Origin: an uncultured Latescibacterota bacterium
GTDB taxonomy: Bacteria > Latescibacterota > UBA2968 > UBA8231
Assembly (NCBI GenBank): GCA_958295495.1
Contig: OY282352.1
Location: 1,674,001-1,738,000, forward strand
DNA: 64,000 nucleotides
Reading direction: 5' to 3'
The translations under genes and the position numbers were made by a program. Positions 1-64,000 of the stretch are shown one piece after another; positions within the stretch are counted from its first letter, which is position 1, and each line of letters opens with the position of its first letter. The notes beneath the pieces were generated by a model. The model saw only the letters and a program-made list of their open reading frames with translations. It ran no database searches and was not told where the DNA came from.

Positions 1-414
1 GTCTGGGATACCGAATCCATGCCCGAAGGCCGCACCCAGCTCAAGCTGGTGGCTTCGGATCGCATGGACAACCCAGCGGGCGAACGCCTGCGCGACGAGC
101 GCGAAAGCGCACCCTTCGCCATCGACAACAGCCCGCCAGCCGTTGCACTCGACGCGCAGACCAGCGCCGCTAGTGCGGTCGTCGAAGTGGCGATTAGCGA
201 CCGCATCTCAGCGGTGCAAAAAGCCTATTACACCATTGACTACGACGAACAACAGCACCCCATCGCGCCGTTGGATGGCGTCTTTGACAGCCGCGGCGAA
301 AAGGCGCGCTTTGCCGTCGAAGGGCTGGCGGCGGGCGAGCACGTCATTGTCGTGCGGGCCATCGACGCCCTCGACAACATCGGCGTGCAGCAAATCGTCA
401 TCCAAGTCAAGTGA
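1..414 (+). CDS. C-terminal part of a secreted beta-sandwich (Ig/FN3-like) protein, 5' end outside window
   Basis: The frame is open from base 1, so only the last 137 residues are seen. They show short beta-rich stretches, an IDNSPP turn and a VVRAIDALDN segment, typical of tandem Ig-like or FN3-like repeats in large extracellular proteins of uncultured FCB bacteria. No catalytic motif is visible. The stop codon overlaps the GTG start of ribD (GTGA), so the two are probably translationally coupled, although no functional link to riboflavin synthesis is evident. The identity of the full protein cannot be told from this fragment. Confidence 0.6.
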   Translation, partial: VWDTESMPEGRTQLKLVASDRMDNPAGERLRDERESAPFAIDNSPPAVALDAQTSAASAVVEVAISDRISAVQKAYYTIDYDEQQHPIAPLDGVFDSRGEKARFAVEGLAAGEHVIVVRAIDALDNIGVQQIVIQVK

Positions 415-1508
415 ATAACTCCGCGCAATACATGCGCCGCGCCCTGCGGTTAGCGCAGCGAGGGCGGGGCAAGGTCAGCCCCAATCCCATGGTCGGCGCG
501 GTTGTGGTGCGCGGGGACTGCATAGTCGGCGAAGGGGCCCACCTAAAGGTCGGCGGCCCCCATGCCGAGGTCCACGCCCTGCGCCGAGCCGGCGACGAGG
601 CGCGGGGGGCCGATCTCTACGTCACGCTGGAGCCCTGCACCTTCCACGGCCGCACTCCGCCCTGTACCGAAGCCGTAATTCGCGCTGGCATTAAAAGGCT
701 CTACTGCGCGATGGAAGATCCCGACGAGCGCGTGGCCGGTCGGGGAATCGCCGCGCTGCGGGAAAGGGGCGTCGCCATTGATGTCGGGCTTTGCGCTGAA
801 GAGGCGCGCCGCCTCAACGCGGCTTACATCAAACACCGCACTCAAAACCTGCCCTTGGTCCTACTCAAGCTGGCGCAGACCCTCGACGGTCGCATTGCGG
901 CGCGCAGCGGTGATGCGCGTTGGATCACCGGTGCCCGAGCGCGGCGACACGTCCATCGCTGGCGCTCTTGGGTCGATGCCGTGGCCGTGGGAGCGGGTAC
1001 GGTGCAAGCGGACGATCCCCTCCTGACGGTGCGCCACGTGCCCGGGCGCGACCCGCGGCCCATCGTCATAGACGGGCGCTTGCGCACTTCTCCCGCAGCT
1101 CGCGTCTATCAGCGGCCCGGTGCCGTGCTCGTCACTGCCGAGAACGCGCCCGCCGACAAGCGCCGGGCCTACGCGGCCAAAGGAGCCGAGGTTTGGACTT
1201 TCCCGGCACCTGCCGGGCGCATCGACTTGCGCCTACCCTTTGGGCGCATGGCACGAGAGGGCATGACCAGCGTCCTCATCGAAGGCGGTGGCCAGTTGGC
1301 CGCTGCCGCACTCGGCGACCGCGTCGTCGACCAAGTCCTGCTCTACCTCGCACCGCGGCTGATGGGCGAGGGGGTCGCCGCCATTGGCGACTTGGGAGTC
1401 AAACGCGCGGCCGAGGCCATTCACCTCGCGTCCAGCCGCACCCAGCGGCTAGGCCCCGACCTGCTCTACACGGCTGAGGTACAATACCCTTGTTCACCGG
1501 ACTCATAG
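411..1508 (+). CDS. ribD: Bifunctional diaminohydroxyphosphoribosylaminopyrimidine deaminase / 5-amino-6-(5-phosphoribosylamino)uracil reductase
   Basis: This 365-residue protein has the usual full-length RibD layout. An N-terminal cytidine-deaminase-like zinc domain (about residues 1-145) carries HAEVHAL and the EPCTFHGRTPPC zinc motif. It is followed by a RibD_C reductase domain (about 150-355) with the LKLAQTLDGRIAA and IEGGGQLAAA motifs. It performs the second and third steps of the riboflavin pathway in the cytoplasm. The GTG start at 411 overlaps the preceding stop. The 3' end overlaps ribE by 19 bases, placing it first in a ribD-ribE-ribBA-ribH-nusB operon. No FMN riboswitch is possible directly upstream because that sequence is coding. 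Confidence 0.95.
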   Translation: MNNSAQYMRRALRLAQRGRGKVSPNPMVGAVVVRGDCIVGEGAHLKVGGPHAEVHALRRAGDEARGADLYVTLEPCTFHGRTPPCTEAVIRAGIKRLYCAMEDPDERVAGRGIAALRERGVAIDVGLCAEEARRLNAAYIKHRTQNLPLVLLKLAQTLDGRIAARSGDARWITGARARRHVHRWRSWVDAVAVGAGTVQADDPLLTVRHVPGRDPRPIVIDGRLRTSPAARVYQRPGAVLVTAENAPADKRRAYAAKGAEVWTFPAPAGRIDLRLPFGRMAREGMTSVLIEGGGQLAAAALGDRVVDQVLLYLAPRLMGEGVAAIGDLGVKRAAEAIHLASSRTQRLGPDLLYTAEVQYPCSPDS

Positions 1509-2119
1509 AAGAACTCGGAAACGTGCGCGGTCGCGTGCGCCGAGGCGCGTTCCAGCAGTTGGATATTGAGGCCGAGCGCGTTCTCACCGGCTTGCAGGTG
1601 GGGGACAGCGTCAATATCGACGGGGTTTGCCAGACTGCCGTGGCCATAGGAGAGAGCGGCTTTGCGGTCGAGACGGTCGCCGAAACGCTCGCTCGCACGA
1701 CCTTGGGCTCCCTCGGCATCGGGCAAGCGGTCAATCTAGAACGCCCCCTCCGCGCCGACCAGCGGCTCGGTGGCCATCTCGTCTTGGGGCACGTCGATGG
1801 CGTCGCCCGCATTCGCCGACGCACTGAGCGCGACGGGGAGCATCGCTTCGAGATTGAGCCGCCGCCCGCGCTCGCCCGCTACATCGCCGCCAAAGGCTCG
1901 GTGGCCCTAGACGGCATCAGCCTGACGGTGGCCGAGGTCAGCGGCGATGCCTTTACGGTTGCGGTCATACCGCATACATTTGATAACACAACGCTTAACC
2001 GTCGGCGCGCCGGTGATTCCGTCAATCTCGAAGTCGATGTGATTGCCCGTTATGTCGAGCGTTTGCTCGGCGGAGAATCCCAGCTCAGCTTCGAGAACTT
2101 GCGCGACATGGGATACTGA
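1490..2119 (+). CDS. ribE: Riboflavin synthase, alpha chain
   Basis: The 209-residue product starts with the family-typical MFTGLIEELG and contains two duplicated lumazine-binding barrels. The first has LGHVDG near residue 100; the second runs to ARYVERLLG near the C-terminus. It dismutates two 6,7-dimethyl-8-ribityllumazine molecules to riboflavin. The start is TTG at 1490, inside the 3' end of ribD. It is chosen because it gives exactly the conserved N-terminus and no ATG is available there. ribBA begins three bases after its stop. Confidence 0.95.
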   Translation: MFTGLIEELGNVRGRVRRGAFQQLDIEAERVLTGLQVGDSVNIDGVCQTAVAIGESGFAVETVAETLARTTLGSLGIGQAVNLERPLRADQRLGGHLVLGHVDGVARIRRRTERDGEHRFEIEPPPALARYIAAKGSVALDGISLTVAEVSGDAFTVAVIPHTFDNTTLNRRRAGDSVNLEVDVIARYVERLLGGESQLSFENLRDMGY

Positions 2120-2122
2120 GCA

Positions 2123-3370
2123 ATGCTCGATTTCAATACCATTGAAGAAGTCGTCGAGGACCTGCAAAACGGCCGCATGGTCGTGCTCGTTGACGAATGC
2201 GAAGTCGTGGGCGAGGGCGTGCTGGTGATGCTCGCCGGGCGGGCCACCGCCGCCTCGGTCAACTTCATGACGCGCTGCGCCAGCAGCCCGCCCGTGGTCG
2301 CCGCGGCGAGGAAGCATCTCAAAGCCCTCGAACTGCATCTGCAAGTCTCCAAGGCCCACGAGCCTATGGACGCCTCAATCATGGTCTCGGTCAATGCCCG
2401 CGCCATTGAGGGCACCGGCGTTTCGGCTCAGGACCGCGCCGCGACTATTCGCAAACTAGCCGACCCCGGCAGCGCACCCGAAGACTTCGTCCAGCCTGGG
2501 CACGTCACGCCGCTCCAAGCCCAACCGGGCGGGGTCTTGCGCCGCGCCGGCCACACCGAAGCCGCGGTCGATCTGGCGCAGATGGCCGATTGCCAGCCCG
2601 TGGCCTTGATCGCCGCCATCCTCGACGAAGTGGGCGCACTGGCCGACGCATCCTACTTGCTCAACTTCGCGCGCGAACACGGCTTCAAGGCTACCTCCAT
2701 CCACGACCTAATTGCCCATCGCCGACGCACCGAGAAACTAATTCATCTGGAAGCTCAGTCGCCCATGCCAACTCGCTACGGCGAATTCACGGCCTATGCG
2801 TACCGCAGCTTGGTTGACGACAACCCGTACCTCGCCCTCGTGTACGGCGAGGTCTCCGACGGCCGCGACACCTTGGTGCGCATGCACTCGGGTTGCCTGA
2901 CCGGCGACGCGCTCGGCTCGCTACTGTGCGACTGCGGCGAACAGCTAGCGCAATCCATGCAGCTTATTGCCGCCGAAGGACGCGGCGTTATCGTCTATAT
3001 TCAGCACCACGAAGGGCGCGGCATCGGCATTTTGCACAAACTCAAGGCTTATGAGTTGCAACAGCAGCAGGGCCTCGACACGATTGAGGCCAACCACGCC
3101 CTCGGCCACCCCATGGACTCGCGCGACTACGGCATCGGTGCCCAAGTGCTCTACGACTTGGGGTTGCGCCGAGTGCGCTTTTTGACCAACAATCCCAAGA
3201 AGCGGGTTGGCTTGGATGCCTACGGCCTAACCGTCGTCGAGCAAGTGCCCATTGAGGCCGCTCCCAACCCGCACAATATCCGCTATCTAACAACCAAGCG
3301 CGACAAGATGGGCCACGCCCTCTTGCTCAAACGCGCCGCCGAGGATGAAAACCGTGCCAAAAGTGCATGA
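2123..3370 (+). CDS. ribBA: RibBA fusion: GTP cyclohydrolase II with a degenerate 3,4-dihydroxy-2-butanone 4-phosphate synthase domain
   Basis: The 415-residue protein has a RibB-like domain (about 1-205) and a RibA domain (about 210-400). RibA looks intact: zinc cysteines at C258, C269 and C271, an HEGRGIG motif near 296-302 as in RGHEGRGIG-type RibA proteins, and LTNNPKKR. The RibB half keeps GHTEA (H144) and TGVSAQDR. It has lost the acidic metal loop (DDEDRENEGD in typical enzymes; here residues 24-33 read [10 protein letters not shown]). It has also lost the HGRGLIC-like segment and the catalytic Glu of the CEI/L motif (Ala at 165). GTP cyclohydrolase II activity is therefore likely, and DHBP synthase activity doubtful. 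It overlaps ribH by 26 bases. Confidence 0.93.
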
Positions 3371-3821
3371 AGGACAACTCGACGCTCGAGGCCGCAAGTT
3401 TGGCATTGCGGTCAGCCGCTTCAACGACTTGGTGACCACCCGGCTCCTCGACGGCGCGTTGGACTGCATCCAGCGACACGGTGGCGACGGCAGCGACATA
3501 GAAATTGCCTGGGTCCCCGGTGCCTTTGAATTACCTATTGCCGCCAAGAAGCTAGCGGGCACGGGTCGCTTTGACGTCGTCATTTGCTTGGGAGCTATCG
3601 TCCGCAGCGATACCCCTCACTTCGATTACGTGGCCGCCGAGTCGGCCAAGGGCATTGCCCGCGTCGGCCTCGACAGCAACATCCCGGTGATCTTTGGCGT
3701 CATCACCGCCGATACGGTCGAGCAGGCCGTGCAGCGCGCCGGCGTCAAGGCCGGCAATCGCGGCTGGGACGCCGCCCTCAACGCGGTGGAAATGGCCAGT
3801 TTGATGGCCGAGTTAGGATGA
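3345..3821 (+). CDS. ribH: 6,7-dimethyl-8-ribityllumazine synthase
   Basis: The 158-residue sequence matches lumazine synthase throughout: [16 protein letters not shown] near the N-terminus, the WVPGAFELP substrate loop, [14 protein letters not shown], and the C-terminal [14 protein letters not shown] segment. It condenses the ribulose-derived four-carbon unit (DHBP) with the pyrimidine intermediate and normally forms icosahedral or pentameric shells. It depends on DHBP, which the upstream RibB domain may no longer make. The ATG at 3345 lies inside ribBA, and the stop overlaps the nusB ATG (ATGA). Confidence 0.95.
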
Positions 3822-4285
3822 GCGGCGAAGACGACTTTTTTGGCGATGGGACCTCTGCCGACGAGGCACCGCCCAACAACCGCCACGGTGCCCGCCAAGT
3901 GGCCTTGCAGGCCCTGTACTGGGAGCAGAGCGCGGCGACCGACTCACTCGGTGCTTTGGATCAGCTCTGTGTGCGCTTTGGCTTGGCGCAAGAAGTGCAA
4001 TCCTTTGCAGCCGAACTCTTGCATCGCGCCGGCGAGCATGCGGCCGAGCTGGATGCGCTAGCAGCGGCCCGGGTCCAGCACTGGCGCTGGGAGCGCATCG
4101 CCCGCATCGATCGCTTAATCCTGCGCTTGGCTTTGGCCGAAATGCTCTTTATCGAGGAAGTTCCCGTCCGGGTCTCCATCTTTGAAGCGGTCGAACTCGC
4201 CAAGTCCTATAGCACCGACAAGTCCTATGCCTTCGTCAATGGCGTCCTCGACGGCATCGTGCGCCAGAAGGGGCTCAGCGTCTGA
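3818..4285 (+). CDS. nusB: Transcription antitermination factor NusB
   Basis: The 155-residue product has the all-helical NusB pattern: [13 protein letters not shown] near residue 22, [19 protein letters not shown] in the middle, and [28 protein letters not shown] at the end. NusB binds boxA RNA with NusE and promotes rRNA antitermination. The chosen ATG overlaps the ribH stop (ATGA); the same frame is open further upstream inside ribH but that extension is out of register with any NusB. The ribH-nusB pairing is a common bacterial arrangement. Confidence 0.92.
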
Positions 4286-4424
4286 GTTATTCAGTGATGT
4301 TACGCAGCCTTATGCCGCGTCTGCCGCTTGCAGCCTCCGCGCTTCACCCTGCCTTTAGGCAGGACGAGCGGGCGTCAGCATCTGCCCTTGCGAAGGGCAG
4401 AAGGTGCGTAACGTCAGTTATTCA
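4285..4424. repeat. MITE-like inverted-repeat element, family A, with 8-9 bp direct flanks
   Basis: Terminal inverted repeats TGATGTTACGCA (4295-4306) and TGCGTAACGTCA (4405-4416) match at 11 of 12 positions. They are flanked by direct AGTTATTCA copies (4285-4293 and 4416-4424) that look like a target-site duplication. The interior holds two small palindromes (CCTGCCTTTAGGCAGG and CTGCCCTTGCGAAGGGCAG) and no reading frame of note. A 33-bp internal stretch (4338-4370) recurs at 61028-61060 with two differences. The ends recur at 38163 and 58512-58561. Confidence 0.7.
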
Positions 4425-4474
4425 CCAACCAAATTATCGCAGCCGATCTGCTCCTGTTTTTAAGAGGATTTAGT

Positions 4475-7735
<3,261 letters not shown>

Positions 7736-7752
7736 AAGCTCAGGGGAGCGCC

Positions 7753-9219
7753 ATGACCTTCTGGGAAGTACTCTGTCTGGTGGTGTACAGCATCATTATC
7801 GCCGTTCTCGGCGTTTACGGCTGCCACCGCTACCAGCTACTGCGCCTGTTTTATCGACATCACCCAACCCCGGTCCCCGAACCCGACCGCTTTCCCACGC
7901 TGCCCTCCGTCACGATTCAGCTACCTCTCTACAACGAATATCACGTGGTCGAGCGCCTGCTAGAGGCCGTGGGCCAGATCGACTATCCCCGCGACCGCCT
8001 GCAAATCCAAATCCTCGATGATTCGCAGGACGAAACCCGGGACAAGGCGCGGGAAGGGGCTGCGCGGCTGGCGGCCCAGAAACTAGACATCGAGTACATG
8101 GGCCGCACCCAACGCCACGGCTTTAAGGCCGGTGCTCTGGCAGCCGGGCTAGCGCGCGCCCGGGGCGAATTCGTGTTGGTCCTCGACGCCGATTTCGTCC
8201 CCTCTCCCGACATCCTACAACGAGCTATCCACTACTTCACCGACGATTCCATCGGCATGGTGCAGATGCGTTGGGGGCATCTCAACCGCTCCTACTCGCT
8301 CCTGACGCGCATCCAGTCGATCTTTCTCGACGGCCACTTCGTCGTCGAGCATACGGCCCGCAACCGCTCGGGCCGCTTCTTCAACTTCAACGGCACCGCC
8401 GGGATCTGGCGCAAAAAGGCCATCTACGACGCCGGCGGCTGGCAGCACGACACGCTCACCGAAGACCTCGACTTGAGCTACCGCGCTCAGCTAGCGGGCT
8501 GGCAGTTTCTCTATCTGCCCGAAATTGAAGTGCCCGGCGAGATACCTATCGAGATCAATGCCTTCAAGTCCCAGCAGCATCGCTGGACCAAGGGCGCCGT
8601 ACAGACAGCCAAGAAGGTGTTGCCGCGAATCTGGCGTTCTGCGCTCCCAGCCAAGATCAAGGTCGAAGCCACCTTCCATCTAACGGCCAACCTCTGCTAC
8701 ATTATGATGTTCTTGATGGCCCTGTTGACCCTGCCGGTGCTCTCCATTCGCTCCCAACTCGGCTGGGAGCGGCTCTTTATCATCGACCTGCCGCTGTTTT
8801 CTTTTGCCACCATGGCCATTTCCGGCTTCTACATTACCTCCCAGCGCGTACTCTACCCGGATTGGCGGCGGCAGATCAAGTATTTGCCCATGTTGATGGC
8901 CATTGGCATGAGCCTCTGCATCAACAACACCCGGGCAGTGATCGAGGGCCTCGTCGGGTACCAAACCGATTTCCTCCGGACCCCCAAATACGGGCTTGCT
9001 GGACCCCGAGCCCAAGGCCGGCGACGCAAGTATTTAAGCCGCTGGCCTCTGTTGTCTGTGGGCGAACTGGGCATGGCGCTCTACTTCGTCGTCGCGCTCT
9101 ACCACGCCTATGCGACCGGCCTTTACTTGGGGATGCCCTTCCTGCTACTCTTCCACGCCGGCTTCCTCTACACCGGCTTGCTCTCCAGCGGCCAGCGCTG
9201 GTTGTACCGGGTGGCCTAG
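7753..9219 (+). CDS. Membrane-bound family 2 glycosyltransferase (cellulose synthase/CslA-like)
   Basis: The 488-residue protein has one N-terminal membrane segment, a cytoplasmic GT-A domain and about four C-terminal membrane segments. The GT2 motifs are present in order: IQLPLYNE, the DDS region, LDADF (DxD), [15 protein letters not shown] and QQHRW (QxxRW). This architecture fits processive or ceramide-glucosyltransferase-like enzymes that use UDP-sugars and extrude or attach sugar at the membrane. The substrate cannot be assigned. GGGGAG precedes the ATG, 17 bases after secA, so it may be co-transcribed with secA. Confidence 0.85.
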
Positions 9220-9224
9220 AACGC

Positions 9225-9256
9225 AAAAGCCCCCGGCCGCATGGGGCCGGGGGCTT
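9225..9256 (-). terminator. Rho-independent terminator for the 9280-9753 minus-strand gene
   Basis: A perfect 10-bp GC stem, GCCCCCGGCC (9229-9238) with GGCCGGGGGC (9245-9254), closes a 6-base loop. Read on the minus strand it is followed by TTTTGC, giving the U-tract. It lies between two convergent genes and may also stop plus-strand transcripts, but the U-tract is weak on that side. Confidence 0.8.
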
Positions 9257-9279
9257 GGCTCGCTTGAATACCGTCTGGA

Positions 9280-9753
9280 TTACTGGGGCCACTCCAGCGG
9301 AAAATCCGCCAACTTATGGCGAGACCACAAGACGCTCATGCCATTGTGGTGCCGCCTGGTGAATTTCTCGATGTGGCGTACGCCGATGTCCACGTTGCTC
9401 TTCTCGCGCCGCATTTCGCGCCCCTTGTCTCCGGACAACTCAATGGCCAGCGCAACCTTGTCAACATAGAGGTTGTGGGTCACGCGCAGTTCGCGGTATG
9501 TGAGATCTCGGGGAAAGGTCTGCAGTTTTGCCACGTAGTCGTTGATGAGCTGACGCGCCTTGGCGAGATCCTCTGCGGAGATTTCGCTGAGCGGCTTTCT
9601 CAGATGCTCAATAGTATCGGCGACCTGTCGGTTTTTGTCGTCCAACTCCTTCAACTTCGTCACATACTCGATGAGCATTTGCTTGTCTTCCTCCTCGGTC
9701 CCACACCCGACCAGGCCAAGCGCCAGTGCCAACACAGCCAGTTTCCTCGACAT
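9280..9753 (-). CDS. Small predicted lipoprotein, unknown function
   Basis: The 157-residue product begins with a lipoprotein signal peptide ending LVGC. A charged helical region (about 22-75, possibly coiled coil) is followed by a mixed region with RDLTYRELRVTHNLYVDKVAL. No known domain is recognised. GGGAGG sits seven bases before the ATG. The gene is transcribed against both neighbours and ends at a strong terminator, so it is a single-gene unit. Confidence 0.7.
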   Translation of the reverse strand: MSRKLAVLALALGLVGCGTEEEDKQMLIEYVTKLKELDDKNRQVADTIEHLRKPLSEISAEDLAKARQLINDYVAKLQTFPRDLTYRELRVTHNLYVDKVALAIELSGDKGREMRREKSNVDIGVRHIEKFTRRHHNGMSVLWSRHKLADFPLEWPQ

Positions 9754-9848
9754 ATAGACCTCCCTATAGGGGTGAGATTGTCTGTTTCGTCGGCCTCAAA
9801 ATACGCCGCAGAGAGACGAAAATCAAGCACTCTCTACGCTGGAGCCTA

Positions 9849-9877
9849 TTGACGGGGCTAATGCGCCCTCATAATAT
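9849..9877 (+). promoter_or_regulatory. Sigma70-type promoter upstream of purC
   Basis: TTGACG (9849-9854) and TAATAT (9872-9877) are separated by 17 bases. This is a near-consensus vegetative promoter about 50 bases before the purC start. Confidence 0.65.
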
Positions 9878-9925
9878 CAATTTTTCTCACATCCCATGCT
9901 CTTGCTCATGGAGGACACCTATTCC

Positions 9926-10894
9926 ATGGTTACTCGCGAACAGATCCAATCCCAACTCGACAACTGCCTGCTGGAGGCCAAATTCCCCCAGTGGGAGTCG
10001 CGCTATAAGCGCGGCAAGGTGCGCGATATGTACCTACTCAAAGACCATCGCGTGCTGATCACTACGGATCGCCAGAGCGCGTTCGACCACGTGCTCGGCA
10101 CCATTCCCCTCAAGGGCCAAGTGCTCAACCGCATCGCCCAGTACTGGTTTGAGCAGACCCAAGACATCGCCCCCAATCAAGTCATCTCAGTGCCCGACGC
10201 CAACGTCACTGTCGCCCGCGAGCTGGACATCCTGCCCGTCGAGGTGGTGGTGCGCAAGTATCTGACGGGCAGTTCGGACACCGCCATCTGGACCCATTAC
10301 AACAGAGGCGTGCGCCACTATTGCGGCCACACGTTGCCCGACGGCATGGTCAAAAACCAGCCCTTCGACGAGGCGATCATCACGCCGACGACCAAGGACG
10401 AAGTCCACGATGAGCTGATTTCGCGTGCCGAGATCATCGCCCAAGATCTAGTGCCAGCAGACACTTGGACCCGAGTCGAAGAGATCGCCCTCGCGCTCTT
10501 TGCTCGCGGCGAGGAGCTAGCAGCCAAGCAAGGGTTAATCCTCGTGGATACCAAGTACGAGATGGGGCTAGACGCCGACGGGCGCATCACGCTCGCCGAC
10601 GAGATCCACACCCCCGACTCGTCGCGCTTCTGGATCAGGGACACCTACGCGGAACGCCACGCCCGCGGCGCAGAGCCCGAAAGCCTCGACAAGGAATTTT
10701 TGCGCCTCTGGCTCCGCGACCAGGGGATTTCCGACGACAACATCCCCGCGCTCGACGACGAGATCCGCATCCAAGTTGCCGAGCGCTATATCGACCTTTT
10801 CCAACGGGTTACAGGCACAGACTTCAAAGCTGAACTCGGCGTAGTGCCCGTCTTGCAGCGCATTGAGGAGCGGATTTCGGAGTACATCAACTAA
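9926..10894 (+). CDS. purC: Phosphoribosylaminoimidazole-succinocarboxamide synthase
   Basis: The 322-residue product joins CAIR and aspartate with ATP in purine synthesis. It shows KRGKVRDMYLL, ITTDRQSAFDHVL, IPLKGQVLN, the VVVRKYLTGS segment, TPTTKDEVHDE, and DTKYEMG leading to EIHTPDSSRFW, all SAICAR-synthetase signatures. The length matches the longer, yeast-like class. The ATG at 9926 is preferred because GGAGG (9910-9914) sits 11 bases before it. In-frame ATGs at 9896 and 9908 are possible but less well placed. No other purine gene is adjacent. Confidence 0.92.
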   Translation: MVTREQIQSQLDNCLLEAKFPQWESRYKRGKVRDMYLLKDHRVLITTDRQSAFDHVLGTIPLKGQVLNRIAQYWFEQTQDIAPNQVISVPDANVTVARELDILPVEVVVRKYLTGSSDTAIWTHYNRGVRHYCGHTLPDGMVKNQPFDEAIITPTTKDEVHDELISRAEIIAQDLVPADTWTRVEEIALALFARGEELAAKQGLILVDTKYEMGLDADGRITLADEIHTPDSSRFWIRDTYAERHARGAEPESLDKEFLRLWLRDQGISDDNIPALDDEIRIQVAERYIDLFQRVTGTDFKAELGVVPVLQRIEERISEYIN

Positions 10895-10960
10895 GGTGGG
10901 GTGGTTGCTCTGTGTAGGAAGTTCGCCTCTCGTCCGGGAATGAGCAGCGATTAGAAAATT

Positions 10961-11146
10961 ATGGTCAAAAACTTGCTCCGCGCCTTTTTGGTCTTCCGCC
11001 TAGAGTTTCATCAGCCCACCCTCAATTTCGAGGCCATGTTGAGCTATTGGCGGCGTGCGCCCATCGTCCAGTACGTGGTCGAAAACGACGGCGAGCAGCG
11101 CAGCAGTGCGCTTAAGCGCCGGCTCGACGAGGTCTATCCCTTCTAA
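10961..11146 (+). CDS. Small hypothetical protein coupled to the gene at 11146
   Basis: A 61-residue basic protein is predicted with no recognised domain. Support comes from arrangement rather than similarity: its TAA overlaps the next ATG (TAATG), and that gene in turn overlaps rhamnulokinase (ATGA), giving a three-gene coupled chain. The ribosome-binding site is weak. It could instead be a leader peptide or a fragment. Confidence 0.4.
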   Translation: MVKNLLRAFLVFRLEFHQPTLNFEAMLSYWRRAPIVQYVVENDGEQRSSALKRRLDEVYPF

Positions 11147-11424
11147 TGCTGCATCGCCAGCTCAGAAACGCCTTAGAGGAAATTTTCGGCGCATCCTTTG
11201 TCGCCGAGGCACTCGCCAACGCGCCCATCGCCCAAGTTGTCCTCTACGAGCGGCGCGAGGATTTCAAAAAGGCCGTCCTCGGCTTTCAGCGAATCAATTT
11301 TCGCGACGAACACACCGCGTATGCTGCGACCATGGAGCGCGAGTTGGGCATCGCCCTGATCTGCTCCCTCCTCGACAACGACACGCGCGAGCTGGTTTCC
11401 GAACTCGGTCTCAACTACCTATGA
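11146..11424 (+). CDS. Small hypothetical protein upstream of rhamnulokinase
   Basis: The 92-residue predicted cytoplasmic protein is mixed in charge, with an FKKAVLGFQRINFRDEHTAY segment and a hydrophobic patch near ELGIALICSLL. No family is recognised. Its ATG overlaps the preceding stop and its TGA overlaps the rhaB ATG, which strongly suggests real translation in one operon with the kinase. Any role in deoxysugar metabolism would be inference from position only. Confidence 0.5.
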   Translation: MLHRQLRNALEEIFGASFVAEALANAPIAQVVLYERREDFKKAVLGFQRINFRDEHTAYAATMERELGIALICSLLDNDTRELVSELGLNYL

Positions 11425-12890
11425 GCAAGCTGCTCGCTTTTGACTTAGGGGCCGAGAGTGGCCGCGCCATCGTCGGGCATTTCGACGGCGAGCGCCTAGC
11501 GCTAGAAGAGCTGCACCGCTTTGCAAACGGCCCGGTCCAAGTTTTCGACCGTCTCTACTGGGACCCTTTGCGTCTCTTCGCCGAGATGAAACAGGCCCTC
11601 GGCCTCTTTGCCCACGCACACGGCAAGGCACTAAATGCGATTGGCGTCGATACTTGGGGAGTCGATTTCGCCCTCCTCGGGCCTATGGACGCGCTCTTGG
11701 ACAATCCGCGCAACTACCGCGACCCGCGCACCGACGGCATGTTAGAGGAAGCCTTTGCACGGGTGCCGCGCGAGGAAATTTTTACGCGCACCGGCGTGCA
11801 GTTTTTGAAGCTCAATACCTTGTATCAACTGCTTTCGCTGCGCGACTCGCCCCTGCTGGAATGGGCGCAGACTTTCCTGATGATGGCCGACCTTTTCAAT
11901 TTTTATTTTACAGGCACCAAGACCTGCGAATTTTCCAACGCCACTACCACCCAGTTCTACGACCCGCGCCAAGGCACTTGGTCGGTCGAACTCCTAGAAG
12001 GATTGGGGCTGCCGACCCATTTTCTTCCCCAGATCGTCCAGCCTGGCACCCGCATAGGCTCGCTCCTGCCTTCTATTGCTGCCGAAACAGGGCTCAACTC
12101 GGTCCCGGTCATCGCTCCAGCTACTCACGATACGGGCGCGGCCGTGGCGGCCGTGCCCGCCGAAGTCTGCGATTATGCCTATATCAGCTCGGGCACTTGG
12201 TCGCTGATGGGCGTCGAGCTCGACCAACCGCTCATCAGCACTCAGGCCTTCCAGTACAATTTCACCAACGAAGGAGGCGTCGGGCCGACTTACCGCTTCC
12301 TCAAAAACATCATGGGGCTGTGGCTGATACAGGAGTGTCGGCGCGCTTGGCAGCGCGCGGGGCGCTCCTTTTCCTACGACGAGCTGGCGGCCATGGCCCA
12401 AAGCGCTACGCCCTTTACCGCTTTCGTCGAGCCGGACGCCGAGTGTTTTCTCGCGCCGGGCGACATGCCCGCCAGAATCCGCGCCTATTGCCAAGAGACG
12501 AGCCAAGCCATTCCCGCCGACGAGGGGCAAGTCGCGCGCGTGGCCCTCGAAAGCCTAGCGTTTAAGTACCGCTACGTGCTCGACGCGCTAGAGACCATTC
12601 TCGGTCGCCGCCTCGAGTGCATTCACATAGTCGGCGGCGGGATCCAAAACCGCCTGCTCTGCCAATTTACCGCCTCGGCTACTGGTCGCCCGGTCGTCGC
12701 CGGGCCACTCGAAGCTACGGCCATCGGCAATTTGATGCTCCAACTCATCGGCCTAGGCCAGATGTCCTCGCTGGCCGAAATTCGCCAAGTCGTGCGCCAC
12801 TCCTTTGCGCCCGTTGTGTACGAGCCGGAACAAGCCGCCGCTTGGGACGCGGCCTACGACCGCTTCCGCCCTCTACTGTCCCCGGCCTGA
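11421..12890 (+). CDS. rhaB: Rhamnulokinase
   Basis: The 489-residue FGGY-family kinase starts LLAFDLGAESGRAIVG, the phosphate-1 motif typical of RhaB. It continues with GVDTWGVDFALL, the NTLYQL segment, PATHDTGAAVAAVP, YISSGTWSLMGVE and the adenosine-binding IHIVGGGIQNRLLCQFTA. It phosphorylates L-rhamnulose for L-rhamnose breakdown. The start is the ATG overlapping the preceding stop; the frame is open further upstream but in a region coding for other proteins. No rhamnose isomerase or aldolase lies beside it. Confidence 0.9.
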   Translation: MSKLLAFDLGAESGRAIVGHFDGERLALEELHRFANGPVQVFDRLYWDPLRLFAEMKQALGLFAHAHGKALNAIGVDTWGVDFALLGPMDALLDNPRNYRDPRTDGMLEEAFARVPREEIFTRTGVQFLKLNTLYQLLSLRDSPLLEWAQTFLMMADLFNFYFTGTKTCEFSNATTTQFYDPRQGTWSVELLEGLGLPTHFLPQIVQPGTRIGSLLPSIAAETGLNSVPVIAPATHDTGAAVAAVPAEVCDYAYISSGTWSLMGVELDQPLISTQAFQYNFTNEGGVGPTYRFLKNIMGLWLIQECRRAWQRAGRSFSYDELAAMAQSATPFTAFVEPDAECFLAPGDMPARIRAYCQETSQAIPADEGQVARVALESLAFKYRYVLDALETILGRRLECIHIVGGGIQNRLLCQFTASATGRPVVAGPLEATAIGNLMLQLIGLGQMSSLAEIRQVVRHSFAPVVYEPEQAAAWDAAYDRFRPLLSPA

Positions 12891-12977
12891 TCCCGAGCTG
12901 GAACCGCGCTCTTCCTCCGCCGTTCTACATTAAAAACCTGTATCTTCACCTCATCTTTTCGATTGTTTAGGCTACTT

Positions 12978-13826
12978 ATGAGCAAAAGCAGCCTCGATTC
13001 GCTAGGTCTGGCCGAGGCCTACTGGCGCGACATTCAGCATTTTCAGCCGCTGAGCCGCCAACGAGAAATCGAGCTGGTGACCAGAGCGCGCGCTGGCGAC
13101 GAGTGCGCCATGCACCAGATGGTCGAAGCCAATTTGCGCTTTGTCGTCCGCATCGCGAGGGGATATCACGGGCGCGGACTTTCCTTTATGGAGCTGGTTT
13201 CCGAGGGCAACCTCGGGCTGTTGGAAGCGGTCCAGCGCTTCGACGAAACGCGCGGCTTTAAGTTCATCACCTATGCGGTGTGGTGGATTCGCCAAGCCAT
13301 GCTCCGGGCCCTAGCCGAACACGGCAAAATTGCCCGCCCGCCGCTGAGCCGGGTCAATGACCTGCAAAAGGTCGAGCGGTGGACGGGTATTCTCGCCCAA
13401 AAACTGGGGCGCGATCCCACCCCCGAGGAAATCGCCAACAGTGCCGAATTATCGCTGGAGAGGACGCACAATGCCCTTTACATGGCCCAACCCGATGTCT
13501 CTCTGGACGTGCCGACTGTGCCCGATGAACGGGATCCGCTGATGGCCACCTTCGCCGCTTGCACTCCCGATCCGGCCGATTGCTATGAACGCGCCGCACT
13601 CTCCCATACCCTGCACACGTGCCTCGACCTGCTCGACCGGCGCGAGCGCCTAGTCGTCCGCGCCTATTTTGGCCTCGACGATCAAGACCCCCAGACTCTG
13701 GAGCGAATCGGCGTACAACTGGGCCTCACGCGCGAGCGAGTGCGCCAACTCAGGGACGAAGCGCTCGATAAAATGCGAATTCACGCTGGCGATCTACTGC
13801 TCGAGCTCTCCAACAATTCTATGTAG
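12978..13826 (+). CDS. RpoD/SigA-family RNA polymerase sigma factor (short, no region 1.1)
   Basis: The 282-residue protein covers sigma regions 1.2 to 4.2: YWRDIQHFQPLSRQREIELV, VEANLRFVVRIARGY (2.1), GLLEAVQRFDETRGFKFITYAVWWIRQAM (2.2-2.4, split here), a region 3 with PTPEEIA, and a region 4.2 helix-turn-helix LERIGVQLGLTRERVRQL. The absence of region 1.1 and the size fit either a group 2 factor or the short principal factor of Bacteroidetes-like bacteria. The ATG at 12978 is preferred over an in-frame TTG five codons upstream. Confidence 0.85.
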   Translation: MSKSSLDSLGLAEAYWRDIQHFQPLSRQREIELVTRARAGDECAMHQMVEANLRFVVRIARGYHGRGLSFMELVSEGNLGLLEAVQRFDETRGFKFITYAVWWIRQAMLRALAEHGKIARPPLSRVNDLQKVERWTGILAQKLGRDPTPEEIANSAELSLERTHNALYMAQPDVSLDVPTVPDERDPLMATFAACTPDPADCYERAALSHTLHTCLDLLDRRERLVVRAYFGLDDQDPQTLERIGVQLGLTRERVRQLRDEALDKMRIHAGDLLLELSNNSM

Positions 13827-13962
13827 CAAGACGACCTGCTCTCGCTGTGCGAGGCGGGCCGCAATACGCGGTAAAGGGCTTGATTGAGCGCGGCAAAAGG
13901 CTTTCTTTTTTACAATTATAGAACTTTGGAATAGCATTCTTACCAAAATTAAAGAGACCCTT

Positions 13963-14790
13963 ATGTCTTACAACTTAGCCGATCTCCACACACATTCTCT
14001 GTGCTCTGACGGGTTGCGGACGCCGACCCAAGCGGTCCAAGAGGCCTGCGAGGCGGGCTTGCAAGCGATGAGTTTGACCGATCACGACACGGTCAAGGGC
14101 GTCCCTGAGGCCACTGCAGCCGGCGAGCGGCTGAAGATGGAAGTGGTGCCCGGCACTGAGTTGAGCGCCCACATAAGGGACCGCGAAGTACACATTCTCG
14201 CCTACTGCATCAACTACCAAGACGACCAACTCGGCACGACCCTCGCACAGTCTTTTCAAGACCGCTACCAGCGGGGAATTGCCATCGTCAAAGCACTCAA
14301 CAGCATGGGGCTGACCGTCAGCCTCGACGACGTGCTATCCCAAGCCAACGGTAGCCCCCTCGGGCGGCCCCACATCGCTGCGGTCATGGTGCAAAACGGC
14401 CTGGTGGCCGACAGGGACGAAGCCTTCAGCCGCTACATCGGCGACCACGGGCCAGCCTTTAAGCCTAAACCCTACTCCGCGGCCAAAGACCTCATCGCCC
14501 TCATCCATCGCACCGGGGGCGTGGCCGTGCTCGCCCACCCCAGCATCAGCCTCCCCGAGTCTATCATCGATCAGTTAGTCGCCTACGGACTCGACGGCAT
14601 TGAGGTCTTCCACCCAGCCCATCAGCCGGCGCAGATGGAATATTACGACCAGTTCGCCGACCGCTATGGCCTGATCAAGTCGGGAGGATCCGATAGCCAC
14701 GGCGATAGCAAGGGCACCCGCATCGGCGACTACGGAGTCGGCTACGAAGTAATCGAGGCCATGCGCGAGCGGGCCGCTACCTATGCTTGA
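13963..14790 (+). CDS. PHP-domain metal-dependent phosphoesterase (TrpH/YciV-like)
   Basis: The 275-residue protein has the PHP metal motifs: DLHTHSLCSDG near residue 7, LTDHDTVKGV near 38, an E at GTELSAH, VLAHPS near 186 and SGGSDSHG near 239. Related enzymes act as 3',5'-nucleoside bisphosphate phosphatases or 5'-3' exoribonucleases. The cytoplasmic role here cannot be narrowed further. AGAGACC precedes the ATG. It ends just before a short repeat-like stretch (14789-14807) that separates it from the envelope block. Confidence 0.85.
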   Translation: MSYNLADLHTHSLCSDGLRTPTQAVQEACEAGLQAMSLTDHDTVKGVPEATAAGERLKMEVVPGTELSAHIRDREVHILAYCINYQDDQLGTTLAQSFQDRYQRGIAIVKALNSMGLTVSLDDVLSQANGSPLGRPHIAAVMVQNGLVADRDEAFSRYIGDHGPAFKPKPYSAAKDLIALIHRTGGVAVLAHPSISLPESIIDQLVAYGLDGIEVFHPAHQPAQMEYYDQFADRYGLIKSGGSDSHGDSKGTRIGDYGVGYEVIEAMRERAATYA

Positions 14791-14829
14791 GTGGTCCAAT
14801 CACTGGCCCGCAGTGAAAATGCTCGCTCA

Positions 14830-16494
14830 ATGACCTACTTCTTTTTTCGGCAGGCTGTCCTCTTCTCTTTCTCGCTGCTCGTCCTCGCGCCGCATCTATC
14901 GCCCGGCTATGCACTTAGGCCCGAGCGCTTCCACCAAGCAGCAGAGCCTATTCGCGGGCTATTCGGCACTTCAATAGGCGACATCGTCTGGAGCGGACGC
15001 TATCTATGGGTCGGCACCGAAAGTGGGGTGGCGCGCCTCGATCCGGCGCAAAGCAGCGGCCGCAAATCTACGGACTGGGTTACATTTACCGAGCTCAACG
15101 GCCTTGGCCGCGGCGCGATTAGTGCCCTCGACGCGGTCGGCGATACCGTGTGGGTAGCGACTTTGGTCGATTCGGTCACCGCCGGACGGGGTGTGAAACA
15201 AGCGGGCACTGGGTTGAGTTTTTCCCACGACGGCGGCGGCTCCTGGCACCACCTTCCCAACGAGTTCGTTTTCGACCCCACCAAGGCCGGTTTTGAGCGC
15301 GGCCCCGGTACGCCCATTGACAATGCTTGTTTTGACATCTCCATCAACGGGGAGGCCGTGTACGCGGCCTTTTTCGCTGGCTCTACCGTGCGTTCGCTCG
15401 ACCAAGGCCGCACTTGGGAACCCTTCTTGCCCGGCGGCGCAGACGAGATCGTCTTCTTCGCCCGCGAAACGGCTGCCGACAGCTTGCAAAATGTGGCCGA
15501 CAGTCTCGCCCGCGAAAACGCCGACCCAAGCAACATCGCCCAGTTGCGCGCTGCCGCCGACAGCTTAGCTAGCCAAGAATTCCTACACCGCACTTTTGCG
15601 GTTATAGCTTATGGGGATACAGTGTGGGTCGGCACTTCGAGTGGGATCGCCTTCACCTTTGATGGAGGCCAGCATTGGCAAAATGCCAAAGTGCGCCTCG
15701 GCGAAGCGGGCACTCCCCTCCTAGGTCATCCGGCTGGCAACTGGGTCGTCGCACTTGAACGCCAAGTCCTGCCAGACGGCACTACTGCCATCTGGGCGGG
15801 AACCAGTGCCACCACGTCGCCCGGCCAAACCCAAGCCATCAGCGTCAGCCGCGACCTCGGCCAGACTTGGGGCCACACTGGGCCGACTTTTGCTTGGGAC
15901 TTTGCTTTTACCCGCAATTTTGTTTGGGCCGGCACCGCCCAAGGGCTGCTAGCCAGCCCAGACCCAACCCTACCGACCGACTCAGAGCGCGTCTGGGACC
16001 CCATAGAAGTCGTCGATGGACAGCCTCTAACCGGCACCTTCGTCGGGCTTGCAGGGGTGGGCGATGTGCTCTGGGCAGGGGCCGAACATGGCCTTGGGCG
16101 CTCTGAGGACGAGGGGAACACTTGGCGCGTCATCCGCGACCTGATTCGCACGCGCACGCTCGACGAAGGGGCCTTCGTCAGCGCTGGAGGCGTGCCCGAC
16201 AGCACGGCCCTCGCGTACGCAGCACCCAATCCTTTCGCTCCCTCGCGCGAAACCACGACCATCGTCTTTAGCCTGTCACGAGACGCAGAGGTCTCTGTTG
16301 CGATCTACGACTTTGCCAGCGGCCTAGTCCGCGACCTCGCGGCAGATGCGCCCTTTGCCGGCGGCCTCGATCACCGCATCCTCTGGGATGGGCGCGACCA
16401 AGACGGCCAACTAGTAGCCAATGGCACGTACTTTTACCGCATTGCCCTAAACACCGGCCAACAGGCCTTTGGTAGAGTAGTGGTACTCGATTGA
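14830..16494 (+). CDS. Secreted beta-propeller protein with C-terminal FlgD-like domain
   Basis: The 554-residue protein has a signal peptide (to about residue 28). Repeated propeller-type blades follow, with recurring YLWVGTESGVARL, VWVGTSSGIAFTFDGGQHW and VLWAGAEHGLGRSEDEGNTW motifs. The C-terminal 80 residues (from APNPFAPSRE to GTYFYRIAL) form a FlgD-like Ig fold. Such C-terminal domains serve as cell-surface sorting signals in FCB bacteria. The ATG at 14830 is chosen for its signal peptide; the frame is open to a GTG at 14791 but that part is a repeat-like sequence. Its stop overlaps the next start (TTGA). Confidence 0.75.
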   Translation: MTYFFFRQAVLFSFSLLVLAPHLSPGYALRPERFHQAAEPIRGLFGTSIGDIVWSGRYLWVGTESGVARLDPAQSSGRKSTDWVTFTELNGLGRGAISALDAVGDTVWVATLVDSVTAGRGVKQAGTGLSFSHDGGGSWHHLPNEFVFDPTKAGFERGPGTPIDNACFDISINGEAVYAAFFAGSTVRSLDQGRTWEPFLPGGADEIVFFARETAADSLQNVADSLARENADPSNIAQLRAAADSLASQEFLHRTFAVIAYGDTVWVGTSSGIAFTFDGGQHWQNAKVRLGEAGTPLLGHPAGNWVVALERQVLPDGTTAIWAGTSATTSPGQTQAISVSRDLGQTWGHTGPTFAWDFAFTRNFVWAGTAQGLLASPDPTLPTDSERVWDPIEVVDGQPLTGTFVGLAGVGDVLWAGAEHGLGRSEDEGNTWRVIRDLIRTRTLDEGAFVSAGGVPDSTALAYAAPNPFAPSRETTTIVFSLSRDAEVSVAIYDFASGLVRDLAADAPFAGGLDHRILWDGRDQDGQLVANGTYFYRIALNTGQQAFGRVVVLD

Positions 16495-17405
16495 AAACGC
16501 TCTTCGCACTATTGCTCGCCGCCTCCACCGCGCACGGGGCCGATTTTGCCGCCGCCTTTCTCAGGACCGGGCTGGGTGCTCGCGGCCTAGGGATGGGAGC
16601 CTTGGTCGCCGCTGCCGACGATGCGTCGTCCCCCTACTGGAATCCGGCCGGCCTCGCCCGCCTGCGCGGCAAGGCCCTAGAGACCTCCATGCAGTCGCTG
16701 TCGCTGGGGCGGCGGCAAGGCAGTGCCGCTATTGCGTTCAACATTCGCGGCGACATGGGCTTTGGCTTTGCTTGGTCGCATGCCGCAGTCGGCGGGATCA
16801 AGGGCCGCACGGCGAGTGGCCAATACACTGGGCCAATCGAAGACCGAGCGAACGCCTTTATTTTCGCAATAGGTCGCTCCCTTGGGCCGCGCCTTGCGGT
16901 TGGTTTGGCCGTAAAAGTCCTCAAACAGAGCATCGACGTTCCCTCAGTTCCCCAGGCCACGGCCAACGGCAGCGGCTTCGACTTGGGGGTGCAGTTCCGC
17001 GCGGCCGAGCATACTTGGCTCGGGGCCGGCGTATCCAATCTCAGCACCGACCTCGCTTGGAAGGTGCGCCACGCCGATCAGCGGTCGAACACCACCGATA
17101 ACGCCCTGCCGCGCATCCTCGTCTTTGGCGCGTCCCAGCGGCTTTTGGACGCCCTGCTGTTGGCCGCCGAGTTCCGCACCGACGGGGAACAGAGCGTCAA
17201 CCTCGGGGCCGAGTGGCAGCTAAGTGCGCTGCTCGTGGTGCGCGGCGGCCTGCATCACCTCGGCACCGAAGACGGTGGCCAACTCTCGGCCGGGCTGACC
17301 TTGCGCCCGGCGCGGCGCGAGACCGTGCAGTTTCAATACGCTTACTTAACCGATCCCCTCGGCGCTGGGGGCCGCACGACCGTGGGTCTGGCGCTGGCGT
17401 TCTGA
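16491..17405 (+). CDS. PorV/PorQ-family outer-membrane beta-barrel protein
   Basis: The 304-residue protein has a cleavable signal peptide (ending AHG) and a GLGARGLGMGALVAAADDASSPYWNPAGLARL-type start (residues 24-56), diagnostic of PorV/PorQ and FadL-like barrels. Alternating strands continue to a terminal aromatic-ended GLALAF. In Bacteroidetes, PorV receives cargo carrying a C-terminal domain from the type IX secretion system. Here it directly follows a protein with such a domain. The start is TTG overlapping the upstream stop. Confidence 0.75.
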   Translation: MKTLFALLLAASTAHGADFAAAFLRTGLGARGLGMGALVAAADDASSPYWNPAGLARLRGKALETSMQSLSLGRRQGSAAIAFNIRGDMGFGFAWSHAAVGGIKGRTASGQYTGPIEDRANAFIFAIGRSLGPRLAVGLAVKVLKQSIDVPSVPQATANGSGFDLGVQFRAAEHTWLGAGVSNLSTDLAWKVRHADQRSNTTDNALPRILVFGASQRLLDALLLAAEFRTDGEQSVNLGAEWQLSALLVVRGGLHHLGTEDGGQLSAGLTLRPARRETVQFQYAYLTDPLGAGGRTTVGLALAF

Positions 17406-17411
17406 CGAGTG

Positions 17412-18266
17412 ATGGCTCTCTTATTAATTGCGCTCTTGACTCTGCCCACGGCCCTCGCTGCCGTGGGCCTGCCCTCGCTGCTCCAAGGCAGCGGGGCCCG
17501 CGCCGCGGGCTTGGGCGGCGCAGAGACGGCCCTGTTCGCCGCCCAAGCCCTTAACCCGGCAGCCCGACAGTCGCGTGGACGCAGCGTCGCCTTTAACCAC
17601 CACGCCTCAATCCAGAATATCCGCCAGAACCACCTGCACCTGACGCAGGCCCGCGGCCGCAGCACTTGGGGGCTTTCCGCCCAATTGTGGCAAGCCGACG
17701 GTCTAGAGCGCCGCACCGGCCCTTCGGCTGAGCCGCTGGGGCACTTCGGGGTGTACGAGGGGGCGGTTGGCCTGAGCTACGCCCGCCAGATGGAGCGGAC
17801 GCGCCTCGGCTTGCAGCTAAAATTCATCCGCCAGTCCATTTTCACCCAAAACGCCAGCGGCTTGGCCGCTGATCTCGGGCTGATGTACGATGTCGCGGCC
17901 AGCTTGCGCTTGGGGGCCACGGTGCGCAACTTGGGCCGCATGAACCACCTCGACCAACGGGAGACCGACCTGCCTTTAGAAACTCGTTTCGGTGCCGCTT
18001 ATGTCGGCCGCACAGACATGCTCGTGGCTGTCGAAGCGCAGAAGGCCCGTGGCGGCAACCTCACGCTGCATTTGGGCGGCGAGTACCGGGCCGGTGAGCA
18101 CCTGCGCCTACGCGCCGGCTACCAGAGCACTGAAAACCACAGCCTCTCGGCCGGGCTGGGGCTCGTGGCCAAGCACTGGGTCATCGACTACGCATACCTG
18201 CCTTTGGGCTCGGGCTTGGGCGACGCGCATTGGCTCAGCCTCCAGTTGGAAAGCGCCAACCCTTGA
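17412..18266 (+). CDS. Second PorV/PorQ-like outer-membrane protein
   Basis: The 284-residue product has a signal peptide ending ALAA, then GSGARAAGLGGAETALFAAQALNPAA, a shortened version of the N-terminal hallmark of its neighbour. Beta-strands continue to the end. It looks like a divergent paralogue, perhaps of PorQ or PorP type. ATG at 17412 is preferred to the GTG one codon upstream. The next gene's TTG overlaps its stop. Confidence 0.65.
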   Translation: MALLLIALLTLPTALAAVGLPSLLQGSGARAAGLGGAETALFAAQALNPAARQSRGRSVAFNHHASIQNIRQNHLHLTQARGRSTWGLSAQLWQADGLERRTGPSAEPLGHFGVYEGAVGLSYARQMERTRLGLQLKFIRQSIFTQNASGLAADLGLMYDVAASLRLGATVRNLGRMNHLDQRETDLPLETRFGAAYVGRTDMLVAVEAQKARGGNLTLHLGGEYRAGEHLRLRAGYQSTENHSLSAGLGLVAKHWVIDYAYLPLGSGLGDAHWLSLQLESANP

Positions 18267-19228
18267 ACTTCTGGCGCAAAACCGCGTCGCCGGTGGTGCC
18301 GCCAACCCGGCCAACCCCGGCCTCACTGCCGGTCCAGCACGCCAATTCCTCGCGCCTATGGGTCCACCTGCTGCTGTTTTTCTGTACCATTGCTTCGACT
18401 ACGACCGCTGGCGCCATGCAGCAAGGGGTTGACCCGCTGACCAGCATCGCGGCTTTGGTCCACCTCGTCGAGGGCATCCCTTTTGCCGCGACTTTGCTCT
18501 TTATTCTCACGGTCCACGAATTTGGTCATTATTTTGCTGCGCGCCGCTGGGGAGTCAGGGCCTCGCTGCCCTACTTTCTCCCCCTGCCCTATGTTTCCTT
18601 TCTCGGCACTTTGGGCGCGGTCATCAAAATTCGTTCCCCCATCCCCAACAAGCGCGCCCTCCTCGACATTGGGGCCGCCGGCCCCCTAGCCGGCTTTGTC
18701 GTCGCCCTCGCGGCCTGCTTTGCCGGGCTTTCGCGCTCGACCGTGGTCTCAGCCGATTACTTTCACGCTTCCCCCATCGAATTGGGGGCACCGTTGCTCT
18801 TTTCGGGCATTGCCGCTCTCGTCTTGCCCGCCATTGGGCCAGACCAAATGGTCCTTTTAGACCCGGTGGCTTTTGCCGGTTGGGTCGGGCTGTTTATTAC
18901 GGCTTTCAATCTCTTTCCAATCGGCCAACTCGACGGCGGCCATATCGCGTACGCGATCTTTGGCCCTCGGCACCGACAGATCGCCCGCGCGGTCTATGCC
19001 GCCTTGCTGGTTTTGGGGCTTTATGGGGTCCTATCGCTGCTGTGGGAGTGGCCCCAAGGATGGCCGGGATGGCTCGTACTGGCCTTTTTCCTCGCGCTCT
19101 TTGGCAAGGATCACCCGGCCCCCTACGACCCTTTTGGTACGCTGGACCGCGGCCGCTATTTCGTCGGCTACCTCTGCCTGCTGGTCTTTGTCGTCTGTTT
19201 CGCTCCCGTGCCTTTTGTCACCCACTGA
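18263..19228 (+). CDS. Site-2-protease-family (M50) membrane metalloprotease
   Basis: The 321-residue protein has about seven membrane segments. The zinc motif HEFGH is near residue 89 and the second metal motif LDGGH near 233, with the GPLAGF segment between them. Site-2 proteases cut membrane-bound regulators or signal peptides. It lacks a PDZ domain, unlike RseP. The TTG start overlaps the stop of the PorV-like gene (TTGA); the frame stays open further upstream inside that gene. Substrates are unknown. Confidence 0.85.
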   Translation: MNFWRKTASPVVPPTRPTPASLPVQHANSSRLWVHLLLFFCTIASTTTAGAMQQGVDPLTSIAALVHLVEGIPFAATLLFILTVHEFGHYFAARRWGVRASLPYFLPLPYVSFLGTLGAVIKIRSPIPNKRALLDIGAAGPLAGFVVALAACFAGLSRSTVVSADYFHASPIELGAPLLFSGIAALVLPAIGPDQMVLLDPVAFAGWVGLFITAFNLFPIGQLDGGHIAYAIFGPRHRQIARAVYAALLVLGLYGVLSLLWEWPQGWPGWLVLAFFLALFGKDHPAPYDPFGTLDRGRYFVGYLCLLVFVVCFAPVPFVTH

Positions 19229-19236
19229 GCCGCGCC

Positions 19237-19983
19237 ATGCTCTCGTCCCGACCATTTCTGCTCGCGGCGCTGTTGGCTGGCTGCACCATAGGCGACAGCG
19301 AACAAGTGGATTGTCGCTGTGTGCCCGAGACGAGTGTCCAGCTTTTTCCCCGTTGCGATGGCGTGGCCGAGGAGCGTCCCGACCCTAAGACCCCGCTATC
19401 GACCCAGATCCCCGACTGCCCCAGTGGCCAACAGATCCCCCTGCGCGACCGCACGACCCCCACATCCGTACTGGCCAATCTCGCTTCTATCTTTCAAGCC
19501 AACCCCGAGCTTCGCAGCCCCCAACAGTACATGGAGCAGTTCACCGACGACTTTGTCTTTGAACCTGATCCCGAGGATGTGCAGCTATACCCGGAGGTTT
19601 ACGCCGTTGACCGAGATACCGTCTGGGGGGCGGCTGAGGAGCGCAACTTTGCCCGCTTCATTCTCTCACCGGAGCAGATCCATAGCGCGCACTTTGTGCG
19701 CTGGTTCAAATCGTCGGACGAGCGCATCCCGGCCGACGACGAGCTGCGCGAGACCTTCATCTTTCCCTACGAAGCCGAGTTCGTCGAGATAATCAGCACA
19801 ACCGGGACAGACTCCGTGGAAACGACGTTCAACACAATCGGCGTCAAGGGTCTGGCGGAAATCGAGTTGGTGACGCCCACGGTGGAAAATCCCGTGTGGT
19901 CGATCGCGGTTTGGCGCGACCAGCGCGACCAAGCTTCGGCAAAGTTCTCTTGGGGGGAGTTGCGGGCGCTCTTTTCGCAGTGA
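19237..19983 (+). CDS. Predicted lipoprotein, possibly NTF2-like
   Basis: The 248-residue protein starts with a lipoprotein signal peptide ending LLAGC. A short cysteine-containing linker (DCRC, FPRCDG, PDCPSG) follows, then a domain with SVLANLASIFQANPELRSPQQYMEQFTDDFVF spread over residues 76-107. That helix-then-strand pattern, and the following gene, suggest an NTF2/SnoaL-like fold, but this is inference. The first ATG after the protease stop gives the lipobox; the longer open frame upstream is inside the protease gene. Confidence 0.6.
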   Translation: MLSSRPFLLAALLAGCTIGDSEQVDCRCVPETSVQLFPRCDGVAEERPDPKTPLSTQIPDCPSGQQIPLRDRTTPTSVLANLASIFQANPELRSPQQYMEQFTDDFVFEPDPEDVQLYPEVYAVDRDTVWGAAEERNFARFILSPEQIHSAHFVRWFKSSDERIPADDELRETFIFPYEAEFVEIISTTGTDSVETTFNTIGVKGLAEIELVTPTVENPVWSIAVWRDQRDQASAKFSWGELRALFSQ

Positions 19984-20000
19984 ATGCTCGGCGCACTCCT

Positions 20001-20029
20001 TTGATAATCGCCCCTCTGATTTGTATCTT
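20001..20029 (+). promoter_or_regulatory. Sigma70-type promoter upstream of the 20071 lipoprotein
   Basis: TTGATA (20001-20006) and TATCTT (20024-20029) are 17 bases apart, about 40 bases before a GTG start. This suggests a new transcription unit within the envelope block. Confidence 0.5.
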
Positions 20030-20070
20030 AACTAGAGTTATTTGCACAACACCACCCCGGAGATACGACC

Positions 20071-20748
20071 GTGAAATCATTCGCCCTCTTGACCATCTGT
20101 GGCTTCCTCGCCTTGAACTCCTCCTGCGGCTGCAGCAATCCCTTTGCACCCAATACACAACCACCCAAGGAAATAGAGCCGCCCGCCCCGCCCGCCCCCG
20201 CGGCCACGACCCCTGAGCTTCTCATGGACAATCTCGCCCGCGCCATGCGCACCCGCGACGAGCAGCTCTACGAGAGTTTGCTCGACAAAGACTTCTTGTT
20301 TAGAGAATGGGATTGTCTTGGCGAAGTGGATTTCCACTACGGCTTAGAACAAGAACTGGAGATCATGGTCGGCAGCCGCGATGGATCGCAGCCGGGCCTC
20401 TTCGACGAGTTCCGCCATCATTTCTCCTTCGACTTTACGCCCACCCGCCGCGAACAAGAACTCGGCTCCAACCATCCAGAAGCCTTTCCCGAAGACCCCG
20501 ACGGCCACCCGGACGAAGACTGGGAGGTTTTCTATGGCCGGGTCCAAATGGAACTGTTGCGCTCGGCGGGCGAAGGCTTTCGCGTAGATCAGTTTATGAC
20601 CTTCAAGCTCCGCCTCAACCCAGACGGCGGCCTGTGGAAAATTATCCGCTGGGAGAACGATGCCTTGTCAGGTGCCTGCGGCGGGGCCGGCAAGCCCTCG
20701 GCAAACGCCTTTAGCTGGGCGGCACTAAAGCAACAAGTCGCGCCCTGA
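20071..20748 (+). CDS. Predicted lipoprotein with proline-rich linker, possibly NTF2-like
   Basis: The 225-residue protein has a signal sequence with two candidate lipobox cysteines (NSSCGC), a proline-rich spacer, and a globular domain beginning LLMDNLARAMRTRDEQLYESLLDKDFLF. This resembles the start of NTF2-like domains and loosely resembles the preceding lipoprotein. GGAG lies upstream of the GTG start. The function is unknown; the envelope location follows from the signal peptide. Confidence 0.6.
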   Translation: MKSFALLTICGFLALNSSCGCSNPFAPNTQPPKEIEPPAPPAPAATTPELLMDNLARAMRTRDEQLYESLLDKDFLFREWDCLGEVDFHYGLEQELEIMVGSRDGSQPGLFDEFRHHFSFDFTPTRREQELGSNHPEAFPEDPDGHPDEDWEVFYGRVQMELLRSAGEGFRVDQFMTFKLRLNPDGGLWKIIRWENDALSGACGGAGKPSANAFSWAALKQQVAP

Positions 20749-20752
20749 GCTA

Positions 20753-23007
<2,255 letters not shown>

Positions 23008-23016
23008 AGGATTGGC

Positions 23017-23580
23017 TCAGGCCGCTTGATCGCAGGACGCGCAGACTAGAGCAAACCGCCGCGCACCGCCCACGTCGAGTTCGGTCGCAAAATCCCTCTT
23101 GACCGCCGCGGACTGCTCGCCGCAGAAATCGCACTTGCCGCGCTCTGCGTATTCGGGAATCGCCGCTATCTCGAACTCGACCTGTTTGCGCTTTTCGCGC
23201 CCTTGGGAAAACAGCCGCGCAAAATTGAGCACTTGCTCGTCGGTCTCGCGCTCCAAGGTCCGCTCTATGATCTCGTCGAGCGCTGGATCGTCGGGTTTGC
23301 CGCCGTCTTCGAGCGTGTGCCAAGCGGCGCGGCGCACTCGCGCATCTTGGTCTTCGAGCATCCGATAGAGTGCCTGCCAGACCTCGTCTATGCTCTGACG
23401 CACGTGGCAAGGGCACAAAAAGGACGCGGCCTGTAAGCGATCTGCTGGATCGGTGCTACGCGACATTTGCAACAGTTCTTGAATCTCCTCGCGCCCCACG
23501 CGCAGCTCGCCTTGGCGGAAAGCCGCCCGCTGATACTTGTTCAGTCCCTTGGGCCGCGTCTTGTGTTCTTTCCTGCTCAT
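23017..23580 (-). CDS. HEAT-repeat protein with C-terminal zinc-finger-like cysteines, unknown function
   Basis: The 187-residue protein has a basic N-terminus, helical HEAT-like repeats (DPADRLQAASFL and DQDARVRRAAWHTLEDGG) and a C-terminal segment with CDFCGE and CASC that could bind zinc. No named family is recognised. ATG at 23580 is preferred because AGGAG lies eight bases upstream. It converges on tgt with a nine-base gap. Confidence 0.65.
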   Translation of the reverse strand: MSRKEHKTRPKGLNKYQRAAFRQGELRVGREEIQELLQMSRSTDPADRLQAASFLCPCHVRQSIDEVWQALYRMLEDQDARVRRAAWHTLEDGGKPDDPALDEIIERTLERETDEQVLNFARLFSQGREKRKQVEFEIAAIPEYAERGKCDFCGEQSAAVKRDFATELDVGGARRFALVCASCDQAA

Positions 23581-23819
23581 GTCCAATTCTCCTGTCTCAA
23601 CCTTGTCATCATCATCTTAATGGCGAGTGTGCTGCAATGTCAAAGGGTTTGACAAAGGCGTCCCCGCCTCGTACTCTGAACGCTTTGCCAAAGGCGCGTT
23701 GCCTACGCGAGTATTTGGGCATCCAGTTAGCCGGCTTGATCGCGTTGGGTACGCTGATCTCGACCCGCTTGCCCGGATAGCCCCACCTGTTCCAACCCTT
23801 TACCAAAAGGAATTTGCCC

Positions 23820-24167
23820 GTGTTCGATCTCATCTCCACTGCCTACGCCTTGGGCAGCTCACCCGCCGACGGCGGCGGACAGCCTAACCCCATCGCCTCG
23901 TTCCTGCCCTTTGTGTTGATGTTCTTGGTTCTCTACTTCTTGCTATTGAGGCCGCAGATGAAGAAGCAGAAAAACCAACAGCGGATGATCGACGAACTCG
24001 AAAAAAACGATGAAATCGTCACCAGCGGCGGGATTCATGGCACCATTCTCAACATCAAAGACGACATCCTCGTGGTCAAAATCGCCGACAGCGTCAAAAT
24101 CGAGATCTCGCGGACGGCCGTTTCGCGGGTAAAAAATAAAGAAGACGCCGACGGCAAGGGGAAGTAG
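23820..24167 (+). CDS. yajC: Preprotein translocase subunit YajC
   Basis: The 115-residue protein has a single membrane segment (about 24-44) followed by RPQMKKQKNQQRMIDELEKNDEIVTSGGIHG in pieces, the YajC hallmark, and a basic tail. YajC associates with SecDF and the translocon. GTG at 23820 is chosen because AAGGA lies about nine bases upstream; a TTG two codons earlier is too close to that site. The upstream 230 bases hold no recognisable gene. The stop overlaps fmt by one base. Confidence 0.88.
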   Translation: MFDLISTAYALGSSPADGGGQPNPIASFLPFVLMFLVLYFLLLRPQMKKQKNQQRMIDELEKNDEIVTSGGIHGTILNIKDDILVVKIADSVKIEISRTAVSRVKNKEDADGKGK

Positions 24168-25090
24168 TGAGGCTCGTGTTTATGGGAACCCCGCGCTTTG
24201 CGGTTCCCTCCTTAAAAGCCCTCGCCCAGAGCCGCCACCAGATCATCGCCGTCGTCACCAATCCCGACCGACCCCAAGGGCGAGGCCGCCAGCTTGCAAG
24301 TCCGCCCGTCAAAGAACAAGCTCTAAAGCTCGGATTAGAAGTACTGCAACCGGCCGCGATCAAAGACCCCGCGCTAGCCGCAGACTTGGCTGCGCGCGCA
24401 CCCGACCTCTTTGTCGTCGTCGCCTTTTCAATCCTGCCCCGGCACCTTCTCGCCATTCCCCACCTCGGCTCAATTAACCTGCATCCCTCGCTCTTGCCCG
24501 CCTATCGCGGCGCGGCCCCCCTCATCTGGGCGGTGGCCAACGGCGAGCAGGAGACTGGCATCACCACTTTCCAACTCAGCTCGCGCATCGACGCGGGGCA
24601 CATCCTGCTCCAGCGCCGCTTTGCCATCGGCTGCGATGAGACGGCCGGTGAGCTGGAGGCCCGATTGTGCGCGGAGGGCGCCGAGATGGTCGTGGAGACC
24701 GTCGATGGGCTGGAAGACGGCTGCCTCACCGGACAGCCCCAAGGTACGGACGGCGTCAGTCGCGCCCCCAAGCTGTCCAAAGAGGATGGCCAGATTGACT
24801 GGCACCAACCAGCCGAGCGGGTCCGCAACTTCGTCCGCGGCATGAATCCCGCACCCGGTGCCTATACCCAATGGCAGGGCAAGACGCTCAAAGTACACCG
24901 GGCTCAGCACGCTGCGGGCTGCGGCGCACCCGGCACCGTACTCTGCGCCGACGGTCGTCGAGGTTTAACCGTGGCCTGCGGCGAGGGTGCCCTACAACTC
25001 ACCGCAGTACAACCGGCGGGCAAAGCCGCCATGGAGGGAACGGCCTTTGTGCGGGGCTACCCGATTGCGGCTGGCATGCGGCTGGGCTAG
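24167..25090 (+). CDS. fmt: Methionyl-tRNA formyltransferase
   Basis: The 307-residue product shows MGTPRFAVPSLKAL, VVTNPDRPQGRGR, SPPVKEQALKLGL, the catalytic NLHPSLLPAYRGAAPLIWA region and a C-terminal OB-like domain (about 205-305). It formylates initiator Met-tRNA. The GTG start shares its first base with the yajC TAG. No peptide deformylase gene is adjacent. Confidence 0.94.
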   Translation: MRLVFMGTPRFAVPSLKALAQSRHQIIAVVTNPDRPQGRGRQLASPPVKEQALKLGLEVLQPAAIKDPALAADLAARAPDLFVVVAFSILPRHLLAIPHLGSINLHPSLLPAYRGAAPLIWAVANGEQETGITTFQLSSRIDAGHILLQRRFAIGCDETAGELEARLCAEGAEMVVETVDGLEDGCLTGQPQGTDGVSRAPKLSKEDGQIDWHQPAERVRNFVRGMNPAPGAYTQWQGKTLKVHRAQHAAGCGAPGTVLCADGRRGLTVACGEGALQLTAVQPAGKAAMEGTAFVRGYPIAAGMRLG

Positions 25091-25514
25091 CCTGCTCCTC
25101 GCCCTACTCGCGGGGCGACCAGCATGCGCCACAGAGGCAGAGACCGATTCGACTCGCACCCCCACCCTGCCTTCGGCGCATGGCGCACTCCTGCGGTCGG
25201 CAGTGTTGCCCGGCTGGGGCCAGTACTACAATGGCCGCCCCGTCAAGGGGCTGTTCTTAGGCGCTGCAAGTGCGACAGCCCTCACCGCGGTCGTGGTCGA
25301 GCATCGCCGCATCCGTTCCGCGCCCACACCCGAGGAACACCAAGACCGCACTGCCCGCCGCAACAGTCGCCTGCTCTATTTTGCGCTCTCGGTCGCCTTG
25401 GCCGCGACCGACGCCTATGTCGATGCCCACCTCGCGGACTTTGGTACTACCGAGATGCAAGTGGAGATGCGACGCGGCAAGGCGTGGCTTCGACTGAAAG
25501 CGACCGTGCCTTAG
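25065..25514 (+). CDS. Small DUF5683-like membrane protein
   Basis: The 149-residue product has an N-terminal hydrophobic signal and the motif SAVLPGWGQYYNGRPVKGLFLGAA, split across residues 45-70, followed by a second membrane segment. LPGWGQ-Y-NG is the mark of the DUF5683 family found in FCB bacteria; its function is unknown. The TTG start at 25065, within the end of fmt, is the most sensible for the signal peptide but is not certain. The 3' end overlaps the convergent minus-strand gene by four bases. Confidence 0.55.
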   Translation: MRLACGWASLLLALLAGRPACATEAETDSTRTPTLPSAHGALLRSAVLPGWGQYYNGRPVKGLFLGAASATALTAVVVEHRRIRSAPTPEEHQDRTARRNSRLLYFALSVALAATDAYVDAHLADFGTTEMQVEMRRGKAWLRLKATVP

Positions 25515-25864
25515 ATGCCCTGCTCAATTCGCTCGACGCGGCGTCTCAGCAGCTTGAGGCGGTCGAATGCGAATGGCAAACACTGCCGCGAGTGGTAGGG
25601 GGTTGGGATGCGGCGGCGGCGCTCCAAGTGCCCGAGCTCGCGCTCGAGCTCGACAGAGAGCCGGTCAGAGAAAAACAACGAGATCGGGTGGGCGTTGAGC
25701 AGGCTGCCAAGCCGCGAGGTGCGGCCGTGGGCCAGCATCTGTACTCGGAAAGCAAGCTGTCGCAGACCGCGCAAGACGACTAGCCGCCCCAAGATCACAT
25801 AGGCCGCATAGGCTAGGCAGATTAGGAAGACCCCGCAGGCCGCATATATGAAGTAGTAGAACAT
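25511..25864 (-). CDS. Small membrane protein of unknown function
   Basis: The 117-residue protein has one N-terminal membrane segment (about 4-28) and a basic cytoplasmic part with RLGSLLNAHPISLFFSDRLSVELERELGHLERR. No family is recognised. AAGGG precedes the ATG. It is transcribed alone and convergent with the DUF5683-like gene. Confidence 0.5.
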   Translation of the reverse strand: MFYYFIYAACGVFLICLAYAAYVILGRLVVLRGLRQLAFRVQMLAHGRTSRLGSLLNAHPISLFFSDRLSVELERELGHLERRRRIPTPYHSRQCLPFAFDRLKLLRRRVERIEQGI

Positions 25865-26036
25865 ATCGCCCTTGTCATCACACCTAAATATCTAATACAC
25901 GGCCCGACGGCTCAAGGCCATCTCCTAAGTTCTAACGGGGATAAGATGCTTGCTTAATTAGCCCCAAACAACCTATTTGAAGCGAGAGCCGCCCTTAGCC
26001 GGCTGTGGAACAAAGACTTCCGATTTGAGGGGCCCC

Positions 26037-26588
26037 ATGAAAATTCGCCATTGTGCTTTACTCCTCCTCGCCGCGTTGTTCGCTTCCTGTGGCACCGATT
26101 CGACCCAAAGCCCCAGCGCAAATCCCCCGGCACTTTCAGCTCAGCTCGGCGGTCGCTACGCGCAAAGCATTCGCATTGAGGAAGGACAATTCACAGCTAC
26201 CGGCCCCGGCCAAGAGGTCGTCCTCACCTTTGCGGCCCAAGGCATGGTAAACGTCAAGCAGTTTGAGTTGCGCCTAGAGATTGAGCCGGCCCATGCCTTG
26301 GCTTTTGAAGGCTCTTCCTTCGCCGCGACCCAGCCCTTTCTCACCCCGCCCCTCAGCATTGAGCTGACCGAAGAGGGGCTGTGGCGCACCGGCGGCGCGA
26401 GCATCACCCAAACCAAAAAGGGCGATGATACCCTAGGGGCACTCACGCTGAGGACCGGCGATGGATTCGACGCGGGAATGCAAGTGCAAGTGCGCGTGGC
26501 CTTCTTTTCGCTGGGACCCAGTTTCTCCGACCGCGACTTCTACACAGCCGCCGACCTCAACATGGGCGTGATGATCAACGGCGGATGA
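26037..26588 (+). CDS. Predicted lipoprotein with a cohesin-like beta-sandwich
   Basis: The 183-residue product has a lipobox (LFASC) and a beta-rich domain containing VNVKQFELRLEIEP and ALAFEGSSF. This resembles the start of cohesin-type or carbohydrate-binding-module folds (V...F.L.L.yd...L.f). The match is by pattern only. The ATG at 26037 fits the signal peptide, while an upstream in-frame extension has none. The tRNA-Ala gene follows. Confidence 0.55.
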   Translation: MKIRHCALLLLAALFASCGTDSTQSPSANPPALSAQLGGRYAQSIRIEEGQFTATGPGQEVVLTFAAQGMVNVKQFELRLEIEPAHALAFEGSSFAATQPFLTPPLSIELTEEGLWRTGGASITQTKKGDDTLGALTLRTGDGFDAGMQVQVRVAFFSLGPSFSDRDFYTAADLNMGVMINGG

Positions 26589-26598
26589 ACTCGGCTCC

Positions 26599-26628
26599 TT
26601 GACGATGTAGAGGGGGATTGCTTATCTT
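26599..26628 (+). promoter_or_regulatory. Probable promoter of the tRNA-Ala gene
   Basis: TTGACG (26599-26604) and TATCTT (26623-26628) are separated by 18 bases and end 12 bases before the tRNA. Confidence 0.5.
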
Positions 26629-26640
26629 TTTTACTCTTGT

Positions 26641-26716
26641 GGGGCTGTAGCTCAGTTGGGAGAGCGCCTGAATGGCATTCAGGAGGTCAGGGGTTCGATT
26701 CCCCTCAGCTCCACCA
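26641..26716 (+). tRNA. tRNA-Ala (anticodon GGC)
   Basis: A complete cloverleaf is visible: acceptor GGGGCTG with CAGCTCC, a D-arm with AGCTCAGTTGGGAGAGC, an anticodon stem CCTGA/TCAGG with loop ATGGCAT (anticodon GGC), and a T-arm GGGGTTCGATTCCCC. The CCA end is encoded in the genome (26714-26716). The G-U pair in the acceptor (third pair) matches the usual alanine identity element. Confidence 0.97.
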
Positions 26717-26851
26717 TGATAAGCTGTCAGGTAGTAAAGGGTTTACGACATGCCGTCGCAGACCCTTTTTTTCGGATTTCTCGACCGCGGACATGCCCTG
26801 CCTTGGCTGTTTTCGCCACATAAACTTCTCTAATAGCACGTTGAGAACGGA

Positions 26852-29800
26852 ATGGATTCAGCCCATTCACTCGACCACATCGTTCGCCTGACCTCCCAGA
26901 CGAACAGCTTCAAAGAGGTCGCCGCCCGGCTTGCGAATGGGCAGCAACAAGTCCTATTCCACGGGCTGCCCACGACCCTAGCCGCGTTTCTCGCCAGCCA
27001 CCTCCGCACGGCCCTCGAACGCCCTGTACTCATCGTCGCGGCCGACGAGGATCGCGCCGAACAGTGGCGCGACGACCTCCAAGTCATCGCCGGCGAGCAG
27101 ATGGTCTATTACTTCCCCGCTTGGGACGTTGGAATCTACGACCGGCAGTCCCCGGACCTCGAAATTACCAGCTTGCGCGTGGCGGCCACCGCACGGCTCA
27201 TGTGCGGCGAACCGGCCATCGTCGTCGCCCCGGCTTCGGCCCTGCTCGATCCGCTAATCCCGCCCCATGCCCTCGAATTGGGCACGGAGATCCTCAAGGT
27301 AGGAGAGGAACGCGACCTCGATGCGCTCTGCTTGCACTGGGTCGCCTGCGGCTTTGAGCGCGTGGCGGCCATCGACGGCATCGGGCAGTTCAGCCTGCGC
27401 GGCGGCATTCTCGACATATACCCTTTCGGCGTTGAGCATCCCTACCGCTGCGAGTTCTTAGGCGATGAAATCGAATCCATCCGCCACTTCGACGTCAGCA
27501 CCCAGCGCTCGCTGAGCACTTGCGAAGAGGCTTGGGTGCTGCCGGCACGCGAGGTGCTGCTTGATTCCCTCTTTTACGAAGATTACCTCCAGCGGATTGA
27601 GGCCGCTGGCGCGGCAGAAGCCCTCGCTCCGCTGAAAGATCAGCTAGAGCTAGGCGAGTCACTCGACGGCATTGAGTGCTACATTTCCCTGCTCTACGGC
27701 CGCGACGACGGGCTTTTCGAGTACCTCAAAGAGCCGGTGCTCTTTTTGGACGAGCGCGAAGAAATCGCCGCGGCCCTCGACAAGGCCCTAGCCAAGCCTG
27801 GCCAAGAGTACGAGCGGTCGCGGCAAAAAGAATCGCGTCTGCCCCCGTCAGCACTCCTGCGCGACGGGGATTGGCTCATCGCGCAGCTAGACGACCGCAC
27901 CCGGCTCGAGCCGGCACCCTTGGGCCAGCTCGACAAGGCCGTCCGCTTCGAGGCCACAAAGCCGCGCGTCTTTGCCGGTGAGCGCACCCTCCTACAGCAG
28001 GAAATCGACCGGCTCGCAACCGAGTCCTACGCCATCCACATCCGCTGCGAGACCAAGGGACAGGCGAGCCGCTTACAAGAAATTTTCGCCGACTGCCCCG
28101 AGATCCACTTAGGGCTTGGCTCGCTGCACCGGGGCTTCACCTTTCCGCAAGCCCAGCTAGCCCTGCTCAACGACCACGAGATCTTCAGCCGCCAGAAGCG
28201 CCGCTACCGCTACCGCCGGTTCCGCACGGCCAAGTCCATCGCCAACTACGGCGCTTTGCAGCGCGGCGATTTCGTCGTCCACATCGACCACGGCATTGGC
28301 CGCTACTCGGGCATTCGCCGCCTGCGAATCGGCGGACGCGAGCACGATTGCCTCGTCGTGGCCTATCAGGACCAAGACCGCGTCTTCGTCCCCGTCGAAC
28401 AACTCGACCGCCTGCGCAAGTATTCCAGCGCCGAAGGCGAGGTCCCCCTGCTCAACAAGCTGGGCAGTGCCGCTTGGGAAAAACTCAAGGAGCGCACGCG
28501 CGAAGAGATCTTCAAAATGGCCAGCGAGCTGGTGCATCTCTACGCCGAGCGCAAGGCTCGGCCCGGCTTCGTGTTCTCAGCCGATGGCCCTCTGCACCGC
28601 GAGCTAGAGGCGGCCTTTCCCTTCCAAGAGACGCCCGACCAATTGCGCACCATGGAAGAAGTCAAAAAGGACATGGAAACGCCGCACCCGATGGACCGCC
28701 TAGTCTGTGGCGATGTCGGCTATGGCAAGACCGAGGTCGCCGTGCGCGCTGCCTTCAAGGCCATCTGCGACCACAAGCAGGCCGCCGTGCTGGTCCCCAC
28801 CACCATTCTCGCCGAGCAGCACTACCAGACCTTCTCGGAACGCATGGGGCACACCCCAGCGCGCGTCGAGGTGCTCAGCCGCTTCCGCTCGCCCAAGGAA
28901 CAGCAGCAGATCCTCCGAGACGTCAAAAACGGCCAAGTCGATGTGCTCATCGGCACTCATCGCATCCTCTCCAAAGACATCCGCTTCCGCGACTTAGGGC
29001 TTTTGGTCGTCGATGAGGAGCAGCGCTTTGGAGTCCGCCACAAGGAGCGGCTCAAGCAGCTAAAGCGGCTCGTCGATGTGCTGACCCTGACGGCGACCCC
29101 GATCCCGCGCACTCTGCACATGTCGATGATGGGCGCTCGGGACATGTCGGTGATCAACACCCCGCCGCAGGATCGCCTGCCCATCCACACCGAGATCCTA
29201 GCTTTTGACGAGGCCCGCATCGCCGAGGCCATCCACCGCGAGGTTGAACGCGGCGGTCAAATCTACTTCGTCCACAACCGAGTACAGTCAATTCAACGGC
29301 TCGAGGAATACCTGCAAGACCTCCTGCCGCAGGTGCGTTTTGGCGTTGCCCACGGGCAGATGCCACCCAAGCAGCTAGAGAAGATCATGGTCGATTTCTT
29401 GGAACGAAAATACGACTGCTTAGTCTGCACCATGATCATTGAATCGGGGATCGACATCCCTTCGGTCAACACCATTATCGTCAACCGCGCCGACGCGCTG
29501 GGCTTGAGCCAGCTCTACCAGATCAGGGGCCGAGTCGGCCGCTCCAACGAGCGCGCCTACGCCTATCTGCTGGTCCCCAAGGGCAAGAAACTGACCAAGA
29601 AGAGCCGCATGCGCCTGCGTGCCATCGAGGAATTCGCCGATTTAGGGTCTGGATTCAACATCGCCATGCGCGATCTGGAGATTCGCGGTGCCGGCAACCT
29701 AGTGGGGGCGCAGCAACACGGATTTATCGCCGCCGTCGGCTTCGACCTCTACTGCCGCCTGTTGGACGAGGCCATGCGCGAAATCAAGGGCGATTACTCG

Positions 29801-30250
29801 CCCGACAATCCCGAACCCGAGATAAAAATTGCGGTCTCGGCTTATATTCCAGACGAGTACCTGCGCGACCCAGACCAAAAGATGGAGTTCTACCAGCGCT
29901 TAGCCGACGCCGGCCGCATTGTTGACCTTTTGGACATCCGCGAGGAGATGCAGGATCGCTTTGGACGCCTGCCCCAGCCAGCGCACTCGCTAATGCACAT
30001 CATGGAAATCAAGATCATGGCCCGCCAGCTCGGCCTCGAAAGCGTCCAGTTGGAGCAGAGTCGCTTTCGCCTCGCCTTTCTGCCAGACAGGCCGGTCGCA
30101 CCGGCCGACATCCAGAAGATGGTGGAGCAGTGTTCTACCCAGCTAGACTTCGATTTGGGTGAGCGGCTCAAGATCGAAGTCCGGGTGCCGGGCCGCGACG
30201 AGATAGAGCGCTTGGAAAAGGCGCGCAATATCCTGGAGGAAATCCTCTGA
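26852..30250 (+). CDS. mfd: Transcription-repair coupling factor
   Basis: The 1132-residue protein has the Mfd order. A UvrB-homology region (1-400) is followed by an RNA-polymerase-interacting CarD-like domain with GDFVVHIDHGIGRYSGI (about 468-485). The translocase has GDVGYGKTEVAVRAAF (Walker A), DEEQRFGV, TATPIPRTL, ESGIDIPSVNTII, QIRGRVGRS and the TRG region, and a C-terminal D7 domain ends the protein. It displaces RNA polymerase stalled at lesions and recruits UvrA. Its TGA overlaps an apparent CTG start of the next gene. Confidence 0.97.
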   Translation: MDSAHSLDHIVRLTSQTNSFKEVAARLANGQQQVLFHGLPTTLAAFLASHLRTALERPVLIVAADEDRAEQWRDDLQVIAGEQMVYYFPAWDVGIYDRQSPDLEITSLRVAATARLMCGEPAIVVAPASALLDPLIPPHALELGTEILKVGEERDLDALCLHWVACGFERVAAIDGIGQFSLRGGILDIYPFGVEHPYRCEFLGDEIESIRHFDVSTQRSLSTCEEAWVLPAREVLLDSLFYEDYLQRIEAAGAAEALAPLKDQLELGESLDGIECYISLLYGRDDGLFEYLKEPVLFLDEREEIAAALDKALAKPGQEYERSRQKESRLPPSALLRDGDWLIAQLDDRTRLEPAPLGQLDKAVRFEATKPRVFAGERTLLQQEIDRLATESYAIHIRCETKGQASRLQEIFADCPEIHLGLGSLHRGFTFPQAQLALLNDHEIFSRQKRRYRYRRFRTAKSIANYGALQRGDFVVHIDHGIGRYSGIRRLRIGGREHDCLVVAYQDQDRVFVPVEQLDRLRKYSSAEGEVPLLNKLGSAAWEKLKERTREEIFKMASELVHLYAERKARPGFVFSADGPLHRELEAAFPFQETPDQLRTMEEVKKDMETPHPMDRLVCGDVGYGKTEVAVRAAFKAICDHKQAAVLVPTTILAEQHYQTFSERMGHTPARVEVLSRFRSPKEQQQILRDVKNGQVDVLIGTHRILSKDIRFRDLGLLVVDEEQRFGVRHKERLKQLKRLVDVLTLTATPIPRTLHMSMMGARDMSVINTPPQDRLPIHTEILAFDEARIAEAIHREVERGGQIYFVHNRVQSIQRLEEYLQDLLPQVRFGVAHGQMPPKQLEKIMVDFLERKYDCLVCTMIIESGIDIPSVNTIIVNRADALGLSQLYQIRGRVGRSNERAYAYLLVPKGKKLTKKSRMRLRAIEEFADLGSGFNIAMRDLEIRGAGNLVGAQQHGFIAAVGFDLYCRLLDEAMREIKGDYSPDNPEPEIKIAVSAYIPDEYLRDPDQKMEFYQRLADAGRIVDLLDIREEMQDRFGRLPQPAHSLMHIMEIKIMARQLGLESVQLEQSRFRLAFLPDRPVAPADIQKMVEQCSTQLDFDLGERLKIEVRVPGRDEIERLEKARNILEEIL

Positions 30251-31065
30251 AAACACTGCTTGCCATCGCGCTCGCGCTCAGTGTGCTGCCAGGGTGTGAA
30301 TTGTCGGGGACCCGCGACATTGTCGCCCGCGTCGGAGACTCCGAACTCACCGAGAGCGAGTTTGCAAGCCAATTCGCGCACGGCCTCGACGCTGATCTAG
30401 CCGAAGGCGAGCGGGAGCAACTCCTCGAGGCCTGGGTGCGCCAAGAACTGCTCTATCAGGAAGCACTCGCCCGCGGGCTCCACCAGCAGACGCGGCTCAA
30501 AACGCTTCTAGAGCAGATGCGACGAGACCTGCTGGTAGCGGCCCTGCTCGACGCCGAGTTCCAAGACCACGAGCTCTCCTTCAGTGAAGCCGCGGTCCGC
30601 CACTACTACGATGCACATCAAGACGATTTTCGCCGGCTTCGCCCCGAGATTAAGGCGCGGCACATCCTCCTGACCAGCCAGCGCGAGGCCAACGCCCGCC
30701 GTCAAACCCTGCTACAGCGCGGCGAACGTTTTTCCGAGGTGGCCCGCAAGTACTCGCACGATGCCGCCACCCGCAACGAGGGAGGCGAGCTGGGCTATTT
30801 CTCCGAAGTAGAAGACCCCGCGCTGTGGGCCGCGTGCCAAGATATGCCGCTCAAACGCATCTCCGAGCCGGTGCAGACCGAGTACGGCTACCACCTCATC
30901 CAGATACTAGAGCGCTGCGAGGCCGGCACGGTCCGCGACCTCGCGCAAGTGCGCTCCCATATCATCGAGGCGCTGGTGCGCGAGCATCATCAATCTCAAC
31001 TCGACCAACTCGTCGCCAAGCTCAAAAACTCCACAGACTGGACTATCGTAGCCCCCACCCCCTGA
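30247..31065 (+). CDS. Lipoprotein peptidyl-prolyl isomerase, parvulin type (PpiC/PrsA-like), apparent CTG start
   Basis: Read from CTG at 30247, which overlaps the mfd stop, the protein begins MKTLLAIALALSVLPGC, a complete lipoprotein signal. The first standard start, GTG at 30283, would remove it. The body has an N-terminal chaperone-like helical region (SELTESEFASQF) and one rotamase domain (about 130-235) with ARHILLTSQREANARRQTLL and GGELGYFSEVEDPALW, ending YGYHLIQILE. It probably assists folding of exported proteins with the SurA-like protein downstream. It is 272 residues if CTG is used. Confidence 0.82.
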   Translation: MKTLLAIALALSVLPGCELSGTRDIVARVGDSELTESEFASQFAHGLDADLAEGEREQLLEAWVRQELLYQEALARGLHQQTRLKTLLEQMRRDLLVAALLDAEFQDHELSFSEAAVRHYYDAHQDDFRRLRPEIKARHILLTSQREANARRQTLLQRGERFSEVARKYSHDAATRNEGGELGYFSEVEDPALWAACQDMPLKRISEPVQTEYGYHLIQILERCEAGTVRDLAQVRSHIIEALVREHHQSQLDQLVAKLKNSTDWTIVAPTP

Positions 31066-31067
31066 AT

Positions 31068-32405
31068 ATGCCACTGCATTCGCCAAATCGCCTGTTGTTA
31101 GCTCTCTGTCTCGCGCTGTGTATCGCGCCGAGAGCAGGGGCCTTGCCCGAACTCATCGACCGCATCGTCGCCACCGTTGACAACCACACAATCCTCTGGT
31201 CCGAACTCAACTATCGACTGCACTTTGAGGCCGAGCAGCGGGGGATCTCGGTCTTTGCCGAATCCGAGCAAATCAAGGCACTCCGCCGCGAGATCCTCGA
31301 CGCCATGATCGACGAGCAAGTACTGGTTCTCAAGGCCAAGCAGGACAGCATCCAGATCGACCCATCCGAAGTTGAGGAAATGCTCGGCCAGCAGTTCCAG
31401 ATGGCCAAAAGCAGTATGGACGACGGGCAATTTGAGCAGATGCTAGAGCGCGTGGGCTTGAGCGAGCGCCAACTCAAGGCTCGCTACCGCAAGGAAATCC
31501 GCCACCGCCTGCTCTCGCGCCAGATGCGCGCCTTTGTCTCGTACCGGGTACACGTCAGCCACCGCGACGTAGAGGAGTTCCGCAGCACCCACCAAGACAC
31601 CTTGCCTTCTCAAATATCGCTCAGCCACATTCTGATCAAGATCCAGCCCAGCGATGAAGTGCTAAAAGAGAAACGGGCGCAGATCGAAGAGATCCAAGCC
31701 CTGCTGGCCGCAGGCGGCGACTTTGCCGCAATTGCCCGCGGCCACTCTGAAGATCCCGGCAGTGCCTCTCTCGGCGGCGACTTGGGCTGTTTCTCACCCG
31801 GGACCTTGGTGCCCGAGTTCGAGGAAGCGGCCTTCGCCCTCAAACCGGGCCAGATTAGCGAGCCGGTTTTGAGTCCTTATGGCTACCACTTAATACAGGT
31901 GCGCGAAAAGCGCGAAGCCTCCATCTGCGCCAGCCACATCCTCGTCTTGGCCAAAACCTCGGAAAGCGACGAGGACCATGCGCGGGAAACGCTAGTGGGT
32001 TTGCGCCGTCGCGCCCAGAACGGCGAGGAATTTTCCCAGCTCGCCCGCCAGTATTCGGCCAACCCGCAGACGGCCATGCAGGGCGGCCTCTGGGGCACCT
32101 TCCCCAAGGAAGGGATTCCCGAATTCCTCCAGCCTTACCTCAGCGACCTCAAGCTGGGCGACATCAGCGAACCTTTCTTTTTTGACGATGGCGGCCACAT
32201 CATCAAAATTGACGACGACCAAGCCGTGCTCGAGGGCCTGATCCGCGAAAGCCGCACCGCAGAAGCCATGCGCCAATTAATCGACGAATACCGTCAGCAA
32301 ATCCACATCGAGGTCCGGCTCGACGAGGAAAACTTGCGCCGACCGGTACGGGATGCGACTGGATATCTTTCTGAAGAACACGGGGCTGATCAAGCAGCGC
32401 AGTGA
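31068..32405 (+). CDS. SurA-like periplasmic peptidyl-prolyl isomerase with two parvulin domains
   Basis: The 445-residue protein has a signal peptide (to about 25). A SurA N-terminal segment follows (LIDRIVATVDNHTILWSELN, MIDEQVLVLKAKQDSIQID). Rotamase domain one is at about 180-280 (SLSHILIKIQ ... GGDLGCFSPGTLVPEFEEAAF ... YGYHLIQVREKR) and domain two at about 285-385 (ASHILVLAK ... GGLWGTFPKEGIPEF). It is a likely chaperone for outer-membrane proteins, in line with the many barrels nearby. The ATG lies two bases after the upstream stop. The frame is open far upstream but that part is inside the preceding gene. Confidence 0.85.
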   Translation: MPLHSPNRLLLALCLALCIAPRAGALPELIDRIVATVDNHTILWSELNYRLHFEAEQRGISVFAESEQIKALRREILDAMIDEQVLVLKAKQDSIQIDPSEVEEMLGQQFQMAKSSMDDGQFEQMLERVGLSERQLKARYRKEIRHRLLSRQMRAFVSYRVHVSHRDVEEFRSTHQDTLPSQISLSHILIKIQPSDEVLKEKRAQIEEIQALLAAGGDFAAIARGHSEDPGSASLGGDLGCFSPGTLVPEFEEAAFALKPGQISEPVLSPYGYHLIQVREKREASICASHILVLAKTSESDEDHARETLVGLRRRAQNGEEFSQLARQYSANPQTAMQGGLWGTFPKEGIPEFLQPYLSDLKLGDISEPFFFDDGGHIIKIDDDQAVLEGLIRESRTAEAMRQLIDEYRQQIHIEVRLDEENLRRPVRDATGYLSEEHGADQAAQ

Positions 32406-32634
32406 AGCCAAGCGGGCCTGCGACGCCGGGCGAGTCCAGATCGGCGGACAGCAGGCCAAGGCTGCACACTCCGTGGCCGTGGGCGAGCAGATCCACATTG
32501 CGACCCCCACCCGCCTGCTCGATATCGAGGTGCTCGGCATCCCGGAGCGCCAGCCCGCACGGCGAGACCGCGGCCGCTTTTATCGGATCCTCCGCGAGGA
32601 ACACCGCGACCCGTACGAAGACCTGAGCTTTTAG
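32353..32634 (+). CDS. S4-domain RNA-binding protein (Hsp15/RqcP-like)
   Basis: The 93-residue protein starts MRLDIFLKNTGLIKQRSEAKRAC, followed by AGRVQIGGQQAKAAHSVAVGEQI, the complete S4 fold. Stand-alone S4 proteins of this size bind stalled 50S-peptidyl-tRNA complexes. It overlaps the SurA-like gene by 53 bases, an unusually long overlap, yet the N-terminus is exactly that of the family. Confidence 0.8.
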   Translation: MRLDIFLKNTGLIKQRSEAKRACDAGRVQIGGQQAKAAHSVAVGEQIHIATPTRLLDIEVLGIPERQPARRDRGRFYRILREEHRDPYEDLSF

Positions 32635-32644
32635 GACGCGAACT

Positions 32645-33403
32645 GTGGGTAGCGCAGCGCAATCCCCCTATCAAGGGCTGGCCCCCATTTACGACTATGT
32701 AATGGCCCACGTCGATTACGGCGCATGGGCCGCTTACATCCATGCGCTCTTCGCCCGCTTTGCCCCAGACGCCATCCGCGTCGCGGACTTGGCCTGCGGC
32801 ACCGGCAACGCGTCTTTTGCGCTCCACCGCCTCGGCTATGAGGTAACGGGCGTGGACCGCTCCGAGGCCATGCTGCGAGTCGCGCGCACGAAGGCCGCCG
32901 GCACCGACGTCGAGTTCGTCCAGCAGGACCTGCGCCAGCTAGCGGGCCTAGGGCCTTTTGACGCGGCCATTTGCCTGTACGACAGCGTCAACTATCTGCT
33001 CGCACCAACCGACCTCGACGCGGCACTGCGCGGCGCAGAGGCCATTGTGCAGCCGAGCGGGCTTTTCGTCTTTGACATCTGCACCGAGCGCAATTCGCTG
33101 CGCTATTTCCGCAACATGCGCGACAGCGAGCGGGGGCCGGGTTTTTCCTACGAGCGGCACAGCATCTACGATCCAGACAAGCGGCTACAGAGCAACCACT
33201 TCCGCATCCGCCGCGACGGGAGCGGCGTTGCGTTAGAGGAAACCCATGTCCAGCGCATCTATTCGGTCGCCGCCATCGCCGCCCGCGTCGAGGCGAGTGC
33301 TTGGGATTTGCTCGCGCTCTTCGACGGTTTCACATTTGACAAGGGGACCGAGGAATCGGACCGCGTTCACTTCGTCCTACGCGCTCCGCGAGCGGAGAAA
33401 TAA
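32645..33403 (+). CDS. Class I SAM-dependent methyltransferase
   Basis: The 252-residue protein has motif I VADLACGTGNASFALHRLGY near residue 41, the acidic VDRS loop after it, QQDLRQL and FDAAICLYDSVNYL (motif IV region). The fold is clear but the substrate is not. GTG start. It lies two bases before the DHH gene and is likely in the same operon. Confidence 0.8.
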   Translation: MGSAAQSPYQGLAPIYDYVMAHVDYGAWAAYIHALFARFAPDAIRVADLACGTGNASFALHRLGYEVTGVDRSEAMLRVARTKAAGTDVEFVQQDLRQLAGLGPFDAAICLYDSVNYLLAPTDLDAALRGAEAIVQPSGLFVFDICTERNSLRYFRNMRDSERGPGFSYERHSIYDPDKRLQSNHFRIRRDGSGVALEETHVQRIYSVAAIAARVEASAWDLLALFDGFTFDKGTEESDRVHFVLRAPRAEK

Positions 33404-33405
33404 CT

Positions 33406-34374
33406 TTGGACCTGCAGCTAAGAGCAACGCACGCATTCATTGAGGAAGAAGACGACTTCCTGCTTACTACCCACGTCAACAGCGACGCCGACGGCCTAGG
33501 TGCCTGCATGGCTTGGGCCCACCTGCTGAGAGGCCTCGGCAAGCGCGCTGACATCGGCCTGCCCGAGCCACCGGCTGGCCAATGCTCCTTTCTCGCCGGT
33601 TGGGATGGCGTACGCCACTTTGCCGACCTCGACTTGGCCCGCTATGGCTGCGCCATTGTCGCCGACTGCCCCTCCCTCGACCGCATCGGCTCGGTGCGCC
33701 CAAGTCTCAGCCCCGACACTCGTCTCCTCAACATCGATCACCACCGCGGCAACGAGTGCTTCGGCGCGTTGAATATCGTGGAGGAGCTCAGTTCTACCTG
33801 CGAGCTCCTCTACCATCTCGCCATCGGCCTCGGCTATGAGATCGACGCCGTCGCGGCCGACCAGCTCTATGCGGGGATTCTCTTCGATACCGGCGGCTTT
33901 CGCTTCTCGCTAACAACGGCTACCACCTTTGAAGTGGCGGCCGCTCTAGTGCGCCGCGGCGCACGTCTCGACGCCATCGCCGAGGGCGTCTTCGGCAACA
34001 AGAGCCTCGGCTCGGTCAAACAGCGCGGCCAAGCCATTGAGAGCTTGGTGCTGCGCCTCGGGGGCCGCGTGGCAGTGCTCCATCTCGACCGCAAGGCCAT
34101 GGGCGCGGGCGAGCCTGACGAGGTCGTCAACTACGGCCTGATGATCGGGGGCGTCGAAGTGGCCTTGCTTCTCAAGGAACGCACCCCCGGATGCTACCGC
34201 ATCAGCCTGCGCTCCCGCGACAAGGTCGACGTCAGTCAAGTCGCCGGCACCTTTGGCGGCGGCGGTCACACCCGCGCTGCCGGGCTGGAGCTAACGGGTG
34301 CGCCCCAAGATATCGTTGATAACATATTGGCCGAAATCGGCCGCCACTTGAATTTTAATAATAATTATTCTTGA
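33406..34374 (+). CDS. DHH-family phosphoesterase, NrnA-like nanoRNase/pAp phosphatase
   Basis: The 322-residue protein has a DHH domain (THVNSDADGLGA near 22-33, ADCPSLDRIG, IDHHRG near 110) and a DHHA1 domain ending GTFGGGGHTRAAGLEL. NrnA homologues degrade two- to five-base RNAs and 3'-phosphoadenosine 5'-phosphate. The first motif reads NSDADG rather than the common NPDGDA, keeping the DxD metal ligands. The TTG start follows the methyltransferase by two bases. The gene ends in an AT-rich stretch that holds the next promoter. Confidence 0.82.
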   Translation: MDLQLRATHAFIEEEDDFLLTTHVNSDADGLGACMAWAHLLRGLGKRADIGLPEPPAGQCSFLAGWDGVRHFADLDLARYGCAIVADCPSLDRIGSVRPSLSPDTRLLNIDHHRGNECFGALNIVEELSSTCELLYHLAIGLGYEIDAVAADQLYAGILFDTGGFRFSLTTATTFEVAAALVRRGARLDAIAEGVFGNKSLGSVKQRGQAIESLVLRLGGRVAVLHLDRKAMGAGEPDEVVNYGLMIGGVEVALLLKERTPGCYRISLRSRDKVDVSQVAGTFGGGGHTRAAGLELTGAPQDIVDNILAEIGRHLNFNNNYS

Positions 34375-34398
34375 TTATAAATTTTTATTTATTATATT
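34371..34398 (+). promoter_or_regulatory. AT-rich promoter for the carbamoyltransferase gene
   Basis: TTGATT (34371-34376) and TATATT (34393-34398) are 16 bases apart within a strikingly AT-rich island (about 34355-34415) in an otherwise GC-rich region. Its position supports a translation start at 34446 rather than further upstream. Confidence 0.5.
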
Positions 34399-34445
34399 GT
34401 TCTATTTCACCACAAAAGGCGCAACAAGGTAAGGAAGACGTTCCA

Positions 34446-35363
34446 TTGCATTTAATTACCTTAAAAGACTGGTCCCCAGCCGATGTGCAGCAAGCTGTCG
34501 AGCTCGGCCTCGCCGTCAAGGCCACCCCGCAGCACTACGCCGCTGCCCTGTCTGGACGCACGGTGGTCCTGCTCTTCCAGAAGACTTCGACCCGCACCCG
34601 GTGCGCCGGCGAGATCGGCACCGCCCAGCTAGGCGGCCACTCCCTCTATCTCGATTGGATAAACACCAACTTCGGCCTCGCCGACTTAGGCGACGAGTTC
34701 CGCGTCCTCTCCGGCTACTCCGACTTCATCGTCGCCCGCCTGCTCGAACACGCCGATGTGCGCCGCGCTGCCGCAGCCTCGCAGGTGCCGTTGATAAACG
34801 GCTGCTGCAACCGCTACCATCCCTTACAGGCATTGGCCGACTTGATGACCCTACAGGAGGCTTTCGGGCGGCTCGAAGGGGTGCGGCTGACATACGTCGG
34901 GGTGCTCAACAATGTCGCCAACTCGCTCATCGCCGCCGGCGTCAAAGTGGGCATGCACGTCACTTGCGTCTGCCCGGAGATTAGCGCCGCCGCACGCGAC
35001 GACGAACTCTACGCCGAAGCCGAGCGCTTAGGACTCTACGAGCACACTGAGGAACTGCACCCGGCGTTGGCAAAATCTGACGCCGTGTACACCGATACTT
35101 GGATCGACATGGAGTTTTTTGCCAATCCCCAATTCGCTGCTGAAAAAGCGCGGCGAGTGCAGCTTTTTCAGCCCTACCAACTCAACTGCAAGTTGCTCGC
35201 GGGCCTAGATCTGAAGATCCTGCACTGCCTACCCGCCCACCACGGCTATGAGATCGAAGGCGCGCTCTTGCACGACGAGCGCTCGCTAATCTTCACCCAA
35301 GCCGAAAACCGCCTGCACAGCCAGAAGGCCGTGTTGCTCAAGCTGGCGGGTGCCCTTTCTTGA
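34446..35363 (+). CDS. Ornithine-carbamoyltransferase-family enzyme, amine substrate uncertain
   Basis: The 305-residue protein has the carbamoyl-phosphate site STRTR (48-52), HPLQALAD (125-132), NNVANSL and HCLP (260-263), so it is a transcarbamylase. The ornithine-binding loop normally reads W-x-SMG. Here the equivalent is TDTWIDMEFF (216-225), lacking SMG, and the usual GDG before NNVANS is GVL. This leaves the amino-group acceptor in doubt (ornithine, an acyl-ornithine or another amine). The TTG start is 10 bases after AAGGA and below a promoter. No arginine gene is adjacent. Confidence 0.75.
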   Translation: MHLITLKDWSPADVQQAVELGLAVKATPQHYAAALSGRTVVLLFQKTSTRTRCAGEIGTAQLGGHSLYLDWINTNFGLADLGDEFRVLSGYSDFIVARLLEHADVRRAAAASQVPLINGCCNRYHPLQALADLMTLQEAFGRLEGVRLTYVGVLNNVANSLIAAGVKVGMHVTCVCPEISAAARDDELYAEAERLGLYEHTEELHPALAKSDAVYTDTWIDMEFFANPQFAAEKARRVQLFQPYQLNCKLLAGLDLKILHCLPAHHGYEIEGALLHDERSLIFTQAENRLHSQKAVLLKLAGALS

Positions 35364-35471
35364 GCGCGGCGTATTTGGAACATGTTGCCGCCCATGCCGG
35401 ACATAACGCTACTCGTCCTCGAATAGGGAAACTCGCCTTTTGTGGACTTATGGTTCAAAAGGGGCGTTCTC

Positions 35472-35951
35472 TCACCCCTCTTCCCGCACCCACGTCCCGC
35501 TCCGCCCTCCCCGTTTCTCCATGAGCCGCAGCTCGGAAATCACCATCCCGCGATCGACGCCCTTGCACATGTCGTAAATGGTCAGAAGGGCCGTGCTCGC
35601 CGCCACCAGCGCCTCCATCTCCACCCCGGTGCGGTCGTCAATCCTAGCCTCGGCCTCAACCTCTACCCGATCCTCGCCGATGTGCAAATCCACGCGGATT
35701 GCAGTGAGGTTGAGCGGGTGGCACAAGGGAATCAGCTCCCCGGTGCGCTTGGCAGCCATGATCCCGGCCAGCCGCGCCGCTTCCAAGACGCTACCCTTGG
35801 CGACTTTGTTCTCAGCGATCAGCCGCGCTGTCGCGCGGTCCATGCGGATGTGGCCGCGCACCCGCGCCCGCCGCGCCGTCGGTTCCTTGCCGCCCACATC
35901 GACCATCTTGAGGCGGCCCTTCTCGTCGAGGTGAGTCAGTGAGTCGGCCAC
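35472..35951 (-). CDS. moaC: Cyclic pyranopterin monophosphate synthase
   Basis: The 159-residue protein contains LTHLDEKGRLKMVDVGGKEPT, GKVAKGSVLEAARLAGIMAAK in part, the TGELIPLCHPL active-site region, TGVEMEAL and the YDMCKGVDRGM segment. It makes cyclic pyranopterin in molybdenum cofactor synthesis. GTG at 35951 overlaps the TAG of icd (TAGTG), so it is the last gene of a lipB-icd-moaC set. The same frame is open a little further upstream inside icd. No other moa gene is in the window, although a MoCF-type domain appears at its right edge. Confidence 0.93.
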   Translation of the reverse strand: MADSLTHLDEKGRLKMVDVGGKEPTARRARVRGHIRMDRATARLIAENKVAKGSVLEAARLAGIMAAKRTGELIPLCHPLNLTAIRVDLHIGEDRVEVEAEARIDDRTGVEMEALVAASTALLTIYDMCKGVDRGMVISELRLMEKRGGRSGTWVREEG

Positions 35952-37204
35952 TACATGTTCTCGACGATAGCTGCGCCGAACTCCGAGCACTTGACCTCGG
36001 TCGGCTGGTCCATTAGCCGCGCAAAGTCGTAGGTGACGACCCGGCTCGCAATCGCCTGCTCCAGCCCTTTGACGATCAGGTCGGCCGCCTCGTTCCAGCC
36101 CAAGTGGCGGAACATCATGTCGCCCGACAGGATTACCGAACCGGGGTTGACCTTGTCTTGGCCAGCGTATTTGGGAGCGGTGCCGTGGGTGGCCTCAAAG
36201 ATGGCGTGGCCAGTGGCGTAGTTGATGTTGCCGCCTGGAGCGATGCCGATGCCGCCGACGCAGGCGGCCAGCGCGTCGCTGATGTAATCGCCATTGAGGT
36301 TGAGGGTGGCAATGACCGAGTACTCGGCCGGGCGCGTGAGAATCTGTTGCAAAAAGGCGTCGGCGATCACGTCCTTGATGGTAAGGGCCGCGCCGTTGAC
36401 GACGACCCTAGTCCAAGGGCCGCCATCGATTTCCTCGCCGCCATAAACCTTTTGCGCCAGCTCATAGCCCCAGTCGCGGAAGGCCCCTTCGGTGAACTTC
36501 ATGATGTTGCCCTTGTGTACCAAGGTCACGCTGTCGCGGCCTTGGGCAACGGCGTATTCAATCGCGGCGCGGACCAACCGCTCGGTGCCCTCCTGCGAGA
36601 CCGGCTTGATGCCCAAGCCAGCGGTATCTGGAAAGCGGATTTTGCCGTAGCGGTCGGCGAACTGCTCTTGCAGCAGAGCCTTAAAGCGCGCGTTGTCTTC
36701 GGTGCCCTGCTCGAACTCAATTCCGGCGTAGATGTCCTCGGTGTTCTCGCGGAAGATTACCATATCCACCAGCTCGGGTTGCCGGACCGGCGAGGGCACA
36801 CCGCTGAAGTAGCGCACTGGGCGCAGACACACGTAGAGGTCGAGTATCTGGCGCAAAGCCACGTTGAGGCTGCGGATCCCGCCGCCGACCGGCGTCGTCA
36901 GCGGCCCCTTGATGCCGACCAGATAGGTACTGAAGGCCTCCACCGTGGCGTCGGGCAGCCAGCTAGCGGTCTGCTCGAAAGCCTTCCCGCCAGCCAAAAC
37001 CTCCATCCAAGCGATCTTTCGCTGACCGCCATAAGCCTTCTCGACCGCTGAGTCGAAGACGCGCACGGCCGCGGCCCAGATATCCGGCCCAATGCCGTCG
37101 CCTTCGATAAAGGGGATGACGGGCCGGTCTGGAACGCTGAGCACGCCATCTACTAAGGTGATTTTCTCGCCGCTTGCGGGGACCTTGGGCTGCCAATCGG
37201 CCAT
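35951..37204 (-). CDS. icd: Isocitrate dehydrogenase (NADP-dependent)
   Basis: The 417-residue protein matches the E. coli type. It has [31 protein letters not shown] with the phosphorylatable serine, the LRPVRYF and [13 protein letters not shown] motifs, [17 protein letters not shown], and [17 protein letters not shown]. The KY and V positions in the last motif are those of NADP-specific enzymes. GAGGAG lies nine or so bases before the ATG at 37204. It works in the TCA cycle in the cytoplasm. It may share a transcript with lipB upstream and moaC downstream. Confidence 0.95.
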
Positions 37205-37299
37205 AGTGCAAAACTCCTCGTGTCTTTCATTTATGGAATAATCGGCCCGGTTCGACCGCTGTGGCTGCGCTCGGGGCCTGCCTGTCGCGGCCTTTGAAT

Positions 37300-37977
37300 C
37301 TAAGTATTTCGCTCGAGACGGCCAATGCAAGCCGCCAAGGCACTGCACTCAACCTCGACCAGCACACAGGCGAATACGTCGGCATAGGCGCGCAAGAGTT
37401 CAGACTCGACTTCGCTCCGGTCCAATGCGCGCCCCAAGAGCGCGTCCATCGTAGTCATCTCCTCGCTCCCCAAGCCGCAGGGCTTGATCGCCGCAAAGTA
37501 GCTCAAGTCGGTAGCCACATTCAGGGCCAGACCGTGCGCCGCGATCCAGTGCCGCACGTTGACCCCTATCGACGCCACCTTGGACGAGCCGACCCAAGCA
37601 CCAGTCAAGCCACGCCGAGCCTCTCCCTCCAAGTTGTATGCGCCCAACGTGCGGATCAGCACGGCCTCCAAATCGCGCAAGTACTGGTGTACATCCCGAC
37701 CTCGCTGGCGCAGATCGACGATCGGATAGGCCACGATTTGGCCCGGTCCGTGAAACGTCACGCTGCCCCCGCGGTCGAGCGCGACCACATCTAGCCCTTT
37801 GGTCAGGAGATGCTCGGGCAGCGTCGCCCGGCCGCTGGTATAAGTTGGCGGGTGTTCGACCAACATCAGCGTGTCTGGAATTTGCTCGGCTCGCCGCAGT
37901 TGGCGCAGCGACTCTTGCCAAGCCCAAGCCCGAGCGAAATCGATCCGCCCGACTCGACAAACGCGCGTTTCATTCAT
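37300..37977 (-). CDS. lipB: Octanoyl-[acyl-carrier-protein]:protein octanoyltransferase
   Basis: The 225-residue protein shows [51 protein letters not shown] with the catalytic Lys, and KPCGL with the acyl-accepting Cys. It starts lipoyl-cofactor assembly on the dehydrogenase complexes. ATG at 37977 is given; an in-frame ATG four codons upstream is equally possible because no clear ribosome-binding site is seen. No lipA gene is adjacent. Confidence 0.92.
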
Positions 37978-38162
37978 GGGTGGCACCATAAGATTGGGAC
38001 AGCTATAGTCCACATAGGGGACCTATCCAAAGACCTCATAGTCATCACAGATTGCGGCACGGAGAACGCCGAGAGCGTCGCCATTACCGTTACGCCCCTC
38101 GCGTGCCTGCCGTTGGCCAACATCTCGCTCGATACCCAAGCTGTATAGCTTTGTATTACATC

Positions 38163-38178
38163 CTGACGTTACGCACGA
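38163..38178. repeat. Solo end of a family A inverted-repeat element
   Basis: CCTGACGTTACGCACGA matches the outer end of the element at 58512 and the revised end of that at 4295. No matching right end is found in the next 150 bases, so this is probably a decayed copy. The surrounding 38014-38329 holds no recognisable gene. Confidence 0.5.
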
Positions 38179-38329
38179 TAGAGTATCCGCCGATGAACGC
38201 ATATCGCTGCTAGTCCAGTGCCACCTATCCACAGCCTTGGACGCTTGCCGGCTACCGTACAAAGCCATTTGTCCCAATTACCTTTCACGATGTATCTTGG
38301 TTAGTAAGGCAACCCCGAAGGAACCGCTC

Positions 38330-38461
38330 ATGCTCGTCAAGATCACTTCCAAGCGCCAAGTCCCCTTCCCTGCCAGAGTATTGTTGGCTGGAGAAGGCGC
38401 AGAGATTTTCGCCTCCAACCAAGTCATCGGCGAAGCCTACATTGCCGTGCAGCATCACTGA
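38330..38461 (+). pseudogene. Remnant AbrB/MazE-type antitoxin apparently fused to a PIN-toxin fragment
   Basis: The 43-codon frame starts MLVKITSKRQVPFPARVL, the first strand-turn-strand of SpoVT/AbrB antitoxins, which usually run to 70-90 residues. It then switches at once to AEIFASNQVIGEAYIAVQHH, which resembles an internal segment of PIN-domain toxins (conserved acidic residue in GEAY). AAGGA precedes the ATG. The simplest reading is a toxin-antitoxin operon collapsed by internal deletion. The AbrB part is clear; the PIN part is inference. Confidence 0.5.
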
Positions 38462-38535
38462 GGAGTCTCGAAAACGGAGGTACGGAGCGCATTGACCTAA
38501 GTGCTGCTTCCTAAAAAAGTAGGGAGAACTCGACC

Positions 38536-39333
38536 ATGGAAAACGACGCCTATCCCGAGTTGACTGATCTCAAAACCCGGTTGCAGGAGCTGGAGAGCCA
38601 AGGGTACACTGTGTTCCCCGGTTATCTCGACCGCGCTACTACGGCCGCCGTTCGCGCTCATATCGACAGCCTCGTAGGCCCCGTTTCCACCGATCTCAAC
38701 GCCGCCAGGCACGTCCTGCGGCATCCCATTCGAGGGGCGATCATGTCCCGCCTAGCGAATAATCCTGCGACCCTCGAACTTGCTGCAACATTGATTGGGT
38801 CGCGGGAGCTTCGCATGCGCGAACAAGTTTTCGTGCGCAGCGATCCTTCGCCGCCGCCATACCAAGCTCCGCAATGGCACATTGACGCGGCCTTTTGCCG
38901 CGAAGAGTTTGAAGTCAGGCCGCGACAGGTCTATTACCAGATGCTGCATTACTGTAGTGCGGTTTCTGCCGGAGGGGCCGCGTTTATGATCGTGCCCGGT
39001 TCACATTGGTTCTCTCTCGAAGCCAGCGAGAAAGCAGAGCGCGAGGAGAGACGGCAACCCATCCACAGTCACACCGCCTTAGTCCCCGGAGCAAATGACG
39101 ACGGCATCGAAATTTGCGCCAACGATGGCGACCTCATCGTCTTCAATCCCCTGTGTTATCACGCCAGTTCTCTCAACCGGACGGATCGGCCCCGCTACGT
39201 ATATTTCACCTCGTTTTATCATCCCTCAGCGGCTCGCCTCGTGGACCTGGTGCGCAGAACCAAGTACCGCGACAACTTTCCCGACTCATTGCGCCAAGGC
39301 TTGCCACCCGAACTTCAGAGCTTACTCAATTAG
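38536..39333 (+). CDS. Phytanoyl-CoA dioxygenase family Fe(II)/2-oxoglutarate enzyme
   Basis: The 265-residue jelly-roll protein has an intact iron triad: H115 and D117 in WHIDAAF and a distal H209 in CYHASS, with R220 for 2-oxoglutarate. GYTVFPGYLD near residue 23 is typical of PhyH proteins. The substrate is unknown; bacterial members hydroxylate many small molecules. GGGAG lies about ten bases before the ATG. It stands alone between a decayed toxin-antitoxin locus and groEL. Confidence 0.8.
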   Translation: MENDAYPELTDLKTRLQELESQGYTVFPGYLDRATTAAVRAHIDSLVGPVSTDLNAARHVLRHPIRGAIMSRLANNPATLELAATLIGSRELRMREQVFVRSDPSPPPYQAPQWHIDAAFCREEFEVRPRQVYYQMLHYCSAVSAGGAAFMIVPGSHWFSLEASEKAEREERRQPIHSHTALVPGANDDGIEICANDGDLIVFNPLCYHASSLNRTDRPRYVYFTSFYHPSAARLVDLVRRTKYRDNFPDSLRQGLPPELQSLLN

Positions 39334-41325
<1,992 letters not shown>

Positions 41326-41344
41326 TCCCCCTGTCGCAAATAGA

Positions 41345-41380
41345 AAAGGCTCGCTGCCAAAGAAGCAGCGAGCCTTTTTT
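41345..41380 (+). terminator. Rho-independent terminator of groEL
   Basis: GGCTCGCTGC (41348-41357) pairs with GCAGCGAGCC (41365-41374) across a 7-base loop and is followed by six T. AAAA on the left also allows termination of the convergent minus-strand gene. Confidence 0.9.
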
Positions 41381-41395
41381 CGTTCTTTCCCTTTC

Positions 41396-42148
41396 TCACA
41401 TCCACAATCTGTAGAGCAAGGGGTCGCGGAACTGCCCATCCTCTTGAACTGCGTAGTGCAATCCCGGCCTCCGAGACCCGCGTCCTTCATCCAAGAGCGC
41501 GATGGACTGCCCCTTGAGCACGTAGTCCCCCACATCGACGAGCAGGCGAGCGTTGTATCCGTATTGGGTCAGCAGACTATTGCCGTGGTCGAGAATCACC
41601 ACGTAGCCAAGATGCTCGTCGTAGCTCACTTGCATCACTTGGCCCGCGGCACTGGCCCTTACCAAGCTGCCCGCGGCCGCAGAAATAACAACCGAGGGCT
41701 GCTCCTCGCTAAAGGGCCTGAGCACTGGCCCGCGCAACGGCCACAAGGTGGGGACGGTCTGCACGTGGCCCCAACGCAGCCGCTGTATAGAGGAGATATA
41801 AGGAGGAGCTACGCTGCGCTGCGCCGCCGCCTCGTCTAATGCCCCGGGCTTGCCTAAGACAGCGCGCAACTGATCGTTGCCGCGCTTGAGCTGGACCAGC
41901 ATTTCTTCGAGTCGATCTATCTGGCCTACTTGCTCCTCAAGCAGGGCCTTGTCCTGCTCGAGTTGTGCCACCTTCTGCACTAGCCCGCGCCTGTCGAGAT
42001 AGGAACTAAGCCCCACGGGCAGGAACGCGAGCAAGGCGACACAGCACAACCCCAGCAACCACACATGTGCGCCGGAGATCTTAAACTCAAAGGTTTTGCG
42101 ACCTTTTTCCGGAATGACGATTAAGGCAATGTTGCTGCGTTTGAACAT
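41396..42148 (-). CDS. Membrane-anchored M23/LytM-domain protein, probably non-catalytic
   Basis: The 250-residue protein has a membrane segment (about 28-48), a coiled coil (55-95) and a C-terminal LytM-like domain (about 135-248). The fold is recognisable from VRASAAGQVMQVSYDEHLGYVVILDHGNSLLTQYGYNA and the following GDYVLKGQSIALL. The zinc ligands are mostly gone: the HxxxD motif is replaced around PSVVISAAAG, and HxH reads GLHY (only H231 remains). Such degenerate LytM proteins (EnvC, NlpD) activate amidases during division. That role here is inference. Confidence 0.75.
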   Translation of the reverse strand: MFKRSNIALIVIPEKGRKTFEFKISGAHVWLLGLCCVALLAFLPVGLSSYLDRRGLVQKVAQLEQDKALLEEQVGQIDRLEEMLVQLKRGNDQLRAVLGKPGALDEAAAQRSVAPPYISSIQRLRWGHVQTVPTLWPLRGPVLRPFSEEQPSVVISAAAGSLVRASAAGQVMQVSYDEHLGYVVILDHGNSLLTQYGYNARLLVDVGDYVLKGQSIALLDEGRGSRRPGLHYAVQEDGQFRDPLLYRLWM

Positions 42149-42250
42149 CTCGTGCTGGTCCGTTTTCGCTTGCAGGATGAATCAATCCTAAATTCAATAT
42201 ATTTTATCTTCGACGCTTACGCTGCGCTTTTCCCTTAAAAAAATAACAGA

Positions 42251-44566
42251 TTGCCTGTGTCGCCATTCCGCCTCTTGCCCTTAGCCCTGTGCATGCTCGC
42301 GCCACTCAGCAGCCCCATTCGCTCCGAGCGCCTAGTTATGACTTCGGCGGATATATGGGAAAACTGGGTCTATCCCGCCGGCGTCCTGCGCCTAGACGAC
42401 GCAGGCTCGTTGCGGCCGGTGCGGATCGGCAAAGGCATTGACCCGCTCTTTGAGGCTACTGTCCGCCGGGCCGGAGCGGCACAATCTACTGCGGCCCGCG
42501 CCTTTGACGGCGACCTCGCCACTAGCTGGAGTCCACCGCCGGGCACGGCCCCAAAGGACTGGTGGCTCGAGATCAACTTGGGGCAGGTGTTCCCAGTCCA
42601 ACAGATTCGCCTGCGCTTTGCCGACGGCGCACCACCCCTGCCCTTTTTTAACCTCTCGCTGTCCAAGGGCGAGCGCTTTATCAACAGCGCCAACGTCGTC
42701 GTCGAAGGGACCCTAATCTACAGCCACAGCAGGCACTTCGCCTTCAACGAGATGCGCGACGTGACCATCGACCTCGACGACGAGCTGGTCCAAGTTCTCC
42801 GCATCGAGGCCACCCGCGAAATGACCGGTGCGCCCGCGCTCGCCGAAATCCAAATCAATGCCTTTGGCGACAATATCGCCTTTGACCTGATTGCCAAAGG
42901 CGGCGCTGTCAACGTCGAGGCCGCCATCGTCGCCGTGGCCGGCATTCCCTCGGTTATGTTCGACGGCGACCTCTCGACTATGTGGCGCGTCAACCCCCTC
43001 GCCAAAGGCTCCAGCGGCGGCAGCGAGACCTTTGGCGACTATCGCATCGATCTAGGGGCCACCTACTGGATCGATTCGGTCTGGCTCTTGGGTGAGCCGC
43101 TGGGCATTCCGCCGCGGCTGCGGCACTCTTACGCCAACTTTCTCTCCTACCAGATGCAGTATTCCGACGGCTCGCTGGCTCCGGATGGCTCGCTGGCTTG
43201 GCAGGCCCTCGCCTCCAGGCCCCTCGACCCCCGCAACCTCTTCGACGTGCGCAATTTTCGTCACGATGTCCCCCTAATTGCCGCCCGTTATCTGCGTTTG
43301 ATCTACCCCACTAGCCAAGGCGGCAACATCATCGGCGGCGGCCTGTCGGGCCGCGACTTTGACAACACTGGCCGCTTGGACGGGCTTGGCCTCGTCAGCG
43401 AGTTCCAAGTTTACGGCGAGGGGTACCCGGCCCGCGCCGCCCTGCGCTCGCCCGTTATCGACCTCGGCACCAATTGGAATATCACGGCAATTGAGTGGGA
43501 AATTGACGCGCCGCTCGGGGCCCAATTCACCTTGCGCAGCCGCACCGGCGATCACGTCGTCGAGGAAATGCACTACTTTGACAAAAACGGCAAAGAGGTT
43601 TCCCAACGGCGCTACGAAAAGCTGATCACCTCGTTCCGCGGCCCCATCGAAACCACCCTCCAACCCGGCGATGCTTGGAGCGTGTGGAGCGAGGAATACA
43701 TCCATACAGGCACCCGCTTCCGCTCGCCCTCGCCCCGGCGCTACGTCCAACTCAACGCCGAGATACGCGCCGACGACCCGCAGGCCGGCATTGCCCTCGA
43801 CGCGCTGACCTTGATCTATTCCCGTCCCCTCGCGCGCACTGCCATCGGCGAAGTTCATCCGGTGCGCGCCCAGCCTGGAGAGCAAACCGAGTTCTCGTAC
43901 TTCCTCCGCCCTGAGTTCGCTCGCGACAGCCAAGGCTTTGAGGCCATGGCCCTCGAAGCCTCGGTGCCCATTTCGTTCCGCTCGCTGCAAATCAACGGCG
44001 AGACAACCAACGCCGAGGTAGAAAAGACGAGCGCGGGCATCCGCCTGCACTTGCTCGCCCCGGTCACCGCAGCCGAGCGCGTGGAGCTGGGTTTCGCCGC
44101 TACCGTCTTTCAGAACAACACCCGCTTTCGCGCCTTCTTAGAGCGCACAAACGGGCCTGACACCCTGCGCCAGCAGGTCGATCCAGGCGACGCCGTCCCG
44201 GCGCTAGAGGGCGCAGGCGATGCGGTTGCCCTGCCCATTAACGAGAGCCTGCTCGCCCACCTCGACATCGGCAACGGGCTTTTTACGCCTAACGGCGACG
44301 GCATTAACGACGCGCTCGCCATTTCTTTTGACGTGCTCAAGGTCATCGACGCCCGCCCTATTGAAGCCCATGTCTTCGACCTGCGCGGCAGCCTTGTCCG
44401 CACCCTGCGAGACGCCAGCGGCGTGGCCGGCCACTACCGGCTAACCTGGGACGGCCGCCGGGACTCCGGTGCTATGGCCCAGCCCGGCCTCTACCTCCTC
44501 CGCTTGCGGGTCGCTGGCGACTCGATCACCCGCACCCTAATCCGCAGCATCGGCCTGAGCTACTGA
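42251..44566 (+). CDS. Large secreted discoidin-like protein with C-terminal FlgD-like domain (paralogue of 58685-60949)
   Basis: The 771-residue protein has a signal peptide. Two F5/8-type-C-like segments follow (about 75-210 with FDGDLATSWSPPPG and DWWLEINLGQVFPVQQIRLRF; about 225-390 with FDGDLSTMWR and SDGSLAPDGSL). A middle domain contains DKNGKEVSQRRYEKLITSFRG. The C-terminal FlgD/gliding-type domain has LFTPNGDGINDALAI and ends IGLSY. The whole architecture is shared with the 58685 protein. It is probably surface-exposed and binds glycans. TTG at 42251 or GTG at 42257 starts it. Confidence 0.75.
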   Translation: MPVSPFRLLPLALCMLAPLSSPIRSERLVMTSADIWENWVYPAGVLRLDDAGSLRPVRIGKGIDPLFEATVRRAGAAQSTAARAFDGDLATSWSPPPGTAPKDWWLEINLGQVFPVQQIRLRFADGAPPLPFFNLSLSKGERFINSANVVVEGTLIYSHSRHFAFNEMRDVTIDLDDELVQVLRIEATREMTGAPALAEIQINAFGDNIAFDLIAKGGAVNVEAAIVAVAGIPSVMFDGDLSTMWRVNPLAKGSSGGSETFGDYRIDLGATYWIDSVWLLGEPLGIPPRLRHSYANFLSYQMQYSDGSLAPDGSLAWQALASRPLDPRNLFDVRNFRHDVPLIAARYLRLIYPTSQGGNIIGGGLSGRDFDNTGRLDGLGLVSEFQVYGEGYPARAALRSPVIDLGTNWNITAIEWEIDAPLGAQFTLRSRTGDHVVEEMHYFDKNGKEVSQRRYEKLITSFRGPIETTLQPGDAWSVWSEEYIHTGTRFRSPSPRRYVQLNAEIRADDPQAGIALDALTLIYSRPLARTAIGEVHPVRAQPGEQTEFSYFLRPEFARDSQGFEAMALEASVPISFRSLQINGETTNAEVEKTSAGIRLHLLAPVTAAERVELGFAATVFQNNTRFRAFLERTNGPDTLRQQVDPGDAVPALEGAGDAVALPINESLLAHLDIGNGLFTPNGDGINDALAISFDVLKVIDARPIEAHVFDLRGSLVRTLRDASGVAGHYRLTWDGRRDSGAMAQPGLYLLRLRVAGDSITRTLIRSIGLSY

Positions 44567-44614
44567 GCCGCTTAGCGCGTTAAGGAGGGAGCAGATACTC
44601 GTGTGGATGCGCCA

Positions 44615-44660
44615 AAAACGACTACGGGCATTGCGCGCAAGTAGCGCAATGCCCGTAGTC
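44615..44660 (-). terminator. Terminator of the minus-strand Cache-type genes
   Basis: A perfect 17-bp stem (44620-44636 with 44644-44660, loop GCAAGTA) is followed on the minus strand by GTTTTTGG. Only its right half was copied into the tandem repeat at 45360, so the second gene copy lacks a terminator and probably reads through into the first. Confidence 0.8.
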
Positions 44661-44684
44661 TATGGACCCGCTTCGGGGTTGTCT

Positions 44685-45272
44685 CTACTTAAAGCCGCTT
44701 TTTAGCTGGCCCCAAGCAGTGTGCTCAACCGCCGTCATCTCATCGCTCGCAGGATAAAAGCCAGAACCAATCATCAACTCTTGCCCAAAGACGTTGAGCG
44801 GAGCGGCATAGCTCACCTTAGGCGAGCCGTTTTCTTCATCGCCATCTACGGCCGGATTGTCGAAAAAATACTCGACAAAGCCGCCCCCAGCGGCTGCCGC
44901 ACTGATCAGCTCTTGCACTATTTTGACGCCGTTGATATCCTCGAGATCAATTAGGTTTTGGCCCTCGAGGCTTTCATCAGCCCCGTGAAAGATGCCGAGC
45001 CCTGTGGTAGTGAAAACGAAAAGATAGACCGAGCCTTTGCTCCACTCGCCTTCTGCCCTGAAGGTATCAAAAGAACCCAACGCCTCTGCAAGGGAGGTAA
45101 AGCCCTCCACCACCGACTTTGCTCTCAGGACAAACGCTTGCAAAGTAGCCCGATCTACCACGTCGCCAGCCGTTATCTCGCTGTCTTGGGCAAAGGTCGG
45201 CCCGGCACCGCAAAACAGGCCCGCCAGCCCCAGCACACACGAAAAACGCATAATGAACTTGCTCCGCTGCAT
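44685..45272 (-). CDS. Secreted Cache-domain-like protein, copy 1
   Basis: The product of about 195 residues has a signal peptide (MRFSCVLGLAGLFCGAGPTFA) and a single Cache-type sensor fold, with LQAFVLRAKSVVEGFTSL (long helix), GSVYLFVFTTTGLGIFHGA, LEGQNLIDLEDINGVKIVQELI and a FVEYFFDNP ... YAAPLNVFGQELMIGSGFYP strand pair. Such stand-alone Cache proteins are secreted ligand binders. It is almost identical to the gene at 45396. Several in-frame starts (45251, 45272, 45293, GTG 45314) lie in 21-bp repeats; the one matching copy 2 is given. Confidence 0.7.
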   Translation of the reverse strand: MQRSKFIMRFSCVLGLAGLFCGAGPTFAQDSEITAGDVVDRATLQAFVLRAKSVVEGFTSLAEALGSFDTFRAEGEWSKGSVYLFVFTTTGLGIFHGADESLEGQNLIDLEDINGVKIVQELISAAAAGGGFVEYFFDNPAVDGDEENGSPKVSYAAPLNVFGQELMIGSGFYPASDEMTAVEHTAWGQLKSGFK

Positions 45273-45311
45273 AATGAACTTGCTCCGCTGCATAATGAAC
45301 TTGCTCCTCTT
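45249..45311 (-). repeat. Three 21-bp direct repeats carrying start codons and ribosome-binding sites
   Basis: Units at 45249-45269, 45270-45290 and 45291-45311 read, on the minus strand, (C/G)AGCGGAGCAAGTTCATT plus ATG: a GGAG element, about ten bases, and a start codon. The duplicate gene at 45396 has only two such units, and one has GTG in place of ATG. Confidence 0.85.
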
Positions 45312-45323
45312 CACGAGTTGTTA

Positions 45324-45356
45324 AGAAGCGATCTTAAAACTAAGGGGTCGGTTTCT
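45324..45356. repeat. Truncated family B inverted-repeat element
   Basis: AGAAGCGATCTTAAAACTAAGGGG and the next bases match the left end of the complete element at 46014. The match breaks at about 45356, where the second duplication unit begins. Confidence 0.6.
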
Positions 45357-45395
45357 GAAATGCCCGTAGTCTATGGACCCGCTTCGGGGTTATCT

Positions 45396-45983
45396 CTACT
45401 TAAAGCCGCTTTTTAGCTGGCCCCAAGCAGTGTGCTCAACCGCCGTCATCTCATCGCTCGCAGGATAAAAGCCAGAACCAATCATCAACTCTTGCCCAAA
45501 GACGTTGAGCGGAGCGGCATAGCCCACCTTAGGCGAGCCGTTTTCTTCATCGCCATCTACGGCCGGATTGTTGGAAAAATACTCGACAAAGCCGCCCCCA
45601 GCGGCTGCCGCACTGATGAGCTCTTGTACTATTTTGACGCCGTTGATATCCTCGAGATCGATTAGGTTTTGGCCCTCGACACTTTCATCAGCCCCGTGAA
45701 AGATGCCGAGCCCTGTGGTGGTGAAAACGAAAAGATAGACCGAGCCTTTGCTCCACTCGCCTTCTGCCCTGAAGGTATCAAAAGAACCCAACGCCTCTGC
45801 AAGGGAGGTAAAGCCCTCCACCACTGACTTTGCTCTCAGGACAAACGCTTGCAAAGTAGCTCGATCTACCACGTCGCCAGCCGTTATCTCGCTGTCTTGG
45901 GCAAAGGTCGGCCCGGCACCGCAAAACAGGCCCGCCAGCCCCAGCACACACGAAAAACGCACAATGAACTTGCTCCGCTGCAT
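45396..45983 (-). CDS. Secreted Cache-domain-like protein, copy 2
   Basis: The 195-residue product differs from copy 1 at only a handful of positions (for example FSNNP for FFDNP, ESVEGQ for ESLEGQ, VGYAAP for VSYAAP). The reading frame is intact, so both copies may be functional. It is upstream of copy 1 on the minus strand with no terminator between, suggesting co-transcription. ATG at 45983 (MQRSKFIVRFSC) is given; the position equivalent to the last Met of copy 1 is GTG here. Confidence 0.7.
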   Translation of the reverse strand: MQRSKFIVRFSCVLGLAGLFCGAGPTFAQDSEITAGDVVDRATLQAFVLRAKSVVEGFTSLAEALGSFDTFRAEGEWSKGSVYLFVFTTTGLGIFHGADESVEGQNLIDLEDINGVKIVQELISAAAAGGGFVEYFSNNPAVDGDEENGSPKVGYAAPLNVFGQELMIGSGFYPASDEMTAVEHTAWGQLKSGFK

Positions 45984-46013
45984 AATGAGCTTGCTCCGCT
46001 TCACGAGTTGTTA

Positions 46014-46138
46014 AGAAGCGATCTTAAAACTAGGGGGTCGGTCTCTCGCTCGGCTCAAAGCATCGGGGACCGAGGGCGTCTCGCCCTCGAAAAACGCGTA
46101 CCGCAAAGCAGCCCGACAGGGGTTTTAAGAACGCTTCT
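46014..46138. repeat. MITE-like inverted-repeat element, family B
   Basis: The left end AGAAGCGATCTTAAAACT and right end GGTTTTAAGAACGCTTCT are imperfect inverted repeats. The centre holds GAGGGCGTCTCGCCCTC, a palindrome shared with the copies at 53903 and 54023. No coding potential. It occupies almost the whole gap between the Cache and porin genes. Confidence 0.7.
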
Positions 46139-46169
46139 AAGGAAAAATTTGTGAACGTCACGCGATGCT

Positions 46170-47357
46170 TCAGAAGGTCGCGTTAGTTGATAGATACGCA
46201 AAAGTCATGTTGCCAGTCAATCCCTTTACCTCCGCCATGGCGTCGGCGGCGACGACCTGCGATAGCCCAGCTACTATGGCGACGTTTGGCCGATACCGAT
46301 AGGTCAGCGTCAAATCGACCTCTTCGCCCAAGTGGCTCGAAGTGAGCTGGCCCTTTTGGGCGGTGAAAAACGAGTGTCCGTGTACGGCCAGCGAGGTGCG
46401 GGTGCTCAGCGGCACGGCCCCTTTGAGCGCGAAGTCCTGTAGGCCCAATCCCTTGGTGTGTACCGGGATATTGAGAAAGAGGTCGGCGTACCCATAGTAC
46501 TTGTGGTTGGTCGCAAAGAGCGTGTCAAAGACTTTGATCTTGTCATCGGACAGATCGTCGTCGCCGGATAGGTAGTCGTACCACAAAGTGAGGTCTAGCC
46601 CGCCTAAAGACCCGCCAATGCGCCCACCGAACATGAAGGCCGATACGTCTTGGGTGCTGATCTGACCAGTCTGAAACGAACCTTCAAAACGGTAGGCATA
46701 CGCCATCTTTTCCCCCACCAAGCGCACCCCCATAGTGACCTGATCTGTGTCTTTAGCTCCGTCCTTGTTGTAGAGCGCGTAGAGGTCCAAGCTGCTGGAC
46801 GGCAGTTGGCCCAAGGTCGCGTACGCGCCCGTCAAATAGGCGTCGTCGGAAAACTGCGCCGAGGGCGAGTCCGACTCGGCCACCTGAATCGCCGTCAGGT
46901 TTACCTGGCCCCAAGAGGGTGCCAGCAGCAGTTGCAGACCGTCGAAAACCCGGCCTTGCTGGGTCCACTCAACCGCGCCGATCAGTCGCTGACCGCCAAG
47001 GGCTACGATCTGACGACCAATCTTGAGAGAATGATCACCGTCACCCAGTTTCTTCAGGTGAACATAGCCCTGATGCAGGTCAAATTTATCGGCACTGTAA
47101 TCCGTCAGGGTATCCTTTTCTTCGCCCCACAAGCGCACGTCTTGGAGCTGGATCAGCAGATCGACATCGCTATCGAGCGAGGCCACCATCTGGGTCCGCA
47201 CCCGCATGGAGGTGAAGGAGCTGTAGTCGTTTGCGAACGGATCGCGGAACTCGTAGCGCGGCCGAATCTGGCCACTCCAGACGATCTCCTTTTTAGCGTA
47301 GCTAGCGCTGGATACAACTAGGCCTAAAAGAAATGCGGAATAGATTGCAAGACGCAC
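46170..47357 (-). CDS. Outer-membrane porin of the alginate-export (AlgE-like) family
   Basis: The 395-residue protein has a signal peptide ending ASA/YA, then WSGQIRPRYEFRDPF, SMRVRTQMVASLDSDVDLLIQLQDVRLWG in part, and DLHQGYVHLKKLGDGDHSLKIGRQ. This is the hallmark order of alginate-export porins (RxRyE ... R.R..l ... v.G.RQ), followed by alternating strands and a terminal aromatic. GTG at 47357 is chosen because TTGGAGG lies six bases before it; an ATG nine codons upstream has no such site. The substrate is unknown; anionic sugars are plausible given the sugar-acid genes. Confidence 0.75.
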   Translation of the reverse strand: MRLAIYSAFLLGLVVSSASYAKKEIVWSGQIRPRYEFRDPFANDYSSFTSMRVRTQMVASLDSDVDLLIQLQDVRLWGEEKDTLTDYSADKFDLHQGYVHLKKLGDGDHSLKIGRQIVALGGQRLIGAVEWTQQGRVFDGLQLLLAPSWGQVNLTAIQVAESDSPSAQFSDDAYLTGAYATLGQLPSSSLDLYALYNKDGAKDTDQVTMGVRLVGEKMAYAYRFEGSFQTGQISTQDVSAFMFGGRIGGSLGGLDLTLWYDYLSGDDDLSDDKIKVFDTLFATNHKYYGYADLFLNIPVHTKGLGLQDFALKGAVPLSTRTSLAVHGHSFFTAQKGQLTSSHLGEEVDLTLTYRYRPNVAIVAGLSQVVAADAMAEVKGLTGNMTFAYLSTNATF

Positions 47358-47415
47358 GGCGTTCCTCCAATGTAAAGATGGCATGAATGTAGATAAGTTA
47401 AACTATGAATCTCGG

Positions 47416-48051
47416 TCAAGCTACCTGCTTTTGGGCGGTTTCGTCTAGAGTTTCCTGTTCCTCATCCGGTGCTGCGCCCGGTTCGACCAACGCCGGGCCG
47501 TCGAGGAAGCTCAGTAGGTGGCCGCGCAAATCGTAGAAGTGCTCGTGCTCACACACCGTGCGTCGATCCCTCGGCCGCGGGAATTCCACCGGCAGAACGT
47601 CGCCGACCTTGGCCTGCGGGCCGCTGGTCATCATCACTACGCGGTCGGAGAGGAACAGCACCTCATCCACATCGTGGGTCACCATGCTTGCGGTAATCCG
47701 GTCCCGCCGCCAGACCTCCAACAGCACATCTTGCAGCTCGGTGCGAGTCAGCAAAAACGGCTCGTCGAGGAGCAGCAGCTTGGGCTTGAGCGCAAGGGCG
47801 CGGGCAATACCCACGCGCTGGCGCATCCCCTGCGATAGCTCGGCAGCGCGTTTGTCGAGCGCATCAACCAAACCCACGCGATTGAGATAGTACTCGGCGA
47901 TTTCCCGCCGTTCGCGCTTGCTGCCGTGCGGGAAGACCTGTTCGACGCCCAACAGCACATTCTCCATGGCCGTCATCCACGGGAACAGACTCGGCGACTG
48001 GAAGACCACCCCGCGGTCGGGTCCCGGGCCTGTAACCCGGCGTCCGTCCAT
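47416..48051 (-). pseudogene. Truncated nitrate/taurine-type ABC transporter ATPase (NrtD/SsuB-like)
   Basis: The 211-codon frame aligns with NrtC/NrtD ATPases from [17 protein letters not shown] (Q-loop) through [16 protein letters not shown] (signature), LLLLDEPF (Walker B) and [17 protein letters not shown]. The N-terminal third with Walker A is missing. After DEPF the usual GMLDS is reduced to a single residue, removing the D-loop. Both losses make ATP hydrolysis unlikely. No permease or binding-protein gene is adjacent. Upstream of the break an unrelated open stretch (to 48144 on the plus strand) begins. Confidence 0.75.
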
Positions 48052-48174
48052 GTAAATGGCGGCGAGGAGTACAGCATCAATATCTATCCAGTAAAGGCAA
48101 AACAGGGCTTCGTCTATATCGGCGCGGACTCAGCCAGCAATTAAATTTTTATCGTTGCTGCTGCGCTCCTTCGC

Positions 48175-48492
48175 TTAGCGCAGCAGCCGCTCGCTAAACA
48201 GCGTACGCGCTAGGGCGCGCACGTCTCGCTCACCTACCCAATGGGTCTGCCCCACTGACACCAACACCACCTCAACCTCCCCAAGCCCCACCCGATAGAC
48301 GATGCGGAACCAGCCTCCCGGCGGACGCAAGCAGCGATAGCCCTTTAACTCGCCGACCAAGGGCCAGCCCTGTTCCTCGGGCTCAATTGCCAGCCCTGTG
48401 ATGTATTGGTCAACTTGCTCGGCGATCCGCTGGTTGAGAACCCCTTGCAGCGACTCTAAGGCGCACTGCGCCAAGACGACGCGCAATGTCAT
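48175..48492 (-). CDS. RelE/ParE-family toxin
   Basis: The 105-residue protein contains LRVVLAQCALESLQGVLNQRIAEQVDQYI, then GYRCLRPPGGWFRIVYRVGLGEVEVVLVSVGQ, the RelE/ParE core (L.g..g.yRlr.g.yRivY.i....v.vl.vghR). The terminal segment differs from the usual catalytic HR end (VGQTHW). RelE-like members cleave ribosome-bound mRNA; ParE-like members poison gyrase. The start overlaps the antitoxin stop (ATGA), which is typical. Confidence 0.78.
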   Translation of the reverse strand: MTLRVVLAQCALESLQGVLNQRIAEQVDQYITGLAIEPEEQGWPLVGELKGYRCLRPPGGWFRIVYRVGLGEVEVVLVSVGQTHWVGERDVRALARTLFSERLLR

Positions 48493-48746
48493 TGCGCCTC
48501 CCAAACGGCGCGCTCGCCCGCCTCAATCTGGCGGATGCCTTCGCGCAGCGCGGCGCACTGGGCCTCGTCGCCGAGCACCTCTAAGGTTTCGACAATGCCC
48601 TCGTAAAGCGACCACGGCATCAGCGCGAGCACCGGCTGGCCGCGGCGCGTTACGGCGAGGGCACTCGCCTCGGGTTCGGCCGCGAAGCGATCGGGCAGTT
48701 GATTCAGGATTTTGCGAGCTTGGGCAATGGGTATAGATTGGATCAT
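48489..48746 (-). CDS. Phd/YefM-type antitoxin
   Basis: The 85-residue protein has the Phd/YefM fold: IPIAQARKILNQL as N-terminal helix, SALAVTRRGQPVLALMPWSLYEGIVETLEVLGDE, and an acidic toxin-binding tail. It should neutralise the adjacent RelE/ParE toxin and repress the operon through the palindromes just upstream. AGAGAG precedes the ATG. Confidence 0.8.
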   Translation of the reverse strand: MIQSIPIAQARKILNQLPDRFAAEPEASALAVTRRGQPVLALMPWSLYEGIVETLEVLGDEAQCAALREGIRQIEAGERAVWEAQ

Positions 48747-48758
48747 ATTTTCTCTCTT

Positions 48759-48788
48759 GTACTGTATATGGTACTAAAATGAGTACTC
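48759..48788 (-). promoter_or_regulatory. Putative operator of the toxin-antitoxin operon
   Basis: GTAC (48759-48762), eight bases, GTAC (48771-48774) and the palindrome GAGTACTC (48781-48788) lie just upstream of the antitoxin gene in an AT-rich stretch with TGTATATG. They are likely autoregulatory sites; this is inference from position. Confidence 0.4.
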
Positions 48789-48789
48789 T

Positions 48790-49099
48790 AAGCAATGGCT
48801 TGGACGGCCCATAATTGTAGCATATTTCCATGAATCCGCGAGAGTGTGGAATCTGCCAATGGATAACTTATTGATAATACGCTGCTTTTGCGAATTCTGA
48901 AAAAGGCATGTAATTGTATGTACATCTAAATGTGCAAAAAAGAGTACTTCAGTGCAAAGCCAAATTCGATCAGGCGCGACGAGATGCCGGCTGCAATCTG
49001 ATTGAACCAAAGTGGCGGTGCGAGTGGCTTTTTTCATGCAGTAATAGCGCGTTTACTTACCCGTTGGCATTCGCCTTTCCCGCGCTTATATTTCCGCGC
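48790..49099. other. AT-rich gap without a recognised gene
   Basis: This 310-base stretch separates the toxin-antitoxin operon from the dioxygenase at 49100. It is clearly richer in A and T than its surroundings. It remains partly open in the dioxygenase frame, but the translation resembles nothing in the family. Promoters for both directions are expected here; none is convincing. Confidence 0.4.
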
Positions 49100-49963
49100 A
49101 TGTCCCACGGCGAATTCATCCGACCCTTTCCCGCGCTCACCCCCGCCCAGCGCTATCACCTCGAAGTCTATGGCTATGTGGTGGTTGAAAACGCGCTCGA
49201 GCAAGACCTGACGGATCGCCTGCTAGAGGCCATGCTCCGGCTCAAACGCGATCTCCTGTCCGCCGCGGACCCGGCCAAGGCCCGCGTCCGCAACTGCCGT
49301 CTCTCCGCCCATCGGCCTCACTACCTGCACTTTGCCCACATCCTCGAAGCCGATCCCGCGATCTTCTCCTACCTGACTCATCCACGCTTGGTCGGCATGG
49401 CCGAGGAGCTAGTCGGCGGCAGCGTACGCCTCGAAGAATCCGAGGCCGTCGTCAACGAGCGAGACCCGGAGATTGACCTCGCTGCCGCACCGCGCTACGG
49501 CTTCCACACCGGCACCACCCCAGACGTGGGCACGTACGTCGAAAACGGCCTTTACCACTGCACCTTTGTCAAGACCCTGACCAACCTCACGGAGCTAGGC
49601 CCGGACGATGGCGGCACCGTGGTCATCGCCGGCAGCCACAAGGTCAAAAGCGACCGCGAGCCCATCATTGCGGCGGCGTACGAGGATCCCGCGCTGATCC
49701 ACCAAGTAGTCGCTCCCGCTGGATCGACCCTGCTCTTTGGCGAGGCCCTGATCCACGCCACCGGCCAAGTTCGCTCCGACCGCGAGCGCGTCATCGTCAT
49801 CGGCGGCTATACCCCGCCGATGTTCCAAGCCTGGAACGGCCAAGAGCCGAGCCCTGAATTCATCGCCCAAACGCCCGAACCCCTCAAGACGCTCCTTTCC
49901 GGCAGCGACAAGTGGCACTGGCAACAGCGCCGTCGCCGCCTCGACATGCCGGTTGCCTCGTGA
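49100..49963 (+). CDS. Phytanoyl-CoA dioxygenase family protein with HxG in place of HxD
   Basis: The 287-residue protein has the PhyH layout: EVYGYVVVENAL near 22, a jelly-roll core with GFHTGTTPDVG, LTNLTELGPDDGGTVVIAGSHK (160-181) and a distal H219 followed by R228/R230. The first iron motif is H136-T137-G138, so the carboxylate ligand is absent. The same HxG/HxA change occurs in Fe/2-oxoglutarate halogenases, but also in a large uncharacterised bacterial PhyH clade. It opens the cluster with dgcN and dgcA. The ATG at 49100 gives the normal N-terminus. Confidence 0.75.
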   Translation: MSHGEFIRPFPALTPAQRYHLEVYGYVVVENALEQDLTDRLLEAMLRLKRDLLSAADPAKARVRNCRLSAHRPHYLHFAHILEADPAIFSYLTHPRLVGMAEELVGGSVRLEESEAVVNERDPEIDLAAAPRYGFHTGTTPDVGTYVENGLYHCTFVKTLTNLTELGPDDGGTVVIAGSHKVKSDREPIIAAAYEDPALIHQVVAPAGSTLLFGEALIHATGQVRSDRERVIVIGGYTPPMFQAWNGQEPSPEFIAQTPEPLKTLLSGSDKWHWQQRRRRLDMPVAS

Positions 49964-49976
49964 GCCTTTGCTGACC

Positions 49977-50975
49977 GTGATCCAACTCGCGCCCCCATAC
50001 CTATTATTCCTCGGCGACGCCTCCGACCAGCTAGCCGCCAAAACGGCCGTTGGCGTCGCCCACTGGCGGCCCGAACAGTGCCTTGGTCAGCTCCGCCTTC
50101 CCGACTGCCACGCCGACCTCGGGCTGCCCGACCAAACCCTCGCCGAAGCCCGCGTCGCTGGCGCCCGCACTCTCATCATCGGCGTCGTCAATCGCGGCGG
50201 CACCATCTCCGACCTCTGGCGCGAGACCCTCTTGCAGGCCATTGACCTCGGCTACGATCTCGCCAGTGGCCTGCACACGCGCCTTAGCACCATCCCCGGC
50301 TTGGCCGACCGCGCCCGCGCAAAGGGCACTCGCCTCGTGGATGTGCGCTTTTCCGACCGCGCTTTTCCCATTGCAACCGGCGTCAAACGCCCGGGCAAAC
50401 GCCTGCTCACCGTCGGCACCGACTGCTCGGTCGGCAAGATGTTCGCCGCGCTGGCCATCGAGCGCGAGATGCAGGCGCGGGGCATGGCCTGCACCTTCCG
50501 CGCCACCGGCCAAACCGGCATCTTCATCGCCGGGACGGGCGTTGCCGTTGACGCCGTGGTGTCCGACTTCCTCGCTGGAGCCGCCGAGGCCCTGACCCCG
50601 GCCAACCACCCCGAGCACTGGGACCTAGTCGAAGGCCAAGGTTCGCTGTTCCACGCCTCCTATGCCGGCGTGTCGCTGGGCCTCATGCACGGTGCCCAGC
50701 CCGACGCGCTCGTCCTCTGCCACGATCCCAATCGCCCCCATATACGCGGCCTGCCCGAATACCGGCTGCCCGATCTGCTCAACTGCATTCGCCTCAACGA
50801 GCAGTGCGGTCGGCTCACCAACCCAGCCTGCCGCACCGTTGGCATTGCGGTCAACACCTCGCACTTGCCGGAAAACCGCGCCTCCGAACTGCTCAAAGCC
50901 GTAGAACGCCAAACCGGCCTGCCCGCAGTCGATCCGCTGCGCCAAGGGGCCGCGCGCCTAGTTGATGCCCTGTGA
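49977..50975 (+). CDS. dgcN: DUF1611-family protein, DgcN-like D-glutamate N-acetyltransferase
   Basis: The 332-residue protein starts IQLAPPYLLFLGDASDQLAAKTAVG, continues with GVVNRGGTISD and a P-loop-like GTDCSVGKM (147-155), then GTGVAVDAVVSDFLAGAAE and EGQGSLFHASYAGVS. These are DUF1611 signatures. Members paired with an enolase-superfamily epimerase have been shown to N-acetylate D-glutamate, with DgcA then epimerising it, so D-Glu is converted to L-Glu. The same pairing exists here with a GTGA overlap. GTG at 49977 is chosen for its fit to the family start. Confidence 0.8.
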   Translation: MIQLAPPYLLFLGDASDQLAAKTAVGVAHWRPEQCLGQLRLPDCHADLGLPDQTLAEARVAGARTLIIGVVNRGGTISDLWRETLLQAIDLGYDLASGLHTRLSTIPGLADRARAKGTRLVDVRFSDRAFPIATGVKRPGKRLLTVGTDCSVGKMFAALAIEREMQARGMACTFRATGQTGIFIAGTGVAVDAVVSDFLAGAAEALTPANHPEHWDLVEGQGSLFHASYAGVSLGLMHGAQPDALVLCHDPNRPHIRGLPEYRLPDLLNCIRLNEQCGRLTNPACRTVGIAVNTSHLPENRASELLKAVERQTGLPAVDPLRQGAARLVDAL

Positions 50976-51952
50976 CCCGATTCTCCATTCGCGGTGAGCA
51001 CTTTTCCCTCGCCCAGACCTTCACCATCTCGCGCGGTGCCAAGACCACCGCCGCCGTCGTCGTCGTCGAGCTGAGCCGCGACGGCTGTATTGGCCGCGGC
51101 GAGTGCGTCCCTTATCCCCGCTACAACGAAAGCGTGGCCGGAACCATAGGCGCGCTAGAGTCGCTGCGCCCCCAAGTAGAAGCCGGCCTCGACCGGGCGG
51201 CATTGCAACGCGCGCTGCCGCCCGGCGCAGCCCGCAACGCCTTGGACTGCGCCCTGTGGGACCTAAAAGCCAAACTCAGCGGCCGCCCGGCTTATGAACT
51301 GGCCGGCCTAGCGGCACCGCGCCCGGTAGCGACAGCCTACACCCTCTCGCTCGACGATCCAGAGGTCATGGGTCGGGCCGCTGCCCAGCACGCCGACCGC
51401 CCTCTGCTCAAGATCAAACTCGCCGGTCGCGACGACCTCGACCGCGTCGCCGCGATCCGCGCCAACGCCCCAGACTCAACCCTGATCGTCGATGCCAACG
51501 AAGGCTGGTCCCCCGCTCAAGTCGAGCCGCTCTCGGTTGCACTGGCTGACTTGGGCGTCGCACTCATCGAACAGCCTTTACCCGCCGCCCAAGACGCCCT
51601 ACTCGCCGATCTCGAACACCCGATCCCCTTCTGCGCCGACGAATCCTGCCACACCGCCACCGATCTCGCAGAACTGGCCTCCCGCTATGAATGCGTCAAC
51701 CTCAAGCTCGACAAGACCGGCGGCTTCAGTGAGGGCCTGCGCTTGGCAGCCGAGGCGCACACGCGCGGATTGGACCTGATGGTCGGCTGCATGATCGCCA
51801 CCTCGCTGGCCATGGCACCAGCTATACTGCTGGCGCAGCAAGCCCGCTTCGTCGATCTCGACGGCCCCCTGCTTCTGCAAAAGGATCGGGAACACGGGCT
51901 GCGCTACGAAGGCAGTCTCCTCCATCCGCCCCAGACTCAACTCTGGGGGTAG
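50972..51952 (+). CDS. dgcA: Enolase-superfamily dipeptide-epimerase-like protein, DgcA-like N-acetyl-D-glutamate racemase
   Basis: The 326-residue protein has the muconate-lactonizing subgroup motifs: a capping domain (RGECVPYPRYNES), LLKIKL (acid/base Lys), IVDANEGW and IEQPLP and CADESCH for the metal, and LKLDKTGG (second Lys). L-Ala-D/L-Glu epimerases have the same pattern. Adjacency to dgcN favours N-acetyl-glutamate over dipeptides as substrate, but both remain possible. GTG start overlapping the dgcN stop. Confidence 0.82.
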   Translation: MTRFSIRGEHFSLAQTFTISRGAKTTAAVVVVELSRDGCIGRGECVPYPRYNESVAGTIGALESLRPQVEAGLDRAALQRALPPGAARNALDCALWDLKAKLSGRPAYELAGLAAPRPVATAYTLSLDDPEVMGRAAAQHADRPLLKIKLAGRDDLDRVAAIRANAPDSTLIVDANEGWSPAQVEPLSVALADLGVALIEQPLPAAQDALLADLEHPIPFCADESCHTATDLAELASRYECVNLKLDKTGGFSEGLRLAAEAHTRGLDLMVGCMIATSLAMAPAILLAQQARFVDLDGPLLLQKDREHGLRYEGSLLHPPQTQLWG

Positions 51953-51956
51953 GCTG

Positions 51957-52014
51957 GAGTGGTCAGTCCCCATACACCCTCTATGGAGAAGGGACTAATC
52001 ACTGGCCACTAATT
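51957..52014. repeat. Short inverted/heptameric repeat
   Basis: AGTGGTCAGTCCC and GGGACTAATCACT are near-perfect inverted repeats, followed by ACTGGCCACTAAT. The words AGTGGTC and AATCACTGGCC also occur together at 14789-14807, so this is probably a dispersed STRR-like repeat. Confidence 0.5.
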
Positions 52015-52070
52015 GGACGCAGGTAGCGATTGAGTGTATTCTTCCCCAACGAACCGCAAATATCAATCTA

Positions 52071-53039
52071 ATGAGCAACGCACTCCTATTGTTTGCCCAA
52101 GGGCTGGACGAGGCCGCGCTGCAACGCGCTGTACCGCCGGCCATCCGGCCAAAGCAGATCGAGCCGTTGGCATGGCGTGGCGAGCAGTTCTCGTTTGGCG
52201 TACCTCCCGCAGCGCTAGAAGGCGCGCTAGAAATCCTGCCGTGCCTCTCGGTCTTCTACGGCGGCGCGTGGGGCTATCAGTTCGCGATGGAATGGGAAAC
52301 CAAAGCCGGCAATAGCAGCCGGGCCGTCCTCGACCCGATCGGCTCGTTTGTCGGGGCCGAAGTGGGCGCGGCAAATGAGGCGGTCGCAGCGGATATCGAC
52401 CTCCTGCGCATCCGCACCCCCTTGCAAGCGGCCACCTTGCACCTGCGCGTTCAAGGCGTCGCCCCCACAGTCCCGGCCTTGCTCTCGGTCTCGGTGCGCC
52501 GCAAGGGCACCGTGCCCGCTCCAACCCTCGCCAGCCGAGATACGGCCCTCGCGGTGCCGCCGCAAAGCCAGATGGCACTGCGGCCCGAGCTGGCTTCCCG
52601 CGTCTGTTCGCCAACCAGCGTCGCCATGCTCCTCGCGTACTACGGCCATAGCGCGGACCCCTACGAAGTGATTGCAGAGGCGCGCCACCAGCCCAGCGGG
52701 CTATATGGCGTGTGGCCGGCCAATCTCCACGCCGCCGCCCGCCGGGGCCTCTTGGGCTATCTATTGCACTTTCCTTCTTGGGCGGCGGCGCACGCGCTGC
52801 TCGACGCGGGCTTTCCCATTATTGCCTCCGTGCGCTACGAGGTGGGCGAGCTGAGCCGGGCAGCCATTGAGCGGACATCTGGGCACTTGCTGGTCGTGCG
52901 GGGTTGCGCGGGGGATACCGTACTGGTCAACGATCCGGCTGCTGCCACCGAGATCGCACGAGAGTACGACCTAGAGGAATTCTGCAAAGTCTGGTTGGAG
53001 CGCAGCGCCGTGGGCTACGTGCTCTTTCCGCCGTTGTAA
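52071..53039 (+). CDS. C39-family cysteine peptidase
   Basis: The 322-residue protein has a beta-rich N-terminal domain (1-160) without signal peptide, then a papain-like C39 domain: SQMALRPELASRVCSPTSVAMLLAYYG with catalytic C179, GHLLVVRGC with H272, and VNDPAA with N287/D288. This form is common as uncharacterised C39-like peptidases in FCB and actinobacterial genomes. Its place between dgcA and a PfkB kinase suggests peptide or cell-wall-fragment use, but that is inference. Confidence 0.75.
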   Translation: MSNALLLFAQGLDEAALQRAVPPAIRPKQIEPLAWRGEQFSFGVPPAALEGALEILPCLSVFYGGAWGYQFAMEWETKAGNSSRAVLDPIGSFVGAEVGAANEAVAADIDLLRIRTPLQAATLHLRVQGVAPTVPALLSVSVRRKGTVPAPTLASRDTALAVPPQSQMALRPELASRVCSPTSVAMLLAYYGHSADPYEVIAEARHQPSGLYGVWPANLHAAARRGLLGYLLHFPSWAAAHALLDAGFPIIASVRYEVGELSRAAIERTSGHLLVVRGCAGDTVLVNDPAAATEIAREYDLEEFCKVWLERSAVGYVLFPPL

Positions 53040-53046
53040 CGGTACT

Positions 53047-53904
53047 ATGGACAAAGCAAACTTCACTTGCATCGTCTTCGGCGAGATCCTCTACGACTGC
53101 TTCCCCGACCGCACCTGCTTGGGGGGGGCCTCCCTAAACTTCGCTTGGAACCTGCGCCAGCTCGGCTTTCCCGTGGCCATGGTCAGCGCCGTGGGGCGCG
53201 ACGAACTAGGGCGGCAGGCGCGGGGCTTTCTCCGGTGCGCCCACATCGATCAGCAATGGGTCGCCGACCGGCCCGAGCCTACGGGCACGGTTGATGTATT
53301 ACTCGACGCTGGGCAACCCTCCTATACCATCCGCGCTGGCGTAGCCTGGGACTATATCAAAACTAAGCCCTCGCTGGACCGGCCCCCCGACCTGATCTAC
53401 TATGGCACGGCCGCGCAACGCAGCCCGGCCAATCGTCCGGGGCTAGAGCACTTGCTGGCAGCCAAGCCCCGACATCGGTTTTTCGACGTCAACCTGCGCG
53501 AGGGCTGTTATACGCCGCAGACTGTGCGCTTTGGCCTCGAAGCGGCAACCATTGTCAAACTCAACGACGAGGAATGGGAGGCCGTGCGGGACATCGTCGC
53601 GGTCGCCACACCCGCCGACTTGCTCGCCCGCTACGCGCTGGACTGCCTAGCGATTACCTTCGGCGGCGAAGGTGCCCAACTCCACATTCCGGGGGCTTCG
53701 TGCGCCGCACGGCCCGCACCCGCGTCCGTCGTCGATGCGGTCGGGGCTGGCGATGCCTTTAGCGGGGTTCTGGCCGCCAGCACCCTGCTCGGCACTGACC
53801 CGCAACAGGCCCTCGACTTAGCGTGTGCCGCCGGTGCCAGCGCAGTGCAGCACTCAGGAGCCCATTGTCCACTACCCGAAGCCGTGAAGGCGGCGTTTGC
53901 TTAG
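53047..53904 (+). CDS. PfkB-family carbohydrate kinase (fructokinase-like)
   Basis: The 285-residue protein shows FGEILYDCFP, the LGGASLNFAWNLRQLG sugar-binding start, VGRDELG, and VDAVGAGDAFSGVLAA with the catalytic Asp and anion hole. It is slightly short for the family. The phosphorylated sugar is unknown. It starts seven bases after the peptidase gene. Its TAG stop is formed by the left end of a family B repeat element. Confidence 0.82.
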   Translation: MDKANFTCIVFGEILYDCFPDRTCLGGASLNFAWNLRQLGFPVAMVSAVGRDELGRQARGFLRCAHIDQQWVADRPEPTGTVDVLLDAGQPSYTIRAGVAWDYIKTKPSLDRPPDLIYYGTAAQRSPANRPGLEHLLAAKPRHRFFDVNLREGCYTPQTVRFGLEAATIVKLNDEEWEAVRDIVAVATPADLLARYALDCLAITFGGEGAQLHIPGASCAARPAPASVVDAVGAGDAFSGVLAASTLLGTDPQQALDLACAAGASAVQHSGAHCPLPEAVKAAFA

Positions 53905-54020
53905 AAGCGGTCTTAACACTCGCGTCGGGCCGCAGGGGTCCTTGGGGAGGGCGTCTCGCCCGCACCCCCAAGCCATCTGGGGCCGCAGAGGACGGCACGA
54001 GGGGTTTTCAGACCGCTTCT
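53903..54020. repeat. MITE-like inverted-repeat element, family B, first of a tandem pair
   Basis: AGAAGCGGTCT (53903-53913) and AGACCGCTTCT (54010-54020) are perfect 11-bp inverted repeats. The interior holds GGGCGTCTCGCCC, the family palindrome, and ends GAGGGGTTTTC. There is no coding content. It directly abuts, and partly forms, the stop codon of the PfkB gene. Confidence 0.8.
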
Positions 54021-54022
54021 TG

Positions 54023-54166
54023 GAAGCGGTCTGGAAATTCCGGGTTCGGCCCTCAAGCGCGTCAAAGAGTCTGGGAGCGCGGGCGTCTCGCCCGCGAAAA
54101 TCGCTCCATCCGAGGACCTCTCGACCACCCGGCAACGCGGCTCGACGGGATTTTTAGACCGCTTCT
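54023..54166. repeat. MITE-like inverted-repeat element, family B, second of a tandem pair
   Basis: GAAGCGGTCT (54023-54032) and AGACCGCTTCT (54156-54166) flank an interior with GCGGGCGTCTCGCCCGC. The interior differs from the first copy elsewhere, so the pair arose from two insertions or an old duplication. It ends 30 bases before the amidohydrolase start. Confidence 0.8.
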
Positions 54167-54196
54167 CAACCACTTATCAGCGAAAGGCTTTGCGCC

Positions 54197-55144
54197 ATGC
54201 AGACCCCCATTCTCCTGTGCGACCCCCACTTCCACCTCTGGGACCTCGCCGAGCGGCCCAACCCCAACCTCGGTGTTGTCATGCCGGCGTACCGGGCCGC
54301 CGACTACGCCCAAGACATGAGCGAACTGCCCCCTGCATTGCAGCGGGTCAGCGGCGTCCACGTCGAAACGGTCGTCGGCCAAGTCGTAGGTGGCATCCCC
54401 GTCGATACCGTAGAGGAAACCCGCTGGGTGCGCGACCAACTCGAACCAACTGCTGCCGAACAGCCCTTTGGCATCGTCGCGTACGTGCATTTGGAGCGCG
54501 ACATCGCCGCGGCCGAGCGCACCATTGAACAACATCTAGAGGCCGCTAAGGGCCGTCTGCGCGGCGTGCGCATGATCCTCAATCACCATCCCGACAATCC
54601 CGACCTGACCTGGCCGCAGGTAGAAGACGGCGTCTTGCAGAGCAACCGCTTCCGCGCCGGTTTAGCCCTCCTAGAGCGCCACAACCTCGCCTTCGACCTC
54701 TCCTGCAATCCCCACCAAGTGGCCGACGCGGTCGCGGTTTTCCGCGACTTCCCCGGCCTCCGCGTCGTCGCTAACCACCTCGGCTTCCTCCACGACGGCG
54801 AGGACCAAGCGCACGAGGATCTCTGGCGCGAAAGCATGGCCGCGCTGGCCGCCCTGCCCAATGTCTATATGAAGCTGTCTATGGCGTGGTTTGCACGGGA
54901 CGCCTTCCACGAGGATGCGGCCAAAGAGGCCAAAGTCGCCGCGGTGGTCCAAGAGCTGATTGACCGCTTTGGCTGTGACCGCTGCATGTTTGCCAGCAAT
55001 TATCCCGTCGATAAACTGCGGGGCATTAGCATCGGCTATCTCTACGCCAAGTTCCTCGAGTGGAGCACTGGCTTTTCGGACGATGAGCGCCGGGCACTCT
55101 TCCACGACTCAGCTCTCAGTGCCTATGGGCCGCTTGTGCAATAG
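54197..55144 (+). CDS. Amidohydrolase-2 family lactonase-like enzyme
   Basis: The 315-residue TIM-barrel protein starts ILLCDPHFHLWDL (HxH metal motif), has GVRMILNHHPDNP, AFDLSCNPHQ, VVANHLGF and MFASNYPVD with the final Asp. Relatives include L-fuconolactonase and 2-pyrone-4,6-dicarboxylate lactonase. A sugar-lactone substrate fits the nearby mannonate dehydratase, but this is inference. Promoter and ribosome-binding site (GCGAAAGG) lie between it and the family B repeats. Confidence 0.78.
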   Translation: MQTPILLCDPHFHLWDLAERPNPNLGVVMPAYRAADYAQDMSELPPALQRVSGVHVETVVGQVVGGIPVDTVEETRWVRDQLEPTAAEQPFGIVAYVHLERDIAAAERTIEQHLEAAKGRLRGVRMILNHHPDNPDLTWPQVEDGVLQSNRFRAGLALLERHNLAFDLSCNPHQVADAVAVFRDFPGLRVVANHLGFLHDGEDQAHEDLWRESMAALAALPNVYMKLSMAWFARDAFHEDAAKEAKVAAVVQELIDRFGCDRCMFASNYPVDKLRGISIGYLYAKFLEWSTGFSDDERRALFHDSALSAYGPLVQ

Positions 55145-55299
55145 CCACGAGTGCAACAGAGAGCCCTCAAGGCTCTCTGAGACGCGGACATTGATGGCAT
55201 ACCAGCGCAAACCTTATCGAGGTTTTTTCGCGGTGGTTATGGCATTGATCACAACAGTAGAGACGACCCAGTTTTTCACAGCACAGGATCCAATCTATA

Positions 55300-55395
55300 A
55301 ACGCTAGATGAGAAGACCATTTCTGCTACCATATTGGCAACTCCGTGTAGCACAATACAGGCTGCAATTGAACGAGATCGTTCATAGCCGAGCCC
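55300..55395 (-). pseudogene. Fragment resembling the C-terminal helix pair of a CPBP (CAAX-like) membrane protease
   Basis: On the minus strand, codons for GYERSRSIAACIVLHGVANMVAEM resemble the conserved last motif of CPBP proteases (E-R-t-g-S-i..a-i..H..-N). Nothing upstream belongs to the family. It lies back to back with the FlgD-type fragment, so a recombination junction near 55390 is likely. Confidence 0.35.
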
Positions 55396-55797
55396 GAGCT
55401 CAAGCAGCAGGTCGCCCCGGGCAACGCGACGTTCCGCTTTGGCGGCGACGTAGTATCGGTGCACACTCCCATGGGCGGCGGCCTCATCAGCCGGGTGCAG
55501 GCTACGCTAGCGACCTTTACGCCCAATGGCGACGGCGTCAACGACCACGTCGCCATTGGGTATGAATTGCGCGACTTGGAGAGCCCGCGGCCGATCCGCT
55601 TGCGGCTCTACGACCTGTCCGGCCGACTAGTGCGGCAAATCGCGGCTAGCAGCAGCAGCGGCCGCTTTACCCAAACATGGAACGGGCGCGACGAACAGGG
55701 CGCACTCGTGCCGCCCGGCCTGTACCTCTATCAGCTTGCTTGGGACACCGACAAGGGCCGCGAAGTGGCCAATGGGATGGTGGGCGTGGCGTACTAG
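55396..55797 (+). pseudogene. Orphan C-terminal domain of a FlgD-type surface protein
   Basis: The frame, open from 55372, matches the last 130 residues of the proteins at 42251 and 58685: a QQVAPGNATF segment before, then TFTPNGDGVNDHVAIGYEL, LRLYDLSGRLVRQI, WNGRDEQGALVPPGLYLYQLAW and a terminal VGVAY. The N-terminal 600 residues are absent and no signal peptide exists. It is most simply the 3' remnant of a third paralogue. Confidence 0.65.
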
Positions 55798-55989
55798 GCT
55801 GGAGAACTTGACATTGACTAGCGGCCCTGTAAGTATAACTGGGAGCCGAGTGCCCGGTCACCGCTTCACCGCGCCGCAGGCGTGAACAGTACGCATCCGC
55901 CGATGGCTTCGACGCTGAGTCCGCCGAAACGCCGCAGTGTCTGGCCGGCTATATCGGGCTCGGGCGCGCCATTGAGTAGCACGGTCCTA

Positions 55990-56560
55990 AACACAGGAGC
56001 TGTACCATGCTTATTCATAACGCGTCACCGTATCGACCTCATCAGTCGTTTGGTGTGTGCGCTGATTCAAGTGCGTTCGGTCAATATGAAAAAACTCGCC
56101 TGTAGCCTATCGGGTCACGCCCAAATCGTATAGTCACTATCGCCGTCTCCAGCGTTTTTTCAGCAGCGGATTCTCTCCTTCGGTGTTTACCCCGTTGATT
56201 GTATCCAAGGTCGTTTGCCCCGGCCAACAACAGCTCTTGGTCATGGATCGCACCCATTGGCGGTTGGGTCGCACCGATCTGGATGTGTTGTGTGTCGGCT
56301 TGGTTTACCAAGGGGTCTCGATTCCGTTGGCATATCAATCGTTGCAAAAGCCGGGCAACTCCAACACCTCCGAACGCAAGCGCCTCCTGACGAAGGTGTT
56401 GGCCTACCTCGATCCCCGCGTATGCTGCGTCGTCGCCGACCGCGAGTTTATCGGTCGAGCGTGGTTCGCCTTTTTGCTGGAGCAACCGATTACGACTATA
56501 CGAGTTGTAGCCATAGAAATACTCCTAGGATTGGATCGCTTTAGAGTTGTCAAATTTCAA
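55990..56560 (+). pseudogene. IS4-family transposase remnant with frameshift
   Basis: The first part in one frame reads HRIDLISRLVCALIQVRSVNMKKLA. At about 56130 the similarity moves to another frame: SHYRRLQRFF, then LVMDRTHWRLGRTDLDVLCVGLVYQGVSIPLAYQSL, KPGNSNTSERKRLLTKVL and CVVADREFIG. The DRTHW and VADREF motifs supply the first two DDE aspartates. The C-terminal catalytic part is lost after about 56510. No clear inverted repeats bound it. Confidence 0.75.
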
Positions 56561-56798
56561 AACCGTACCTCTGCCGCCGCAGCGACTGCAATGTTGGGTG
56601 ATTTACCATCTTCCGGTTCGTCCTTCCGACGGGCGGAACAGCCGGTTCCGCTTCAGGGCTACAAGCATACATGAAACGATAAAAGGCTTGATTTAGCGCA
56701 CCCTGCCGCAAGCCACGTCCCTTCCTTACAGACGACGCGGCGATTGCGGCTTACGGCCTGTTTGCCTAATCTGAGTATCTTCCCTAAGCGGAACGGCC

Positions 56799-57296
56799 AT
56801 GAACGCAGAGCAATTCGACCATACCCAATGGTGCGACAGCACGGGCGCGCCTCTGACGAAAATGCCCGACCGGCTCGGCGTGGCGACCAATGGCTTTATC
56901 CGCGACAAGACCGGCAAAATCCTGCTGCAACAACGCGCGGACAACGGCTTTTGGGGCCTGCCCGGCGGCCAAGTCGAACTCGGCGAGTCCGTCGAGCAGG
57001 GCGTGGTGCGCGAAGTGTATGAGGAAACGGGCTTAGAGGTGCGCGTCGAGCGGCTAATTGGGATTTACTCCAGGCCAGAAAGCTACCCGTTCATGCGCTA
57101 TCCCAACGGCACCATCGTCCACTACGTCACCCACGTCTTTATCTGCGAACCCATTGCCGGCGCATTGCGGCTCTCCGCAGAAAGCACGGACATCGGCTAT
57201 TTTGCCGCCGATGCCCTGCCCGTCCAGACCTTGCTCTCGCACCGCATCCGCATTGAGGACGCGCTGACCGGCCTAGTGTACCCGTTTGTTCGCTGA
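56799..57296 (+). CDS. NUDIX hydrolase
   Basis: The 165-residue protein carries a complete NUDIX box, [24 protein letters not shown] split at residues 51-74, with the REVYEE metal ligands. The N-terminal segment ([29 protein letters not shown]) is not family-typical for MutT. The substrate is unknown; nucleotide sugars or nucleoside diphosphates are plausible. It stands between the transposase remnant and mannonate dehydratase. Confidence 0.85.
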
Positions 57297-57379
57297 ACCA
57301 TGTTGACCTCACCTCGCCCAACAGCAGATATTTCTTTTTCGCTCGCCCCAACCTTCACCTCCCCAAGAAGAGGAACGAT

Positions 57380-58357
57380 ATGATCAAAATTGCCGAAGTC
57401 CTGCCCGATCACCCCACGCCGCTGTGGAGGATGGTCAAGCAATGCGGCGTTGACCACGTGGTCGGCGGTTTCTCCACACCCGGCGACCCCGCCGAAATCC
57501 ACCCCGAGCAACGGCCCTGGAGCTACACCAGCCTCGTGCGGATGAAAACCGCGTTTAACGATGGCGGCTTCTCCCTCGACGTCATTGAGGCCCGCCCACC
57601 GCTCAACAAGGCCAAGCTCGGCCTCGCAGACCGCGACGAGGAGATCGAATACGCCTGCGAGCTGATTCGCAACATGGGCAGGGTGGGCATTCCGGTCTGG
57701 TGTCCCGAGTGGATGCCCGTGCTCAACTGGACTCGCACCTCAATGGCTGCGCCCGGGCGCGGCGGCGCCATGGTCACCGGCTTTGACAACGAGCTGATGA
57801 AAAACGCGCCCCTGACCGACGCCGGCGTCGTCACCGAAGAGCAGCTTTGGGACAATTTGAAGTACTTCCTCGAAAAGGTCGTGCCGGTCGCCGAGGAAGC
57901 TGGCGTCAAACTCGCCATGCACCCGGACGACCCGCCGCTGTCGCCCCTCCGCGGCATGGGGCGGATCATGCGTAGCGTCGAAAACTACCAGAAGCTCATC
58001 GCCCTAGTGCCCAGCCCCGCCAATGGCATCTGCCTGTGCCAAGGCAACTTTACCCTGATGACCGACGATTTGCCCGAGGTCATCCGCCACTTTGGCGACC
58101 GCATCTACTTCGTCCACTTCCGCGATGTGCGCGGCACGCCCGAAAAGTTCGTCGAAACCTTCCACGACGAAGGCAAGACCGACATGCGCGCCTGCATGGA
58201 AGCCTACCGCGACATCGGCTTTGAAGGCGTCCTGCGCCCCGACCACGTGCCGACGATGGAAGGCGACCGCAACGACAGCCCGGGCTATTCGTCAATCGGG
58301 CGCTTGTTTGCCATTGGCTATATCAAGGGGCTACGCGAGGCCGTGTACGCAAATTAA
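57380..58357 (+). CDS. uxuA: Mannonate dehydratase (UxuA family)
   Basis: The 325-residue TIM-barrel protein shows [43 protein letters not shown] split around residue 100, [28 protein letters not shown] and [11 protein letters not shown], the UxuA metal and substrate motifs. It dehydrates D-mannonate to 2-keto-3-deoxygluconate in glucuronate breakdown. It is shorter than the 394-residue E. coli enzyme, as in many non-enterobacterial forms. AGAGGAACG precedes the ATG. No uxaC or kdgK is adjacent. Confidence 0.88.
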
Positions 58358-58383
58358 AGCCTGCTGCAAGCTCACTTGGTTAG

Positions 58384-58492
58384 ACTGGATGTCACGCCTA
58401 AAGGCGCGGTGAAGCCCGCTTGCGCGGGAATGACCGCGGTCGTTGGGTACGCCAGCGGCCATTCGTCACTTCCGCGAAAGCGGGAGTCCAGT
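58384..58492. repeat. REP-like palindromic repeat
   Basis: Outer ACTGGA (58384-58389) and TCCAGT (58487-58492) enclose CCCGCTTGCGCGGGAATGAC and CTTCCGCGAAAGCGGGAG hairpins, the type of palindrome often scattered between bacterial genes. It follows the uxuA stop and could act as a terminator or mRNA 3' stabiliser. Confidence 0.6.
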
Positions 58493-58511
58493 GGATTCAG
58501 GCCATAAACGT

Positions 58512-58561
58512 ACTGATGTTACGCACGACCATCTAGTGCCAAGACGCTACGTAACGTCAGT
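58512..58561. repeat. Short family A inverted-repeat element
   Basis: ACTGATGTTACGCA (58512-58525) and TACGTAACGTCAGT (58548-58561) match at 12 of 14 positions as inverted repeats, with only 22 bases between. Another right-end-like TTAACGTCAGT lies at about 58609-58619. The rest of 58562-58684 shows no gene. Confidence 0.65.
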
Positions 58562-58684
58562 TTGTAACGGATGGTAGGTCTCATCTAGTTCGCGTACCTA
58601 GAAACTGCTTAACGTCAGTCAGTCCATTAAGGCAACAAACGTAGTTGAAAGACCTCTCAGGCGTCATTTAGCGGAAAAATCCAA

Positions 58685-60949
58685 ATGTACTTGTCGATAC
58701 TGGGCGCATCCCTGCTCGCCGTCCAAGCCCTCGGAGCCGAGGAACTGCGCCTCGGCGGTCCGGGCGGCTGGAGCGAGTGGAAGCTGCCCGGCGACGCGGT
58801 CGATATCGCCGATGGCGTGCTCAAGCCCGCGTTCGTGCGCCAGAATATCGACGCGATGCACAACGCCGCGACCTTTGGCGGTGGCATCCGCGCCGCGGGT
58901 ACGGCTCGGGATCGTGCGGCCCGGCTGATAGACGGAAATGTGGAGACGGCCTGGACGCCCGCCGCCGAGGCACCGCTGGAGGACTGGTGGATAGAGGTCG
59001 ATCTAGGTCGGGTAGTCTCGGCGCGTACAATACGCCTGCACTTTGCCGAAGGCGGCGAGCCGCTCGAATTCTTCAAGGTGTTCACTTCCGATGGCGAGCC
59101 TTTCTTCACCAACGCCGGCGTGGCCATTGAAGGGACCCTGCGCTACAACGACCGCCGCCTGTACAGCTTTAACCAAGCTCGGGTCCTCGAGATCGACTTT
59201 GGGCTCAAGCCCCTGAAGCACATTCGCATCCAAGCCGACAGGAAGACCCTTGGTGCCCAACTCGCCGAGCTGTCGGTAGAGAGCGTGGGCGACAATCTGT
59301 CTCTGGGCGCGCAAGAGCGCGGCGGCCAGATCGATGTGCATAGCTTGGTCGGCTCGGGCCGGAACGAGCGCTCCGAGAATCCCTTGATCAGCCGCAACCT
59401 AATCGACGGGGATATCACCTCGTACTGGGGTCGCAAGGAGGGGCGCGGCAAGACGCCGGTGGGACGCTTCGTCCTCGACTTGGGCGTACTCTTTTGGGTC
59501 GATCGAGTGCGATTGTTGGGGGATTTCACTGGGCTGCCGACGACCGGCGAGAGAGCCCGCACCCGCTTTGGGTCCATCAACTACTTGTGGTACAAGATGT
59601 CTGGGTCGGACGGCTCGCTGGCACCAGACGGCTCGCTGCGCTGGACCTCGCTGGGGGAACTGCCCGAATCGCCGCGCAACCGGCGCGACATCGTCCACTT
59701 TGAGGAGCACTTTTTCCCAACTAAGTTGCGCTATATCCAGCTCCTCTTTGGCATGACCTCTGGCGCACTCTCGGGCACGACCGCGGAGTTCCAAGTCTTT
59801 GGCGAAGGATTTCCAGCCGCCTTGACGGCACTCTCGCCGATTTTCGACTTAGGCGGGGAAAAGACGATCTCGGCACTCGACTGGCAATCTCAAGTGCCGC
59901 CCGCTACTCGCCTAGAGATTCGCAGCCGCACCGGCAATTTGCTCGACGAAGAGTACTTTTTCTACGACAAAAACGGCAAAGAAGTCTCCGCAAGGAAATA
60001 CGACAAGCTCATTCCCTCTTTTCGCGGACGGATCGACACGGTGCGCACGGTGGGTTCGGACTGGAGTAACTGGAGTCCGGTTTACGAGGTTTCCGGCGAG
60101 GGTTTTTTGTCGCCGGGGCCGCGACAGTTCGCCCAAGTCGAGGTGCGGCTTTTGAGCGAAGATCCGTTCAGTGCCCCAGCCTTGGAAACGCTGGCCTTGC
60201 ACTTCCACCCGCCGCTGGTACAACAGACGCAGGCGGAAATATACCCGGCCGAGGTCGAGCCGGGCACACCCCAAAATTTCACCTATTTTCTTCGCTCAAC
60301 CGCGACTGCGACCAACCGGGGATTCGACCAAATCCTGCTGAGTTCGTCGGCCGCCGTGCGCTTCAGAACCTTGCGCATCAACGGGGAAGAAGCCGCAGTC
60401 CAAGTCGAGGAGCGGAAAGACGGGACTCTGCTCATCATCGCTAGAGCCGTGCGGCGCTCAGGGCTTTTGGAGATCGATTTCGAGAGTACGCTCTACCGCA
60501 ACCAGACTCGTTTTGACGCTTTGCTCTTCAACAGCAATCTGGAGGGCCAAGTGCAACAGGTTGACGCGGGAAATGCCAGCGAGACCGTGGCGAGCGAGAC
60601 CGTGTCCGTAGCCCTGCCCGCGGACCCCAGTCTGCTCGATAACCTGACGATCTCCACCGAGGTACTAACGCCTAATGGCGACGGCATTGGCGACCGACTC
60701 GCGCTCGAATTCAATCTGCTCAAAGTGCTGGATCCGCGCACAGTGCAAGTGGCCATTTTCGACCTGACCGGGCGGCGGGTGCGGCTTTTGAGCGAAGCGG
60801 ACCAAGTGGCCGGACGAGTGGCCCTCCAATGGGACGGGCGCGACCGCGCTGGCGGTCTGGTGGCCCCGGGGAACTATGTCCTGCGCGTCGAGGTCAGCGG
60901 CGACGCACGCACCGATCAGGTCAGCCGGACCATTTCCGTGGCCTACTAA
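58685..60949 (+). CDS. Large secreted discoidin-like protein with C-terminal FlgD-like domain (paralogue of 42251-44566)
   Basis: The 754-residue protein has a signal peptide ending ALG/A. It shares the full layout of the 42251 protein: LIDGNVETAWTPAAEAPLEDWWIEVDLGRVV in part, a second segment with LIDGDITSYWG and SDGSLAPDGSLRW, a middle domain with FYDKNGKEVSARKYDKLIPSFRG, and a C-terminal domain with LTPNGDGIGDRLAL and terminal TISVAY. The domain pattern implies surface display and glycan binding. It lies downstream of uxuA and a repeat-rich gap. Confidence 0.78.
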   Translation: MYLSILGASLLAVQALGAEELRLGGPGGWSEWKLPGDAVDIADGVLKPAFVRQNIDAMHNAATFGGGIRAAGTARDRAARLIDGNVETAWTPAAEAPLEDWWIEVDLGRVVSARTIRLHFAEGGEPLEFFKVFTSDGEPFFTNAGVAIEGTLRYNDRRLYSFNQARVLEIDFGLKPLKHIRIQADRKTLGAQLAELSVESVGDNLSLGAQERGGQIDVHSLVGSGRNERSENPLISRNLIDGDITSYWGRKEGRGKTPVGRFVLDLGVLFWVDRVRLLGDFTGLPTTGERARTRFGSINYLWYKMSGSDGSLAPDGSLRWTSLGELPESPRNRRDIVHFEEHFFPTKLRYIQLLFGMTSGALSGTTAEFQVFGEGFPAALTALSPIFDLGGEKTISALDWQSQVPPATRLEIRSRTGNLLDEEYFFYDKNGKEVSARKYDKLIPSFRGRIDTVRTVGSDWSNWSPVYEVSGEGFLSPGPRQFAQVEVRLLSEDPFSAPALETLALHFHPPLVQQTQAEIYPAEVEPGTPQNFTYFLRSTATATNRGFDQILLSSSAAVRFRTLRINGEEAAVQVEERKDGTLLIIARAVRRSGLLEIDFESTLYRNQTRFDALLFNSNLEGQVQQVDAGNASETVASETVSVALPADPSLLDNLTISTEVLTPNGDGIGDRLALEFNLLKVLDPRTVQVAIFDLTGRRVRLLSEADQVAGRVALQWDGRDRAGGLVAPGNYVLRVEVSGDARTDQVSRTISVAY

Positions 60950-61027
60950 TGGCCCTAAAGAAAAAGTGTATTCTGCCCCCACTAATTCCTACCACCTTGC
61001 GCGGTAGAGACGGTATCCCGCCATTCC

Positions 61028-61121
61028 CGCGCTTCACCCTGCCTTTGGGCAGGACAAGCGAGAATCTAGGGGGGCCTCCTGCACACAAGGGACGGCACCC
61101 TGAGTTCTCAGATGGCTTCTA
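61028..61121. repeat. Decayed repeat with family A core and family B right end
   Basis: 61028-61060 matches 31 of 33 bases of the interior of the family A element at 4338-4370. 61091-61121 (GACGGCACCCTGAG..., GATGGCTTCTAA) resembles the right end of family B. The final CTA is the complement of the stop codon of the aldo/keto reductase gene. Confidence 0.5.
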
Positions 61122-61994
61122 ATTGACGACACTTGCCTCCATCACCCCCAACCCTTCCTCCAATTCCTCGACGCTGGCAAAGGCCACCAAGGTGCAATGT
61201 ACCCCCGCGGTCGCCAGCACCCATTGTATCGCCCGTTCGGTGCGCGGCACTGGCTCGCCTCGCGCGGCCAGTTCGTGCCAAGGGCCTGAGACAATCGGAT
61301 AGACCAATGGCAGCTCTCGGCGAATGCCTTCCCCCCTTGGCGATAGGTCCTCGACCTTTGACTGGTCCACTGCCGACCAGTCGGTCTGCGTCTTGTCGGC
61401 CCAGCTAAGCCACTGGCCGCCCAGTGCCTTCATAATCAGCACACCCTTCCCAGCCCGGGCCGACGCCGCAATGCCCGGGGCCTGCCAGCGGCAGACGTAG
61501 TTGTAGATGACCAAATCGGCGTCCGCTTCGGGTTCGGGGCCGCGCTCGGCGTAGGCTTGTTGGTCGGCCAATATATGCCGAATCAAGCACAGGGCGCGCA
61601 CTTTGCCCTTGGCCTTGCACTCGGCGATGCGCTCGGCCAAGCCCTCGTTTTGCAGATAGCCATAGTGGTGTACCCGCAAAATGTCGATGGCCTCGCGGCG
61701 CACATTTGCGAGGTGCTTGTCGATAGTCCCCTCCACCTCAGCGGCTGCCGGCGCACCCACCTTGAGCGAGAAGAAGCGGTCGTCTCGCGGACCTTTCAGT
61801 TCATCGGGAATGTGGACCTCGTCGCCGTAGCCCATGTCGAAGAGGTTGACGCCCAACTCGGCGGCCCGCAGGTAAATCCGGCGCTTCTCCGCCGGCGGCG
61901 GATGGCCGTTGACGCCTTCGTAGCGGGCCAACAGCCCGCCCAATCCGATGGTACTCAGTTCCATGTCCGTCTGTCCAAAGCGGCGGTATTCCAC
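61119..61994 (-). CDS. Aldo/keto reductase
   Basis: The 291-residue protein has the AKR start MEYRRFGQTDMELSTIGLGG and a GVNLFDMGYGDE segment with catalytic Asp and Tyr. SLKVG has the catalytic Lys, VHHYGYL the His, and an RTERAIQWVLATAGV NADP(H)-binding end follows. Sugar or sugar-acid carbonyl compounds are likely substrates given the neighbours. GTG start with AAGGAGG five bases upstream. It is divergent from the DJ-1-like gene. Confidence 0.85.
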   Translation of the reverse strand: MEYRRFGQTDMELSTIGLGGLLARYEGVNGHPPPAEKRRIYLRAAELGVNLFDMGYGDEVHIPDELKGPRDDRFFSLKVGAPAAAEVEGTIDKHLANVRREAIDILRVHHYGYLQNEGLAERIAECKAKGKVRALCLIRHILADQQAYAERGPEPEADADLVIYNYVCRWQAPGIAASARAGKGVLIMKALGGQWLSWADKTQTDWSAVDQSKVEDLSPRGEGIRRELPLVYPIVSGPWHELAARGEPVPRTERAIQWVLATAGVHCTLVAFASVEELEEGLGVMEASVVN

Positions 61995-62099
61995 GATAGC
62001 CTCCTTGCGTTGTTAGCTTGCTGTGCCCAATGTGGCACGTTAGTTTCTCCGGCGCGAAAAATCTACCCTACCAGCCCATATCGTCCAAGGGAGAATGCA

Positions 62100-62684
62100 G
62101 TGCCCGCCAAAGTCCTCATCATCGTCGGCGATGCCACCGAAACCGTCGATACGCTCTACCCTTACCTGCGCGTCCAAGAAGAGGGCTTCGCGCCCGTGGT
62201 CGCCGGGCCGGAAGCCCGCCGCTACAACATGGTCCTGCACGAGGTCCCGGCCGAGGGTTGGGACATCACCCGCGAATTTGAGGGCTATACCATCCAAGCG
62301 GACATCGCCTTCCGCCACGTCGCGCCCGAAGAGTACGCGGGGATCTTTTTCTCTGGAGGGCGCGCCCCAGAATACATCCGCGACGACCCGGACCTGATTC
62401 GCATTACCCGCTACTTTTTCGACCGCGACAAGCCCATAGGCTGCGTCTGCCACGGCGTCGAAATTCCCGCCCGCGCCGGTTGCGTCAAAGGGCGGCGCAT
62501 GGCCACCGTGCCCAAGTGCCAATTCGACCTAGAGGTCTGCGGCGGCACCTTTATAGACGCGCCCTGCGTCGTCGATGGCAACCTCATCAGCGGCCGCACT
62601 TGGCACGACCACGGGCACTACGTGAAACATTGGATCAACTTGCTCATTGCCGAGCGCGCCCAACAGGAGGTCGCCACACCGTGA
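62100..62684 (+). CDS. DJ-1/PfpI family protein
   Basis: The 194-residue protein has KVLIIVGDATETVDTLYPYLRVQEEG, FFSGGRAPEYIRDDPDL and the nucleophile elbow GCVCHGVEIPARAG with the reactive Cys near residue 123, then SGRTWHDHG. Relatives are glyoxalases, deglycases or stress hydrolases. GTG at 62100 has GGGAG before it. The frame runs far upstream but there it is antisense to the aldo/keto reductase. Its stop overlaps the isomerase start (GTGA). Confidence 0.82.
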   Translation: MPAKVLIIVGDATETVDTLYPYLRVQEEGFAPVVAGPEARRYNMVLHEVPAEGWDITREFEGYTIQADIAFRHVAPEEYAGIFFSGGRAPEYIRDDPDLIRITRYFFDRDKPIGCVCHGVEIPARAGCVKGRRMATVPKCQFDLEVCGGTFIDAPCVVDGNLISGRTWHDHGHYVKHWINLLIAERAQQEVATP

Positions 62685-63511
62685 AACTCTACTACAGCAC
62701 CTATGGCATGAAGCAACTCAATGTCTTTGAAGCCCTGCCGCGCCTTGCGGACATGGGCTACGAGGGCATGGAAATTGCCGTCACCCCGGGCTGGCCGACC
62801 GAGCCGGCCAACATGGACGCGGCCGCACGCAAAAGGCTCGCCGACCTCTTCTGCCGGCTCGGCTTCCCGACGCCGGCACTAATGGCTCTGCTGTCGCCCT
62901 GCGTCGAAGGCGAGGGACGCGCAGCCGCACTAGCGCAGTTTAGGGCAACCTTTGAACTGAGCCGCGCACTCCGGCTCGACGACCGCCCGATGGTCGTCAG
63001 CACCACCCTCGGCCACCCCAAACCCGCTTGGGAGACCGGCAAAAAGCGCATCGTCGAGCTAGTACTCGAAGTGGCCGACATGGCCGCCGAATACGACGTC
63101 ATCGTCGCCATTGAGCCGCATGCCGGCGACGACTTTGAGACGCCGGAAAAGGCCGCTTGGCTCATGCAGCAAACCAACCATCCGCACCTCGGCCTCAACT
63201 TCGACTACAGCCATTTCTGGGTTGAGGGCATCGACTTGCAGCACTCAATTGACCTGAATCTCCAGTACTCGGTCCACAATCACATCAAGGACGGCTATCT
63301 CGACGAGGAAGGACGGGTCCGCTATCTCCTGCCCGGCAGCGGCAAGCTGGACGTGAGGGCCTACTACGAGGCCGTGCAGGACGCCGGCTGGGACCAGTAC
63401 CTCTGCCCAGAGGTCACCGGTCAAATATGGAACGCAGACGGGTACGACGCCTGGAGCACGGCGCAGTTTTGCTACGACGCGCTCGACGCGGCGCGGCAGG
63501 CATCGGACTAA
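62681..63511 (+). CDS. Sugar phosphate isomerase/epimerase (xylose-isomerase-like TIM barrel)
   Basis: The 276-residue protein shows YYSTYGMKQLNVFEALPRLADMGYEGMEI, VVSTTLGHPKPAW, VAIEPHAGDDFETPEKAAWL with a metal Glu, LGLNFDYSHF with Asp and His, and HNHIKDGYLDEEGR with a further His. These are the AP-endonuclease-2-type barrel metal residues. Such enzymes isomerise or epimerise sugars or inositols. AGGAGG lies ten bases before the GTG. Confidence 0.83.
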   Translation: MKLYYSTYGMKQLNVFEALPRLADMGYEGMEIAVTPGWPTEPANMDAAARKRLADLFCRLGFPTPALMALLSPCVEGEGRAAALAQFRATFELSRALRLDDRPMVVSTTLGHPKPAWETGKKRIVELVLEVADMAAEYDVIVAIEPHAGDDFETPEKAAWLMQQTNHPHLGLNFDYSHFWVEGIDLQHSIDLNLQYSVHNHIKDGYLDEEGRVRYLLPGSGKLDVRAYYEAVQDAGWDQYLCPEVTGQIWNADGYDAWSTAQFCYDALDAARQASD

Positions 63512-63546
63512 GGCCGCTCCCAAGAACCTCTACGATGCACACAAAG

Positions 63547-63581
63547 AAGCGCCCGATGGCTCGTCGGCATCGGGCGCTTTT
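63547..63581. terminator. Bidirectional Rho-independent terminator
   Basis: AGCGCCCGATG (63548-63558) pairs with CATCGGGCGCT (63568-63578), followed by TTTT on the plus strand and by T residues (complement of AAAGAA) on the minus strand. It separates the isomerase from the convergent gene at 63603. Confidence 0.85.
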
Positions 63582-63602
63582 GGTTTTCTCTTCTTAGCTC
63601 CC

Positions 63603-64000
63603 TTATTGCTCGCCGCCGATCTCGACCTCGCTGCCCTTCTCGGACGCCTCGGCCTTAAACTCCGCCAACGCCTTGTCGAGCAGGGCCTGCGCCTCCTCGA
63701 CCTCCTTGCCCCAAGCGACAATATCCACCGGCAGCCGCTGCCCCTCGGCAGTGCGCTCGCTCAACGCGACGAAGGCCTTGAGATAGGTATTGGGACATTG
63801 GCTCATTACACTGTGCAGGATTGGGCCGCACTGGGATTCGGGAAGGTTGACCACGACCCGCAACGAGAGCCGCACATCGTCGTATATCCCGGCTAGGACA
63901 TCCTCTACCGACTGGCGGAACAGTGCCTCGACCTCACGCGGCGGACCGGGTAGGCTGTAAATCGTGGTCGTGCCAACCTGCGATTCCACGCAGGGAGCCA
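63603..64000 (-). CDS. Molybdopterin-binding (MoCF/CinA-N-like) domain protein, 5' end outside window
   Basis: The frame is open to the window edge. The visible 132 residues begin APCVESQVGTTTIYSLPGPPREVEALF, which aligns with the end of the MoCF-biosynthesis fold in CinA-like proteins (N..GtApG ... i..LPGvPrEm..mf). They continue with VRLSLRVVVNLPESQCGPILHSV and an acidic helical tail. This is the C-terminal part of a CinA-type or stand-alone molybdopterin-binding protein. An internal GTG at 63989 is probably not the real start. Confidence 0.6.
   Translation of the reverse strand, partial: APCVESQVGTTTIYSLPGPPREVEALFRQSVEDVLAGIYDDVRLSLRVVVNLPESQCGPILHSVMSQCPNTYLKAFVALSERTAEGQRLPVDIVAWGKEVEEAQALLDKALAEFKAEASEKGSEVEIGGEQ

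Follow-up and report, generated by a model that had tools for sequence, protein, structure and literature searches.

Two short palindromic repeats stand side by side at 53903-54166 of the window, the 64,000-nucleotide stretch of an uncultured Latescibacterota genome (G000) analyzed here, and the question they raise is whether their shape reflects a selected structure or the ends of a mobile element. A first-pass annotation had grouped them with other repeats as "family B". When the window sequence was read directly, the three complete copies, one truncated copy and one relic listed there were all in their places, with two corrections. The second member of the pair is a complete copy as described, but it starts at 54022 and not at 54023, its outermost A now being G. 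The truncated left end at 45324 is also present, but it is not a separate insertion: the region of a Cache-domain gene is tandemly duplicated (44648-45356 versus 45359-46046), and the element is truncated because the junction of this tandem duplication (44648-46046) cuts it. The features are as follows.

53904..54019 (53903-54020 including the outermost bases), plus strand as set by the core: probable MITE copy 1, GAAGC...GCTTC, with limits taken from the congener empty site
54023..54165 (54022-54166 including the outermost bases), plus strand: probable MITE copy 2, adjoining copy 1
46015..46137 (46014-46138 including the outermost bases), plus strand: probable MITE copy 3, with ends GATCTT/GTTCTT
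53901..53903, no strand: left target copy TTA of the pair, from the congener empty site
54020..54022, no strand: TTG, the target copy that separates the two elements, one change from TTA
54166..54168, no strand: TCA, the right-hand target copy of the pair, one change from TTA
46012..46014, no strand: target copy TAA left of copy 3
46138..46140, no strand: target copy TAA right of copy 3
53902..53904, plus strand: PfkB stop codon TAG, in which TA belongs to the target and G opens copy 1
45324..45356, plus strand: truncated left end, at the junction of the tandem duplication 44648-46046
61105..61120 (approximate), minus strand: relic right terminal repeat, 1 mismatch to the end pattern
46074..46086, plus strand: core palindrome GGGCGTCTCGCCC of copy 3
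53949..53961, plus strand: core palindrome GGGCGTCTCGCCC of copy 1
54081..54093, plus strand: core palindrome GGGCGTCTCGCCC of copy 2

Genome-wide pattern counts bear out the annotation of family B as a real, dispersed and intergenic family with conserved ends and core and variable interiors. In the whole genome (5,965,472 bases), the end sequence AGAAGCNNTYTNAAAA had 40 exact matches (17 + 23) against 0 + 0 for its reversed control, and with at most one mismatch 35 + 40 against 10 + 6. The annotation's alternative, terminators unrelated to one another, does not hold. The core GGGCGTCTCGCCC occurs in 14 exact copies (control, 1). Judged by eye from their flanks, 11 of these lie inside elements with family-B ends, two (L034, L043) have no clear end pair and one (L039) is apparently coding. 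From 39 candidate rows, 18 elements were kept after removal of alternative pairings of the same ends, pairs judged to be of low identity, truncated or spurious, and one inverted duplicate. They are 88-164 bp long, have no coding capacity and carry matched 16-bp ends; their left and right ends agree at 79 of 90 positions against a shuffled mean of 56.8, an inflated figure, since a match at 11 or more of the 16 end positions was required for a pair to be accepted. No description of family B was recognized in the open-licence literature, which was searched by words and not by sequence.

Several other arrangements in this genome were observed along the way. One element, flanks included, is present on contig C1 both at 507112-507256 and, inverted and about 14 kb away, at 521696-521840; at 510467 an IS4-type IS interrupts a third relative. 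Widely spaced end pairs were considered as hidden autonomous elements and rejected, with no recognizable transposase between the ends among the reading frames inspected by eye (L183, L302, L240, L245). A 1.6-kb unit (L075-L078) is present at four places on C1, near 4501700, 4605000, 2949500 and 1585500. It ends in CTGANGTTACGC, slightly different in one copy, is flanked by 7-bp duplications by eye (TAGATAA, TTAGTAA, TTCCTAA, TTAATAA) and contains a half end of family B. Its gene weakly resembles Rpn/PD-(D/E)XK nucleases (TIGR01784, E 0.025, below the cutoff), and the unit is possibly a transposon with a nuclease-type gene.

The history of the pair can be read from related genomes. Its flanks abut in three congeners (G001, G002 and G009), reading GCGTTTGCTTAACCACTT. 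The empty site itself reads GCTTAACC at L305, L306, L315 and L309, L306 and L315 overlapping on one G002 contig; a second G002 contig (C184) has abutting flank matches, known from match positions only, which brings the empty loci to four. The position of the empty site is the one predicted for a TTA duplication, and the arrangement in the window is CTTA[GAAGC...GCTTC]TTG[GAAGC...GCTTC]TCAACCACTT, that is, TTA[copy]TTG[copy]TCA. Two successive insertions into one TTA, with 3-bp TNA duplications and two of the target copies later altered by one base, explain every letter of it. The annotated tandem pair thus stands as two separate insertions with TTA target copies flanking and between them. The frame of the upstream PfkB gene was kept, its stop changing from TAA in the empty allele to TAG, whose G is contributed by the element as its first base. 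At the same site G004, G007 and G010 carry a short, GTAG-tailed palindrome (L307, L308, L310) and G003 an element with other ends; given these various elements, the site is an insertion hotspot. No second empty site was readable at 46014, where the left flank had no adjacent match in the congeners. Among the 18 own-genome elements, equal TNA flanks were found at five and TTA/TAA at another five, and the other eight are at least one change away. The TTA/TAA flanks, at elements 521696, 991540, 1656982, 2361120 and 4191780, are symmetric and not a direct repeat, and the same holds at two IS copies (L317, L323).

A scan of PF01609 loci in relatives yielded an IS with family-B-type ends in G004, G010 and G029. 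It is 930 bp long and has one ORF, of 268 amino acids from the first listed ATG, with the domains PF13340 (DUF4096) and PF01609 (DDE_Tnp_1); the transposase falls in the IS5 family by NCBIfam transpos_IS5_3 (235 and 248 bits, cutoff 110). The IS copies end in GAAGCYGTCTGAAAA or GAAGYTGTTTTAAAA, and of the seven whose two flanks were read, five carry identical TNA duplications (TAA, TTA, TTA, TGA, TTA), the other two being TTA/TAA. Among 37 genomes searched with the transposase, 13 gave any match at 1e-5, and at least 55% identity over most of its length was reached in G004, G010, G029 and G036 only. G000 itself holds only two decayed IS remnants, one of them near a recognizable end, TAAAACGGCTTC. 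The end-rich genomes G038, G040, G041 and G044 had no transposase match at 1e-5, G044 and G040 being the richest of all with 183 and 133 exact end matches; other or lost enzymes must therefore be assumed there. The window elements resemble the IS in the terminal repeat alone and differ from it in what lies inside, and they carry no transposase gene.

From these sequence comparisons, family B very probably consists of non-autonomous IS5-type MITEs: its members are short and non-coding, with terminal inverted repeats, a target duplication and empty site, and the ends of an autonomous element. We infer that the congener IS, or a lost G000 counterpart, moved the window copies. Counting against this reading are the symmetric TTA/TAA flanks at some elements and IS copies, the end-rich genomes that gave no transposase match, and the restriction of the likeness with the IS to the terminal repeat. 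Locally, family B is an ordinary mobile element of a known kind, and what is new is this member. In the proposed mechanism, the IS5-family transposase made by the 930-bp IS would recognize the inverted ends of about 15 bp, GAAGCNNTYTNAAAA, excise the element and join it to a TNA trinucleotide, which would be duplicated; the G004 transposase would likewise mobilize DNA lying between GAAGCTGTCTGAAAA and TTTTCAGACGGCTTC, with TNA duplication. The interior would be passenger DNA assembled from interchangeable hairpin modules. The two ends would be kept matched by the transposase needing both of them, with help from template switching across the hairpin, a replication process described in the cited part of PMC8794818 as homogenizing hairpin arms.

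Ends and interiors appear in different combinations. The window interior recurs in G004 (L415) and G007 (L416) between the ends TGTCTG/CGTCTG, which differ from left to right just as those of the G004 IS do; these interiors are 79-89% identical to the G000 copies compared, and L415 is only a few bases away from an IS copy. Related interiors within G000 are bounded by GTTCTT/GTTCTT, CTTTTT/CTTTTT or GATCTT/GTTCTT. In G003, the core GCGGGCGTCTCGCCCGC is found within several elements that have unrelated ends, and an automatic test of 18 stretches there recovered both family-B ends in L407 only and the right end in L404. The core palindrome, a module of its own that is shared with elements whose ends differ, is therefore no defining mark of the family.

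The first-pass annotation had taken the conserved palindrome to suggest a selected structure. On that reading the copies would be a conserved structured RNA, for example one acting in mRNA stability or termination, or an sRNA, with selected pairing and incidental mobility, which we now regard as improbable. Against 200 dinucleotide shuffles, the three window copies do show excess folding on either strand (z -2.4 to -4.2), which speaks for it, but in the secondary-structure check the excess was gone after 20 bp had been cut from each end (z -1.0, -0.7, +0.6). The interiors alone fold no better than shuffles, and the terminal repeats are therefore the sole source of the excess folding. Two-sided changes at 11 of 35 predicted pairs among 30 Desulfobacterota elements would also fit selected pairing. 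A selected RNA strand should, however, show arm mismatches favoring G.U on that strand, and in four oriented clusters (61 elements of related subfamilies, not the window's own) wobble mismatches numbered 195 versus 177, with no strand bias, cluster 3 alone giving 15 versus 3. The ends moreover drift jointly at positions 7-12, behavior expected of transposon ends or DNA hairpins. Within 53903-54166 there is no intrinsic terminator (a GC stem with a T run after it), and Rfam returned a single tRNA from the window, with no family matching the copies. A selected RNA structure, as suggested, is unsupported; the ends are the terminal inverted repeats of a transposon, accompanied by target duplications and a cognate IS.

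A further point for a structured RNA is that one Rfam family, RF02228 (the Xanthomonas sRNA sX9), matches one arm of related elements. It was found in three of 12 genomes searched, at nine places, seven of them above the gathering score, and all nine matches coincide with the right arm of an element bounded by family-B-type ends, one of which is decayed in some cases; these elements belong to Sulfuricella, Rhodanobacter and Nevskia. The sX9 covariance model had 0 matches in the window copies and 0 in G000. According to the cited part of PMC9029176, sX9 ranks within the top 20 annotated bacterial sRNAs by prevalence, and sX9 genes are up-regulated by copper in Xanthomonas in the cited part of PMC10924375, so that some copies are transcribed. 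Plasmids and phages gave no match to an sX9-like element covering 80% of the query, and phages none at all. In Aeromonas, Comamonas and Yersinia the sX9 matches are partial and core-like, without family-B ends in the contexts read. Such sX9-like centers with different ends (L431, L432, L433, from Aeromonas, Comamonas and Yersinia frederiksenii records) suggest that centers are exchangeable; those of Comamonas and Yersinia lie between two genes of one pathway.

Mobilization by another enzyme was also weighed. The hairpin architecture and the adjacent copy pairs would suit a REP/RAYT-type element, moved as a single-stranded hairpin by a Y1 tyrosine transposase, and the GTAG-tailed palindromes at the same site (L307, L308, L310) resemble the GTAG REPs in the cited part of PMC3733652. 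The duplicated TTA speaks largely against this. The family's element length of 118-147 bp, its 15-bp ends and its target duplication of 3 bp, together with the IS5 DDE element that shares these ends, make it very unlikely. The abundant IS4-type IS of G000 is present in about 30 PF01609 copies, one of them inside the right end of a family-B copy, but its ends (CTAAGTACACGACAGTAA) are different and its target duplications longer; refuted by ends and target length, it has next to no chance of being the mobilizer. Non-autonomous IS5-type elements remain our preferred reading.

Elements with similar ends occur well beyond this genome. A GTDB-wide scan for complete elements gave at least 120 stretches, and 118 elements (114 distinct) were extracted from those listed, most often 144-145 bp in length. 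By record titles, with phyla partly translated, the hosts among the matches listed include Desulfobacterota, Gamma- and Betaproteobacteria, Bacteroidota, Planctomycetota, Calditrichota and Chloroflexota, and further Latescibacterota, Gemmatimonadota, Acidobacteria, Verrucomicrobia, a Parachlamydiales bacterium and others; in viral contigs no full element was found. Left and right ends agreed in 405 of 472 comparisons among the matches listed, against 232.2 after shuffling that ignores relatedness, and no matching filter had been applied at the positions compared. Position 12 followed the target. Among the matches listed, elements with C there in both ends had TA/TA flanks in 72 cases and equal TNA in 0, and those with C in neither end had TA/TA in 2 and equal TNA in 16 (Fisher p 7e-16); with one vote per interior cluster the counts were 19:0 versus 0:7 (p 1.5e-6). 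Outside this two-by-two table are 28 of the 118 elements (22 with other flanks, 6 with mixed ends). The pattern points to two transposase classes with different targets.

Tentatively, all of this may belong to one pan-bacterial superfamily of ~145-bp hairpin MITEs, a possibility we rate somewhat below even. Its ends and interiors would be separable, the end pair would drift while staying matched via template switching, position 12 would track both target and transposase class, and some listed sRNAs, sX9 among them, would be element arms and not sRNA genes. If so, one interior could pass between transposases.

An unexplained repeat can now be read as a double insertion with a named enzyme class, and a testable rule linking one end base to the target site is offered. 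There is also a warning, in that covariation alone, the usual sign of a functional RNA, arises in transposon hairpins too, and such elements overlap at least one sRNA family of Rfam. Worth following are the rule linking end and target, the exchange of ends and interiors, and the overlap with sX9.

Among known systems, the GTAG and CGTC REPs are short palindromes of the general kind seen at the same congener site; in the cited part of PMC3733652 they are 20-40 bp, tagged at one end and without 15-bp ends, so that the window family is unlike them in size and ends, and GTAG REPs are associated there with tyrosine transposases and CGTC REPs with no dedicated one. ERIC, Correia (NEMIS) and RUP elements are, like family B, intergenic and shorter than 200 bp, with inverted ends and hairpin transcripts, and RUP ends match those of a resident IS630 in the cited part of PMC2229807. 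They differ in having other ends, a TA target and an IS630 partner, whereas the window family has TNA and an IS5 partner. The sX9 model is matched by the right arm of related elements but not by the window interiors. A likeness to the IS1031-like group of the IS5 family, whose target motif is TNA, lies in the transposase domains, the 930-bp IS, the single ORF and the 3-nt target. A three-nucleotide target is given as common in the IS1031 group in the cited part of PMC2516522. From an IS1031-like IS the window elements differ in carrying no transposase gene, and what they have in common with it is the ends alone.
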